51,150 bases of DNA from an uncultured Bacteroidia bacterium (GTDB lineage Bacteria > Bacteroidota > Bacteroidia > Bacteroidales > UBA932), in assembly GCA_902778855.1 (NCBI GenBank), contig CACYZM010000010.1, forward strand, positions 1-51,150, written 5' to 3'. This document shows, in pieces, positions 1-51,150 of this stretch. The position numbers were made by a program, and so were the translations under genes. The first letter of the stretch is position 1. Each line of letters starts with the position of its first letter. The notes under the pieces are model-generated. The model did no database searches. It was given only the letters and a program-made list of their open reading frames with translations, and was not told the origin of the DNA.

Positions 1-135
1 CTTCACGGCCACCTCCCGGCCCGCCATCCCGTTCAGCAACGGCAGATCGGCCGCTTCCTGAAACTTCTTCTGAAAAGATGCCTGCACCACATAACTCAGT
101 ACAGACACCGCGATAAACATAATCCAATACAACAT
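1..135 (-). CDS. YugP-like neutral zinc metallopeptidase, N-terminal fragment
   Basis: Only the first 45 codons lie in the window; the gene continues past base 1. The visible protein starts MLYWIMFIAVSVLSYVVQAS, an N-terminal membrane helix, followed by a polar stretch (QKKFQEAADLP) and then NGMAGREVA. This order (membrane anchor, polar linker, a GLTGxEVA-like motif) is typical of the YugP/Zn_peptidase_2 membrane-anchored metalloproteases. The catalytic HExxH is outside the window, so the assignment rests on the N-terminus alone. The start is the first ATG of the frame. A TATCTTTA sequence (complement of 174-181) upstream resembles a Bacteroidota -7 box with one mismatch. It could be another small membrane protein, but the EVA motif favours this family. 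Confidence 0.6.
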   Translation of the reverse strand, partial: MLYWIMFIAVSVLSYVVQASFQKKFQEAADLPLLNGMAGREVAVK

Positions 136-221
136 ATTCGTAGAGCTATTTGATTTCTTCGGGGTTATTTCCGTAAAGATAACGCTTTTTTGGGAAATAA
201 GCGACCTTCCCACCATCTAAT

Positions 222-483
222 AAGCCCTGAGAGGGAAGGAACAATTCCGGAGCGAATTGGCGAAAAAGGGACGAGGGCGGGCCTGTGCAGGGAGCGGTGG
301 CCGTAGAGAGAGGGTTGCAGGGATTGTCCCTGCAGCCCTCTCGAGGCCATGACGGCGCTTTGTTCGACGACCGTTAGACTCGCTTTAGCGAGGCTAAAAG
401 GGAGAAGTTCGCCGTCAAGCTCCCGGTGCCGCTCCCTTTTTCGCCAGCCTGAGCGGAGGAATTGTTCCTTCCCGACAGGGCTT
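222..483 (+). repeat. Structured intergenic element A, copy 1 (candidate structured RNA)
   Basis: A 262-nt element closed by a long stem: 222-229 pairs with 476-483 and 233-248 with 458-473 (GGGAAGGAACAATTCC, perfect). An asymmetric internal loop follows (249-258 against 446-457). A second perfect 13-bp helix pairs 259-271 (GGCGAAAAAGGGA) with 433-445. Inside are a 16-bp hairpin (308-323 with 327-342, one G-U) and a second hairpin with base GACGGCG (351-357) / CGCCGTC (410-416) and apical arms 379-383 / 388-392. Copy 2 lies at 35513-35775. The strand is set by convention, since both copies point the same way. Transcription is not shown. Confidence 0.75.
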
Positions 484-503
484 GCTAGTCATTATCTGAT
501 TCG

Positions 504-621
504 TTGGACGCTCAGTCCATCATTCATCCATCTCATGGATCGAGCGTCCGGAAAAAGGCTTTTCGAGGTCATTCTTGGACGCTCGATCCATGACACGGCG
601 CATCCGTTGACCGAGCGTCCA
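504..621. repeat. Four-arm palindromic element C (GGACGCTC core)
   Basis: The 8-base core GGACGCTC occurs four times in alternating orientation at 506-513 (+), 542-549 (-), 577-584 (+) and 613-620 (-), spaced 35-36 bases. The inner arms form a perfect 16-bp inverted repeat (534-549 with 577-592, CATGGATCGAGCGTCC and its complement). The outer arms (505-517 with 609-621) pair over 13 bases with one mismatch. Arms 1-2 (8 + 5 bp) and arms 3-4 (10 bp) can pair instead. Confidence 0.7.
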
Positions 622-705
622 GTCGAGCGGCGCAAAAGGCTTCCGCGAGCCGTTACCATCCCGGCGGGACATCCCCTAGTGAAGGCAAACCGAAAATCAC
701 AGAGC

Positions 706-740
706 GCCTGAATCGGCGAAATAGGGCACGAGACGGCCTG
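706..740 (+). repeat. Truncated fragment of element A
   Basis: The stretch reads GAATCGGCGAAATAGGG and then a diverged CACGAGACGGCCTG. It aligns with the 5' part of element A copy 2 (35547 onward, GAATTGGCGAAATAGGG then ACGTGAGTGGGCCTG). The matching 3' arms are absent, so this is a remnant or a partial insertion, joined almost directly to element B copy 1. Confidence 0.5.
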
Positions 741-755
741 CGACACGCTTTGCAG

Positions 756-838
756 GGCCATTTGGCCTCACGGAGCGTGGGGATGTGCCGGAAAAGGCCG
801 GTAAGCAGGGACGATACGCTCCGTGAATTTCGGGTTGC
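756..838 (+). repeat. Element B, copy 1
   Basis: The core is a perfect 10-bp hairpin, CACGGAGCGT (769-778) with ACGCTCCGTG (816-825). It is preceded by the palindromic GGCCATTTGGCC (756-767) and followed by GAATTTCGGGTTGC (825-838). The bases at 816-838 recur exactly, inverted, at 35348-35370, and the bases at 756-777 recur at 35420-35441. Weaker similarity continues to about 893 (GGCGGT, GAGxGTGAC blocks). Confidence 0.65.
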
Positions 839-905
839 CGCAAAGGGGCGGTAGGACGACGGCCGAGCGGCCGGTTGGCCGCTGAGAGTGACGGACTGCG
901 GCTTC

Positions 906-1067
906 GGCGGGCAAGGTCTCATTTGAGGCCCGACACCTTGCCCGCCACAATGGCCTCCCAAGGCTGTCTGGGGCAGATTGCCTGGGCAAGGTCCGCCGTC
1001 TGAAATGAGACCTTGCCCGGAGCGCCCCCAGGGGACCTTGCCCGAAACGCCCCCGCGGACCTTGCCC
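906..1067. repeat. Four-arm palindromic element D with 24-25 bp tandem tail (GGGCAAGGTC core)
   Basis: Four arms alternate: 909-924 (GGGCAAGGTCTCATTT), 935-943 (ACCTTGCCC), 984-992 (GGGCAAGGT) and 1003-1018 (AAATGAGACCTTGCCC). Arms 1 and 4 pair perfectly over 16 bases and arms 2 and 3 over 9. Alternatively arms 1-2 form a 12-bp hairpin (906-917 with 935-946) and arms 3-4 a 10-bp one. The motif GACCTTGCCC is then repeated in direct orientation at 1009, 1034 and 1058, ending nine bases before the helicase stop codon. Confidence 0.7.
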
Positions 1068-1076
1068 CGGAACGCC

Positions 1077-2492
1077 CTACTGAAAGAATTCGTCCTTGAA
1101 ATTGACGAAGTAGACCTTTTCGACGCCGCGGGTGATGGCGGTGTAGAGCCATTTGAGGTCGTCGAGGGTGGGCTCTTTCCAGAAGGGGTTGTCGATGAAG
1201 ACGCAGGGCCATTGGCCGCCTTGGGATTTGTGGCCGGTGATGGCGGTGGCGTATTTGATCTGAAGGGCGTTGTAGTAGGGATCTTCGCGGACTTTTTCGT
1301 AACGCTTGCGGGCGTTGCGGACGTCGGCGTAGTCTTCGTTGACGCCTTGGTAGAGAGCGCGTTGTTGCTCGGCGGAGAGAGAGGGCTGCTCGGAATCGAG
1401 CGTGTCGAGGACGATCTTGGCCTTGATCTCAACATCGTTATAGTCGGGGAAAGCCAGGACGGCGTCGGCGAAATGGAGGCCGTAGCGCTCTTCGTGGTGC
1501 GACAGACGCACGAGCTGCGCCACGTCGCCGTTGGCGATGAAATCGAGCTCGGGAACGTCTTCCAGGAACTGATAACAGTTCTTCACCACCATCAGCTTGT
1601 CGCCACGCGACAGCCGCTCCTCGCGATAGAGAACGGTGCCGCGAATGCCGGCATTGTAGCGATTGGCCCGCTTGTTCGAGCGGCAGAGTACCACGATGTC
1701 ATCGAGCCCGTAACGGCCCACGGCATCGCCGATCTTCTCGATCAGCTCGCCGCCGCCGATCCGCTCCACATCGTCGAACCCGGCCAGACAAAGCCGCGGC
1801 ACCTCCACCCGCCCTGCCTCGATCAGCCGACGGACAATCGTAGCGTTGGTCAGAATGCCCGACTCCGCCGCCTGACGGACAACCGTCGTCAGCTCGGCCG
1901 TCATCACCCGGCCATAGCGCGACAGATACCCCTCGTCGAGCGCCGGACTCCGGTCGAGTCCGATGGGCGGCAACTGGCCGCGGTCGCCGATCAGGATCAG
2001 CTTGTCATCGACGCCGGCGCGCACGAACTGCACCAGATCGTCGAGCAAATCGCCCGACCCGAAGAGTCCGCTGCCCGATGAATTCGTTTCGACAGAAATC
2101 AGCGAAGCCTCGTCGACAATGAAAAACGTATCCTTGGCCTTGTTGAAATTGAGCTGGAATTCCCCAACCCCGTCGCGGATCCCCTTCTGCCGATAAATAT
2201 GCTTGTGGATCGTATACGCCTTTTCGCCCGTGAAACCCGAAAGCACCTTCGCCGCCCGGCCGGTCGGGGCCAGAAGCACATAGCGGTAGTGCAGCTCCTT
2301 GAGCGTGCGGACGAACGCGGCGATGGCCGAGGTCTTGCCGGTGCCGGCATAGCCGCTCACCAACAACATATCGCAGGTCTCATACTGCACGGCGAACTGC
2401 CCGAGCGTGTCGAACAGACGCGCCTGACAGGGCGTTGGCTCGTACCCGAGATGTTGCCGCAACCGGTCGGCGAAGAACTCCGCAACGCCCAT
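1077..2492 (-). CDS. Dda/RecD-like SF1B DNA helicase
   Basis: An ATP-dependent DNA helicase of about 471 residues. Visible motifs: Walker A GYAGTGKT (47-54), Walker B DEAS (127-130), motif III GDRGQLPP (169-176), motif V AITGHKSQGG (from 417) and motif VI YTAITRG (450-456). The length and the lack of a long N-terminal region fit the compact Dda/UvrD_C_2 type better than full RecD2. The start is the ATG that overlaps the trkH stop by one base (TAATG); the frame stays open upstream, but that part lies inside trkH. It is last in the run surE-lpxB-dapF-HAMP gene-trkH-helicase, so it is probably co-transcribed. A repair or recombination role is inferred from the family. Confidence 0.85.
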   Translation of the reverse strand: MGVAEFFADRLRQHLGYEPTPCQARLFDTLGQFAVQYETCDMLLVSGYAGTGKTSAIAAFVRTLKELHYRYVLLAPTGRAAKVLSGFTGEKAYTIHKHIYRQKGIRDGVGEFQLNFNKAKDTFFIVDEASLISVETNSSGSGLFGSGDLLDDLVQFVRAGVDDKLILIGDRGQLPPIGLDRSPALDEGYLSRYGRVMTAELTTVVRQAAESGILTNATIVRRLIEAGRVEVPRLCLAGFDDVERIGGGELIEKIGDAVGRYGLDDIVVLCRSNKRANRYNAGIRGTVLYREERLSRGDKLMVVKNCYQFLEDVPELDFIANGDVAQLVRLSHHEERYGLHFADAVLAFPDYNDVEIKAKIVLDTLDSEQPSLSAEQQRALYQGVNEDYADVRNARKRYEKVREDPYYNALQIKYATAITGHKSQGGQWPCVFIDNPFWKEPTLDDLKWLYTAITRGVEKVYFVNFKDEFFQ

Positions 2493-3943
2493 TATGCCCG
2501 CTTGCGAAAGAGAATGAATACCAGCAGGATGGAGTAGATGCCGAGACGGCCGACGATCATCTGGAAGCCCATCAGGATCTTCATCGTCTCGGGCGCGGTC
2601 GAGAAGTTGCTCATCGACGAACCGAAGGTGCCGAAGCACGGACCGACGTTGCTCATCATCGACGTCGAAGCGCTCACCGAGGTCATCAGGTCGAGACCGA
2701 AAGCCGCATAGACGATGGACATCACCAGCGTGATGAGCAGATAGAGCAGCACGTAGATCGAAACGCTGTTGATCAGGTCGCGGTCGATGACCTGCCCGTC
2801 CGACTTGACCTGCACCACGGCGGTAGGATACGCGATCTTGGTGAGCTGCGCGCGGGCGGCTTTCATCGTGAGAAACACGCGGTCGGACCGCAGACCGGAA
2901 GTCGTGGAACCGGAGCAGCCGCACTGGATGCCGGCGTAGATGAGGATCAGGACCGAGAAGACGGGCCACACATTCGTGTCGGTGGAACCGAAACCCGTGG
3001 TCGAAATGCACGAGACCACGGAGAAGAGGCTGTGCCGCAAGGCCTGCCACACATTGGGGATCGTCCCGCTCGTCACCAGATTGAAAGCCACGAGTACGGT
3101 CATCACCGCAATGGTGATCAGATAGAACTTCGTGATGGGGTTCTTCAGGACTTTAAAGGTCCGCGTAGCGAACGAAGCGTAGATCAGGCCGAAATGGAGG
3201 CTGGCCACGATCATGAAGAACACGAGAATGCCTTCGATCAGCGGCGAATCGTACGCCGCGATCGAAGCGTTCTTGATGCTGAAGCCGCCCGTGGCCGATA
3301 CGCTGAGTGCGTGATTGGCCGCATCGAACAGCGGCATGCCGGCCAGCAGCAGCGAGATGAACGAGCAGATGGTGATGCCCACATACACCGACACCACCAC
3401 GTGGATGAACTTGTTCGACTTGTACTGGTAATTGCTCTTGGAGATGTCGTCGACGTCCATCTTGCTCATCTTGAAACGGACCGTGCCGAAGGAAGGCAGG
3501 ATCATCATAATGAACACCACGACACCCAAACCGCCGATATAGTGGGTCGAAGACCGCCAGAACAGCAGGCCCTTGGGCAGGGCTTCGATGTCCTGCAGAA
3601 TGGTGGCGCCGGTGGTCGTGATGCCCGAGGCGCTTTCGAACCAGGCGTTGACCAGCGTGAACTCGCCGCCCCAGAGCACATAGGGAAGCATCGAAAAGAT
3701 GCAGCTCAGGACCCAGGCGATCAGCAGGATCGCGAGACCTTCCTTTGTGTTGATGTCTTTGTGCCGGCGCACGAAAATCAGCGGGAAGATGCCGACCATC
3801 ATCGTCAGGATACCGCTGAGCAGCAGCGGCGAGAACGACGGGTCAAACCCGTCGAGCGCCGCCACAAGCGCCGACAGGAACATAAACACCGCGCAGCAGA
3901 TCAGCGCGATGCCGACATTCCGCGATATGACGCCCAGATTCAT
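2492..3943 (-). CDS. trkH: TrkH-type potassium uptake membrane subunit
   Basis: An integral membrane K+ (or Na+) translocating subunit of the Trk/Ktr superfamily, 483 residues with about ten hydrophobic segments. The four pore-loop repeats characteristic of the family can be read in order: SASGITTTGAT, SVSATGGFS, ISTTGFGS and the more divergent SMMSNVGP. Family members need a cytoplasmic RCK subunit (TrkA or KtrA) for gating; no such gene is in this window, so the partner must be elsewhere. The start ATG overlaps the stop of the upstream HAMP-protein gene by four bases (ATGA), which suggests translational coupling and perhaps a functional link. Confidence 0.93.
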   Translation of the reverse strand: MNLGVISRNVGIALICCAVFMFLSALVAALDGFDPSFSPLLLSGILTMMVGIFPLIFVRRHKDINTKEGLAILLIAWVLSCIFSMLPYVLWGGEFTLVNAWFESASGITTTGATILQDIEALPKGLLFWRSSTHYIGGLGVVVFIMMILPSFGTVRFKMSKMDVDDISKSNYQYKSNKFIHVVVSVYVGITICSFISLLLAGMPLFDAANHALSVSATGGFSIKNASIAAYDSPLIEGILVFFMIVASLHFGLIYASFATRTFKVLKNPITKFYLITIAVMTVLVAFNLVTSGTIPNVWQALRHSLFSVVSCISTTGFGSTDTNVWPVFSVLILIYAGIQCGCSGSTTSGLRSDRVFLTMKAARAQLTKIAYPTAVVQVKSDGQVIDRDLINSVSIYVLLYLLITLVMSIVYAAFGLDLMTSVSASTSMMSNVGPCFGTFGSSMSNFSTAPETMKILMGFQMIVGRLGIYSILLVFILFRKRA

Positions 3944-4746
3944 CGTTCGAGTTCCCGTTTATAGGCCTGATTCTGGTCGACGATGTCGCCCACCGCCTCG
4001 TTGAGCTCGGCCAGTTCGTCATCGTTCTCCAGTTTCACGGAGTAGCCCCGGCCGTGGTAGCGATACCCCTTGATGCCGTTGGTGACCTTCAGGAGCGGAT
4101 TGACCAGATAGTAATTGAGATAATAGTTCAGCAGCAGGATCAGGATGAGACCCACCAGCACCGAGACCAGGCCCGGCATCAGGCTCCGGTAGGTGCCTTC
4201 CCGCACGTCCTGCGAACTTTCGATCAGGGAGTCCTGGCTGATGGAGGTCAGGCGCATCATATAGCCGCGGAACTTCAAATAGACCGGCTGCAGGCGGTTA
4301 AAGAACCAGTGCTGCCGCTCGGCGTAATCCTGCCGCCACATCTCCTGCGCCTCGGAGACGACTTGCATATAGGCGGCGTACGCATAGAGCACGGAGTCGG
4401 CCGCGGCCCGCTCCTGCGGCGTAGCGAAACTCTTGCTCAGGTTCTCGAACGACGAGACCAGCTCTTCCTGCGGCCCCACGGGCAGTTCCTCGAGCTGCTC
4501 CTCGTTCTCCAGCACCAGGCCGTTCATCAGGCTGATGTTGTACTGTTCGGAGATGTTGAGCAGTTCGCGGGCCGTATTGATACTGCGGATGTTGTCGGCG
4601 ATCACGGCCGACACATAGCGGTTCATCCGGCTGAACTCGAAGATGGAGATGAGGCTGGAGAAAAACAGGATGGCCGCGAGCACGATGCAGGCGATCAGCA
4701 CTTTCCGCTTGATTCCCAGCGACTTGAATTGAAACTTCTTAGGCAT
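3940..4746 (-). CDS. Membrane receptor-like protein: helical periplasmic sensor plus HAMP, no output domain
   Basis: A 268-residue inner-membrane protein. TM1 is at about 17-36, then a mostly helical extracytoplasmic region of about 150 residues resembling a four-helix-bundle sensor, TM2 at about 189-211, and a C-terminal HAMP-like region at about 212-260 (VNPLLKVTNGIKGY...ELAELNEAVGDI). The protein ends there with no kinase, cyclase or methyl-accepting domain. The start MPKKFQFKS is the ATG 10 bases after dapF; an upstream extension in the same frame lies inside dapF. It overlaps trkH by four bases. It may be a truncated histidine-kinase relative or a signal-relay partner for another protein, and trkH is the obvious candidate. 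Function unknown. Confidence 0.7.
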   Translation of the reverse strand: MPKKFQFKSLGIKRKVLIACIVLAAILFFSSLISIFEFSRMNRYVSAVIADNIRSINTARELLNISEQYNISLMNGLVLENEEQLEELPVGPQEELVSSFENLSKSFATPQERAAADSVLYAYAAYMQVVSEAQEMWRQDYAERQHWFFNRLQPVYLKFRGYMMRLTSISQDSLIESSQDVREGTYRSLMPGLVSVLVGLILILLLNYYLNYYLVNPLLKVTNGIKGYRYHGRGYSVKLENDDELAELNEAVGDIVDQNQAYKRELER

Positions 4747-4756
4747 GGCGCAAAGT

Positions 4757-5584
4757 CTAAAGTTTTTCGGGGTCGATGTCGGTCTCGAACACCCGCGCGG
4801 CGGGGCCGGTGAGCCAGACGTCGCGGAAGGACCCGTCGGGCAGGGCGATGAAATCGACCGCCAGACTGCCGCCCCGGGTCTCGACGGCAAATTTAATACG
4901 TTCGTCGCCATTTTCCATACGACGGACGAAACATTTTTCACCGTGGAGGTACGAAGCCAGGGCCGAAGCCGTCGCACCGGTGCCGCAGGCCCAGGTTTCG
5001 GCCTCGACGCCGCGTTCGTAGGTGCGGACGAACAGATGGTCGGCGAACGGCTCGATGAAGTTGACGTTGGCCCCCTTCGGGAAACGGGCGTCCCAGCGGA
5101 GCCGCTTCCCTTCCCGGTCCACGTCGAACGACGCCAGGTTCTCCACCCACTGCAGGAAATGGGTCGAGCCCGTCTCGAGGAGCCAGCCGTCGGGATACTT
5201 CACGGGCGGCTCCACGTCGCGCATTTTCAGGCGCACGATGCGGCGGTCGCCGTCGCGCGAGAGGACCTCGGCGCGGTGCGGGCCGTCGCAGGCCTGGAAG
5301 TCGAACTTCCGGATACCCATCAGGTCGGCGAAGGCCACCAGACAGCGGCCGCCGTTGCCGCACATCGTGCCCTCCGGCCCGTCGGCGTTGTAATAATGCA
5401 TTTCGAAATCGGCCTCGGCGCTCGCGCAGAGCGTCATCAGGCCGTCGGCGCCGACGCCGAAGCGGCGGTCGCAGAGCCGGTTGATCAGGGCCGGCGTCAG
5501 GAAGTCCGCCTCGCCGCGGCGGTTGTCCACCACCACGAAGTCGTTGCCGGCTCCCTGGTATTTATATACGTGCAATTTCGCCAT
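4757..5584 (-). CDS. dapF: Diaminopimelate epimerase
   Basis: Converts LL-2,6-diaminopimelate to the meso form for peptidoglycan and lysine synthesis in the cytoplasm. The 275 residues match the usual length. The N-terminus YKYQGAGNDFVVVDN is a family hallmark, and both catalytic cysteines are visible in MCGNGGRC and WACGTGATAS. The 3' end of lpxB overlaps the 5' end of this gene by 23 bases in another frame, and the HAMP receptor gene follows after 10 bases, so it sits in the middle of a minus-strand operon of envelope genes. Confidence 0.96.
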   Translation of the reverse strand: MAKLHVYKYQGAGNDFVVVDNRRGEADFLTPALINRLCDRRFGVGADGLMTLCASAEADFEMHYYNADGPEGTMCGNGGRCLVAFADLMGIRKFDFQACDGPHRAEVLSRDGDRRIVRLKMRDVEPPVKYPDGWLLETGSTHFLQWVENLASFDVDREGKRLRWDARFPKGANVNFIEPFADHLFVRTYERGVEAETWACGTGATASALASYLHGEKCFVRRMENGDERIKFAVETRGGSLAVDFIALPDGSFRDVWLTGPAARVFETDIDPEKL

Positions 5585-6632
5585 AGATATCTTGGGCTAT
5601 GCGCTCTGCGACGCGGGCGTCGCCGAGCAGGGTTTTCAATTCGGTGTAGTCTTGTTGCAGTTTCTCCCGGACACCCGCGTCGAACAGGAGGCGTTCGAGA
5701 TGGCGGAACATTTCCGCGGCGGAGGCCTGGTCCTGCAACAGTTCCGCGACGGCCCCGCGGTCGAGACAGAGGTTGACCGGGCTGACGAAGCGCAGCTTCA
5801 CGGTCAGGCGGGCGATCCACCAGGTCAGGCGGCGGAAACCGTAGCAGACGACCTGGGGCGTGCCGAGCAGGGCGGCCTCGAGATTGGCCGTACCGGAGCA
5901 GATGACGGCGGCGGAGGCGCCGGCAAGCAGATCGTAGGTACGGCCGGGCAGCACTTCGATGCGGCTGTCGGCGGGAAGCCAGCGGCGGTAGTCCGCGACG
6001 GGAATCGAAGGCGCCGCGGCGATGAAGAGCCGGAAGCGGTCGAAGCGGGCGTCGGCGGCGAGCAGGCGCTCCAGCTCCGCGTAGCGGGGCATCAGGAAGC
6101 GCAGCTCGGAGGAACGGCTGCCGGGCAGCAGCACGATGCGGGCCCCGTCGATCTCCTGGAACGGCCATTGCGCCAGACACTCCTGCAGCGGATGCCCGAA
6201 ATAGCGGGGCTCCAGCCCCCGCGCCCGGAACCAGGCGGGTTCGAAGGGGAAGATGCAGTAGAGCACGTCCACGTCCCGCTTGAGCCGGCGCAGCCGGTGC
6301 CCGGCGTGGGCCCAGACCTTCGGCGCAATATAATAGAATACTTTCAAACCGTGGGCGTGGGCGAATCGGGCGATCCGCAGGTTGAAGCCCGGATAATCGA
6401 TCAGGATGACGGCGTCGGGCTGCCAGGCCAGCAGGTCTTTCTGACAGGCAGCCAGGTTTTTGAGCACCTGACCGGCCTTGCCCACGACTTCGAGGATGCC
6501 CATCACGGGCGTCATCGCTTCGCTCCCGCGGAAGCGGATCTCACAGCCGGGATCGCACGTGCGCAGCCCGCGCATCAGGTTCGATGCGTAGAGGTCGCCC
6601 GAGGCCTCGCCGGCTATGATATAGTATTTCAT
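5562..6632 (-). CDS. lpxB: Lipid-A-disaccharide synthase
   Basis: A GT19 glycosyltransferase that joins UDP-2,3-diacylglucosamine and lipid X to give the lipid A disaccharide on the inner membrane. The 356-residue protein starts MKYYIIAGEASGDLYASNLM, the conserved GEASGDL N-terminus of the family, and carries IDYPGFNLR and FPFEP motifs. The chosen ATG overlaps the surE stop by four bases (ATGA); the nine-codon upstream extension lies inside surE and is not family-like. Its 3' end overlaps dapF by 23 bases. Presence of lpxB indicates an outer membrane with lipid A. Confidence 0.95.
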   Translation of the reverse strand: MKYYIIAGEASGDLYASNLMRGLRTCDPGCEIRFRGSEAMTPVMGILEVVGKAGQVLKNLAACQKDLLAWQPDAVILIDYPGFNLRIARFAHAHGLKVFYYIAPKVWAHAGHRLRRLKRDVDVLYCIFPFEPAWFRARGLEPRYFGHPLQECLAQWPFQEIDGARIVLLPGSRSSELRFLMPRYAELERLLAADARFDRFRLFIAAAPSIPVADYRRWLPADSRIEVLPGRTYDLLAGASAAVICSGTANLEAALLGTPQVVCYGFRRLTWWIARLTVKLRFVSPVNLCLDRGAVAELLQDQASAAEMFRHLERLLFDAGVREKLQQDYTELKTLLGDARVAERIAQDIYGEIARI

Positions 6633-7438
6633 GGACAGTCGAAGTTCCACAATTGGCGCAGGCGCTCCATCTCTTCGTAGTCGGTAGTGTCGATGCGATG
6701 GGGAACGATGGAGACATAGCCGCTGTCCACCACGTGGTGGTCGGCGTCGGGGGCGCCGACCGCTTCCTGGTCTTCGAATTCGCCCACCATCCAGAAGTAG
6801 TGCCGGCCACGGAGGGTGACGCGGTGGTCGAACTCCTTGACCCAGCGGCCCGCGCCCTGGCGGGCCAGGCGGATGCCGCGGATCTGATCTTTCGGGAGAT
6901 CGGGGAAGTTGACGTTCAGGTAGACGTTGTTGCGCAGGCCGTCCTGCAGCACCCGGTCGAGGATTTGGCGGCCGTAATGGAGTACGCCCGAGAAGTCGGG
7001 ATCGTCGGCGTGGGTGTTGATGGAAAATCCGATGGAAGGGATGCCGTAGAGCGTGCCTTCCACCGTGGCGCCGAGCGTGCCGCTGTAGATCGAGGCGGCC
7101 GAGGCGTTGGATCCGTGGTTGATGCCCGAAACCAGCAGGTCGGGCAGCCGGCCTTCGTGGAGGAAGATGTTGATACCCAGCTTCGCGCAGTCGGCCGGCG
7201 TGGCCGTAAGCGTATAGACGCGAAGGGTGCCGAGCCCCTCCGCGGCGGATTCCACCACCGGCTTCTCGATGAACAAAGGTTTGTCGAGCGTCAGCGAGAC
7301 CGATTTGCCGGACTGCGGCTCGTAGGGCGCCACCACGGTCACGTTGCCGTATTCACGGAGCATCTGCGCCAGCACGTGGATTCCGCGGGCACGGAAGCCG
7401 TCGTCATTGGTTACCAGGATTTCGCGGGTCTCGCTCAT
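6629..7438 (-). CDS. surE: 5'/3'-nucleotidase SurE
   Basis: A cytoplasmic nucleoside monophosphate phosphatase of 269 residues. The metal-binding NDDG motif is at the N-terminus (ILVTNDDGFRARGIHVL), and SGINHGSNAS is the other active-site segment. The start is the ATG that places the beta-strand ILVTNDDG about eight residues in, as in other SurE proteins; the longer frame upstream runs through AT-rich intergenic DNA. It is the promoter-proximal gene of the minus-strand run to the helicase: a TATCTTTG -7 box is at the complement of 7457-7464. It overlaps lpxB by four bases. The surE-lpxB neighbourhood occurs in other Bacteroidales as far as I recall. Confidence 0.95.
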   Translation of the reverse strand: MSETREILVTNDDGFRARGIHVLAQMLREYGNVTVVAPYEPQSGKSVSLTLDKPLFIEKPVVESAAEGLGTLRVYTLTATPADCAKLGINIFLHEGRLPDLLVSGINHGSNASAASIYSGTLGATVEGTLYGIPSIGFSINTHADDPDFSGVLHYGRQILDRVLQDGLRNNVYLNVNFPDLPKDQIRGIRLARQGAGRWVKEFDHRVTLRGRHYFWMVGEFEDQEAVGAPDADHHVVDSGYVSIVPHRIDTTDYEEMERLRQLWNFDCP

Positions 7439-7456
7439 TTTTTCGGGTTTGAATGA

Positions 7457-7464
7457 CAAAGATA
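7457..7464 (-). promoter_or_regulatory. Putative -7 box for the surE operon
   Basis: The complement reads TATCTTTG, an exact match to the Bacteroidota -7 consensus TAnnTTTG, 19 bases upstream of the surE ATG. No -33 TTTG is seen at the expected spacing. Confidence 0.55.
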
Positions 7465-7488
7465 AGAAAATAACAAAAAAATTATTAC

Positions 7489-7496
7489 TACATTTG
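7489..7496 (+). promoter_or_regulatory. Putative -7 box for gap
   Basis: TACATTTG matches TAnnTTTG, 39 bases upstream of the gap ATG. It lies back to back with the surE box, making this a divergent promoter region in the AT-rich 97-base spacer. No -33 element is evident. Confidence 0.5.
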
Positions 7497-7505
7497 CGCG
7501 ATTGA

Positions 7506-8537
<1,032 letters not shown>

Positions 8538-8555
8538 ACCGTTCGCGTGCACAAG

Positions 8556-8592
8556 AAAAACGCGGAACCTTTTCGGGTTCCGCGTTTTTTTT
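8556..8592 (+). terminator. Intrinsic terminator after gap
   Basis: CGCGGAACC (8561-8569) and GGTTCCGCG (8576-8584) form a perfect 9-bp stem with a 6-base loop, followed by eight T residues, with A residues on the 5' side that extend the stem. It lies 19 bases after the gap stop codon. Confidence 0.9.
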
Positions 8593-8593
8593 G

Positions 8594-8601
8594 TATATTT
8601 G
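8594..8601 (+). promoter_or_regulatory. Putative -7 box for the nucleotidase lipoprotein
   Basis: TATATTTG matches TAnnTTTG and lies 18 bases before the ATG at 8620, directly abutting the T-tract of the gap terminator. Confidence 0.5.
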
Positions 8602-8619
8602 GACCAAATACGCTCGTTT

Positions 8620-10239
8620 ATGAAACGCTTTTTCCTCCTCTTTCTGGTGCTGGCGCTCGCCGTAGCGTGCAGCCCGAAGACCACGCCCGCCGGCAAATCC
8701 GGCAAGGCGGCTTCCGATATCGTGATCCTCTACGACAACGACGTGCACTGCTCCGTGGACGGCTATGCCAAGATGGCCGCGCTCAAAGCCGAGAAGAAAG
8801 CCCAGACGCCCTATGTGACCGTCGTCTCCGCCGGCGACTACGTGCAGGGCGGCAGCATGGGCGCCGCCTCGAAGGGCGGATACATCGTGACCATCATGAA
8901 CGCCGTGGGCTACGACCTGGTAACCCTCGGCAACCACGAGTTCGACTATGCGATCCCCCGCCTGAAGGAGATCAGCAAAGAGCTCAAGGCCACGATCCTC
9001 TGCTGCAACCTCATCGACCTGAAAGCCGACGCCCGGATGTTCAAGCCCTACGAGATCGTCGACTACGGCGGCACCAAGGTCGCTTTCATCGGCGCAGCCA
9101 CGCCCTACAGCTTCAACTCCTCCACGCCGGCCTACTTCCAGGATGACAAAGGCAACTACGTCTACTCCCTGAGCGCCGACACCTACTACGACACCTTCCA
9201 GAACTTCATCAATGACGCCCGCAACCAGGGCGCCGACTATGTGGTGGCCCTCACCCACCTGGGCGACGACGTGAACTACGACCCGATCAACTCCCAGGAA
9301 CTGGCCCGCCAGACGGAAGGCCTCGACGTGATCCTCGACGGCCACTCCCACAGCCTGGTCCCGCAGCGCATCCTGACCAACAAGGCCGGCAAGTCCGTGC
9401 TCTACTCCCAGACCGGCGCCCACTTCGACAACATCGGCGTGATGACCATCAGCCCCAATGGCGAGATCAACCTGAGCCTGGTGTCCACGAAGGACTACAC
9501 GAAAGAAGACCCGCGCGTCCGCAGCGTGATCGACAAGCTGAAAGCCGAATACGCCGCGCAGGGCGCCCGCAAGATCGGTTATAACGAAGTGATGCTTCCC
9601 GCCAAGAACGCCGAAGGCGACTGGCTCGTCCGCGCCGGCGAGACCTCGCTCGGCGACCTGTGCGCCGACGCCTTCCGCGTCTGCCTCGGCACCGACATCG
9701 CCATCGTCGGCGGCGGTTCGCTCCGCAAGGACCTCCCGGCCGGCGACGTCCGCTTCGATGACATTTTCAATGTCTTCCCGTTCAACAACAACGCCGCGGT
9801 GGCCACCCTCACCGGCCAGGAGATTCTCGACGCGCTGGAATTCGGCGTGGCCGCCTACCCCACCGACTTCGGCGGCTTCCCGCACGTGTCAGGCATGACC
9901 TTCGAGTTCGATCCTTCGGTCGAAAGCCCCGTGGTCTATGACGTCAACAAGGCGTTCGTCCGCATCAACGCCGGCGAGCGGCGGGTGCGCAACGTCAAGG
10001 TGTACAATCCGGAAACCCAGCTTTACGAGCGGATCGATCCCGCCAAGGAATATACCGTGGGCGGCTCGACCTATATGCTCAAAGACGCCGGTGACGGCTA
10101 CGAGCTCCTCAAGGGCAAAGGCCGCGACACGGGCGTCGTCGACCTGGACATCCTGGAGAAGTACATCGTCGAAAAACTCGGCGGCCGCATCTCCGCCGCC
10201 CAGTACGGCGAGTCGCAGGATCGCCTCATCAAACGGTAA
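8620..10239 (+). CDS. UshA/CpdB-like 5'-nucleotidase lipoprotein
   Basis: A 539-residue secreted metallophosphoesterase. The N-terminal MKRFFLLFLVLALAVAC is a lipoprotein signal with the lipidated Cys at 17. The calcineurin-like domain has DNDVH (39-43), GNHEFD (104-109) and GHSHS (near 240), the metal-ligand motifs of the family; the C-terminal half (from about 340, with NVFPFNN and GGSxY) matches the 5'-nucleotidase substrate-recognition domain. Family members cleave nucleotides or UDP-sugars outside the cytoplasm to salvage nucleosides and phosphate; the exact substrate is not readable. The ATG at 8620 gives a proper signal peptide, unlike an in-frame TTG at 8599. It converges with trmD, only 3 bases between the stops. 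Confidence 0.9.
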   Translation: MKRFFLLFLVLALAVACSPKTTPAGKSGKAASDIVILYDNDVHCSVDGYAKMAALKAEKKAQTPYVTVVSAGDYVQGGSMGAASKGGYIVTIMNAVGYDLVTLGNHEFDYAIPRLKEISKELKATILCCNLIDLKADARMFKPYEIVDYGGTKVAFIGAATPYSFNSSTPAYFQDDKGNYVYSLSADTYYDTFQNFINDARNQGADYVVALTHLGDDVNYDPINSQELARQTEGLDVILDGHSHSLVPQRILTNKAGKSVLYSQTGAHFDNIGVMTISPNGEINLSLVSTKDYTKEDPRVRSVIDKLKAEYAAQGARKIGYNEVMLPAKNAEGDWLVRAGETSLGDLCADAFRVCLGTDIAIVGGGSLRKDLPAGDVRFDDIFNVFPFNNNAAVATLTGQEILDALEFGVAAYPTDFGGFPHVSGMTFEFDPSVESPVVYDVNKAFVRINAGERRVRNVKVYNPETQLYERIDPAKEYTVGGSTYMLKDAGDGYELLKGKGRDTGVVDLDILEKYIVEKLGGRISAAQYGESQDRLIKR

Positions 10240-10242
10240 ACG

Positions 10243-10917
10243 CTATTTCAGCAATTCAGGACGAAGCGCCCGGGTTCTCTCGAGCGCTTTTTCGTCCTGC
10301 CAGGCGGCGATCTTCTTGGGGTCGCCGGAAAGAAGGACTTCGGGAACCTTCCAGCCGTTGAATTCGGCGGGACGGGTGTAGACGGGCGGCGCGAGGAGGC
10401 CGTCCTGGAAGGAATCGGACAGGGCGGACGTCTCGTCACCCAGCGCGCCGGGCAGGAGCCGGACCACGGCGTCCGTGATGATGGCGGCGGGCAGTTCGCC
10501 GCCGCTGAGCACGTAGTCGCCCACCGTGATTTCGCGCGTGATCAGATGCTCGCGGATGCGGTGGTCGACACCCTTGTAGTGACCGCAGAGAATCATCAGG
10601 TTTTCCTTGCAGGAGAGCTCGTTGGCGAGGGGCTGCGTCAGCTGTTCGCCGTCGGGAGAGGTGAAGATGATCTCGTCGTACGTGCGCTCGGCCTTGAGCT
10701 TTTCCATCAGGTTGAAAACCGGTTCGATCATCATGACCATGCCGGCATCGCCGCCGAAACTGTAGTCATCGGTCTGGCGGTAGCGGCCTTTGCCGTAATC
10801 GCGGATGTTGTGGACGTGGATTTCGACCAGGCCCTTGTCTTGGGCCCGTTTCACGATGGAGTAGTTCAGCGGGCTTTCCAGAAGCTCCGGAACGACGGTC
10901 AGGATATCTATTCTCAT
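10243..10917 (-). CDS. trmD: tRNA (guanine37-N1)-methyltransferase
   Basis: Makes m1G37 next to the anticodon, preventing +1 frameshifts. The protein of 224 residues begins [17 protein letters not shown] and contains the SAM-binding trefoil-knot segments [12 protein letters not shown] and [12 protein letters not shown], both diagnostic. The start is the ATG before RIDIL; an upstream extension runs through the AT-rich promoter region. A TAAATTTG box (complement of 10926-10933) lies only 8 bases upstream of this ATG, so the leader would be very short or absent. It is monocistronic here, without the usual rpsP-rimM-rplS neighbours, which is common in Bacteroidota. Confidence 0.96.
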
Positions 10918-10925
10918 ACGGACGG

Positions 10926-10933
10926 CAAATTTA
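10926..10933 (-). promoter_or_regulatory. Possible -7 box for trmD
   Basis: The complement reads TAAATTTG, matching TAnnTTTG, but it ends 8 bases before the ATG, so the mRNA would be nearly leaderless. It may be fortuitous. Confidence 0.3.
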
Positions 10934-10955
10934 GCGATTATTTGTAAAAAAAGAC

Positions 10956-10963
10956 TATATTTG
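10956..10963 (+). promoter_or_regulatory. Putative -7 box for the DUF349-yidC run
   Basis: TATATTTG matches TAnnTTTG and lies 25 bases before the ATG at 10989, in the AT-rich spacer shared with divergent trmD. Confidence 0.5.
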
Positions 10964-10988
10964 CAGGTTACATAAAAACTGTAAAACA

Positions 10989-12857
10989 ATGAGTGAAGAT
11001 CTTAACCCGGTTGTTCCCGCTGAGGAGCAGCCTGTAGAAATCCAGGAAACTGCAACTGTCGAAGCCCCCGTCGAAGAGACCGCCGAACCGGTTGCCGAAT
11101 CCGATCCCGCAGAGGAGACCCCCAAAAATGATTTTTCGAACCTGGGCCTGAAGGAAATCGTGGATGCCTTCAAGGAACTGCTCGAAGGCGAAAACATGCA
11201 GCAGCTCTACAAGCACGCCGAAGCGCTGAAAGCGGCGTTCTACAAGAACCTGCGCAAGGAAAAGATCGCCTCGGGCGTGATGCAGCCCGCCGAGACGGCC
11301 GCCCCCGAGGCGCCCGCCACCGGCGAGGAAGCCGCTCCGGAAGAAGCCGCCGAAGAACCGGTCTCCTTCAATCCCTTCGCCGAGATCGAGCGCGGATTCA
11401 AGGATCTTTACAGCCAGTATAAAACCCGTCGCGCCGCCTTCACGCAGGAGCAGGAAAAGAACAAGGAAGAGAACTACCAGGAGAAACTTGCCGTCATCGA
11501 AGACCTCAAGGCCCTGGTCGAGGCCAGCGAAGACCTCAAGGAGACCTTCCCCAAGTTCCGCGAGATCCAGAACCGCTGGCGCGCCATCGGCCCCGTGCCG
11601 CAGGCCCGCGTGAAAGATCTCTACGACACGTACCAGCACTACGTGGAAATGTTCTATGACTACGTGAAGATCAACAAGGAGTTCCGCGACCTCGACTTCA
11701 AGAAGAACCTCGAAGCCAAGGAGAAACTCTGCCTCCGCGCCGAAGCCCTCGCCGACGAGGAAGACGTGGTGGGCGCATTCCGCACCCTGCAGAAACTCCA
11801 CGAACAGTGGAAGGAACTCGGCCCCGTGAGCAAGGAATTCCGCGAATCCATCTGGGAGCGCTTCCGCGCCGCCACGGCCGTGATCAACAAGAAGCACCAG
11901 GGCTTCTTCGAGGCCCAGAAGGGCAACCAGAAGGAGAACTTCGAGGCCAAGTCGGCCCTCTGCGAGAAAGTCGAGGAAATCGCCGCCACCGAAGTCACCG
12001 ACGCCAGCGCCTGGAACCGCCTGACCAAAGAGATTGAAAACATCCAGAAGGAATGGCGCAAGATCGGCTTCGCCTCCAAGAAGGACAACCAGAAAGTCTA
12101 CGACCGCTTCCGCGCCGCCTGCGACGCCTTCTTCAACAAGAAGCGCGAATACTACGCCGGTTTCAAGAACCAGATGCAGGACAACCTCGCCCGCAAGATC
12201 GAACTCTGCGAGAAGGCCGAGGCCCTGAAGGATTCCACCGAGTGGAAGAAAGCCACCGACGAGATCATCGAACTCCAGAAACAGTGGAAAGAGATCGGCC
12301 CCGTCTCCCGCAAGAAATCCGAGCAGGTGTGGAAACGCTTCCGCGGCGCCTGCGACGAATTCTTCAGCAACCGCGACAAGCACAGCGGCGGCCAGGACAG
12401 CGAACAGGTCGAGAACCTCGCCAAGAAGCGCGCCCTGATCGACGAGATCCGCGAATTCGTGGTGGAAGACCGCGACGAAGCCCGCGAAGCCCTGCGCGCC
12501 TTCCAGGAGCGCTGGAACGCCATCGGTTTCGTCCCCTTCAAGGAGAAGACCCGCATCCAGGACGCTTTCCGCAAGGTGATGAACGAGAAGTTCGCGGAAT
12601 TCCGCGACGGCGGCCGCAACTACGCGTCGAAGGCCGAGCGCGCCATCCGCACCGAGCGTGACCGCCTTGTCCAGAAGTTCATGAAGAAAGAGCAGGAAAT
12701 CGCCACGTGGGAGAACAACATGGGCTTCTTCTCCCAGTCTAAGAACGCCGAGGCGCTCCTCCAGGAACTGAACAAGAAGATCGACATCGCCCGTCAGGAA
12801 CTGGCCGACCTGGAAGAGACCATCAAGGCCTACGACCGGGAACATTCGCAGGAGTAA
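10989..12857 (+). CDS. DUF349 repeat coiled-coil protein
   Basis: A 622-residue acidic, helical protein with five DUF349-type repeats. Each carries a W-x(3)-IG or LG motif followed by a helix: [36 protein letters not shown] and ERWNAIGFV. The first ~130 residues are low-complexity, rich in Glu, Ala and Pro, and the repeats are separated by long charged helices. There is no signal peptide or membrane helix, so it is cytoplasmic. DUF349 proteins are conserved across Bacteroidota, with no biochemical role I can state. It starts a plus-strand run with yidC 12 bases downstream, which might hint at a translation- or membrane-related role; that is speculation. Confidence 0.85.
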
Positions 12858-12869
12858 CCGAAACTTGTA

Positions 12870-14735
12870 ATGAAAGAAAACAGAAGCAGCATCGTCGGCT
12901 TCGCCCTGATCGGCGTAATCATGCTGGCGTTCAGCTGGTACAATACCAAACAATTCGAGAAAAGGCAGAAAGAGGCGTTCACGCGCGATTCCCTGGCGGC
13001 CGCCGCGGCCATCCAGCAGGGCGCCGTCACCGATTCGTCCGCCGTTGCGGCTGTCGATTCCCTGGCGGAATCCGAGACGCTGATTCCGGAGGAAGAAGGC
13101 GATTACCAGGGCGACTACCTCAACGCCGCCAGCAAGGCGGAGACCGCCTTTTACACCCTTGAAAACGAAAAACTCCGCATCCGGATCTCCTCGAAGGGCG
13201 CCCAGCCCGACGAGGTGCTGGTGAAGGACTACTTTACCCACGACAGCAGCGCGCTGTTCCTGGTCCAGCCCGGCAAGAGCCGGTTCGACCTGGAACTCAA
13301 CACGAACCAGTGGCTCAACTCGAGCGACCTGAACTTCACCCCGGTGGAGAGTACCGACAGTACCCTCACCCTGCGTCTCCAGTTCGCCGAAAGCAGCTGG
13401 ATCGACGCCGTCTGGTCGCTGGCCAGCGACAGCTACATGGCCGACTACCAGCTCCACTTCGTGGGCATGGACCAGACCCTCGACCGCCGCACCGGCCAGA
13501 TGAACCTCAAGTGGGTGCTCGACGTGCCCCGGCTCGAGAAAGGCTACCAGAACGAGCGCAACTACTCGGGCGTGGCCTACAAGTACCTGAACGGCAACGA
13601 AGTCAAATCGCTGGGCAAGCGCCGCGATTCGGCCCACGAAACCTTCAACTCCACCCTCCGGTGGATCGGTTTCCAGCAGCAGTTCTTCTCCGCGATCCTG
13701 GTCTCGGAGAACGGTTTCCCCGCCGGTACGCTGTCCAACCAGTTCTATCCGGAAGACGACCCCGGCCACAACCTGATGCAGTCGGGCGCCGAGATGACCG
13801 TCGCCCTCGACACCCAGAGCAGCGACTTCACCCTCCCCTTCCGCTTCTACTTCGGCCCGAACCACTTCTACACCCTCCGCAGCTATGACGAAGGCTTCGA
13901 GAAGATCATCCCGCTGGGCGGAAAGGTGATCGGCACCATCAGCCGCTACATCATCATCCCGACCTTCAACTGGCTGAGCCGCTTCATCTCGAACTACGGC
14001 CTGATCATCCTGCTGCTGACCATCATGATCAAGCTGGTCATCTCGCCGCTCACCTGGAAGTCGTACTCATCTTCCGCCAAGATGCGCGTGCTCAAGCCCG
14101 AGATCGACAAGATCAACGAGAAGTATCCCCGGCAGGAAGACGCGATGAAGAAGCAGCAGGCCACGATGGACCTCTACAAGAAAGCGGGCGTGAGCATGTG
14201 GGGCGGCTGTCTGCCGATCCTGCTCCAGTTCCCGATCCTGTGGGCGATGTTCCGCTTCTTCCCGGCCTCCATCGAGCTGCGCCAGCAGGGCTTCCTCTGG
14301 TGCCACGACCTGAGCGCCTACGACTCGATCCTCGACTTCGGCTTCAAGATTCCGCTCTACGGCGACCATATGTCGCTCTTCGCCATCCTGATGGCCGTCA
14401 CGATGTGGGGCTATTCGAAGATGACGATGGCCCAGCAGCCCTCCACCCAGACGATGCCCGGCATGGAATTCATGCAGGTGTGGATGATGCCGATCATGAT
14501 GCTGTTCATCTGCAACAACCTCTCGGCCGGTCTGAGCTACTATTATATGCTCTCCAACATCATCACCATCGGGCAGAACTGGGCGATCCGCAAATGGTTC
14601 GTCGACGAGGACAAGATCTACGAGAACCTGAAGAAGAAGACCTCTTCCAAGGAAGCACCCAAGAAATCGAAATTCCAGCAGCGCCTCGACGCGGCCTACA
14701 AGGCCCAGCAGGAGCAGCTGAAAAAGCGGAAATAA
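12870..14735 (+). CDS. yidC: Membrane protein insertase YidC
   Basis: Inserts and folds inner-membrane proteins, alone or with Sec. The 621 residues follow the Gram-negative plan: TM1 at about 8-24 (SSIVGFALIGVIMLAFSW), a large beta-rich periplasmic domain (about 85-340), then the conserved Oxa1 core with five membrane segments, including SWGGCLPILLQ-like MWGGCLPILLQFPILWAMF and a lysine-rich C-tail. The start ATG is 12 bases after the DUF349 stop. yggS follows after 4 bases. Confidence 0.96.
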   Translation: MKENRSSIVGFALIGVIMLAFSWYNTKQFEKRQKEAFTRDSLAAAAAIQQGAVTDSSAVAAVDSLAESETLIPEEEGDYQGDYLNAASKAETAFYTLENEKLRIRISSKGAQPDEVLVKDYFTHDSSALFLVQPGKSRFDLELNTNQWLNSSDLNFTPVESTDSTLTLRLQFAESSWIDAVWSLASDSYMADYQLHFVGMDQTLDRRTGQMNLKWVLDVPRLEKGYQNERNYSGVAYKYLNGNEVKSLGKRRDSAHETFNSTLRWIGFQQQFFSAILVSENGFPAGTLSNQFYPEDDPGHNLMQSGAEMTVALDTQSSDFTLPFRFYFGPNHFYTLRSYDEGFEKIIPLGGKVIGTISRYIIIPTFNWLSRFISNYGLIILLLTIMIKLVISPLTWKSYSSSAKMRVLKPEIDKINEKYPRQEDAMKKQQATMDLYKKAGVSMWGGCLPILLQFPILWAMFRFFPASIELRQQGFLWCHDLSAYDSILDFGFKIPLYGDHMSLFAILMAVTMWGYSKMTMAQQPSTQTMPGMEFMQVWMMPIMMLFICNNLSAGLSYYYMLSNIITIGQNWAIRKWFVDEDKIYENLKKKTSSKEAPKKSKFQQRLDAAYKAQQEQLKKRK

Positions 14736-14739
14736 GAAA

Positions 14740-15384
14740 ATGGGCATTGCCGACAACATCCGCAAACTGAAATCGGAGCTGCCATCAACGGTCGAGTTGG
14801 TGGCAGTTTCCAAATTCAAGCCCGTCGAAGCCATCCGGGAGGCCTATGAAGCCGGGCAGCGGTCCTTCGGCGAGAACCGGCCGCAGGAGCTGGCCGCCAA
14901 GGCGCCGCAGCTCCCCGCCGACATCGTGTGGCATTTCATCGGCCACCTGCAGACCAACAAGGTCAAGATGGTCGTCCCCTACGCCCACCTCATCCACTCG
15001 GTCGACTCGGAGCGTCTGCTCGCCGAGATCGACAAGGCGGCCCGCGCAGCGGGCAAGGTGATGGACTGCCTCCTGGAAATCCACATCGCCGAAGAGCAGA
15101 CCAAACAGGGCTTCACGCCCGACGAAGCCGTGGCACTGGCCAAGGAAGCCGGCCGCTACCCCAACATCCGCCTCCGCGGCGTGATGGGGATGGCCACCTT
15201 TACCGACGATCGCGAACAGGTCCGGCGCGAATTCCGGAGCCTGAAGGCCGTCTCCGAGCGCCTGTCGTTCCTCCCCGGCTGCGACACTGTTTCGATGGGA
15301 ATGTCGGGCGACTGGCCCATCGCCGTCGAGGAAGGCACGACAATTGTTAGAATCGGAACGGCTATTTTTGGAAAAAGAAATTGA
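14740..15384 (+). CDS. YggS-family pyridoxal phosphate homeostasis protein
   Basis: A PLP-binding protein of the YggS/PLPBP family, 214 residues, a single alanine-racemase-like TIM barrel. Lys25 in VAVSKFKP is the PLP-linking lysine. Other family motifs are FGENRPQEL, WHFIGHLQTNK, LEIHIAEEQTKQGF and the C-terminal SMGMSGDWPIAV, VRIGTAIFG. Family members buffer intracellular PLP and affect amino-acid metabolism without known catalytic activity. It is 4 bases downstream of yidC and 4 bases upstream of a lipoprotein gene, so it is probably co-transcribed with both. Confidence 0.93.
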   Translation: MGIADNIRKLKSELPSTVELVAVSKFKPVEAIREAYEAGQRSFGENRPQELAAKAPQLPADIVWHFIGHLQTNKVKMVVPYAHLIHSVDSERLLAEIDKAARAAGKVMDCLLEIHIAEEQTKQGFTPDEAVALAKEAGRYPNIRLRGVMGMATFTDDREQVRREFRSLKAVSERLSFLPGCDTVSMGMSGDWPIAVEEGTTIVRIGTAIFGKRN

Positions 15385-15388
15385 CACA

Positions 15389-16138
15389 ATGAAACGAATC
15401 CTCCTGATCGGCCTCGCGGTCCTGGCGACCGTGGCCTGCAAAAAAATCACCCCCGAACAGCGCATCGACGAAATCTCCGGCTTCTTCAACGGCCGGGAAT
15501 GCGCCCACGCCGCCTGGCTGGAAAGCCACGACGCTTCCAAACGGATCGATTACCTCACCCTGAACCTCGCCAAAACGCTCAAGGCCGACGATCTGTGGAC
15601 TCTGGAAGGGGGCGGCGGCACCTCGCTGATCGCCGAATTCGAAGGCCGCACCGGAGACAAGAACAAGGAACCCGAGATGACCATGATCACTGCCGCGCTC
15701 GACGATCCGGCCGCCTGCAGCGCTGCGCTCGACATCCTCGAAGCCTTCCGCGAACTGAAAATCCAGCACAAGAATACCATCCGCGTAGCGTTCTACGAAC
15801 CTTCCGCCGACACCACGGGCCTGACCGGCCTGGGCGCCATCAACCGCGAATTCCGAGAATCCGAGGAACTGATCGTCTTCGACCTCGCCCTCAGCTCCCG
15901 CGACACGACGGTGGCCCCGCATACCTTCGTCCTCGAAGAGAAGCCGCTCTTCGTCCGCCAGATGCTCGAAGTGGTTCCCCCGTATTTCAAGTCGCTGGGT
16001 GACTACAAATTCGTCCAGGGCACCTATCCCAACCGCACCTGGCCACTGATGGGTTCGGTGTACCGCTATAAGGTCGACCCCGCCGATCTGGCCAAGGAGA
16101 CCGCGGCCGTCACCGTCCTGACCTATCTGCTCAATTAG
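15389..16138 (+). CDS. Lipoprotein with a degenerate M28-peptidase-like domain
   Basis: A 249-residue protein with a lipoprotein signal, MKRILLIGLAVLATVAC (Cys17). The central part (ALDDPAACSAALDILEAFRE, then NTIRVAFYEP, TGLTGLGA) follows the M28 aminopeptidase pattern, in which a metal-binding Asp precedes a helix and a strand leads to the Glu-Glu pair and Gly-Ser. The HxD motif and the EE pair are missing, so this looks like a non-catalytic relative; that is my inference from weak similarity. The ATG at 15389 gives a clean signal peptide; an in-frame ATG at 15344 is inside yggS. It converges with tamL with no base between the stops. Confidence 0.6.
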   Translation: MKRILLIGLAVLATVACKKITPEQRIDEISGFFNGRECAHAAWLESHDASKRIDYLTLNLAKTLKADDLWTLEGGGGTSLIAEFEGRTGDKNKEPEMTMITAALDDPAACSAALDILEAFRELKIQHKNTIRVAFYEPSADTTGLTGLGAINREFRESEELIVFDLALSSRDTTVAPHTFVLEEKPLFVRQMLEVVPPYFKSLGDYKFVQGTYPNRTWPLMGSVYRYKVDPADLAKETAAVTVLTYLLN

Positions 16139-18352
16139 CTAGAAGGGATATCCGATGCCGAAGTGGAAGGCATAGTCCCCGGTAAACCAGTCATTGATGC
16201 CCATCCACGATCCCTGATAGGGATCATAGAGCCGAACGCCCAAATCAAAGCGTATCAGCACCAGACCGAAGTCGAGCCGTGCGCCGAAGCCGCTCGACAG
16301 GGCCGTCGTCCGCGCCAGATTCTTGAATGAGAACAGGCTGCGCGGGTCACGCGAGCTGCCGTCCACCTCATCCGAGGCGATGTTCCACACGTTGCCCGCA
16401 TCCAGGAACACCGCTCCCTGCAGTTTCCAGAACATCGGGAAGCGGAATTCCACATTCGCTTCCAGGTGCATGTCGCCCGTCTGGTTGGCGATGGCGAAGC
16501 TCGTGTCGCGCGGTGCGGCGCCCGGGCCCACGGCCCGCGCCCGCCAGCCGCGCATGCTGTTGGCACCGCCGGCGTAGAAGAGTTTCTCGAAAGGAAGCGA
16601 CACCGAGTTGCCGTAGGCATAGCCCAAGCCCGCCAGGCCGCGGACGGCCAGGGCGTACTGGTTGAGCGCGCCTAAGCGGATCGTCTCGACGGCCTGCAAC
16701 TCGCCGCGCACATACTGGGCATACGGGACGCCGGCAATCTGCTTCTCCCCGCGCGGGCCTTCTCCATAAAGACCGGTCTTGTTGAAGAGACTCAGGAAGT
16801 TGCCCGACATATCATACTGCAGACGCGCGTAGAAATAGGAGACCTTGGGATTGACGGTCGAATTAGTGGTAAAGTACACCATTCCTCCGCCGCCCAGGTC
16901 GAGGTGGCTGCGGAAGGAATTCTTCAGGTACGGGTCGTGGATGCCGCCGTAGAACGCCTCGTCCATCTGCGAGACCGCGACGGCGCTCACCTGGGCCGGA
17001 TAGATCTGGTAATAGAAGCGTTTGTCCACATTCCAGCTGAAGCCATAGGTGCCCGTGACGATGTTGCGGGTGTATTCCGGACGGCTCTGGTAGCTGTAAT
17101 TGAGCTTGATGTCCATCTGCGGCAGGTTGATGCGGGGCATCTTCCAGACGAAAGAGGGGTACCAGGGAATGCCCAGGCCGGTCGACATCGAGAACTCGTT
17201 GGCCCGCACCGGGGCGCGCAGCATGAACTGGAAATTGCCGCGGAAGCCCAGCGACAGCACCTCCCCGCCCCCGAAAATGTTCTTGTGGCTGTACGAGAGC
17301 GAAGGCGTGATGCCGAACAGGCCCGTGGAGTTGAACGAACCCTCGAGATTGAGCTTGACGGCCTGCAGCCGCGCCTGGGAAAGCAGGATGCGGCAGTCCA
17401 CGGCCGTACTGTCGACCTCCGACTCGCGGAGCATCATATTGACGCTGCTGAACAGCGGAACGCTGGCGAAACGGTCGTAGGCGCGGTTGATGCGGTCTTC
17501 GCTGTACGGATCGCCCGGCTGGAGCTGGTTGAGATTGTGGAGGAACTTCTGGCGGACCTTCATACCGGGCTGCGGCATCAGCACGACATTGCCGATGTGG
17601 TAGGGCCGGTGTTCGTGATAGACGTCGTCGCTTTCGTTGCGGGTGTGATTGGCGATCTCGACGATCAGCGAGGCGGTATCGCGGACCGTGGTCGTATCGG
17701 CGTAGAAGAAGAAATAGTTCTTGGAAAAGCCCCAGTAGCCGTGGTTGCGGAAATACTGGGAGATGCGCTCACTTTCAGCCTCCAGCGCCGCCTCGGAGAG
17801 CGGGCGGCCGGGCTTCAGGGCCAGATGCGTGGAATCGGCTGCCAGCAGCGCCGCGAGGGTGGTGTCGCGCACCTGGTAATCGACGCTGGAGATCGGGAAC
17901 TGCTTGCCGAGGGTCACCTGGTAATCGACTTCCGCGATCTGCTTTTTGATGGTGACGCGCGGCTCGATCTTGCAGTTGTACCAGCCGTCGTATTCCAGGT
18001 GGTCGAGCATGCTCTGCACCGAATCGTCGACGAGCCGTTCGTCGAACGCCACCGGCTCTTCGCCGAGTTTGCGGCAGAAACGGTCCCAGCCGCCGTCGTT
18101 GCCGTTCTGCCAGTTCCAGACATATACGAACGGGTTGACCATGCCCAGGATCGTGGAATTGGCTTTCTGCTTGACATAAGGCTGCAGGGAGGAAGCATTG
18201 TAGCGTGCCGTGCGCTGCGGTTCGTTGACGATGGAAATCTTGTTCTCGGCCAGCCGGGCCTCGTTCTCCGCGAGCATTTTGGTCGTGGAGCACGAGTCAG
18301 CCAGGAGCATTCCCGCCAGCAGGAGGCCTGTCAAGATTCCGATGCGCTTCAT
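16139..18352 (-). CDS. tamL: TamL: Omp85/BamA-family outer-membrane lipoprotein
   Basis: A 737-residue outer-membrane assembly protein. The N-terminus is a lipoprotein signal ending ADSCSTTK (Cys21); CSTTK after the lipid anchor is characteristic of the Bacteroidetes TamL branch of the TamA/BamA family. POTRA-like segments fill about 60-330. The C-terminal barrel has the Omp85 motif FYAGGANSMRGWRARAVGPG, and the protein ends in an aromatic residue (FGIGYPF). Family role: works with TamB to insert or move material into the outer membrane; tamB is 22 kb away in this window, not adjacent. The ATG at 18352 is chosen because it gives the signal peptide. It is 11 bases downstream of the SpoU methyltransferase gene. 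Confidence 0.88.
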   Translation of the reverse strand: MKRIGILTGLLLAGMLLADSCSTTKMLAENEARLAENKISIVNEPQRTARYNASSLQPYVKQKANSTILGMVNPFVYVWNWQNGNDGGWDRFCRKLGEEPVAFDERLVDDSVQSMLDHLEYDGWYNCKIEPRVTIKKQIAEVDYQVTLGKQFPISSVDYQVRDTTLAALLAADSTHLALKPGRPLSEAALEAESERISQYFRNHGYWGFSKNYFFFYADTTTVRDTASLIVEIANHTRNESDDVYHEHRPYHIGNVVLMPQPGMKVRQKFLHNLNQLQPGDPYSEDRINRAYDRFASVPLFSSVNMMLRESEVDSTAVDCRILLSQARLQAVKLNLEGSFNSTGLFGITPSLSYSHKNIFGGGEVLSLGFRGNFQFMLRAPVRANEFSMSTGLGIPWYPSFVWKMPRINLPQMDIKLNYSYQSRPEYTRNIVTGTYGFSWNVDKRFYYQIYPAQVSAVAVSQMDEAFYGGIHDPYLKNSFRSHLDLGGGGMVYFTTNSTVNPKVSYFYARLQYDMSGNFLSLFNKTGLYGEGPRGEKQIAGVPYAQYVRGELQAVETIRLGALNQYALAVRGLAGLGYAYGNSVSLPFEKLFYAGGANSMRGWRARAVGPGAAPRDTSFAIANQTGDMHLEANVEFRFPMFWKLQGAVFLDAGNVWNIASDEVDGSSRDPRSLFSFKNLARTTALSSGFGARLDFGLVLIRFDLGVRLYDPYQGSWMGINDWFTGDYAFHFGIGYPF

Positions 18353-18363
18353 ATCCTGCAAAT

Positions 18364-19071
18364 TTACAAAATTTCCCGCCTCCGGAACTCGCTGCAGCAA
18401 ATGGCGGTGGCTACCGCCACGTTGAGCGATTCACTGGTATGCGCATCCGCCGGGAACGGCGGAATGAAGAGTTTCCGGTCGACGGCCGCCGCGACCTCGG
18501 GCGAAATTCCGTCCGCCTCCGAGCCCATCACCAGGATTCCGCCCCGTGTCAGCGGGGCCTGGTAGATGTTGTCTCCTTCGAGGAAGGTGCCGTAGACGGG
18601 CAGGCCGGCCGGCAAGGACGTCGGCAGGTCGCAGTAGTGCACCCGCACGCGGAAAATGGCGCCCATGGTGGCCTGGACGGCCTTGGGGTTGTAGCATTCG
18701 ACGGTGTCGGGCGAAGCGAGGACCTGGCGGATGCCGAACCAGTCGGCAATGCGGAGGATCGTGCCCAGATTACCGGGGTCGCGGACCCCGTCGAGGGCGA
18801 GAACGAGTTCGTCGGAATCGATGACGGGTTCGACAGGCGCGGGACGACGAACGACGGCGAGTGCTGGCGACGGATGCGTCAACTGACTGATCCGCCCCAT
18901 CGTCTCTGCCCCGATATCTTCCAACCGATAATGAGCGACGACGTCGAAACCCGAGCGCAGCGCCTCCTCGACCAACTTCTCCCCCTCCACGACAAACAGT
19001 CCCCGCTCCTCGCGGAACTTCTTCTGTCCCAACGCCCGAATCTCCTTAATCTCGTTCTTCGATATCATCAT
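18364..19071 (-). CDS. SpoU/TrmH-family RNA 2'-O-methyltransferase
   Basis: A 235-residue SPOUT methyltransferase probably acting on rRNA or tRNA. An N-terminal L30e-like substrate-binding domain (IKEIRALGQKKFREERGLFV, VVEGEKLVEEAL) precedes the knotted catalytic domain, whose three motifs are visible: DGVRDPGNLGTILR, GGILVMGSEADGIS and PPFPADAHTSESLNVAVA. The last segment usually reads IPMxGxxESLNVSVA. Two adjacent ATGs (19071 and 19068) are possible starts. tamL follows after 11 bases, so the two are likely co-transcribed. The exact nucleotide modified cannot be told. Confidence 0.9.
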   Translation of the reverse strand: MMISKNEIKEIRALGQKKFREERGLFVVEGEKLVEEALRSGFDVVAHYRLEDIGAETMGRISQLTHPSPALAVVRRPAPVEPVIDSDELVLALDGVRDPGNLGTILRIADWFGIRQVLASPDTVECYNPKAVQATMGAIFRVRVHYCDLPTSLPAGLPVYGTFLEGDNIYQAPLTRGGILVMGSEADGISPEVAAAVDRKLFIPPFPADAHTSESLNVAVATAICCSEFRRREIL

Positions 19072-19102
19072 TTATCTCAAGATCATCGCTTCACTTCGCT
19101 CC

Positions 19103-19246
19103 GGTTTTTTGTATCTCTCGCAGAAAAAATGCTCGCGATACAAAAAACCATCCGCTCCGTTACGCTATAACCATTGCTATTGTAGGCTGAGGTTTTGATT
19201 TTTGCGAGCATCTCCCCTAATCTTTTAGCGAGCAAAAATTAAAACC
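19103..19246. repeat. Paired-hairpin element F between rfbB and the SpoU gene
   Basis: Two tandem hairpins with related arms. Hairpin 1 pairs GGTTTTTTGTATC (19103-19115) with GATACAAAAAACC (19137-19149), perfect over 13 bp. Hairpin 2 pairs 19191-19209 (GGTTTTGATTTTTGCGAGC) with 19228-19246, about 16 of 19 positions. All four arms carry GGTTTT and GCGAG-like blocks in alternating orientation. Hairpin 2 starts 10 bases beyond the rfbB stop on the transcribed strand, so it may act as a terminator for rfbB. Confidence 0.55.
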
Positions 19247-19256
19247 GAAGCCTCAA

Positions 19257-20417
19257 TTATCTGTTTTTATACATATCGTCGTAATACTTCTGGTAGTCGC
19301 CGCTGGTGACGTTGTCCATCCAGGCTTGGTTGTCGAGATACCAGCGGACGGTCTTTTCGATGCCTTCCTCGAACTGGAGCGAAGGCTCCCAGCCGAGCTC
19401 GCGCTGAAGCTTGCTCGAATCGATCGCGTAGCGGAGATCGTGGCCGGCGCGGTCGGTGACGTAGGTGATCAGATGATCGCTCGTGCCTTCGGGATTGCCC
19501 AGCAGCCGGTCCACCGTCCGGATGAGCACCTTGATCAGATCGATGTTCTTCCACTCGTTGAACCCGCCGATGTTGTAGGTCTCGGCAATGCGGCCTTCGT
19601 GGAAAATCAGATCGATGGCCCGGGCGTGGTCTTCCACGTAGAGCCAGTCGCGCACGTTCTCGCCCTTCCCGTAGACCGGGAGCGGCTTGCCGTGCCGGAT
19701 ATTGTTGATGAACAGCGGGATGAGCTTCTCCGGGAACTGGTAGGGACCGTAGTTGTTCGAGCAGTTGGTCACCACCGTGGGCATGCCGTAGGTATCGTGG
19801 TAGGCGCGTACGAAGTGGTCGGACGAGGCCTTGGCCGCGCTGTACGGACTGTGCGGCTGATACTTGAGGTCTTCCGTGAAGAAACGCGTGCCGTAGGCCA
19901 GATGATGCTTGCCGGAAGATGCCTTCGTGGTGAAGGGCGGCTCCACACCGTCGGGATCGGTCACCTCCAGGGCGCCGTACACCTCATCGGTCGAGATATG
20001 ATAGAAACGGCACGGCCCGTCGGACTGCCCGTCTTCGCCGGTCATCACGAAGCCCATCGGCTGCCAGTAGCGGCGCGCGGCCTCCAGCAGCGTCAGGGTG
20101 CCCATCACGTTCGTCTTGGCGAAAGTGAACGGGTCTTTGATGGAGCGGTCCACGTGGCTTTCCGCGGCCAGGTGGATGATGCCGTCGACGCGCTCTTCCC
20201 GCAGCAGGGCCGAGACGCCTTCGAAGTCGCAGATGTCCATCCGGACGAAACGGTAGTTGGGCTTGTCTTCGACATCCTTGAGATTGGCCAGGTTGCCGGC
20301 ATAGGTCAGTTTGTCGAGATTGATGATCCGGTAGTCCGGATATTTGTTCACGAAATGACGGATCACGTGGCTTCCGATGAAGCCAGCGCCGCCGGTGATC
20401 ACTAAAGTACGCTTCAT
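19257..20417 (-). CDS. rfbB: dTDP-glucose 4,6-dehydratase
   Basis: Second step of dTDP-rhamnose synthesis: dTDP-glucose to the 4-keto-6-deoxy sugar, in the cytoplasm. The protein has 386 residues, slightly longer than the usual ~350 because of an insert at about 120-135 (PMGFVMTGEDGQSDGP). The NAD-binding GGAGFIGS is at 9-16, the catalytic STDEVYG at 142-148 (Asp144, Glu145) and the YxxxK pair at Tyr192 and Lys196. The rest of the rhamnose pathway (rmlA, rmlC, rmlD) is not in the window. A TATCTTTG -7 box (complement of 20447-20454) lies upstream, and paired hairpins follow the stop codon. Confidence 0.95.
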   Translation of the reverse strand: MKRTLVITGGAGFIGSHVIRHFVNKYPDYRIINLDKLTYAGNLANLKDVEDKPNYRFVRMDICDFEGVSALLREERVDGIIHLAAESHVDRSIKDPFTFAKTNVMGTLTLLEAARRYWQPMGFVMTGEDGQSDGPCRFYHISTDEVYGALEVTDPDGVEPPFTTKASSGKHHLAYGTRFFTEDLKYQPHSPYSAAKASSDHFVRAYHDTYGMPTVVTNCSNNYGPYQFPEKLIPLFINNIRHGKPLPVYGKGENVRDWLYVEDHARAIDLIFHEGRIAETYNIGGFNEWKNIDLIKVLIRTVDRLLGNPEGTSDHLITYVTDRAGHDLRYAIDSSKLQRELGWEPSLQFEEGIEKTVRWYLDNQAWMDNVTSGDYQKYYDDMYKNR

Positions 20418-20446
20418 AGATTCTTTTTACGGTTTTTCCCAAATGA

Positions 20447-20454
20447 CAAAGATA
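20447..20454 (-). promoter_or_regulatory. Putative -7 box for rfbB
   Basis: The complement reads TATCTTTG (TAnnTTTG), 29 bases upstream of the rfbB ATG. It is back to back with the box for the beta-flower gene. Confidence 0.5.
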
Positions 20455-20468
20455 ACAAAAACTTTTGC

Positions 20469-20476
20469 TATATTTG
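20469..20476 (+). promoter_or_regulatory. Putative -7 box for the beta-flower gene
   Basis: TATATTTG matches TAnnTTTG, 26 bases upstream of the ATG at 20503. Confidence 0.5.
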
Positions 20477-20502
20477 ACTTGCCAAACACAAACCGGACAC
20501 CC

Positions 20503-20910
20503 ATGAACCGCCTGCTTCCCTTCCTGCTTGCCGTGATGCTGCTCTGCCCCGCCCTCTGCGCCGCGCAGACCATCACCAACGGCAGCTACCAGACCGTCGG
20601 CTACATCAAGAGTGACGGTACCATCCAGGACAAATCCTACCGCACCGTCGGTCACATCAAGAGCGACGGGACCGTGCAGGACGGCTCCTACCGCACCATC
20701 GGCCACCTCCGGAGCGACGGCACCGTCCAGGACGCCTCCTACCGCACCGTCGGCCACATCAAGAGCGACGGAACCATCCAGGACAGCTCCTACCGCACCA
20801 TCGGCCACGTCAAGAGCGACGGAACCATCCAGGACAGCTCCTACCGCACCATCGGCCACGCCAAGGGCATACCCATGCAATGGGCGGCCTTCTACTTCTT
20901 TTTCAACTGA
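20503..20910 (+). CDS. Secreted five-fold beta-flower repeat protein
   Basis: A 135-residue protein made almost entirely of repeats. Residues 1-22 are a Sec signal peptide (LLPFLLAVMLLCPALCAAQ). From Ser28 come five consecutive 17-residue repeats of the form SYRTVGHIKSDGTIQDS, then a partial sixth (SYRTIGHAKGIP) and a hydrophobic aromatic C-terminus (AAFYFFFN). This matches the small five-fold beta-flower proteins of Bacteroidota, where each repeat is thought to form one blade; family assignment is from memory of the repeat pattern, and no function is known to me. The start is the ATG that begins the signal peptide. It ends 1 base before the GH13 stop on the other strand. Confidence 0.82.
   Translation: MNRLLPFLLAVMLLCPALCAAQTITNGSYQTVGYIKSDGTIQDKSYRTVGHIKSDGTVQDGSYRTIGHLRSDGTVQDASYRTVGHIKSDGTIQDSSYRTIGHVKSDGTIQDSSYRTIGHAKGIPMQWAAFYFFFN
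20584..20838 (+). repeat. Five 51-bp tandem coding repeats
   Basis: Each unit encodes 17 residues and is close to identical at the DNA level (for example GACGGAACCATCCAGGACAG recurs exactly in units 4 and 5). Such repeats can expand or contract by slippage or recombination. Confidence 0.85.
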
Positions 20911-20911
20911 T

Positions 20912-22402
20912 TCAGTCCTGTACGGGGCTGGAAACGTCGGTCCGCGTGTAATCGTGGGCCGCGACGTGTACCCGAATGACGCGGTCGCCAGCGACGGCGA
21001 TGCCCAGGTAATCGAACGCCGCCTTCGGGATGCGGAGCTGCACGTCGACCGGATGGTCGGCGAAATTGGCCACGACCGACATCGCGCTGCCCGCGTAGCC
21101 GCGGATCCAGGCGAACTGGCGGTCGGGGTCGAAACGGTCGGAAGCCGGATTGACGTACATCAGGTCGAACGTCTTCCCCTTTGAGAAAATGGCGTCGCCC
21201 GTGGCGATGCGCAGCAGGCGGCAGTATTCCTTGTAGACCACGCTCTCTTCCACCGTCAGCCGGCCGGCCAGCCAGCGCCGGACCGACGGGACGGTGCAGT
21301 AGTCGTAGATCGACGTGCGGCCGTCCACGCCGCTGTAGCCTTCAGCCTCCATCCCCCGCTCGCCGAACTCCTGTCCGAAATACAGCATGAACGAGGACGG
21401 ATGGAAGAGCAGCGAAACGGCCAGGGCCGGGAACGCGGCGCGGCCGCTGCCCGCATAGAAATCGGAGGCCACGCGCTGTTCGTCGTGGTTCTCCAGGAAA
21501 TGCAGCATCCGCGGCTGCAGACTGCCCTGGAACTGCCACTCCTGCGTGAGGCAGGATGCGGGGCGCTCGCCCCGGACGATGCCGCGCAGGGCATCGTAGA
21601 AGCCCGACTTGTCGTAGAGCAGGTCGAAACCGGCATCGGCATAACGCCGGTAGTTGTCCTTGCCGTAGACTTCGGCGATGAACAACAGGCCCGGGTGCTC
21701 CGTGCGCAGGGACCGGAACGCCCAGGCGAAGAATTCGGCGGGCACGAGTTCCACCATATCGCAGCGGAAACCGTCCACGCCCTTGTCGGCCCAGAAGCGC
21801 AGCACCTGCAGCATCTTGCTCCAGGTGGAGCGGTTCTCATAATTGAGTTTGACGGTATCGTACCAGTCGTTTTCCGACGGCCAGGCGTGGAACACGTCGT
21901 TGCCGGTGGCCTTGGCGGGGTTCTCTTCGTAAGTGCCTTTCACCGAGGCGGGCAGGTGCAGCGGTTCGTCGAGCAGGTAGAAATTCTCGGCGGTGAAATA
22001 GCTGTGGTACTCGCGGTACACGTGGTTGGGCACGAAGTCGATGATCACCTTCATGCCGGCCCGGTGCGTACGCTCGACCAGCGCCTCGAATTCGGCCATC
22101 CGGTTGTCGAGGTTCGTGGCCAGCGCGGGATCGACGTCGAACCAGTTGCGGATGGCGTAGGGCGAGCCGGCCTCGCCCTTGACGATGGCGGGATTGCAGT
22201 CGGGAATCGAACGGAAGTGCGTCCGCGTGGCGTGCGAGATGACGCCCGTGTACCACACCGCGCCGACCGAGAGCTTCTTGAGTTTCAGGAGCACCTCGTC
22301 GGTGATGTCGCCGAACTTGCCGGACCCGTTTTTGGCATAAGAGCCTCCGGGAACGCACGTCCGGTTCCCGAAGGCTCTCAAGAGCAACTGATAGATGATC
22401 AC
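20912..22402 (-). CDS. Alpha-amylase family (GH13) glycoside hydrolase
   Basis: A 496-residue GH13 enzyme without signal peptide, so probably cytoplasmic and acting on maltodextrins or glycogen-derived oligosaccharides. Conserved regions: IDFVPNHV (121-128), GFRCDMVEL with nucleophile Asp215, FIAEVYG with acid/base Glu244, and LENHDEQR with His306 and Asp307. The start is GTG, one base after the stop of the phosphofructokinase gene; MIIYQLLLRAFGN is the usual opening of this subgroup, which supports the GTG. The coupling to PPi-phosphofructokinase suggests both serve sugar breakdown. The precise substrate is not readable. Confidence 0.9.
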   Translation of the reverse strand: MIIYQLLLRAFGNRTCVPGGSYAKNGSGKFGDITDEVLLKLKKLSVGAVWYTGVISHATRTHFRSIPDCNPAIVKGEAGSPYAIRNWFDVDPALATNLDNRMAEFEALVERTHRAGMKVIIDFVPNHVYREYHSYFTAENFYLLDEPLHLPASVKGTYEENPAKATGNDVFHAWPSENDWYDTVKLNYENRSTWSKMLQVLRFWADKGVDGFRCDMVELVPAEFFAWAFRSLRTEHPGLLFIAEVYGKDNYRRYADAGFDLLYDKSGFYDALRGIVRGERPASCLTQEWQFQGSLQPRMLHFLENHDEQRVASDFYAGSGRAAFPALAVSLLFHPSSFMLYFGQEFGERGMEAEGYSGVDGRTSIYDYCTVPSVRRWLAGRLTVEESVVYKEYCRLLRIATGDAIFSKGKTFDLMYVNPASDRFDPDRQFAWIRGYAGSAMSVVANFADHPVDVQLRIPKAAFDYLGIAVAGDRVIRVHVAAHDYTRTDVSSPVQD

Positions 22403-22403
22403 G

Positions 22404-23645
22404 CTAGTTCCTCTCCCAGTTCAGGATCTTGTAGAAGTCGTAGTCTTCCGGGTTGGGAACATACTGCCGGGCGCCTTCGTAGTCGCGCGGGGTGATGTAG
22501 TTGAGCAGGTGCTTGAAAACCACCTGGGCCTGATCGCCCTCGATGTCCACGAGCCGCGGCGGGATCTTGCCCGTCTCGGGATCCTGCAGTTCTTCGAGGT
22601 AGAGCGGACGGATGGTGCCGATCTGGTCGACGAACACCATGCAACCGGTTTCACCCTTTTCGAAGAGTTCGTACACGCCGGCGCCGAGCTGCGAGCAGTA
22701 GAAGAGGTCGTAGGCGATCGGCTGCTGGCAGCGGATGTCGTAACCGATCTCCACCGGACGCGTCTTGATCTTGAGACCCAGCTCCTTGAGCTTGATCTCG
22801 AGCATATCGTTGAACAGCTGGGCCTTGGAGATCTTGCCCAGTTCCGGGTGACCGTGGTCGTCATAGGTGAACTTGATGCCGGTCTCTTTGAGCTGTTCGT
22901 CGCTGAGCATATGGAACACGCCTTCGGACACGATGATACCGCCGTAGGCGATGCCGCGCAGTCTGCGTTTGACGATGGCGCTGATGGAGAGGCGGAGGAT
23001 CTTGTCGACCGTGATCTCGGTCTTGTTGAACATTTCGGGGATGATGATCATCGGGTAGTGGCACGAGGCGCCGATGCCCATGGCCAGGTGACCGGCGCTG
23101 CGTCCCATGGCGGAGACGATGAACCAGTTGCCGGAGGTGCGGGCGTCTTCGTACACGGTGGTGGCGATACGGGCGCCTTCGGCCTTGGCGGAGTTGTAGC
23201 CGAAGGTCGGGGCGTTCATCGGCAGCGGGAGGTCGTTGTCGATGGTCTTGGGCACGTGGATGTTCTGGACGGGATATTTCTTCTCGCGCAGGAACTTGCC
23301 GATGCGGTTGGCCGTCGAGGCCGTATCATCGCCGCCGATGGTTACCAGCAGGCGGATGTTGTTCTCCTGGAAGAACTTCAGGTTGAAGTAGCGGTCGAAA
23401 TCTTCCTGGGTCGGCTTGTACCGGCTCATCTGCAGGTAGGAACCGCCACGGTTGAAGATCGAATCAGCCAGGGCGAAATTGAATTCGATGAAGTTGGGGG
23501 AAGCGGAGAAGAGGCCGGAGTAGCCGCCGTGCAGGCCGAGCACCCGGTAGCCTTCTGCCATAAATGCTTTTGCGATGGTTCCCTCCACGGTGTTGATGCC
23601 GGGAGCCGGGCCGCCGCCCGCGAGAATGACAATGGATTCCTTCAT
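22404..23645 (-). CDS. Pyrophosphate-type 6-phosphofructokinase
   Basis: Phosphorylates fructose 6-phosphate to the 1,6-bisphosphate. The 413 residues carry IVILAGGGPAPGIN at the N-terminus, GGDDT at 104-108 and PKTIDND at 132-138. In this family an Asp in GGDD together with the Lys in PKTIDND marks PPi-dependent enzymes, whereas ATP-dependent ones have Gly at both sites, so PPi is the likely phosphoryl donor and the reaction would be reversible. MGRSAGHLA is the usual substrate-binding segment. It leads the GH13 gene by one base. A TAACTTTG box is at the complement of 23684-23691. Confidence 0.93.
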   Translation of the reverse strand: MKESIVILAGGGPAPGINTVEGTIAKAFMAEGYRVLGLHGGYSGLFSASPNFIEFNFALADSIFNRGGSYLQMSRYKPTQEDFDRYFNLKFFQENNIRLLVTIGGDDTASTANRIGKFLREKKYPVQNIHVPKTIDNDLPLPMNAPTFGYNSAKAEGARIATTVYEDARTSGNWFIVSAMGRSAGHLAMGIGASCHYPMIIIPEMFNKTEITVDKILRLSISAIVKRRLRGIAYGGIIVSEGVFHMLSDEQLKETGIKFTYDDHGHPELGKISKAQLFNDMLEIKLKELGLKIKTRPVEIGYDIRCQQPIAYDLFYCSQLGAGVYELFEKGETGCMVFVDQIGTIRPLYLEELQDPETGKIPPRLVDIEGDQAQVVFKHLLNYITPRDYEGARQYVPNPEDYDFYKILNWERN

Positions 23646-23683
23646 AAAAGTATAGAACTAGATAACTCTCGGAGTTGAAGACG

Positions 23684-23691
23684 CAAAGTTA
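23684..23691 (-). promoter_or_regulatory. Putative -7 box for the phosphofructokinase operon
   Basis: The complement reads TAACTTTG (TAnnTTTG), 38 bases upstream of the ATG. A TTTG lies 11 bases further upstream, which is closer than the usual 19. Confidence 0.5.
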
Positions 23692-23713
23692 TCACTTTTT
23701 GACAAATATTCGT

Positions 23714-23721
23714 TATTTTTG
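23714..23721 (+). promoter_or_regulatory. Putative -7 box for ligA
   Basis: TATTTTTG matches TAnnTTTG, 17 bases before the ligA ATG, in a divergent AT-rich spacer. Confidence 0.45.
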
Positions 23722-23738
23722 TAGTTCATACTAAAATT

Positions 23739-25766
23739 ATGGCAAAAATCGGCAAGACGGAAGCTCGCGATCGGATCGAGTTCCTGAAAAAGGAACTCGA
23801 ACGGCACAACCGCAACTACTACGTGCTCAATGCGCCCACCATCTCGGACTTCGAGTTCGACCTGCTGATGAGCGAATTGCAGGGCCTTGAGCGGATGTTC
23901 CCCGAATTCGCCACCGAAGACAGCCCCACCCGCCACGTCGGCAGCGACCTGGCCGGCAAGGGAAGCGACTTCGTGCAGGTACCCCATCGCTACCCGATGC
24001 TCTCGCTGGGCAACACCTACGCCCGGGAGGAACTCTACGAGTTCGACGCCCGCATCCGCAAGACCGCCGACAAGCCCTATACCTATTCCTGCGAACTCAA
24101 GTTCGACGGCACGGCCATCTGCCTGACCTACCGCGGCGGCCGCCTGCTCCGCGCCCTCACGCGCGGCGACGGCACCAAAGGCGATGACGTGACCCGCAAC
24201 GTAGTGCACATCCCCGCCATTCCCCGCGTCCTTCGCGGGGAAGCGATTCCCGAGGAGTTCGAGATCCGCGGCGAGATCTATATGCCCTGGGACGCCTTCG
24301 AGCGCCTTAACGCCGCCCGTGCCGAAGCGGAACTGGAGCCGTTCGCCAATCCCCGCAACGCCGCTTCCGGCAGCCTGAAGCTCCAGAATCCGGAAGAGAT
24401 GCGCACCCGCGGCCTGGACTGCGTGCTGTACCATCTGCTGGGAGAAAACCTGCCTTTCAAAACCCATACGGAAGCCCTCGAAGCTGCGCGCAGCTGGGGG
24501 CTTCCGGTTTCTGAATACAGCCGCGTGGCCGGCAACATCGAAGAAGCGGTCGCCTACATCGACGAATGGGACACCCGCCGCAAGCAGCTGCCCTTCGCCA
24601 CCGACGGCATCGTGATCAAGGTCAACGAACTCGACCTCCAGCGGCAGCTCGGCTTCACGGCCAAGACGCCGCGCTGGGCCACGGCCTGGAAGTTCAAGCC
24701 CGAGCAGGCGCTCACGCCCCTGCTCTCGGTCGACTACCAGGTGGGCCGCACCGGCGCCGTCACGCCCGTGGCGAACCTCGAACCCGTCCTGCTCTCCGGC
24801 ACCGTGGTCAAACGCGCCTCCCTCCACAACAAAGACCAGATGGACCTGCTCGACATCCATCTGGGCGATTATGTCTATGTGGAAAAGGGCGGCGAGATCA
24901 TCCCGAAAATCACGGGTGTGGAGCTCTCGAAACGGCCCGCCGACGCCCGGCGGCCCGAGTTCCCCACCTGCTGCCCCGACTGCGGCACCCCGCTGGTCCG
25001 CGACCCGGACGAAGCGCGCCACTATTGCCCCAACCGGGAATCCTGCCCCGTGCAGATCAAGGGCCGTTTCGTGCATTTCGCGGGCCGCAAGGCCATGGAC
25101 ATCCTGGCCGGCGAAGCGACCATCGAGGCGCTCTACGCCAAAGGCTGGATCCGCACCCTCCCCGACCTGTACGCCCTCACGCGCGAACAACTGATCTCCC
25201 TGGAGGGATGGCAGGAGAAATCGGCCGACAATTTCCTCGCAAGCCTCGACGCCAGCCGCCGCGTGCCGTTCGGCCGCGTGCTCTACGCCCTGGGCATCCG
25301 CCACATCGGCGAACAGACCGCCAAGATGCTGGCCCGCCAGTTCGGCTCGATCGACGCCCTGGCCGCCGCCTCGCGCGAAGACTTGCTCCAAGTCGAAGAC
25401 ATCGGCGAAACCGTCGCCGACTCGATCCTCGCCTACTTCGCCTCCGACGCCGGCCGCGACACCGTCCGGCGGCTGCGCGAAGCCGGCCTGCAGATGGCCG
25501 AGGACGCCGACGCCCGGCAGCAGCTTTCCGACACGCTCGCCGGGAAGACCCTCGTCATCTCGGGCAACTTCTCCATCTCGCGCGAAGCGATGAAAGCGCT
25601 CATCGAAGCGCACGGCGGCAAGAACGCCGGCAGCGTGAGCGGCAAGACGGCCTGGCTGCTGGCCGGCGAAAAGGCAGGCCCCGAAAAGCTCAAGAAGGCC
25701 GAAAAGCTCGGCATTCCCGTGATCTCGGAGGCCGAATTCAGGAAACTCATTGAAACCGGCGCATAA
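23739..25766 (+). CDS. ligA: NAD-dependent DNA ligase
   Basis: Seals nicks during replication and repair using NAD+. The 675 residues are full length: N-terminal Ia domain (HNRNYYVLNAPTISDFEFD), adenylation domain with the active Lys121 in ELKFDGTA, OB fold, a four-Cys zinc finger (CCPDCGTPL...HYCPNRESCP), helix-hairpin-helix repeats and a C-terminal BRCT domain beginning near LAGKTLVISGNFSISREAM. yihY follows after 3 bases and rel after a further 2, so this gene probably heads a long plus-strand transcript. Confidence 0.97.
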   Translation: MAKIGKTEARDRIEFLKKELERHNRNYYVLNAPTISDFEFDLLMSELQGLERMFPEFATEDSPTRHVGSDLAGKGSDFVQVPHRYPMLSLGNTYAREELYEFDARIRKTADKPYTYSCELKFDGTAICLTYRGGRLLRALTRGDGTKGDDVTRNVVHIPAIPRVLRGEAIPEEFEIRGEIYMPWDAFERLNAARAEAELEPFANPRNAASGSLKLQNPEEMRTRGLDCVLYHLLGENLPFKTHTEALEAARSWGLPVSEYSRVAGNIEEAVAYIDEWDTRRKQLPFATDGIVIKVNELDLQRQLGFTAKTPRWATAWKFKPEQALTPLLSVDYQVGRTGAVTPVANLEPVLLSGTVVKRASLHNKDQMDLLDIHLGDYVYVEKGGEIIPKITGVELSKRPADARRPEFPTCCPDCGTPLVRDPDEARHYCPNRESCPVQIKGRFVHFAGRKAMDILAGEATIEALYAKGWIRTLPDLYALTREQLISLEGWQEKSADNFLASLDASRRVPFGRVLYALGIRHIGEQTAKMLARQFGSIDALAAASREDLLQVEDIGETVADSILAYFASDAGRDTVRRLREAGLQMAEDADARQQLSDTLAGKTLVISGNFSISREAMKALIEAHGGKNAGSVSGKTAWLLAGEKAGPEKLKKAEKLGIPVISEAEFRKLIETGA

Positions 25767-25769
25767 GTC

Positions 25770-26759
25770 ATGAAACTGTTCTGGGCCCGCATCAAAGATT
25801 TCATCGCCGCCATCGTCAAATTCCTGACGAAGGACATCTGGGCGCTCGACTTCAGCCAGCTGAGCGACGCGGGCAAGCGGTGGGTCCGGAATGCACAGGC
25901 TTTCCTCCTGACCGCCAAGGGCTTCTCCCAGGCCCGGATCGGCCGCGAGGCCATCGCCCTGAGCCGTTTCACCACCCTGGCCTTCATCCCGATGATCGCC
26001 GTGATCCTGTTCATCGCGAGCGGCTTCGGGCTCGACCGCGTGCTGTCGGAAAGCCTTTCGGCATCCTTCCCCGACAGTACCGGCCTGATCCAGGTGATCA
26101 TCGACTACGCCCGCAACATCATCAACGCCACCGAGAAAGGCGCTTTCGGATGGATCTCCTTCCTGAGTTTCATCTGGACCATCGTCTGGCTGATGATCAA
26201 CATCGAGATCGCATTCAACCGCATCTGGGAGGTTTCCTCGCCCCGGAAACCCTGGAAGCGGGCCCTGGTCTATTTCATCATTATGTTCACCGCCCCGTTC
26301 GTGCTTGTGCTGTTCCTCTCGGGGTGGGTCTATTACGCCCGGTTCATCGGGTTGCTGGAAGGCAAGCTCGGGCCGTTCGACTTCATCACCACCAATCTTT
26401 TCTGGCTGGTGCTCTACGGCATCGTCATCCTGGCGCTTTCGGTGATGTACAAGCTCATCCCTTGCGCCAAGGTGCGCTATGGCGCAGCCCTGAAGGCCGC
26501 GCTCATCGTCGGCGTCCCGTTCGTCGCCATCCAGTATCTCTACCTGGGAACCCAGGTGATGGTGACGCGGCTCAACGCCGTGTACGGCGCCCTGGCTTTC
26601 ATCCCCCTGTTCATGATCTGGCTGAATCTCTGCTGGCAGATCATCCTGTTCGGGGCGGAGCTTTCCCGCGGCTACACGCTGGTGGACTATCGCGAGGCGA
26701 AGGAACGCGGCCTGACCGACCGCTCGGAAGAGGAACTGCTGCAATTTGAACAGGATTGA
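25770..26759 (+). CDS. YihY/BrkB-family inner-membrane protein
   Basis: A 329-residue polytopic membrane protein with six hydrophobic segments between about 70 and 310 and charged cytoplasmic ends. Typical family features are the early segment FTTLAFIPMIAVILFIASGFG, the central FNRIWEV following a long helix, and PLFMIWLNLCWQIILFGAEL before the C-tail. It was once called ribonuclease BN in E. coli, which was wrong; the transport or structural role of YihY proteins is not established. It lies in tight register between ligA and rel (3 and 2 bases). Confidence 0.9.
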   Translation: MKLFWARIKDFIAAIVKFLTKDIWALDFSQLSDAGKRWVRNAQAFLLTAKGFSQARIGREAIALSRFTTLAFIPMIAVILFIASGFGLDRVLSESLSASFPDSTGLIQVIIDYARNIINATEKGAFGWISFLSFIWTIVWLMINIEIAFNRIWEVSSPRKPWKRALVYFIIMFTAPFVLVLFLSGWVYYARFIGLLEGKLGPFDFITTNLFWLVLYGIVILALSVMYKLIPCAKVRYGAALKAALIVGVPFVAIQYLYLGTQVMVTRLNAVYGALAFIPLFMIWLNLCWQIILFGAELSRGYTLVDYREAKERGLTDRSEEELLQFEQD

Positions 26760-26761
26760 CC

Positions 26762-29002
26762 ATGTTTACGGAAGAGGACTATAAACTGATTGAACGGGAA
26801 TTCGAAGGGCTGCGCGTTTCGAGCCGGAAACGCTGCGCCGACGATGCGCAGTACCAGCTGGTGCTCAAGGCCTTCGAGTTTGCCAACGAGGCCCACAAGG
26901 GCGTGCGGCGCCGGAGCGGCGAACCCTATATCCTGCACCCCATCTCGGTGGCCAAGATCGTGGTCGACGAAATCGGCCTCGGCTGCAAGTCCATCTGCGC
27001 CGCCCTGCTGCACGACGTGGTGGAAGACACCGATTTCACGGTGGATGACATCCAGCGGCTCTTCGGCGACAAAATCGCCTCGCTGGTCGACGGCCTGACT
27101 AAGATCAAGACCGCGCTCGACAACGACAACAAGAACAAGAACCAGGAAGGGGCCGCGCGTGTGAGCCTGCAGGCCGAGAATTTCCGCCGCATTCTGGTGA
27201 CCCTCAACGACGACGTCCGCATCGTGCTCATCAAGCTGGCCGACCGCCTCCACAACGTGCGCACCATCCAGTTCATGCCCGAATACAAGCGCGACAAGAT
27301 CCTCAGCGAGACGATGTACCTCTTCATCCCCCTCGCCCACCGGCTCGGCCTCTACAGCATCAAGTCGGAGATGGAGAACATCTGGCTCAAGTACCGTGAA
27401 CCGCACGCCTACGCCGCCATCGAGCAGCAGCTCAGCGACGTGATGGCCGAACGCGGCGCGCTGATCGACGAATTCATCGCCCCCATCCGCCAGGAGCTCG
27501 ACAAAGCCGGCTACAAATACACCATCCTCAAGCGGCTCAAGACCCCGTATTCCATCTGGAAGAAGATGACCACCAAGAACATCCCGTTCGAGCAGATCTT
27601 CGACCTGTACGCCGTGCGCATCATCTTCGAATCGAAGCCCGGCCTCAGCGAACGCGAGCAGTGCTGGTACATCTTCTCCACGATTACCGGCCTCTACAAA
27701 TACAAGCCCGACCGCACCCGCGACTGGGTGGACAAGCCCAAGACCAACGGCTACGAAGCCCTGCACCTGACCGTGATGAGCCACGGCGGCAGCTGGGTCG
27801 AGGTCCAGATCCGTTCGGAACGGATGAACGCCATCGCCGAGCGCGGCATCGCGGCCCACTGGATCTACAAGGAATCGGGCAGCGGCGAGTCGGAAAACGA
27901 GATCGACCACTGGCTCCAGCAGGTCCGCGAAATCCTCGAGAACCCCGACATCGACGCGATGCGCTTCCTCGACGAATTCCACCAGGAACTGATCACCTCG
28001 TCGATCTACGTCTTTACGCCCCAGGGCGAGTCGAAGAGCCTGCCGAAAGGCTACACGGCCCTCGACTTCGCCTATTACATCCACTCCCAGGTGGGCAACC
28101 ACGCCATCGCGGCCAAGGTGAACCAGCGGCTCGTGCCGCTGTCGCAGCCGCTGACCAACGGCGACCAGGTGGAGATCATCACCTCGGAGAGCGGCCGGCC
28201 CAAACGCGAATGGCTGGAATTCCTCAAGAGCAGCCGCGCCAAGAGCCAGGTGATGGACTACCTGAAGGCCGACAAGAAGAACAGCATCCAGGACGGCATG
28301 GTCATCCTCGACCGCAAGCTCGAGGAGCGGGGCATCACCGAGCGCAGCCGCGTCATCAAGAAACTGATCGACTATTACCACACCACCGGCGGCAAGGACG
28401 AACTCTACAACAAGATCGGCGTCGGTCTGATCGACCTGAGCGACCTCGACAAGGCCCTGCGGACCAACGCCGAGCGCCGCAGCGTCCAGATGTGGGGCGT
28501 CAAGCTGCTCAGTCCCCGGGGCAACGGTGCCATCGACAAGAAACGGGAGTTCCTGCTCCAGGAAGACATCGACCAGGGCACGATGTCGTTCCACATCGCC
28601 GAGTGCTGCTCCCCGATCCCGGGCGACAGCGTGGTGGCGTTCATCGAGGACGACGGCACGGTGACCATCCACAAGAAGAGCTGCTCCGTGGCGGCAGGCC
28701 TGGCCTCGACGCAGGGTGACCGGATCGTGTCGGCCAAGTGGAGCAAACACTTCATGATGTCGTATCTGGCCCGGATTTCGATAGAAGGAATCGACCGCAT
28801 CGGCGTCCTGAGCGACCTGACCCGCGTGATCTCACTGGTACTGGGCGTCAATATGCGAAAACTGCACATCGAAACCCACGACGAGATCTTCGAAGGCTTC
28901 ATCGACCTGTACGTCCACAACACCGACGACCTCGACAAGATGATCCGGGCCCTGGCCAAAATCAAGGGTGTCGAACGTGTCAAACGCGTTGAAATCAACT
29001 GA
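26762..29002 (+). CDS. RelA/SpoT-family bifunctional (p)ppGpp synthetase/hydrolase
   Basis: Controls the stringent-response alarmone. The 746 residues hold an HD hydrolase domain with His59, HDVVED (84-89) and LADRLHN; a synthetase domain with DRTRDWVDKPKTNGYEALHL; a TGS domain (VFTPQGESKSLPKGYTALDF); and a C-terminal ACT domain. All hydrolase residues are present, and the synthetase charge motif reads R-T-R-D, near the RxKD form found in bifunctional enzymes, so both activities are expected. The ATG two bases after yihY is preferred over an upstream in-frame TTG. The Ig-like lipoprotein gene follows after two bases. Confidence 0.93.
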   Translation: MFTEEDYKLIEREFEGLRVSSRKRCADDAQYQLVLKAFEFANEAHKGVRRRSGEPYILHPISVAKIVVDEIGLGCKSICAALLHDVVEDTDFTVDDIQRLFGDKIASLVDGLTKIKTALDNDNKNKNQEGAARVSLQAENFRRILVTLNDDVRIVLIKLADRLHNVRTIQFMPEYKRDKILSETMYLFIPLAHRLGLYSIKSEMENIWLKYREPHAYAAIEQQLSDVMAERGALIDEFIAPIRQELDKAGYKYTILKRLKTPYSIWKKMTTKNIPFEQIFDLYAVRIIFESKPGLSEREQCWYIFSTITGLYKYKPDRTRDWVDKPKTNGYEALHLTVMSHGGSWVEVQIRSERMNAIAERGIAAHWIYKESGSGESENEIDHWLQQVREILENPDIDAMRFLDEFHQELITSSIYVFTPQGESKSLPKGYTALDFAYYIHSQVGNHAIAAKVNQRLVPLSQPLTNGDQVEIITSESGRPKREWLEFLKSSRAKSQVMDYLKADKKNSIQDGMVILDRKLEERGITERSRVIKKLIDYYHTTGGKDELYNKIGVGLIDLSDLDKALRTNAERRSVQMWGVKLLSPRGNGAIDKKREFLLQEDIDQGTMSFHIAECCSPIPGDSVVAFIEDDGTVTIHKKSCSVAAGLASTQGDRIVSAKWSKHFMMSYLARISIEGIDRIGVLSDLTRVISLVLGVNMRKLHIETHDEIFEGFIDLYVHNTDDLDKMIRALAKIKGVERVKRVEIN

Positions 29003-29004
29003 CA

Positions 29005-30813
29005 ATGAAGAGAATCCTCATCATAGCATTCCTGCTGGTCCTGTTCGTCGGCGCCTGCCTGTCGAGCCACTCCTGCGCCAATACCACCACGCCGCCGAGC
29101 GGCGGGCCGAAAGATACCCTTCCGCCCGTCCTGCTCAAAATCACGCCCGACCAGGGAACGACCGGGTTCCCGCTGACCGAGGGCAAGATCACGCTGCTCT
29201 ATAACGAATACACGGTCGTCAAGACGCCTACCGACATCCTCCTCTCCCCGCCGACCCGGCGCAAGCCGCAGGCCAAGGTCAAGGGCAAGAACATCGTGGT
29301 GACGCTGACCGATACGCTCCGGGCCGACCAGACCTATACCCTCGACTTCGGTCAGGCGCTGGCCGACAACAACGAAGGCAACCTCGCGCCCCGGCTCGTG
29401 TACGCCTTCTCCACCGGCGACAGCATCGATTCCCTCTATTTCACCGGCTCCGTACTCGACAGCAAAACGCTGCTCCCGACCAAAGGCGTCCTGGTGGCCG
29501 CCTACGCCGACCACTCGGATTCCGCGTGCTTCAAGACGCTGCCCGACGCCGTGGTGCGGACCGACGACTGGGGCTTCTTCGCGCTGCGCAACCTGCGCGA
29601 CACGGCCTATCAGATCTACGTCTACAGCGATACGGACGGCGATTTCAAATACAATCCCGACGAAGACCAGGTGGGCTTCCTGGATTCGCTATACACCCCG
29701 CGGGCGGTGGTGAACGATACCATCTACGAACTTCGCTCCTTCAACATGAAGGACACGCTGCTGTGCCAGGCCCGCGAGTCGATGGTCTCCCTGCTGTTGT
29801 TCAAGGAGCTGCAGACCGTGCAGTATCTGCAGAACAGCGGCCGGACGTCCGAGCGCCAGGGCTTTCTCAAGTTCAGCGCGGCCGACGTCCAGATCGAATC
29901 GCTCGAGTTCGTGGGCATTCCCGACACCTCCGTCATCCTGCAGTACAACCTCACCCGCGACAGCATCGACTTCTGGATCAACACCAGCTACAAGCTCGAC
30001 GACAGCCTGCTGATCCGGCTCAATTACCTGAAGACCGACTCTACCGGCGTCCTCGCACCGGCGGAAGAGCGCCTGTCGCTCGCCGTCAAGCAGGAAGAGA
30101 GCCAGGGTTCCGGAAAACCGGCGCTGAACGCCGGCCCCGGCCAGCAACCGGCAGGGCCCGACACCGTCTTCCACATCCAGGTCGAGGCCCAGGATGAAAC
30201 CGTGGAACAGCTCGGCGTGCGCCTGAAAACGGCGCTGCCGGTCATCCGGATGAACCGCGACTCGATCCGGCTGATAGCGACCAACCCGAAAGGCCAGGAG
30301 TCCGAGAAGAAGTTCACGATCTCGCTGGACTCCACCGACATCCGCTGCTATGTCGTCCGTCCCACGGAAGCGATGATCAAAGGGTATGACTATCTGCTGA
30401 CCCTGCCGCAGGGCACCTTCTATAATCTCGACAAGTTGCCCAACGAAAAGACCGAGGCCAAGTTCAAGATTCCCCAGTCCGAAGAACTCAGCTTGCTGCG
30501 CCTCAGCCTGACGGGCGTCGACGTGCGCTACATCGTGGAACTGACCGACGAGAAAGGCAACAATGTCATCCGGACCTACCAGGTGGACAAGGGCGGCACG
30601 TACGATTTCCCCTACCTCAAGGAGGGAAAATATATGATCCGCATCTCCTGCGATATGAACCGCAATGGTTACGCCGATACCGGCAATCTCCTGGAGCGCA
30701 AGCAACCTGAGACCGTGCGGTTCTACGAAAGCACACCGGGCAACCGCGTTTTGGAAATTCCCGGGTCCGCGGAAATCGAGCAGACCATCGACCTTAAAGA
30801 AATGTTCCGATGA
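29005..30813 (+). CDS. Lipoprotein with N-terminal bacterial Ig-like (Big_5) domain
   Basis: A 602-residue exported protein. The signal MKRILIIAFLLVLFVGACLS has two possible lipobox cysteines, Cys18 in VGAC and a later one in HSCANTTTPPSGGPKDT; the CANxxxPxGGPKD form is common in this Bacteroidota family. The Ig-like domain (about 40-130) runs from PPVLLKITPDQGTTGFP to YAFSTGD, followed by beta-rich repeats (TGSVLDSKTL, IYVYSDTDGDFKYNPDED) and a C-terminal domain. It probably sits in the outer membrane or periplasm; function unknown. It overlaps the next gene, a beta-barrel protein, by four bases, so the two may act together at the surface. Confidence 0.75.
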   Translation: MKRILIIAFLLVLFVGACLSSHSCANTTTPPSGGPKDTLPPVLLKITPDQGTTGFPLTEGKITLLYNEYTVVKTPTDILLSPPTRRKPQAKVKGKNIVVTLTDTLRADQTYTLDFGQALADNNEGNLAPRLVYAFSTGDSIDSLYFTGSVLDSKTLLPTKGVLVAAYADHSDSACFKTLPDAVVRTDDWGFFALRNLRDTAYQIYVYSDTDGDFKYNPDEDQVGFLDSLYTPRAVVNDTIYELRSFNMKDTLLCQARESMVSLLLFKELQTVQYLQNSGRTSERQGFLKFSAADVQIESLEFVGIPDTSVILQYNLTRDSIDFWINTSYKLDDSLLIRLNYLKTDSTGVLAPAEERLSLAVKQEESQGSGKPALNAGPGQQPAGPDTVFHIQVEAQDETVEQLGVRLKTALPVIRMNRDSIRLIATNPKGQESEKKFTISLDSTDIRCYVVRPTEAMIKGYDYLLTLPQGTFYNLDKLPNEKTEAKFKIPQSEELSLLRLSLTGVDVRYIVELTDEKGNNVIRTYQVDKGGTYDFPYLKEGKYMIRISCDMNRNGYADTGNLLERKQPETVRFYESTPGNRVLEIPGSAEIEQTIDLKEMFR

Positions 30814-31486
30814 AGCGGTTTCTCCTTACTTTGGCTGCCTGCCTGGCCTTCTTCTCCGCGACGGCCCAGGATGAATTCATTTTCGAGATGCCCGACGACT
30901 TCGCCCAGCTCGACACCATCGTCCACCCGGCGAAATTCAAGAGCATCCATATGATCGGCGTCTCCTACGGCGTCAACTGGAGCGGCGTCAGTTCGTCGCC
31001 CAAGATCGGCCAGTCACGCATCTGGACCTACAACAATATGGGCGTCCACTACACCTACTACCACGCCCTCTGGGACCAGTTGTTCAACTTCGGTCTCCAG
31101 GTCGGCGCCCGCCACGGCTATGAAGGCTACGAATCCACGGCCGACGGTTTCGGCGAGACCTGCGAAGTGGTGGAGGTGCCCCTGCTCTCGCAGTTCAAGA
31201 TCGATTTCTCAGTCTTCCGGCTGCTGGTCAATCTGGGTACCTACGGCGGCTACCGCCTCTCCACCGACAAGGAGGGCGGCTTCGACAAATATGACCAGCG
31301 GGTCGACTACGGCATCATCGCCGGCGCCGGCCTGGCCGTCGTATTCAAGCCCTTCGAACTGCACATCGAAGGCAATTACAAGTATTCCCTGGCCAGTATG
31401 TACCATACCAACAAGTTCAGCGACATCTACTGGCTCTACACCTATCCGATGAACGTCCAGATCATGGCGTCCCTGCATTTCCATCT

Positions 31487-31493
<7 letters not shown>
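30810..31493 (+). CDS. Outer-membrane beta-barrel protein (PorT-like)
   Basis: A 227-residue exported protein: signal peptide 1-19 (LLTLAACLAFFSATAQ), then alternating hydrophobic beta strands with many aromatic and glycine residues (VHYTYYHALWDQLFNFGLQVGA, VNLGTYGGYR, GIIAGAGLAVV), ending in Leu-Trp. This resembles the small porin-like barrels of Bacteroidota. It overlaps the upstream lipoprotein gene by four bases (ATGA) and the downstream ispG gene by seven. No substrate can be inferred. Confidence 0.7.
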
Positions 31494-32771
<1,278 letters not shown>

Positions 32772-32791
<20 letters not shown>

Positions 32792-34160
32792 CGGCGATCA
32801 CCTCCTGCGCCACGGCTTCGGCCGCGGCTTCGGTCGGGGCTTCCGCGTAGATGCGGATGATGGGTTCCGTATTCGACTTGCGGAGGATGAACCACTTGCG
32901 TTCCTGCTCGAAATCGATGCGCAGGCCGTCGAGCTTGTTGACGGCGGCGCCGGCGAAGTGCTTCTCCACGGCGTCGAGCGCGGCTTCGATCTGGGCGGGA
33001 TCGCTCATCTCGATCTTGTTTTTCGACACGAAATAGTCGGGATACGTGGCGCGCAGGGTCGAGGCCGACACTTTCTTGTGGGCCAGGATGCTCAGGAAGA
33101 GCGCGGTGCCGATCAGGGCGTCGCGACCGTAGTGCAGGTCGGGCACGATCACGCCGCCGTTGCCTTCGCCGCCGATTACCGCGTTGACCGCCTGCATCTG
33201 GGTCGAGACATTGACCTCGCCCACCTTGGCATAGTAGTAGCGGCAGCCGTGTGCCTCCGTTACATCGCGCAGGGCACGGGAGGAAGAGATGTTCGACACC
33301 GTCGGGCCCGGGCGGACCGAAAGGATGGAATCGGCCACGGCCACGAGGGTGTATTCTTCGCCGAAGGGCACGCCGTTCTCGCAGATGAAGGCCAGGCGGT
33401 CGACGTCGGGGTCGACGGAAACGCCCAGGTCGGCTTTCTCGCGGACCACGGCTTCGGAGAGGCCCACCAGGTTGGCCGGCAGCGGCTCGGGATTGTGGGC
33501 GAAATGGCCGTTCGGCTCGCCGTTGAGCGTGACGCATTCCACGCCGAGGGCCTTGAACAGGGCCGGCATGCAGATGCCGCCCACGGAGTTGATGGCGTCG
33601 AGCACCACCTTGAAGCCGGCGGCCTTGATGGCAGGCACGTCGACGAGCGGATAATTCAGCACGGCGTCGATATGGGCCTGAGTGAAGTCTTTCCGCGTGA
33701 GTTTGCCGATGCGGTCGACGTCCACAAAATCGAAGTCACCGGTCTCGGCCACCCGCTGGAGGGCCTTGCCTTCGGCATCGGTGAGGAATTCGCCCTTTTC
33801 GTTCAGGAGTTTGAGGGCGTTCCACTGCTTGGGATTGTGCGAGGCGGTGAGGATGATGCCGCCGTCGGCGTGCTCGAAAAGGACGGCCATTTCGGTCGTC
33901 GGAGTCGAGGCCAGGCCGGCGTTGACCACGTCGACGCCGCAGGCCAGGAGCGTACCGCACACCACGTTGTCGACCATCTCGCCGGAAATGCGCGCATCGC
34001 GGCCGACCACGACTTTCAGCCGTTGCTTGTCCGGATACTTCATTTGGAGCTGGCGGGCATAAGCCGCCGCGAATCCTACGATGTCAACGGGCGTCAGCGC
34101 ATCGCCCACGGTACCACCAATGGTGCCCCGGATGCCGGAAATGGATTTGATCAGTGACAT
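32772..34160 (-). CDS. glmM: Phosphoglucosamine mutase-type phosphohexomutase
   Basis: An alpha-D-phosphohexomutase of 462 residues, most likely GlmM, making glucosamine 1-phosphate for UDP-GlcNAc. The phosphoserine loop TASHNP is at 105-110 (Ser107), followed by QWNALK; the metal-binding loop DPDVDR (in VSVDPDVDRLAF), the sugar loop (GGEGNGG) and the phosphate-binding KSNTEPIIRIYAE are all visible. The sugar-loop sequence fits GlmM/PGM; a role on glucose or mannose phosphates cannot be excluded. Its 3' end overlaps ispG by 20 bases, convergent. A TAACTTTG box is at the complement of 34206-34213. Confidence 0.85.
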
Positions 34161-34205
34161 ATCTTATGAATTTTTGTGTTTTTTTGCGTGAAAATTGTTA
34201 CCTTG

Positions 34206-34213
34206 CAAAGTTA
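34206..34213 (-). promoter_or_regulatory. Putative -7 box for glmM
   Basis: The complement reads TAACTTTG (TAnnTTTG), 45 bases upstream of the glmM ATG. No clear -33 element is seen. Confidence 0.45.
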
Positions 34214-34254
34214 AAAAAACGGAAGCAATAATAATCGTTAAATATTCTCCCACA

Positions 34255-34890
34255 ATGAAAAAAATTTCCCTGATTGCCGCAGCCATCCTTATGATGACCT
34301 TCTCGGCCGCCGCCCAGGGCGGACTCGCCGACATTCTGAGCAAAATCGGACAGAAGGCAAAAGACGTCAACGCCGGTGACATCGTCACCAGCATCACCGA
34401 CCTGGTCTCCGGCAAGAGCGCCCTCTCTCCCCAGACGATCGCCGGCACCTGGAACTACACCGGAAGCGCCATCAGCTTCAAATCCGACGACAACGTCCTG
34501 TCGAACATCGCCGGCGCCGCCGCCAAGTCCACCCTCGAGAACAAACTCGACGGCTATCTGAAGAAAGTCGGCATCACCGAAGGCCTCTTCGGCTTCACCT
34601 TCAACGAAGACGGCACGATGGCCATGCAATACGGCTCCAAAACCTTCCCCGGCACCTGGACGCTCGACAAGGAAAACGCCACCATCAATATGAAGATGGC
34701 CAAGTTCCTCAACATCAAAGGCTACATCGCCGTCAAGAACAACAAGATGGAGCTGCTCTTCGACGTCACGTCCCTGATGCGCCTGGTCAAGTCGGTCACC
34801 TCGGTCTACAAGAACGCCACCCTGCAGACCATCAGCGACCTGCTCAACCAGTACGACAAGATGTACGCAGGCTTCAATCTCGTAAAATAA
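34255..34890 (+). CDS. DUF4923-family lipocalin-like secreted protein
   Basis: A 211-residue exported protein. Signal peptide 1-21 (KKISLIAAAILMMTFSAAAQ) is followed by a helical segment and a lipocalin-like beta domain (IAGTWNYTGSAISFKSDDN, GFTFNEDGTMAMQYG, GTWTLDKENATINM). The GTWxYxGxAxxFxSDNxL pattern is that of DUF4923 proteins common in Bacteroidales; function unknown. The start at 34255 gives a standard signal peptide; the frame is open upstream but through AT-rich spacer DNA. Divergent from glmM. Confidence 0.8.
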   Translation: MKKISLIAAAILMMTFSAAAQGGLADILSKIGQKAKDVNAGDIVTSITDLVSGKSALSPQTIAGTWNYTGSAISFKSDDNVLSNIAGAAAKSTLENKLDGYLKKVGITEGLFGFTFNEDGTMAMQYGSKTFPGTWTLDKENATINMKMAKFLNIKGYIAVKNNKMELLFDVTSLMRLVKSVTSVYKNATLQTISDLLNQYDKMYAGFNLVK

Positions 34891-34891
34891 T

Positions 34892-34922
34892 TTTGCAGAT
34901 CCACAAATAATTCCTACTTTTG
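34892..34922 (+). promoter_or_regulatory. Full consensus Bacteroidota promoter for rpmE2
   Basis: TTTG at 34892-34895 and TACTTTTG at 34915-34922 are separated by exactly 19 bases, the canonical -33/-7 arrangement. The -33 box begins two bases after the stop codon of the preceding gene. The ATG follows 37 bases downstream of the -7 box. Confidence 0.75.
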
Positions 34923-34959
34923 CCGTCCGTTTGGAAAACTATAATTAAACGATACGCAA

Positions 34960-35211
34960 ATGAAAAAAGGAATCCATCCCGAATCCTACCGTCTTGTAGC
35001 ATTCAAGGATATGTCCAATGAGCACGTCTTCATCACCCGCTCCTGCATCAACACCAAGGAGACGATCGATATTGACGGCCATACCTTCCCGCTGGTGAAG
35101 GTCGAGATCTCCAACACGTCGCACCCGTTCTACACGGGCAAGATGAAGCTCGTCGACACCGCCGGCCGCGTGGACAAATTCTACTCAAGATACGGTCAGA
35201 AGAAGAAGTAA
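34960..35211 (+). CDS. rpmE2: Ribosomal protein L31, type B
   Basis: An 83-residue large-subunit ribosomal protein. [19 protein letters not shown] is the conserved opening, and [21 protein letters not shown] the conserved C-terminal half. It lacks the CxxC zinc-binding pairs of type A L31 (only one Cys is present), so it is the zinc-free form. In many bacteria this form is induced in zinc shortage, but it is the usual L31 in Bacteroidota. It has a consensus promoter and its own intrinsic terminator. Confidence 0.97.
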
Positions 35212-35230
35212 TCTCTTCTGCAAAGGAAAC

Positions 35231-35266
35231 GAAAACCTCCCCCGAAAAGTCGGTGGAGGTTTTTTG
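35231..35266 (+). terminator. Intrinsic terminator after rpmE2
   Basis: AAAACCTCC (35232-35240) pairs with GGAGGTTTT (35255-35263), with further T residues after the stem. It lies about 20 bases beyond the rpmE2 stop. Confidence 0.88.
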
Positions 35267-35347
35267 TTTGTCACAAAACGACCCGCCCCGACTGTCACCC
35301 TCCAGCCGTCCCAAACCGCCACACAGTCAACCGGCTGCATCTCTGGC

Positions 35348-35441
35348 GCAACCCGAAATTCACGGAGCGTGGTCTCCCCATTCCTGGGCCCTCGCTGGCC
35401 CCTTCTCCACGCTCCGTGCGGCCATTTGGCCTCACGGAGCG
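35348..35441 (-). repeat. Element B, copy 2
   Basis: Inverted relative to copy 1. CACGGAGCGT (35361-35370) pairs with ACGCTCCGTG (35409-35418). The 23 bases at 35348-35370 are the exact complement of 816-838. The palindrome GGCCATTTGGCC with CTCACGGAGCG (35420-35441) repeats copy 1 exactly. The apical loop sequence differs between copies, but in both it contains a small GGCC-type hairpin. Confidence 0.65.
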
Positions 35442-35512
35442 CACTGATAGCCGTTTCAGATCATATTTCATTGCCCCCCGCGCTCCGCGTTATTCGGTTT
35501 ATCCTAACGATG

Positions 35513-35775
35513 GGGAAGCCACAGGATGGAAGGGATAATTTCGGAGCGAATTGGCGAAATAGGGACGTGAGTGGGCCTGTGCAGGGAGCGGTGGGCGTAG
35601 AGAGGGGGCCGCAGGGGTTCCTGTGGCCCCCTCGGGCCATGACGGCGCTTTGTTCGACGAACGTTCCGGGCCCTTGCGGCCCGGATAAGGAGGAGTTCGC
35701 CGTCAAGCTCCCGATGCCGCTCCCTATTTCGCCAGCCTGAGCGGAGGAATTATCCCTTCCCTCCTTTGGATTCCC
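35513..35775 (+). repeat. Structured intergenic element A, copy 2 (candidate structured RNA)
   Basis: A 263-nt element with the same fold as copy 1. The outer stem of about 28 positions pairs 35513-35540 with 35748-35775 (three mismatches) using a different sequence. The internal-loop segments (CGGAGCGAATT and AGCCTGAGCGGA) are identical to copy 1. The second helix pairs GGCGAAATAGGGA (35553-35565) with TCCCTATTTCGCC (35721-35733). Hairpin 1 pairs 35602-35615 with 35620-35633. Hairpin 2 has the same base (35641-35647 / 35698-35704) but a new GC-rich apical stem (CCGGGCC / GGCCCGG, 35666-35672 / 35678-35684). Confidence 0.75.
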
Positions 35776-35827
35776 GACTAATGCCGTGCTGCCAGAATCG
35801 AGGGTGTGCGGATTCGGAGAAATGCAG

Positions 35828-35859
35828 TTGCGTGGATTCGGAGATTATTCGTACCTTTA
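35828..35859 (+). promoter_or_regulatory. Possible promoter for the DUF1343 gene
   Basis: TTG at 35828-35830 and TACCTTTA at 35852-35859 (one mismatch to TAnnTTTG) are 21 bases apart. The -7 box ends four bases before the ATG, so the transcript would be nearly leaderless. Weak. Confidence 0.25.
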
Positions 35860-35863
35860 CGAT

Positions 35864-36964
35864 ATGTTTTCATTCCGTACGACACCGTTGCTGGAGCAGG
35901 AGGACCGGGCGCTGAGAAAGGGGCGGCTGGGGATGGTGTGCAACCAGGTGGCCTGGCATCCGGACACGGGAGAATATCTGTTCGAGACCCTGGCCAGGCG
36001 GGGCAACCTGGTGCGGATTTTCACGCCGGAGCATGCCCTGTACGGGCCGATGGTGCCGGGGGTGGAGGTCCGGGAGGTGACCACGACGGTTGAGCCGGAC
36101 GATCTGGCCGGGCTGGACGCGCTGGTCATCGAACTGCAGGACGTGGGTTCGCGCTACAGCAACTACACGACGCTGCTGTATAACCTCTTCAAACGCATCA
36201 AGACCGACGGCGACGCGCTGTCCGTCTTCCTGGTCGACCGCATCAACCCCTGCGGCCGGCAGATCGAAGGGACGCTGGGCATCATCGGCCTGCCCCACCG
36301 GCACGGCCTGACGCTGGGCGAGACGGCCACGCTGTTCTACAACGACCTGGGCGCCAAGTTCCCGCTCCACGTCATCTCCGTCGCGGCAGAGCCGGTCAAC
36401 CGGGAACTGATGGCCTGGACCATTCCGCCGTTCTCCGACTTCTCCGGCCTGTTCACCTCGCATTTCTACAGCGGGCAGTGCCTGTGGATGGGCACCAACG
36501 TGAGCTACGGCCACGGCACGAACCGCCCCTTCGAGCAGTTCGGCGCCCCGTGGATGGAGCGGCTCTTCGACTACCCGGCGCGGCACGGCCTGAAAAACTG
36601 GAACGATCCCGAAAGCCCCGTCGCCAATCCGGGCCTGCACGTCCGCTGGACGCGCTTCGTCCCCTCCTACGGCATCTACCAGGACCAGACCTGCTTCGGC
36701 TTCCAGCTGATGTTCATTCCCGGCGCCACGTACCACGCCCTCAACCACGCCCTGCAGCTGCTGCGCTTTGTCCGCGAGACCTGCCCTGAGTTCAACGACG
36801 AAGGGCTGAACCGCTATCTCGAAGACGCCGCCCTCCTGGGCTATGTGGAAGGCCGCTACGACTGGGACGTCACGCGCGAATACATCAAGACCGAGGAGCA
36901 GAAATGGCTTCGCAAATCCAAGAAATTTACCCTTTACGGCGACGATCCGTTCCGGATCAAATAA
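35864..36964 (+). CDS. DUF1343 (NamZ-like exo-N-acetylmuramidase family) protein
   Basis: A 366-residue protein matching the DUF1343 family, whose characterised member NamZ removes terminal N-acetylmuramic acid from peptidoglycan fragments. Family motifs in order: GRLGMVCNQVA (21-30), RIFTPEHALYG (51-61), ALVIELQDVGSRYSNYTT (86-103) and LVDRINPCGRQIEG. Many homologues are secreted, but no signal peptide is visible, which fits a cytoplasmic step in cell-wall recycling. The start MFSFRTTPLLEQ is the ATG at 35864; the open frame continues upstream into repeat-block DNA and is not conserved-looking. The zeta-like kinase gene follows after 6 bases. Confidence 0.8.
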   Translation: MFSFRTTPLLEQEDRALRKGRLGMVCNQVAWHPDTGEYLFETLARRGNLVRIFTPEHALYGPMVPGVEVREVTTTVEPDDLAGLDALVIELQDVGSRYSNYTTLLYNLFKRIKTDGDALSVFLVDRINPCGRQIEGTLGIIGLPHRHGLTLGETATLFYNDLGAKFPLHVISVAAEPVNRELMAWTIPPFSDFSGLFTSHFYSGQCLWMGTNVSYGHGTNRPFEQFGAPWMERLFDYPARHGLKNWNDPESPVANPGLHVRWTRFVPSYGIYQDQTCFGFQLMFIPGATYHALNHALQLLRFVRETCPEFNDEGLNRYLEDAALLGYVEGRYDWDVTREYIKTEEQKWLRKSKKFTLYGDDPFRIK

Positions 36965-36970
36965 GCGGCG

Positions 36971-37570
36971 ATGCCCAGGCTCTTCATCATATCGGGATGC
37001 AACGGCGCGGGAAAGACTACCGCGTCCTACACCATCCTGCCCTCGCTGCTGAACCTGCACACCTTCGTCAACGCCGATGAAATCGCCGACGAACTCTCCC
37101 CGCTCGAGCCGGAGCGGGAAGCCATCCGGGCCTCCCGCCTGATGATGGAGCGCGTGGACCAGCTCATCCTCCACGGCGCCGACCTGGCCGTGGAGACGAC
37201 CCTCGCCACCAAAAGCCTCGTGGGCGTAATTACCAGCGCCCAGCAGCAAGGATACAAGGCCGGGCTGTTCTACTTCTGGCTCAAAAGCCCCGAACTGGCG
37301 CTCAAGCGCGTGGCGCTCCGCGTGGCCTCGGGCGGGCACAACGTAGCGCCCGAGACGATCGTGCGGCGATACTGGCAGGGCATGGACAACCTCCGCCAGC
37401 TCTATCTCCCGATCTGCGACAGCTGGGTGCTCATCGACAACAGCGCCGCCACCGGCACCCGCATCGCCGAAGGTGGGGCCGACCTGGAACCCAAGATATA
37501 CAACAAACGATTATACAACCTCATTCTGAATCCGGAAAACAAAACCAGCTACCATGACAATCCAAGATGA
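36971..37570 (+). CDS. Zeta-toxin-like P-loop kinase
   Basis: A 199-residue P-loop protein. Walker A GCNGAGKTT is at 9-17, NADEIADELSP follows at about 35-45 as in zeta-toxin and AAA_33 kinases, and VETTLATKS and an arginine-rich helix (LALKRVALRVASGGHNV) complete the fold; the GGHxVP-like motif is typical of the solitary zeta family. Zeta toxins phosphorylate UDP-GlcNAc, but solitary homologues without antitoxin are common and their substrate is unknown. No epsilon-type antitoxin gene is adjacent. It lies between a NamZ-like protein and slyD, overlapping slyD by 17 bases, so I regard it as a metabolic or housekeeping kinase. Confidence 0.75.
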   Translation: MPRLFIISGCNGAGKTTASYTILPSLLNLHTFVNADEIADELSPLEPEREAIRASRLMMERVDQLILHGADLAVETTLATKSLVGVITSAQQQGYKAGLFYFWLKSPELALKRVALRVASGGHNVAPETIVRRYWQGMDNLRQLYLPICDSWVLIDNSAATGTRIAEGGADLEPKIYNKRLYNLILNPENKTSYHDNPR

Positions 37571-38108
37571 AAAAGTCGTCTCCCTGACCTATACGCTCCG
37601 CGTGGACGGCGAGATCAAAGACCAGGCTACCGAAGCGCAACCCCTCGAATTCATTTTCGGACTGGGCTATCTCCTTCCCAAGTTCGAAGAATACCTCCTG
37701 GGCAAGGGCGTCGGCGATACCTTCGAATTCACGCTCAGCCCCGAAGAAGGCTACGGTGTCTATGACAAACAGGCCGTGGTCGAGCTCCCGAAAGAGATTT
37801 TCGTGATCGACGGGAAACTCCAGGAGCAGCTGCTCGTCGTCGGGCAGGTGATTCCGATGATGAACCAGGCCGGCGGCGTGATTCCGGGCAAAGTGGTCGC
37901 CGTGGCCAATGAATCCGTGACGATGGACTTCAACCACGACCTGGCCGGCAAGGATCTCCACTTCACCGGCAAGATCACGGCCGTGCGCGACGCGACCGAC
38001 AAGGAACTCACGGACGGCCTGCACGGCGAACGTGCGGCCAAAGGATGCGGCGGAAACTGCGGCAACTGCAACAGCGACTGCTCATCGGGCGAGGGCGGCT
38101 GCAACTAG
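37554..38108 (+). CDS. slyD: SlyD-type FKBP peptidyl-prolyl isomerase
   Basis: A cytoplasmic prolyl isomerase and metallochaperone of 184 residues. The FKBP half-domain (VSLTYTLRVDGEIKDQA, LEFIFGLGYLLPKFEEYLLG) is followed by an insert-in-flap domain (about 70-125) and NHDLAGKDLHFTGKI. The C-terminal tail is Cys-rich (CGGNCGNCNSDCSSGEGGCN), like the metal-binding tails that deliver nickel in other SlyD proteins. It overlaps the zeta-like gene by 17 bases and converges on the FAD oxidoreductase gene with a 27-base overlap, so its last nine codons are antisense to that gene. Confidence 0.93.
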   Translation: MTIQDEKVVSLTYTLRVDGEIKDQATEAQPLEFIFGLGYLLPKFEEYLLGKGVGDTFEFTLSPEEGYGVYDKQAVVELPKEIFVIDGKLQEQLLVVGQVIPMMNQAGGVIPGKVVAVANESVTMDFNHDLAGKDLHFTGKITAVRDATDKELTDGLHGERAAKGCGGNCGNCNSDCSSGEGGCN

Positions 38109-39623
38109 GATGCCGTCGAGGGCGCTCGAGGTGATGCCGCCGGCATAGCCCGCCCCTTCCCCGCAAGGATAGAGACCTTCCAATCCCACGGCGCACAGCG
38201 TCGCGGGATCTCTGGGTATGCGGACCGGTGAAGAGGTCCGCGACTCGGTGCCCAGCAGCAGGGCGTCGTTGGTGTAATACCCGTGCATTTTCCGGTCAAA
38301 GGCCGCGAAGGCCACACGCAGCCGGTCGCTCACCGCGGCCGGCAGCAGTTCGTGGAGCGGCGCAATGGCGGCGCCGGGGTGATACGACGTTTTCGGAAGT
38401 TGCTGCGACGGTTTTCGGCGGCAGAAATCGACCATCCGCTGGGCGGGCGCCTGCAGGGAGTTCGAAAAGTCGAACATCGCCCGTTCCACTTCCTGCTGGA
38501 ACGTCAGCAGGGCGAAGGCGCCGTAGCGGCCGTATTCGGGCACGTCGGCCGGATCGACCGTGCAGACGATGCCGGCGTTGGCCCACGGGGAATTGCGCAT
38601 CGAATTCGACATCCCGTTGAGCACGACTTCGCCCGGCTCCGTCACGGCCGGGACCAGGATGCCGCCCGGGCACATACAGAAGGAAAAGACGCCGCGGCCG
38701 TCCACCTGCTCGACGAGGGAATACTCGGCGGCGGGCATGCCCGGCTGGTATTTGCCGTGATACTGGATGCGGTTGATCAGCGACTGGGGATGCTCGACGC
38801 GGACGCCGAGGGCAAAGCCCTTGGCCTCCAGCGGCCAGCCTTTGGCGGCGAAGAGCCGGTAGGTGTCGCGGGAGGAATGGCCGGTGGCCAGGATCACCTG
38901 CGGCGCCTCATAGACGGCGCCGCCCTGGCAGACCGCCTTCCAGCGCCGCTTGCGGCCGTCCGAGAAAGGTTGCAGGTCCACGACCTTTTCGCCGAAATGG
39001 TATTCCCCGCCGTGTTCCGTGATGCAGCGGCGGATGTTTTCCACGATGCGCGGCAGCCGGTCGCTGCCGATATGGGGGTGGGCTTCCACCAGCAGGCTTT
39101 CGTCGCCACCGAAGGCGACCAGTTGATGGAGCACCTCCCGGAGATCGCCGCGCTTGTTCGAGCGGGTGTAGAGTTTTCCGTCGGAGAAAGTACCGGCGCC
39201 GCCTTCGCCGAAGCAATAGTTGGAATCGACATTGACCTGGCTGCGCTGCGTGAGCGCGGCCACGTCAACCTTGCGGGCGTGGACGTCCTTCCCCTGCTCG
39301 AGGATGACGGGCTTGCGGCCTTCCATCAGCAGGCGCAAGGCCGCGAACATACCGGCAGGACCGCTGCCGACCACGAGCACGGGCTCGGCGTGCGCGACGT
39401 CGCGGTAAGGCGGCAGCGTATAGGTTTCGAGGGTTTCGCCCTGGGCGCAGGCCTCGACGCGATAGCGGTAGAGGATCTCGCCGCGGGCGTCGAGCGAGCG
39501 GCGCACGATGCGGACGGCCGCAACTTGGGCGGGGCGCACGCCGAGGGCGCGGCCCGCCGCCTGGCGGAGTTCCGCCTCGGCGGGCGCGTGGCCGACGGGA
39601 AAGGCGATTTCGAACTCTTTCAT
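38082..39623 (-). CDS. NAD(P)/FAD-dependent oxidoreductase (COG2509-like)
   Basis: A 513-residue flavoprotein. After an N-terminal ~80-residue domain (ALGVRPAQVAAVRIVRRSLDA) typical of this family comes the FAD-binding VLVVGSGPAGMFAALRLL (about 82-99), VDSNYCFGEGGAGTFSDGKL, ILATGHSSRDTYRLF and the C-terminal GLYPCGEGAGYAGGITSSALDG. Family members are annotated as uncharacterised FAD-dependent dehydrogenases; substrate unknown. The start ATG overlaps the tsaD stop by four bases, so it is translationally coupled to tsaD; its 3' end overlaps slyD. Confidence 0.88.
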   Translation of the reverse strand: MKEFEIAFPVGHAPAEAELRQAAGRALGVRPAQVAAVRIVRRSLDARGEILYRYRVEACAQGETLETYTLPPYRDVAHAEPVLVVGSGPAGMFAALRLLMEGRKPVILEQGKDVHARKVDVAALTQRSQVNVDSNYCFGEGGAGTFSDGKLYTRSNKRGDLREVLHQLVAFGGDESLLVEAHPHIGSDRLPRIVENIRRCITEHGGEYHFGEKVVDLQPFSDGRKRRWKAVCQGGAVYEAPQVILATGHSSRDTYRLFAAKGWPLEAKGFALGVRVEHPQSLINRIQYHGKYQPGMPAAEYSLVEQVDGRGVFSFCMCPGGILVPAVTEPGEVVLNGMSNSMRNSPWANAGIVCTVDPADVPEYGRYGAFALLTFQQEVERAMFDFSNSLQAPAQRMVDFCRRKPSQQLPKTSYHPGAAIAPLHELLPAAVSDRLRVAFAAFDRKMHGYYTNDALLLGTESRTSSPVRIPRDPATLCAVGLEGLYPCGEGAGYAGGITSSALDGILVAAALAR

Positions 39624-40651
39624 CGGTCGCCGTATTCCGCGGCACGCGAAAGCGGCGCGATGTCGATCGGAGCGAACTGGCCGGCCCGGAATTTATAGTA
39701 GCCGGTGATGGCAATCATGGCGGCGTTGTCGGTGGTGAACCGGAGTTCGGGGAGGAAAGTGGTCCAGCCGCGGCGGCGGCCCTCCTCTTCGATGCGGTTA
39801 CGCAGGCCGCTGTTGGCCGATACGCCGCCGGCGATGGCCACCTGCCGGATGCCGGTCTGCTTGGCGGCCAGCACGAGTTTCTTGAGCAGGATGTCGATCA
39901 GGTCCTGCTGGAACGAGGCGCAGAGGTCGGCCTTGTTCTTTTCCATGAAATCGGGATCTTCGGCCAGCCGGTCGCGCAGGAAGTAGAGCAGCGAGGTCTT
40001 GATGCCGCTGAAACTGTAGTCGAGGTCGGGGATGTGGGGCTTGGCGAAGCGGAAGCGTTTCGGATCGCCTTCCTTGGCAAGCCGGTCGATGACCGGGCCG
40101 CCAGGATAGCCGAGTCCCATCAGCTTGGCACATTTGTCGAAGGCCTCGCCCACCGCGTCGTCGATGGTGTGGCCGAGGATTTCGAAATGCAGCGGGTCGT
40201 CGACGCGCACGATCTGGGTATGGCCGCCAGAGACCAGCAGGCAGAGGAACGGGAATTCCGGGCAGCGGTTGTCGCGCCCGGGGACCTGCACGAAGTGCGA
40301 CAGGATGTGCCCCTGGAGATGGTTGACTTCGATGATCGGGATGTCGGCGGCCACCGAGAGCCCCTTCGTGAACGAAGTGCCGACCAGCAACGACCCCAGC
40401 AGGCCCGGACCGCGGGTGAAGGCCACGGCGTCGATGTCGGAGAGCGTCACGCCGGCCTGCTTCAGCGCTTCGGAAACGACCGGCAGGATGTTCTGCTGAT
40501 GCGCCCGCGAAGCCAGCTCCGGAATCACGCCGCCGTAGCGACGGTGCACTTCCTGGGAGGCCATTACGTTGGACAGCAGCACCTCGTCGCGCAGGACGGC
40601 GGCGGAGGTGTCGTCGCAGGAAGATTCGATGCCTAGAATGGTGACTGCCAT
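39620..40651 (-). CDS. tsaD: tRNA N6-adenosine threonylcarbamoyltransferase
   Basis: Transfers threonylcarbamoyl to A37 of ANN-decoding tRNAs (t6A). The 343 residues are full length: LGIESSCDDTSAA at the N-terminus, GGVIPELASRAH, metal ligands His111 and His115 in NHLQGHI, SGGHT in the middle, and TDNAAMIA near the C-terminus with the third ligand Asp. mtaB, which adds the methylthio group to t6A, is in the same window at 46049, so two consecutive steps of ms2t6A synthesis are here. A TACTTTTG box is at the complement of 40668-40675. Confidence 0.96.
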   Translation of the reverse strand: MAVTILGIESSCDDTSAAVLRDEVLLSNVMASQEVHRRYGGVIPELASRAHQQNILPVVSEALKQAGVTLSDIDAVAFTRGPGLLGSLLVGTSFTKGLSVAADIPIIEVNHLQGHILSHFVQVPGRDNRCPEFPFLCLLVSGGHTQIVRVDDPLHFEILGHTIDDAVGEAFDKCAKLMGLGYPGGPVIDRLAKEGDPKRFRFAKPHIPDLDYSFSGIKTSLLYFLRDRLAEDPDFMEKNKADLCASFQQDLIDILLKKLVLAAKQTGIRQVAIAGGVSANSGLRNRIEEEGRRRGWTTFLPELRFTTDNAAMIAITGYYKFRAGQFAPIDIAPLSRAAEYGDR

Positions 40652-40667
40652 AGCCTTTATTTTTATG

Positions 40668-40675
40668 CAAAAGTA
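40668..40675 (-). promoter_or_regulatory. Putative -7 box for tsaD
   Basis: The complement reads TACTTTTG (TAnnTTTG), 16 bases upstream of the tsaD ATG, in a 59-base divergent spacer. Confidence 0.5.
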
Positions 40676-40687
40676 GCAATTATTTCC

Positions 40688-40695
40688 TATATTTG
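40688..40695 (+). promoter_or_regulatory. Putative -7 box for tamB
   Basis: TATATTTG matches TAnnTTTG, 15 bases before the tamB ATG. Confidence 0.5.
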
Positions 40696-40710
40696 TAGGA
40701 TTATCGCCCT

Positions 40711-43700
40711 ATGAAGAACTGGAAAAAGCTCGTCCGCATCCTGCTGCTCGTCGTGATCGCCATCCCGACGGCGCTGATTATCGGCGTGCAGATTCCGGCC
40801 GTCCAGACCGCCATCGTCGGCAAGGTCACCGACCGGCTTTCCGAACAGCTCGACGGGCAGGCCCGCGTCGGGAAGGTCTATCTCTCCTTCCCCAACAACA
40901 TCATCCTCAAAGACGTCGACCTGATCCAGGGCGAAGCCGACACGGTGGCCCACCTGGGCAAAGTCCTGGTCAACCTCAAGACCAGCTCCCTGCTCTTCGG
41001 CGACCACGCCCGCGTCCGCCGCATCAGCATCGAGGACGGCGACATCGCCATCCGGAAGATCAACGACAGCACCACCAACCTGGCGGCCCTCTTCGCCCCG
41101 ATGCGCAAGAAAGACCGCCCCGACGAACCCTTCAAGCTTCCGTGGGAAAGCGTTTCGCTCGGCCGGCTGACGCTCAAGCACATCAACTGTTCGACCGACA
41201 GCCTCGACGTGCGCGACATCAACCTCACGGTGCGGAACGCCCAGTACGGGGAAACCGCATCCGCCCGGATCGAGAACCTGTCCCTCCAGGAGATGCGGCG
41301 CGGCTTCCAGCTCGACCGGCTGGGCGGCGACGTCAAACTCGACAGTACCGGCCTGACGGTCCAGGGCCTGCGCTTCGACGACGGGCACACCGACCTCTCC
41401 GGCGACGTTTCGCTCGGTTTCACCGACTTCTCCGATTTCTCCGAATTCGGCGACAAGGTGCTCATCAACGCCGACCTGCGCAACACCCGTTTCGACCTCC
41501 AGACCGTCAAGACGCTTACGCGCGCCAATGTGCCTGACCTGGCGCTCCGGCTCGACGGCCACGTGCAGGGCACCCTGGCCGACCTGGCCTCGCACCCGCT
41601 CCATATCCGCTCCGATTCGGGCAACACGACGGCGGACCTGTCGTTCCGCATCCGCGGACTGCCCGACATCAAGAACGCCCGCATCGACGCGCAAGTGCTC
41701 AAGAGCAACACCACCACCCACGACCTGGCAGAAATCATCGGGAAGGTCTCGCCTTCCTTCGATCAGGCTTCGCTCCGCCGCATCGCGCCCGGCGAGCCGC
41801 TTTCCCTGACTGCCAAGGCTTCCGGCACACTATCCAACCTGCAGTTCTCCGGCCATCTGGCCACTGCCTCGATGGGCGCAGCCACGCTCGACGGAACCCT
41901 CAGAAAAACCCCGCGCGGGATGCAGATCGACGGCAACGCCCGCACTGAAACGCTGCAGCTGGGCCGCATCCTGGGCAATTCCTCGCTCGGTTCGCTGACG
42001 TGCCAGACCGACGTCAACTTCTCGACGGCCGGCAAGGCCTTCGATGTCGGCGTCGAGGCCCTCAAAATCGACAACTTCACGTTCCACGGCTATAATTACC
42101 ACGACCTGCTGGCCTCCGGCCGCCTCAAGGACGGCCTGCTGAAGGCCGATGTGGTGAGCAACGATCCCAACCTGCAACTCGTCGCCCACGCCGACGCCGA
42201 AATGGGCGGCAAGCGCAAGGACAGCCACTATATCATCGACCTCGACCTCGATTACGCCGACCTCGACGCGCTCCATTTCGACAAGCGCGACAGCTCCGCG
42301 ATCCGCCTGACGCTCGACGCCGACATCGTCCAGAAACCGAAAGGCGCCTTCCTCGGCCGGGTCGACATCCGCGACCTGGTGGCCTCGCTCGGCAAGCGCG
42401 ACTTTGACATCGGCGACCTGGCCCTGCTCTCCACGCAGGAAGACGACCGCTATTTCCTGACCCTCAATTCCGACGTCGCCCGCGCCGAGTACGACGGCAA
42501 CGTCTTCGTCACCGATTTCGTGAAGCAGGCCCTGCACCGGGTGATGGAAGACAACGTCGACCACCTGCTTCACAAGGAGACCGGACACAAGCACGAGAAA
42601 GATTCCGAATCGTTCGGATCGCTCCGCCTGGTGACCCTCGACCTGCAGAACCTGCTCGACTTCTTTGCCCCCGACATCTACGTGTCCTACCGCAGCAGCG
42701 TGGGCGTCGACCTGATCGACGACGACGTGCAGGGCGGCTTCTCCTCCGAACTGTTCGCCATCAAGGACAATTTCCTGCGCAACCTGCAGGGCCGGTTCTA
42801 CACGGAAGGCAACCGGATGCGGGCCGACATCGACGCCGACCGCTTCCAGTCGGGCTCGCTGGTGGCCGAAAACATCACGCTCGACGCTTGGGCGGACAGC
42901 ACGTTCGTCGATCTCCGCGCCGGCTTCCACAACGAAGACGGTTCGGGCAATCGCGCCGAACTCCATACCCAGCTCTCCTTCCTCGATCCCACCGACGAGG
43001 GCTATCTGCTGCGGGCCGACATCCTCCCCTCCGAAATAGCGATCGCCGACCACGCCTGGGAACTGACGCCTTCGACGGTCTCCTACAAGAAAGGGCTGAT
43101 CCGCATCGAGGACTTCGTCCTCCAGAACGGATCCCAGCGCCTGACTGCCGACGGCCGCATCGGCGCCGCCCTGACCGACACGGTCCGGGTCAATCTCAAC
43201 GATTTCGACATCAGCCTGGCCAATTCCTTCCTGAGCAAAGACCTCGACGTCCACGGCCTGCTGACCGGCCAGGGCGAGGCTTTCGCCCTGCTGGGCGAAG
43301 GGAAAGGCATCCTGCTCGACCTGTACGGCCGCCAGCTTTCCATGGCCGGCGTCGAGTTGGGCGAGTTGCAGGCCAACAGTTTCTGGGATGAGCAGGCCAA
43401 ACGGATGAACTTCCGGGTCGAAAACACCCTCGACGGCAAGCATCCGCTGCACGCCACGGCCTGGATGCGGCCCTCCGACAAGCAGGTGGAAGCCGACGTC
43501 CGGCTCGATTCCCTGGCGATGGGCATCCTCAAACCGCTGCTCACCGGCCTGGCCTCCGACATCGGCGGCTCGGTCTCCGGCCACGTCATGGCCAAGGGCC
43601 CGCTCAACAAACTGGCGCTTGAAAGCGAAGGCACCCGCTTCAACAACCTGGCCTTCAAACTCGACTACACCCAGGTCGACTACGTGGCCGACGGTCCGTT

Positions 43701-45144
43701 CACCCTCAACAGCAAAGGCGTCACCTTCGACGACATCCGGCTGCGCGACAAACAAGGGCACGAAGGAACCCTCAACGGCGGCGTTCCCTTCGACTACTTC
43801 AAGAACATCCGGCTCGACGCCCGCATCAACCTGCGCAATATGATGGCCCTCAACACCACCAGCCGCGACAACAGTTCCTTCTACGGACTGGCTTACGCCG
43901 ACGGTTCGGTGCGCCTGTCCGGGCCCTTCGACAAGATCCGCCTCGGCCTCAACCTGACACCGCGGGCGAATTCCACCATCCACATTCCGCTGGGCAATTC
44001 GGCCAAACAGTCGCACTCGCTGCTGACGTTCATCAACAATGAAACCACGCCCATCGGCCTGTACGATTCCCTGATTCTGGCCAAACAGGTCAGCCGGCAG
44101 AAGAAGAGCGGGAAAAAAAGCGACCTGAGCGTCAACCTCCGCCTCAACGCCAATCCCGACGCCGAAATCCAGGTCGAAGTCGACAAGAATACCGGCGACA
44201 TCCTCAAAGCCCGGGGCAACGGCCTGATCAACATCCAGGTCACAGGCGGCAATTTCGACATCAAGGGCGACTACAAGGTGCAGAGCGGCAGCTACCACTT
44301 CGGTATGCTGGGCATCACCAGCCGCGACTTCTCGATCGACCCGGGCGGCACGATCGGCTTCACGGGCGACGTGATGCAGTCGGACCTCGACCTGACGGCC
44401 ACCTACCGCACCAAGGCCTCCATCAGTCCGCTCATCGCCGACTCCACGGCCGTGAGCATGCGCCGCAACGTGGAATGCGGCATCGGCGTCACGGGCAAGC
44501 TCGCCAATCCCCAGATCCATTTCAACATCCAGATTCCCGACCTGGATCCCACGACCCAGAACCGGGTGGAGAGCGCGCTCAATACCGAGGACAAACGGAT
44601 GAAACAGGCGCTGGCCCTGCTGATCTCGGGCGGCTTCGTCCCGGACGAGCAGTCGGGCATCGTCAACAGCACCACCCTGCTCTATTCGAACGCGTCGGAA
44701 ATGATGGCCAACCAGTTGAACAACATCTTCCGACAACTCGACATCCCGCTCGACCTGGGCTTCAACTACCAGCCCACGGAGACCGGCCGCGACATCTTCG
44801 ACGTGGCCGTGTCCACGCAGTTGTTCAACAACCGCGTGAGCATCAACGGCAACATCGGCTCGCGCCAGTATATGTCGTCGAGCAACAGCGACATCGTGGG
44901 CGACCTCGACGTCGAGATCAAGCTCAACCGCCAGGGACAGCTGCGCCTGACGCTCTTCTCGCATTCGGCCGACCAATACAGCAACTACCTCGACCAGAGC
45001 CAGCGCAACGGCGCCGGTATCGTGTATCAGGAAGACTTCAACACGATCGGAGAACTCTGGCGCAAAATATTCCATCTCAAAGGCGATGATGACCGGCAAA
45101 CTCCATCTGATCCCGACACCCCTCGGCGCCCCGGAACCGAGTGA
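40711..45144 (+). CDS. tamB: TamB-type translocation and assembly module protein
   Basis: A 1477-residue AsmA-like protein with one N-terminal membrane helix (about 6-27, LVRILLLVVIAIPTALIIGV) and a long repetitive beta-rich periplasmic part expected to form a lipid-binding groove that bridges the envelope. The C-terminal DUF490 domain spans roughly the last 350 residues (NGLINIQVTGGNFDIKGDY, SGSYHFGMLGITSRDFSI, and SSSNSDIVGDLDVEIKL near the end). Its usual partner in Bacteroidota is TamL, encoded at 16139-18352. Its last 56-59 bases overlap the next gene in another frame. It is divergent from tsaD and probably heads the run to the MBL hydrolase. Confidence 0.9.
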   Translation: MKNWKKLVRILLLVVIAIPTALIIGVQIPAVQTAIVGKVTDRLSEQLDGQARVGKVYLSFPNNIILKDVDLIQGEADTVAHLGKVLVNLKTSSLLFGDHARVRRISIEDGDIAIRKINDSTTNLAALFAPMRKKDRPDEPFKLPWESVSLGRLTLKHINCSTDSLDVRDINLTVRNAQYGETASARIENLSLQEMRRGFQLDRLGGDVKLDSTGLTVQGLRFDDGHTDLSGDVSLGFTDFSDFSEFGDKVLINADLRNTRFDLQTVKTLTRANVPDLALRLDGHVQGTLADLASHPLHIRSDSGNTTADLSFRIRGLPDIKNARIDAQVLKSNTTTHDLAEIIGKVSPSFDQASLRRIAPGEPLSLTAKASGTLSNLQFSGHLATASMGAATLDGTLRKTPRGMQIDGNARTETLQLGRILGNSSLGSLTCQTDVNFSTAGKAFDVGVEALKIDNFTFHGYNYHDLLASGRLKDGLLKADVVSNDPNLQLVAHADAEMGGKRKDSHYIIDLDLDYADLDALHFDKRDSSAIRLTLDADIVQKPKGAFLGRVDIRDLVASLGKRDFDIGDLALLSTQEDDRYFLTLNSDVARAEYDGNVFVTDFVKQALHRVMEDNVDHLLHKETGHKHEKDSESFGSLRLVTLDLQNLLDFFAPDIYVSYRSSVGVDLIDDDVQGGFSSELFAIKDNFLRNLQGRFYTEGNRMRADIDADRFQSGSLVAENITLDAWADSTFVDLRAGFHNEDGSGNRAELHTQLSFLDPTDEGYLLRADILPSEIAIADHAWELTPSTVSYKKGLIRIEDFVLQNGSQRLTADGRIGAALTDTVRVNLNDFDISLANSFLSKDLDVHGLLTGQGEAFALLGEGKGILLDLYGRQLSMAGVELGELQANSFWDEQAKRMNFRVENTLDGKHPLHATAWMRPSDKQVEADVRLDSLAMGILKPLLTGLASDIGGSVSGHVMAKGPLNKLALESEGTRFNNLAFKLDYTQVDYVADGPFTLNSKGVTFDDIRLRDKQGHEGTLNGGVPFDYFKNIRLDARINLRNMMALNTTSRDNSSFYGLAYADGSVRLSGPFDKIRLGLNLTPRANSTIHIPLGNSAKQSHSLLTFINNETTPIGLYDSLILAKQVSRQKKSGKKSDLSVNLRLNANPDAEIQVEVDKNTGDILKARGNGLINIQVTGGNFDIKGDYKVQSGSYHFGMLGITSRDFSIDPGGTIGFTGDVMQSDLDLTATYRTKASISPLIADSTAVSMRRNVECGIGVTGKLANPQIHFNIQIPDLDPTTQNRVESALNTEDKRMKQALALLISGGFVPDEQSGIVNSTTLLYSNASEMMANQLNNIFRQLDIPLDLGFNYQPTETGRDIFDVAVSTQLFNNRVSINGNIGSRQYMSSSNSDIVGDLDVEIKLNRQGQLRLTLFSHSADQYSNYLDQSQRNGAGIVYQEDFNTIGELWRKIFHLKGDDDRQTPSDPDTPRRPGTE

Positions 45145-45712
45145 TTCGCTTCCGGCCCCGGTGCTGGAATGTCTCCAGACGATCCGGCTTTTCTTCGTGG
45201 AAGAGCTGCGGACGGCCCGGCGCTTCCTGTCAGCCGCGGGCCTGAAAGGCCGCATCGATTCCCTGGAACTGCTCGAAATCAACGAGCACACGGATCCCGC
45301 GACCATTGAAGGTTATGCCCGCCGGCTCGGCGCGGAAGACGCCGCCCTGATGTCGGAAGCCGGCCTGCCCGCCGTGGCCGATCCCGGCGCCCGGCTGGTG
45401 GAACTGGCGCATCAGCGGGGCGTGGAAGTCGTCCCGCACATCGGACCCTCCTCGCTGATGCTGGCTCTGATGGCCTCCGGGCTCAACGGGCAATGCTTCG
45501 CTTTCTCGGGCTATCTCCCGGTCAAGCCCCAGGCCCGGCGCGAAACCATCGCCACGCTGGAGCGCACCTCCGCCCGGCTGCGGCAGTCCCAGATCTTCAT
45601 CGAAACCCCTTACCGCAACGACGCCCTGCTGGCCGACCTGGTGGGGCGGGCGGAAGTCGGGAAAGGCTTTACCATCGGCAAGCGTCCCTGCGTCTTTATC
45701 CTGCTGTCATGA
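45086..45712 (+). CDS. RsmI-like tetrapyrrole-methylase family SAM methyltransferase, short form
   Basis: A 208-residue protein of the family that includes RsmI (2'-O-methylation of 16S rRNA C1402). The N-terminus LHLIPTPLGAPE, FVEELRTARRFL, AALMSEAGLPAVADPGARLV and VVPHIGPSSLMLALMASGLNG are the family motifs. Bacteroidota relatives are about 235 residues; here the segment between IFIETPYRND and the terminal KRPCVFILLS is about 25 residues shorter, so a strand-helix unit seems missing. Two adjacent ATGs (45086, 45089) are possible starts, both within the tamB 3' end. folB overlaps by four bases. Confidence 0.82.
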   Translation: MMTGKLHLIPTPLGAPEPSDSLPAPVLECLQTIRLFFVEELRTARRFLSAAGLKGRIDSLELLEINEHTDPATIEGYARRLGAEDAALMSEAGLPAVADPGARLVELAHQRGVEVVPHIGPSSLMLALMASGLNGQCFAFSGYLPVKPQARRETIATLERTSARLRQSQIFIETPYRNDALLADLVGRAEVGKGFTIGKRPCVFILLS

Positions 45713-46056
45713 TACGACTCAATAATATGCAATTCCGCGGGCATCACGGATGCCTGGAAAGCGAGCGGCGCGACGGAAACTGGTTCCGCGTCGATTTCGC
45801 CTATGATTACGATATGCGCAAGGCCATCCGGACCGACGCGCTCGACGACGCCATCGACTATGGCGGAATCTATGACCTGATCAAGGAAGAGATGGCGCAG
45901 CCCGCCAATCTGCTCGAGCATCTGGCCGGGCGCATCCTCAACGCGATCATCGACCGGTTTCCGCGGATTGAATGGGCCGAACTGACCGTCACCAAATTCA
46001 ATCCCCCGCTCGACGGGAAGGTCGAAAGCACGTCTGCCACCGTAACGTATGAATAA
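45709..46056 (+). CDS. folB: Dihydroneopterin aldolase
   Basis: Cleaves 7,8-dihydroneopterin to 6-hydroxymethyl-dihydropterin in folate synthesis. The 115 residues match the family: IRLNNMQFRGHHGCLESER at the N-terminus (usually FYAYHGVLPQER), DDAIDYGGIYDLIKEEM and NLLEHLAGRI with the conserved Glu, and the C-terminal LTVTKFNPPL with the catalytic Lys. The ATG overlaps the previous stop by four bases (ATGA), and mtaB starts eight bases before its stop, so expression is coupled on both sides. Confidence 0.92.
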   Translation: MIRLNNMQFRGHHGCLESERRDGNWFRVDFAYDYDMRKAIRTDALDDAIDYGGIYDLIKEEMAQPANLLEHLAGRILNAIIDRFPRIEWAELTVTKFNPPLDGKVESTSATVTYE

Positions 46057-47338
46057 AAAAGCCGCTTTCATCACGCTGGGCTGCAAGCTCAATTTCGCGG
46101 AGACCTCCACCTTCGCGCGGCAATTCGCCGCGGAAGGATGGGACGAGGTCAAGCCGGGGCCCGGCGTGGATGTCGTCGTGATCAACACCTGTTCGGTGAC
46201 GGAACACGCCGACAAGAAATGCCGCAACCTCATCCGCCGGCTGCACAAGGTCGCGCCGGAAGCCCGGATTGCCATCACCGGCTGCTACGCGCAGCTCAAA
46301 CCGCAGGAAATCCTCGAAATCGACGGCGTGGACCTCGTGGTCGGCACCGAACGCAAAGGAGAGCTGGTGCCGCTGATCCTGTCTCTTTTCAAGGCCGGCG
46401 ACGGCGATGCCCCGAGCCGGCAGCAAGGCTATTCCTGCGACGTCGACGCCGTCGACAACTTTTTCCCCGCCTACGCCTCAGGCGAGCGCACCCGCTCCTT
46501 CCTCAAAGTCCAGGACGGTTGCGACTACCACTGCGCCTACTGCACCGTGCCGCTGGCACGCGGACGCAGCCGCAACCTTCCCGTAGCCGAGCTGGTCGCC
46601 CAGGCCCGGGAAATCGCCGCACAAGGCATCGTGGAAGTCGTGCTCACGGGCGTGAACACGGGCGATTTCGGCAAAACCACCGGCGAGAGCTTCCTCTCGC
46701 TGCTGCAGGCGCTGAATGAAGTGCCGGGCATCGAACGCTACCGCATCTCGTCGATCGAGCCGAACCTGCTCACCGAGGAGATCCTGCGCTGGATAGCTTC
46801 CGGCACGAAGTTCCTGCCCCACTTCCACATTCCCATCCAGGCCGGCTGCAACAAGACGCTCAAGGCAATGCACCGGCGATATACGGCCGAGCAGTTCGAG
46901 GCCAAGATCGCATTGATCCGCGACATTCTCGAGAAGCCGGAAGAGCGATACACGCGCGTGTTCTTCGGCATCGACGTGATCGTGGGCTTCCCGGGCGAGA
47001 CCGAGGAGGACTTCGAAGAAACTTACCGGCTGCTGGAGCGCGTCCGGCCCGCCTTCCTGCACATCTTCCCCTACTCCCGCCGCGCTGGCACGCCGGCGGC
47101 GGAGCGCCCGGACCAGGTGCAGGAATCGGTAAAGACGGCCCGCGTACAGCGGCTGGAGGCGCTCTCCGACCGCCTCCACGCCGCGTTCACGGCCGCCAAC
47201 GCCGGCCGCCCCGCGAAAGTCCTTTTCGAAAGTACGATGAAAGGCGGCAAAATGTTCGGCTACACGGAGAACTATCTCCGCGTCGAACGGCCGTACGACA
47301 AAGATTTGATTGGAAAGATCGTTGAAGTCACAGTATGA
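46049..47338 (+). CDS. mtaB: t6A37 methylthiotransferase MtaB
   Basis: A radical-SAM enzyme that turns t6A37 into ms2t6A37 in tRNA. The 429 residues contain the N-terminal UPF0004 cluster cysteines (LGCKLN, INTCS, GCYAQ), the radical-SAM CDYHCAYC (CxxxCxxC), VVLTGVNTGDFG and HFHIPIQAGCNKTLKAMHRRY, and a C-terminal TRAM domain. LGCKLNFAETS and VLTGVN favour MtaB over MiaB and RimO. It pairs functionally with tsaD at 39620-40651. It overlaps folB by eight bases and the MBL hydrolase gene by four. Confidence 0.94.
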   Translation: MNKKAAFITLGCKLNFAETSTFARQFAAEGWDEVKPGPGVDVVVINTCSVTEHADKKCRNLIRRLHKVAPEARIAITGCYAQLKPQEILEIDGVDLVVGTERKGELVPLILSLFKAGDGDAPSRQQGYSCDVDAVDNFFPAYASGERTRSFLKVQDGCDYHCAYCTVPLARGRSRNLPVAELVAQAREIAAQGIVEVVLTGVNTGDFGKTTGESFLSLLQALNEVPGIERYRISSIEPNLLTEEILRWIASGTKFLPHFHIPIQAGCNKTLKAMHRRYTAEQFEAKIALIRDILEKPEERYTRVFFGIDVIVGFPGETEEDFEETYRLLERVRPAFLHIFPYSRRAGTPAAERPDQVQESVKTARVQRLEALSDRLHAAFTAANAGRPAKVLFESTMKGGKMFGYTENYLRVERPYDKDLIGKIVEVTV

Positions 47339-48108
47339 ACAGCATCACTTTTTTGGGAACGGGAACATCGCAGGGGATTCCGATGATCGGCTGCAACTGC
47401 GAAGTGTGCACCTCGGCCGACGCGCGCGACAAGCGCCTGCGGTGTTCGGCGCTCATCCGATATGAAGGGAAAACCTTCCTGATCGACGCCGGGCCGGATT
47501 TCCGGCAGCAGATGCTGCGCGAGCACATCGCGCATCTCGACGCCATTCTCCTGACGCATCATCACAAGGACCACACCGGCGGGCTCGACGACGTGCGTTC
47601 GTTCAACTACCTAGAAAAGCGCTCTTTCCCCATCTACTGCGAAGCCGCCGTGCTGGAGTCCCTCAAGAAGGAATACTACTATGTGTTTGCGGAAAAACCT
47701 TATCCCGGCTCGCCGGAGATGGACGTGCATCTGATCAACAGCCTGCCGTTCGAGATCGACGGCGTGCGGGTCGTCCCCATCCGGGCGATGCACTACAAGC
47801 TGCCCATCCTGGGCTTCCGCTTCGGTGACTGCGCCTACGTGACCGACGCCAATTACATCCCGGAAAGTGAATTCGAAAAGCTGAAGGGCCTGAAAATCTT
47901 CGTCCTCAACACCGTCAAGCGCGGCAAGCACATCTCCCACTACGCCCTGGAGGAAGCCATCGAAATCTGCCGCCGCGTCGACGCCGAAAAGAGCTACCTC
48001 ACCCACCTCTCGCACATGCTCCCCAGGCACGCCCTCCTCACCGAAGAACTCTCCACCCTCCCCTTCTCCCTCCAGCCCGCCTACGACGGCCTGCGGGTAG
48101 AGTATTGA
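47335..48108 (+). CDS. MBL-fold metallohydrolase (PhnP/RNase Z-like)
   Basis: A 257-residue metallo-beta-lactamase-fold hydrolase. Motifs: ITFLGTGTSQGIPMIGC at the N-terminus; three Cys in CNCEVC, as in PhnP; the metal-binding HHHKDH (75-80); MHYKLPILGFRFG; YVTDANYIP; and HISHYALEEAI with late histidines. PhnP acts on 2',3'-cyclic or ribose cyclic phosphates, but no phosphonate genes are nearby, and these Bacteroidota proteins are generally annotated only as MBL hydrolases. It overlaps mtaB by four bases and is last in the tamB run; element E lies just downstream. Confidence 0.88.
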   Translation: MNSITFLGTGTSQGIPMIGCNCEVCTSADARDKRLRCSALIRYEGKTFLIDAGPDFRQQMLREHIAHLDAILLTHHHKDHTGGLDDVRSFNYLEKRSFPIYCEAAVLESLKKEYYYVFAEKPYPGSPEMDVHLINSLPFEIDGVRVVPIRAMHYKLPILGFRFGDCAYVTDANYIPESEFEKLKGLKIFVLNTVKRGKHISHYALEEAIEICRRVDAEKSYLTHLSHMLPRHALLTEELSTLPFSLQPAYDGLRVEY

Positions 48109-48126
48109 CATCCGCCCATCATTCCC

Positions 48127-48276
48127 GCCAAACAGGCGCAAGGATAAACCTGAATGAAGGGCCTGAGGGGCATATGGGCTTGCGCCTGAGGCCGATTACG
48201 GCGGTTGGCGCAAGATATTTTGGAAAAAGTGGTCTCGGAAGGCCTTCCAGGGCAGGCGCCTTTGCGCCTGTTTGGC
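48127..48276. repeat. Four-arm palindromic element E (GGCGCAAG core)
   Basis: The core GGCGCAAG alternates in orientation at 48135-48142 (+), 48179-48186 (-), 48207-48214 (+) and 48261-48268 (-, one mismatch). The outer arms form a perfect 15-bp inverted repeat, GCCAAACAGGCGCAA (48127-48141) with 48262-48276. The alternative pairing of arms 1-2 gives a perfect 10-bp helix (48133-48142 with 48179-48188). It occupies the whole spacer between the MBL hydrolase and the orphan lipoprotein. Confidence 0.65.
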
Positions 48277-48292
48277 GGCCCTGTTGGGCCGC
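48275..48292. terminator. Hairpin abutting the lipoprotein stop codon
   Basis: GCGGCCC (48275-48281), a TGTT loop and GGGCCGC (48286-48292) form a perfect 7-bp hairpin that touches the stop codon of the minus-strand lipoprotein gene. No T-tract follows, so its role as a terminator is uncertain. Confidence 0.4.
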
Positions 48293-48765
48293 TACTGTTG
48301 CCTGATGATCAGCGTCGCCTTGCTTGTCACAGTCTTTCCGGATTTATCTTTGCGAGATTCGTCGAACATCATAATAAAGCATTTATAGGATTTCCCCAGC
48401 GTATTCGGCTTAACCGAAACCACATACGAAGACTGGTAAGCATTGACTTTGGTCCGCGAGACGTTAACCATTTCTTCAGGGATCTCTTCGCTCCATGCAA
48501 TAAAGAACGTGTCATCCAAGGGGACTCCCTCGTCTTCTGGGTAAGAGGCTAAAACGGTATACTCCCCGCCTTGGGAACCCACATCGATCACATAATAATT
48601 GTAATAGCTGTACTTGTCTGCATAATCACTTGCAAATGGCGTCTCCGATGACAGGAGAATCTTCCCGTAACCGCCAATTGCAAGTTCATCGATATCATTG
48701 ATTTCGTGCCCCTGGCACCCAAATAAAACAAGACAGAGAAGCAATAGAGGGTAAATGCGTTTCAT
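48292..48765 (-). CDS. Orphan lipoprotein, 157 residues
   Basis: A small exported protein: signal MKRIYPLLLLCLVLFGC with lipidated Cys17, then a beta-rich domain (YSYYNYYVIDVGSQGGEYTVLASYP, SSYVVSVKPNTLGKSYKCFIMMFD) that looks like a single immunoglobulin-like or fibronectin-like sandwich. I do not recognise the family. Its base composition is clearly more AT-rich than the surrounding genes, with many A- and T-ending codons, which suggests recent acquisition. The start is the ATG giving the lipoprotein signal; a longer frame exists upstream in AT-rich DNA. It is a single gene flanked by element E and a poly-A-rich spacer. Confidence 0.7.
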   Translation of the reverse strand: MKRIYPLLLLCLVLFGCQGHEINDIDELAIGGYGKILLSSETPFASDYADKYSYYNYYVIDVGSQGGEYTVLASYPEDEGVPLDDTFFIAWSEEIPEEMVNVSRTKVNAYQSSYVVSVKPNTLGKSYKCFIMMFDESRKDKSGKTVTSKATLIIRQQ

Positions 48766-48819
48766 AGTATTTGTATTTGAACTATTCTTTAGATGCAATT
48801 CAGTATCAAAACGTTGCAT

Positions 48820-48848
48820 CAAAAATAATCAAAAAAAAAAAAATCAAA
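48820..48848 (-). promoter_or_regulatory. Possible promoter for the orphan lipoprotein
   Basis: The complement has TTTG (48845-48848) and TATTTTTG (48820-48827) 17 bases apart, near the 19-base consensus. The region also has an A-tract of ten or more bases, which may bend DNA. Confidence 0.45.
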
Positions 48849-48905
48849 AATTCCCCAAAAAAAGCAAAACAATCATTGATTAATCCGAATGATTTTTCGT
48901 GAAAC

Positions 48906-51150
48906 TCATACTTTCACCACCTCTTCGCCGGCGAGGTACCAGAGCCAGCCTTCGACGGAGGGGTAGCCCATGCCGCGGAGGAGGGAGACGTATTGGGAGA
49001 CCTGGCGGCGGTGGGAGGCGTGGGGTTGGCCGAATTTGTAGTCGATGACAATGACGCGGGAGCCGTCGGGGGCGATGAGGACGCGGTCGGGGCGCTTGAT
49101 TTCGCCGGAAGCGTCGACGACCGAGGCCTCGTTCAGGACGCGGTAGGTTCCGTCGAACCAGTGGCGGCCGCTGCTTCGGGTTTCCAGGTCGGAATCGATT
49201 TCCACACGGGCCATCTCGCGGTGGTGGACGATGCCCTGCTGGCGGGCGCTGGCCTCGGCGGCAAAATAATCGGCGCCGTGGAGCGAGAGTTTCAGGCGCT
49301 CGGCCGTCATCGCCACGCGGGCGAAGGCGAGCTGGGGATCGTCGACCAGCGTGGAAGTCTCTTTCTTCCGGACGAAGGGCGCGCGGGTTCCGGTTTTATA
49401 GGTAACATTCTCGTCTAGCGAGTCGGCATAGATGCGATACAGGGCGTCGGCGATGCTCTTCAGCTTGTAATTCTTGCCTTCTGGCTGAGGAGCGTAGAGC
49501 AACAGGCGGGTGCGGGCGCGCGTGAAAGCGACGTACCAGGTGTTGACCACGTCGACGTATTCATAGATACGTTCCCGGATATAGTCGGGGGCAAAGCAGG
49601 TGTCGAGCAGCGACTTGGTGGCCTTGAGGGGAATGAGCCCCAGTTCAGCGAACGGTCCGGAGGTTTCACACCAGAGCGTAGGCAACAACTGGTTGGCCGG
49701 CGTGAACGGATCGTCGACGAAGGGGATGATGACGGCGTCGAGGCTCAGTCCCTTGGCCTTGTGGATGGTCATCACGCGCACGGCGTTCTGGCCGTCGGGG
49801 GCGCAGATGGCTTTCTTGAAGCCCGTTTCGTCCCACCATTTCACGAAACCGCGCAGGGAGGAGCCGTATTTCTCCTGCCAGGCCAGGACGGCGTCGAGGA
49901 AGGCGTGGACGAAGGGAAGGTCGGCCTCCGCGGGCGCGATGGCGGGATCGCCGAGCAGCCGCTCGCAGGTCTCGTAGAGCGAGCCGCTCTCGGACACGGA
50001 AACTTCGACGCCGAGTTGCGAAGCCATCAACTGATTCACCGGATCTTCCGGGTCGACCTGGCAGGCCAGCAGGGCCATCAGGCGGCCGATGCAGGGTGAT
50101 GAGCCAATCTGCAGCGAGTCTTCCGTCAGGACGTTGATGTCGTGGGCCATCAGATAGGCGGCCACTTCGGCGCCCTGGGTATTCTTGCGAACCAGAATGG
50201 TGATGTCCTTGTAGTCGTAGCCTTCCGCCCGAAGGTCGGCGATGTCGACGACCATACGGGCGAGCGCCGCCTCTTTCCAGCCGGCTTCCTCTTCCCCATC
50301 GCCGGAATTCCCGGACAGGAAGGAAAGCCGCACATAGCCTTCCGGATCGCCGGCGTGAGCCGGCGGAATCTCCTGCTTGCAGTCGCCGTAGATGCGGCCG
50401 ACTTCGCGGCCGATTTCCGTCTCGTCGGGCTCGCCTTCGAGCACGGGGCCGATGCGGGAGAAAACGGTGTTGTTGAATTCCACCACGGCCACGCCGCTGC
50501 GCCAGTTCTCGGTGAGCGTCTCGTCGTGGATGGCGGCGGGGCCCAGGTCGCGGTAGAGATAGTCGCTCATCAGGCGCCAGTCGGAACCGCGCCAGCGGTA
50601 GATCGACTGCTTGATGTCGCCCACCACCAGATTGGGGTTGCCCTGGGCCACGCTGTTGGCAAACAGCGGGCGGAAATTGTTCCACTGGAGGATCGACGTG
50701 TCCTGCGCCTCGTCGAGCAGGATGTGGTCATAGCGGTTGCCGATCTTCTCGTACACGAAAGGCGTGTCGTCGTCGGCAATGATGCGGCTCAACAGGTCGG
50801 TAGACTGCCTGAGGAGCACCACGTTGTTCTCCTGCAGATGGAGGTTGTCGCGAATGACACGCGCGCTGCTCCAGTCCACGTGCCCGATTTCGTAATGGGC
50901 GATGGCGGCTTCGACCAGGTCGGAGAGGGCGTCGCGGTCGGGGAAACCGTCGATTGCGATCCGGAGCCGGTCGTTATTGGGGGTGGCGAAGTCACCCGCC
51001 GCCCATTTGCGGAAGACCGTCATCGGGCTGTTTTTCTTCCACTTGAAATCTTCCGGCGTCATCCCGTGCCGCCCAATCAATGCAAGGGCTTCGGCCGCAA
51101 TGCGGCGGGCTTCCTGTTCGTACGCCTCGATCATCGCGCCCAGTTTCTTG
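48906..51150 (-). CDS. UvrD/AddA-type helicase-nuclease, C-terminal part
   Basis: At least 748 codons, open past the right edge of the window, so the N-terminal Walker A is not seen. Visible SF1A helicase motifs: ILLDEAQDTS (II), VVGDIKQSIYRWRG (III), TENWRS (IV), VMTIHKAKGLSLDAVIIP (V) and WYVAFTRAR (VI). The C-terminus has a RecB-type PD-(D/E)xK nuclease: HHREM, RPDRVLI and VIVIDYKFG. This architecture matches the AddA/RecB-like subunit used by Bacteroidota for double-strand break repair; its AddB-like partner would be expected upstream, beyond the window. It is separated from the orphan lipoprotein by 140 bases of AT-rich spacer. Confidence 0.92.
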   Translation of the reverse strand, partial: KKLGAMIEAYEQEARRIAAEALALIGRHGMTPEDFKWKKNSPMTVFRKWAAGDFATPNNDRLRIAIDGFPDRDALSDLVEAAIAHYEIGHVDWSSARVIRDNLHLQENNVVLLRQSTDLLSRIIADDDTPFVYEKIGNRYDHILLDEAQDTSILQWNNFRPLFANSVAQGNPNLVVGDIKQSIYRWRGSDWRLMSDYLYRDLGPAAIHDETLTENWRSGVAVVEFNNTVFSRIGPVLEGEPDETEIGREVGRIYGDCKQEIPPAHAGDPEGYVRLSFLSGNSGDGEEEAGWKEAALARMVVDIADLRAEGYDYKDITILVRKNTQGAEVAAYLMAHDINVLTEDSLQIGSSPCIGRLMALLACQVDPEDPVNQLMASQLGVEVSVSESGSLYETCERLLGDPAIAPAEADLPFVHAFLDAVLAWQEKYGSSLRGFVKWWDETGFKKAICAPDGQNAVRVMTIHKAKGLSLDAVIIPFVDDPFTPANQLLPTLWCETSGPFAELGLIPLKATKSLLDTCFAPDYIRERIYEYVDVVNTWYVAFTRARTRLLLYAPQPEGKNYKLKSIADALYRIYADSLDENVTYKTGTRAPFVRKKETSTLVDDPQLAFARVAMTAERLKLSLHGADYFAAEASARQQGIVHHREMARVEIDSDLETRSSGRHWFDGTYRVLNEASVVDASGEIKRPDRVLIAPDGSRVIVIDYKFGQPHASHRRQVSQYVSLLRGMGYPSVEGWLWYLAGEEVVKV

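What the first reader, a model, noticed from the sequence alone, without database searches (positions are those of the whole stretch)
222..483. Element A: a ~262-nt intergenic element with compensatory changes in every helix
The two copies (222-483 and 35513-35775) have the same fold but differ in the paired bases. The outer arm reads AAGCCCTG..GGGAAGGAACAATTCC in copy 1 and GGGAAGCC..GGAAGGGATAATT in copy 2, and each pairs with its own 3' arm. The second helix is GGCGAAAAAGGGA/TCCCTTTTTCGCC versus GGCGAAATAGGGA/TCCCTATTTCGCC, an A-T to T-A swap on both sides. The apical stem of hairpin 2 changes from CTCGC/GCGAG to CCGGGCC/GGCCCGG. This is what selection on structure looks like and fits no RNA family I recognise. 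Only two copies are available, and palindrome-correction mechanisms can mimic covariation.
Basis: partly seen in the sequence, partly recalled or inferred. Interest (0 to 1): 0.85.

Follow-up and report, generated by a model that had tools for sequence, protein, structure and literature searches.

The report
Spreading hairpin repeat with conserved core
The 262-base intergenic element is one copy of a scattered, non-coding, strongly folded repeat that I found only in bacteria of the phylum Bacteroidota; its arms differ between copies yet usually still pair, around an internal loop that hardly changes, and what it does and how it spreads are unknown.

Summary
Both window copies fold far better than shuffles, and the genome holds 14 long copies. 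Among 15 copies, 17 of 66 consensus pairs changed on both sides; most inner pairs never vary, so 'every helix' is wrong here. Across other genera and families the helix around the core is also rewritten yet paired, flanking a nearly invariant asymmetric internal loop, GUYYGACGAMCGUUAG / CUAAAAGGRGGAGUU. No Rfam family matches. A core pattern in 84,980 species genomes gave 83 stretches, all Bacteroidota; viral, phage and plasmid collections gave none.

At the two sites examined the copies look like lineage-specific insertions; at one, convergent genes overlap or nearly touch in 11 of 16 genomes, so the arms came with the element. No target duplication, no orientation preference relative to genes and no partner protein were found. 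In two close relatives three elements keep their order while neighbouring genes differ.

Best reading: a non-autonomous mobile structured repeat, handled as a folded single strand by an unidentified factor. RNA or DNA is unresolved. An attC-like role in exchanging defence or toxin genes is a lead, not a result.

The parts
222..483 (+). Element A copy 1, complete (AAGCCC...GGGCTT); strand = sense of the conserved core
35513..35775 (+). Element A copy 2 (83% identical to copy 1 over 35525-35761) with different outer arms; lies between the terminator-like hairpin after rpmE and the next gene
222..248 (+). Left outer arm of copy 1
458..483 (+). Right outer arm of copy 1, pairs with 222-248
299..348 (+). 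Hairpin 1 (GGCC...GGCC), variable between copies
346..421 (+). Conserved core hairpin of copy 1 (model R1 346-421, model R2 349-421 with 80 bits)
351..357 (+). 5' strand of the core stem, GACGGCG; rewritten with compensation in other genera and families
410..416 (+). 3' strand of the core stem, CGCCGTC
362..377 (+). 5' side of the conserved internal loop and following stem, GTTCGACGACCGTTAG
394..409 (+). 3' side of the same, CTAAAAGGGAGAAGTT
35636..35709 (+). Conserved core hairpin of copy 2 (GTTCC/GGATAAGG variant)
678..845 (+). Element B, a second palindromic repeat; 7 matches in the own genome, 6 of them within about 200 bp of an element A copy
35348..35431 (-). Partial element B beside element A copy 2

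Best explanation
A non-autonomous mobile element: a rod-like imperfect hairpin of roughly 200-260 nt that becomes inserted between genes, brings its own palindromic arms, and is recognised by a trans-acting factor as a folded single strand through a nearly invariant internal loop in its core hairpin. Shown: scattered multicopy state; sites without it in relatives; arms that come with the element at the rpe site; helices rewritten but paired; a nearly fixed asymmetric loop; only Bacteroidota among the species genomes scanned. Inferred: that it moves actively, that the folded single strand is what is recognised, and that a protein supplied in trans does it. Whether the strand is RNA or DNA is undecided.
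For: Own genome: 14 long copies and shorter pieces. In G004, 7 of 12 core hits share one score and six of those seven end within about 60 nt of a contig end, as recent near-identical repeats would. rpmE site: in the 7 relatives where one search showed both flanking genes side by side, the gap from stop to start is 8-178 nt without the core motif, against 652 nt in the window. rpe site: in 11 of 16 fetched genomes the two convergent genes overlap (10) or lie 12 nt apart (1); G024 has the element with long arms between them, and G008 and G029 have it beside another neighbour. Covariation: 21 genus cores; 15 cores of several genera and families. Copy-specific arms: the own right arm is the best of 13 partners for 10 of 13 distinct type-B left arms, and L013's arms, unlike those of other copies, pair better than 1000 of 1000 shuffles. 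Elements lie between convergent genes five times as often as between divergent ones (25 to 5 of 64).
Against: No target-site duplication: longest flank repeat 3.44 nt on average for own flanks, 3.50 for mismatched ones, 9 copies. No mobilising enzyme identified: PF01797 is not found in G217, which has 9 copies, and is found in G003 and G013, which gave no core hit. 19 of 40 genus genomes gave no core hit. Covariation in palindromes can also come from hairpin-templated correction. Movement was inferred from comparison, never observed, and insertion points were not defined to the base because other repeats sit in the same gaps.
Confidence: 0.55

Rival explanations
1. A structured RNA (stand-alone small RNA or untranslated-region element) whose genes have been duplicated; the internal loop binds a protein or ligand as RNA.
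For: Covariation around a nearly fixed asymmetric loop that can be drawn with tandem G.A pairs. Inside helices wobble positions are 19 G-U to 7 A-C in 17 diverse representatives (p 0.03), 31 to 18 in 32 (p 0.09), 28 to 11 in 27 distant copies, 72 to 49 in all 93; RNase P RNA of the genus gives 63 to 37 by the same test, so this measure does not set the element apart from an RNA.
Against: A Bacteroidota-type promoter motif (recalled: TTTG, 16-24 nt, TAnnTTTG) lies upstream of 1 of 13 own copies. No preference for gene strand: 18 same, 16 opposite in tandem contexts. In helices called on both strands G-U and A-C are 15:12 (type A) and 8:9 (type B) against 22:6 for RNase P RNA. The better fold of the core-sense strand (89 of 94 copies) is mostly base composition. 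11 of 16 genomes lack it at the rpe site.
Confidence: 0.25
2. An attC-like folded recombination site: elements serve as joints at which genes, often toxin-antitoxin or defence genes, are inserted and exchanged.
For: G263: three model hits and one looser pattern match, all on the strand of the neighbouring genes and within 7 kb, separate type I restriction genes, DUF2130 with TacA and a GNAT protein, an HTH protein with HipA, and two further genes of which the one scanned has no Pfam match. G217: elements flank a PDC-M12A/B pair and PDC-S01. G004 and G034 (94-96% identical in the shared blocks) keep three elements in order, but between the second and third one has a GDSL lipase and the other an LPD3-domain gene, and left of the first the genes also differ; homology breaks at or inside the elements.
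Against: 0 of 8 genomes have an integron integrase over the curated cut-off. Many copies stand alone beside ordinary genes; 140 neighbour proteins hit 137 Pfam families. Homologous recombination between repeats explains the swaps; the first G034 element is truncated, the third G004 element carries an insert in its right arm, and a 144-bp stretch is shared inside the swapped segment. Arms stay paired, which frequent crossover in the core would destroy. In G217 the elements mostly oppose the genes. No background set was run for defence genes.
Confidence: 0.12
3. Selectively neutral palindromic repeats whose arms are kept alike by hairpin-templated (quasipalindrome) correction.
For: Strand-symmetric mismatches within the genus. 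Palindromic repeats of several kinds crowd the same sites.
Against: Such correction should erase the asymmetric internal loop, which is nearly invariant across several families.
Confidence: 0.08

Closest known systems
REP/BIME and REPIN palindromic repeats (moved by RAYT)
   Same: Scattered intergenic palindromes, mosaics with other repeats, bias to gene 3' ends; folded single strand as likely recognised form
   Different: REPs are 20-40 bp and GTAG- or CGTC-tagged (title and start of the abstract of PMC3733652 in the listing); this is about 200-260 nt with a fixed internal loop, and G217 has 9 copies without a PF01797 hit
MITEs, including BrickBuilt of Porphyromonas gingivalis (PMC4596501, passages seen)
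   Same: Non-coding, some tens of copies, inverted-repeat ends, predicted long stem-loops, Bacteroidota host
   Different: Arms not shared between copies and no target duplication here; BrickBuilt has terminal repeats like those of insertion sequences and internal 23-nt tandem repeats
Integron attC sites
   Same: Structure kept more than sequence; can lie between exchanged genes
   Different: Longer than attC, no integron integrase over the cut-off, and the conserved GTTAG lies inside the hairpin rather than at its foot (attC layout and length recalled)
Candidate palindromic RNAs of gut Bacteroidetes (PMC8040213, outline and section 8 read)
   Same: Palindromic, conserved, Bacteroidetes
   Different: The four named there are 80-132 bp; the sequences are in supplements that I could not read, so identity with one of the 250 palindromic candidates is not excluded

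Membership tests
Any Rfam 15 family | Match at or above the family's gathering score | tested here: not met
   0 in the window at gathering; in 10 related loci searched by E-value, 7 matches in all, each far below gathering
MITE | Terminal inverted repeats shared between copies | tested here: not met
   Arms are inverted within a copy; subsets of copies share arms, but arms are rewritten between subtypes and L013's are unlike the rest
MITE | Target-site duplication | tested here: not met
   9 copies: own 3.44 nt, mismatched 3.50 nt
MITE | Ends shared with an autonomous transposon | not tested
   No dedicated search; an integrase-family gene (L274) and a RAYT-like ORF seen by eye (L283) lie within a few kb of elements
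REP/REPIN with RAYT | Y1 transposase encoded in carrier genomes | tested here: inconclusive
   PF01797 in 7 of 8 genomes, not in G217 (9 copies), present in G003 and G013 (no core hit)
REP/REPIN with RAYT | 20-40 bp palindrome | tested here: not met
   Alignment of 15 copies, about 240-290 nt each
Integron attC | Integron integrase (TIGR02249) in the genome | tested here: not met
   0 of 8 genomes over the cut-off
Structured non-coding RNA | Covariation beyond background | tested here: met
   Covariation score 0 of 500 shuffles in both alignments; 'further pair types' reached by 24 of 500; shuffles do not keep relatedness
Structured non-coding RNA | It is transcribed | not testable with these tools
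   No expression data held

The most novel reading that the evidence does not exclude
The element is the folded single-strand site of an undescribed gene-exchange system of Bacteroidota, analogous to integrons but without an integron integrase: elements spread by insertion and then serve as joints at which toxin-antitoxin and defence genes are swapped, recognised through the nearly invariant internal loop.
Probability: 0.12. Interest if true: 0.88.

Novelty: new variant of a known kind. Interest (0 to 1): 0.6.

Why it matters
It adds a family of structured repeats, for which I found no description, to Bacteroidota, a major group of gut and rumen bacteria. Arms that are rewritten freely yet usually stay paired, around a loop that hardly changes, give a sharp handle: the loop should bind something, and that can be tested directly. 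If the gene differences between elements prove more than chance recombination between repeats, it would also bear on how defence and toxin genes are shuffled in this phylum.

Tried and rejected
Insertion into pre-existing palindromes (arms would be host sequence): rejected at the rpe site, where in 11 of 16 genomes the convergent genes overlap or lie 12 nt apart; not tested elsewhere. Integron: no integrase over the cut-off in 8 genomes. RAYT as necessary mobiliser: not supported. Phage or plasmid origin: the core pattern finds nothing in viral contigs and copy 1 nothing in the plasmid and phage collections; the core was not searched in the last two. Known Rfam RNA: none. Fold energy of one strand as proof of RNA: dropped after shuffles showed mostly composition. 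G-U against A-C as proof: calibrated with RNase P RNA and found weak. Algoriphagus L148: set aside as a chance match because I saw no flanking helix. G848 (L252), a weak hit, reads like coding sequence and is probably chance. Literature: the listings showed no description of this element; most subscription papers and all supplements are out of reach.

Rows dropped: one search gave 34 core candidates, 31 went into (TTAG type) into and model R1. One search gave 28 of 31 picks; 24 went into and 15 into, model R2 and (four with long apical inserts and nine short-loop cores left out because the automatic alignment shifted their register, so covariation was not counted for those families). One search used 80 of the 83 genome-contig loci plus fetched regions and counted orientation for 64 of 107 elements. 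One search served only to scan neighbour proteins in a batch and held 140 of 157. One search printed 36 of the 83 stretches. In one search, 22 copies were collapsed to 13 arms, and its three poor ranks are kept (two probably from a misplaced right end). One search scored 29 of 31 genomes.

Full report
What is there. The window is a whole 51,150-base contig of a 2.4 Mb genome (G000, 79 contigs). Element A occupies 222-483 and 35513-35775. Both fold far better than 200 shuffles (z -12.3 and -8.6). The own genome gives 14 matches of about 200 nt or more, one cut by a contig end and one with its core loop deleted, and shorter pieces; L015 and L016 keep both outer arms and lack most of the inside.

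How it varies. In 15 copies 17 of 66 consensus pairs changed on both sides and stayed paired: outer arms, hairpin 1, apical stem and one pair of the second helix; most inner pairs never vary. In other genera and families the helix next to the core is rewritten too. R1 was built from 21 genus cores: covariation score 0.148 against 0.045 shuffled, 0 of 500; 7 of 19 pairs with double changes. R2 was built from 15 cores of several genera and families: 0.273 against 0.075, 0 of 500; 8 of 17 pairs with double changes, 4 of them in the outer helix; one of the five measures, further pair types, was reached by 24 of 500. With the partner slid by one to three columns the score is at most 0.051 and 0.099. 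The shuffles do not keep relatedness, so these are not probabilities. Between the helices lies a nearly invariant asymmetric loop, GUYYGACGAMCGUUAG opposite CUAAAAGGRGGAGUU (variants exist, as in G113 and L045), which can be drawn with tandem G.A pairs; that drawing is mine. In G263, G888, G899, G909 and G658 the UUAG...CUAA part is missing and a short loop closes the motif; these are weak model hits (E about 1e-5 to 1e-3) judged by eye.

Where it is found. R1 hits 21 of 40 genus genomes and 5 of 393 order genomes including the own one. R2 hits 13 of 119 family genomes including the own one, of which G848 looks like chance, and 2 of 395 phylum genomes including the own one. Samples over 40 genomes used stricter filters, so these are lower bounds. 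A degenerate core pattern over one genome for each of 84,980 species found 83 stretches, all with Bacteroidota titles, in 40 assemblies by my count of accession prefixes; I read 36 of the 83, of which Algoriphagus looks like a chance match. The pattern fits the UUAG type only. It finds nothing in IMG/VR, and copy 1 finds nothing in plasmids or phages.

Inserted, with its arms. At the copy 2 site the stop-to-start gap is 8-178 nt without the core motif in the 7 relatives where both genes are side by side, against 652 nt in the window, which also holds a piece of element B. G061 has an element in the opposite sense just after its rpmE terminator. At the 3' end of a gene that reads like rpe (name by eye), the convergent neighbour overlaps it in 10 of 16 fetched genomes and lies 12 nt away in one; G024 carries the element with long arms, and other repeats, in a 391-nt gap; G027 carries another palindromic repeat; G008 and G029 carry the element beside another neighbour; G028 has another neighbour gene. 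So at this site the palindromic arms are not a pre-existing target. Nine copies show no target duplication. Arms are mostly specific to the copy.

Context. Of 107 elements examined, 64 had a called gene within 1.5 kb on both sides: 25 convergent, 5 divergent, 34 tandem (18 same, 16 opposite) (naive gene calls, so noisy). A promoter motif (recalled) is upstream of 1 of 13 own copies. The 140 neighbour proteins scanned hit 137 Pfam families, the commonest in 3 proteins; PADLOC hits include PDC-S01 in 3 and AriA in 2. In element-dense places the genes between elements include type I restriction genes, DUF2130, TacA with a GNAT protein, HipA with an HTH protein, a PDC-M12 pair and PDC-S01. G004 and G034 share blocks at 94-96% identity and three elements in the same order, the first truncated in G034 and the third enlarged in G004, while the genes between the second and third and left of the first differ; homology breaks at or inside the elements, apart from a shared 144-bp stretch. 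No background set was tested, so enrichment is not claimed, and homologous recombination between repeats would suffice.

RNA or DNA. The core-sense strand folds better in 89 of 94 copies, but shuffles show most of the same bias. In helices called on both strands G-U and A-C cells are 15:12 and 8:9 against 22:6 for RNase P RNA. At single positions inside helices the element gives 72:49 over 93 copies, 31:18 over 32 representatives, 19:7 over 17 and 28:11 over 27 distant copies, RNase P 63:37. The tests do not decide.

Mobiliser. Integron integrase: 0 of 8 genomes over the cut-off. PF01797: 7 of 8, not in G217 with 9 copies, present in G003 and G013 without a core hit. No partner was found; reverse transcriptases and other families were not searched.

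Verdict. A family of scattered structured repeats for which I found no description, most likely a non-autonomous mobile element recognised as a folded single strand; a structured RNA remains possible, and a role as an exchange site for genes is an open lead.

Noticed in passing
window 678-845 and 35348-35431: Element B, another palindromic repeat (GGCAAACCGAAAATCACAGAGCG...CGCTCCGTGAATTTCGGGTTGCC); 7 own-genome matches, four of them 5-14 bp 3' of an element A copy in the same orientation.
   Followed up: partly
window about 504-590: Repeat C (TTGGACGCTCAGTCC...), twice 3' of copy 1 and also 3' of the element A copy in L006.
   Followed up: partly
window 900-1080: Several copies of a GGACCTTGCCC/CAAGGTC-type sequence in direct and inverted order.
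   Followed up: no
L321 (G027, rpe site): A different palindromic repeat (GGCTTGTTC...GAACAAGCC with GGGTGGGATATTGC inside) where G024 has the element.
   Followed up: no
L091, L092, L142, L176, L181, L208: In these distant carriers the element is followed by a hairpin like GTTACTTTTT...AAAAAGTAAC; the two may form one composite unit.
   Followed up: partly
L262 (G217:C50) 7738-7996: Two elements in tandem 218 bp apart, same orientation.
   Followed up: no
L283 (G658) 9417-10094: An ORF that reads like a RAYT/Y1 transposase (by eye) about 4 kb from the element.
   Followed up: no
L285 (G000:C17) 5884-7032 and L260 (G263) 10156-11253: A Fic protein with DUF4172 lies next to an element in both genomes.
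   Followed up: no
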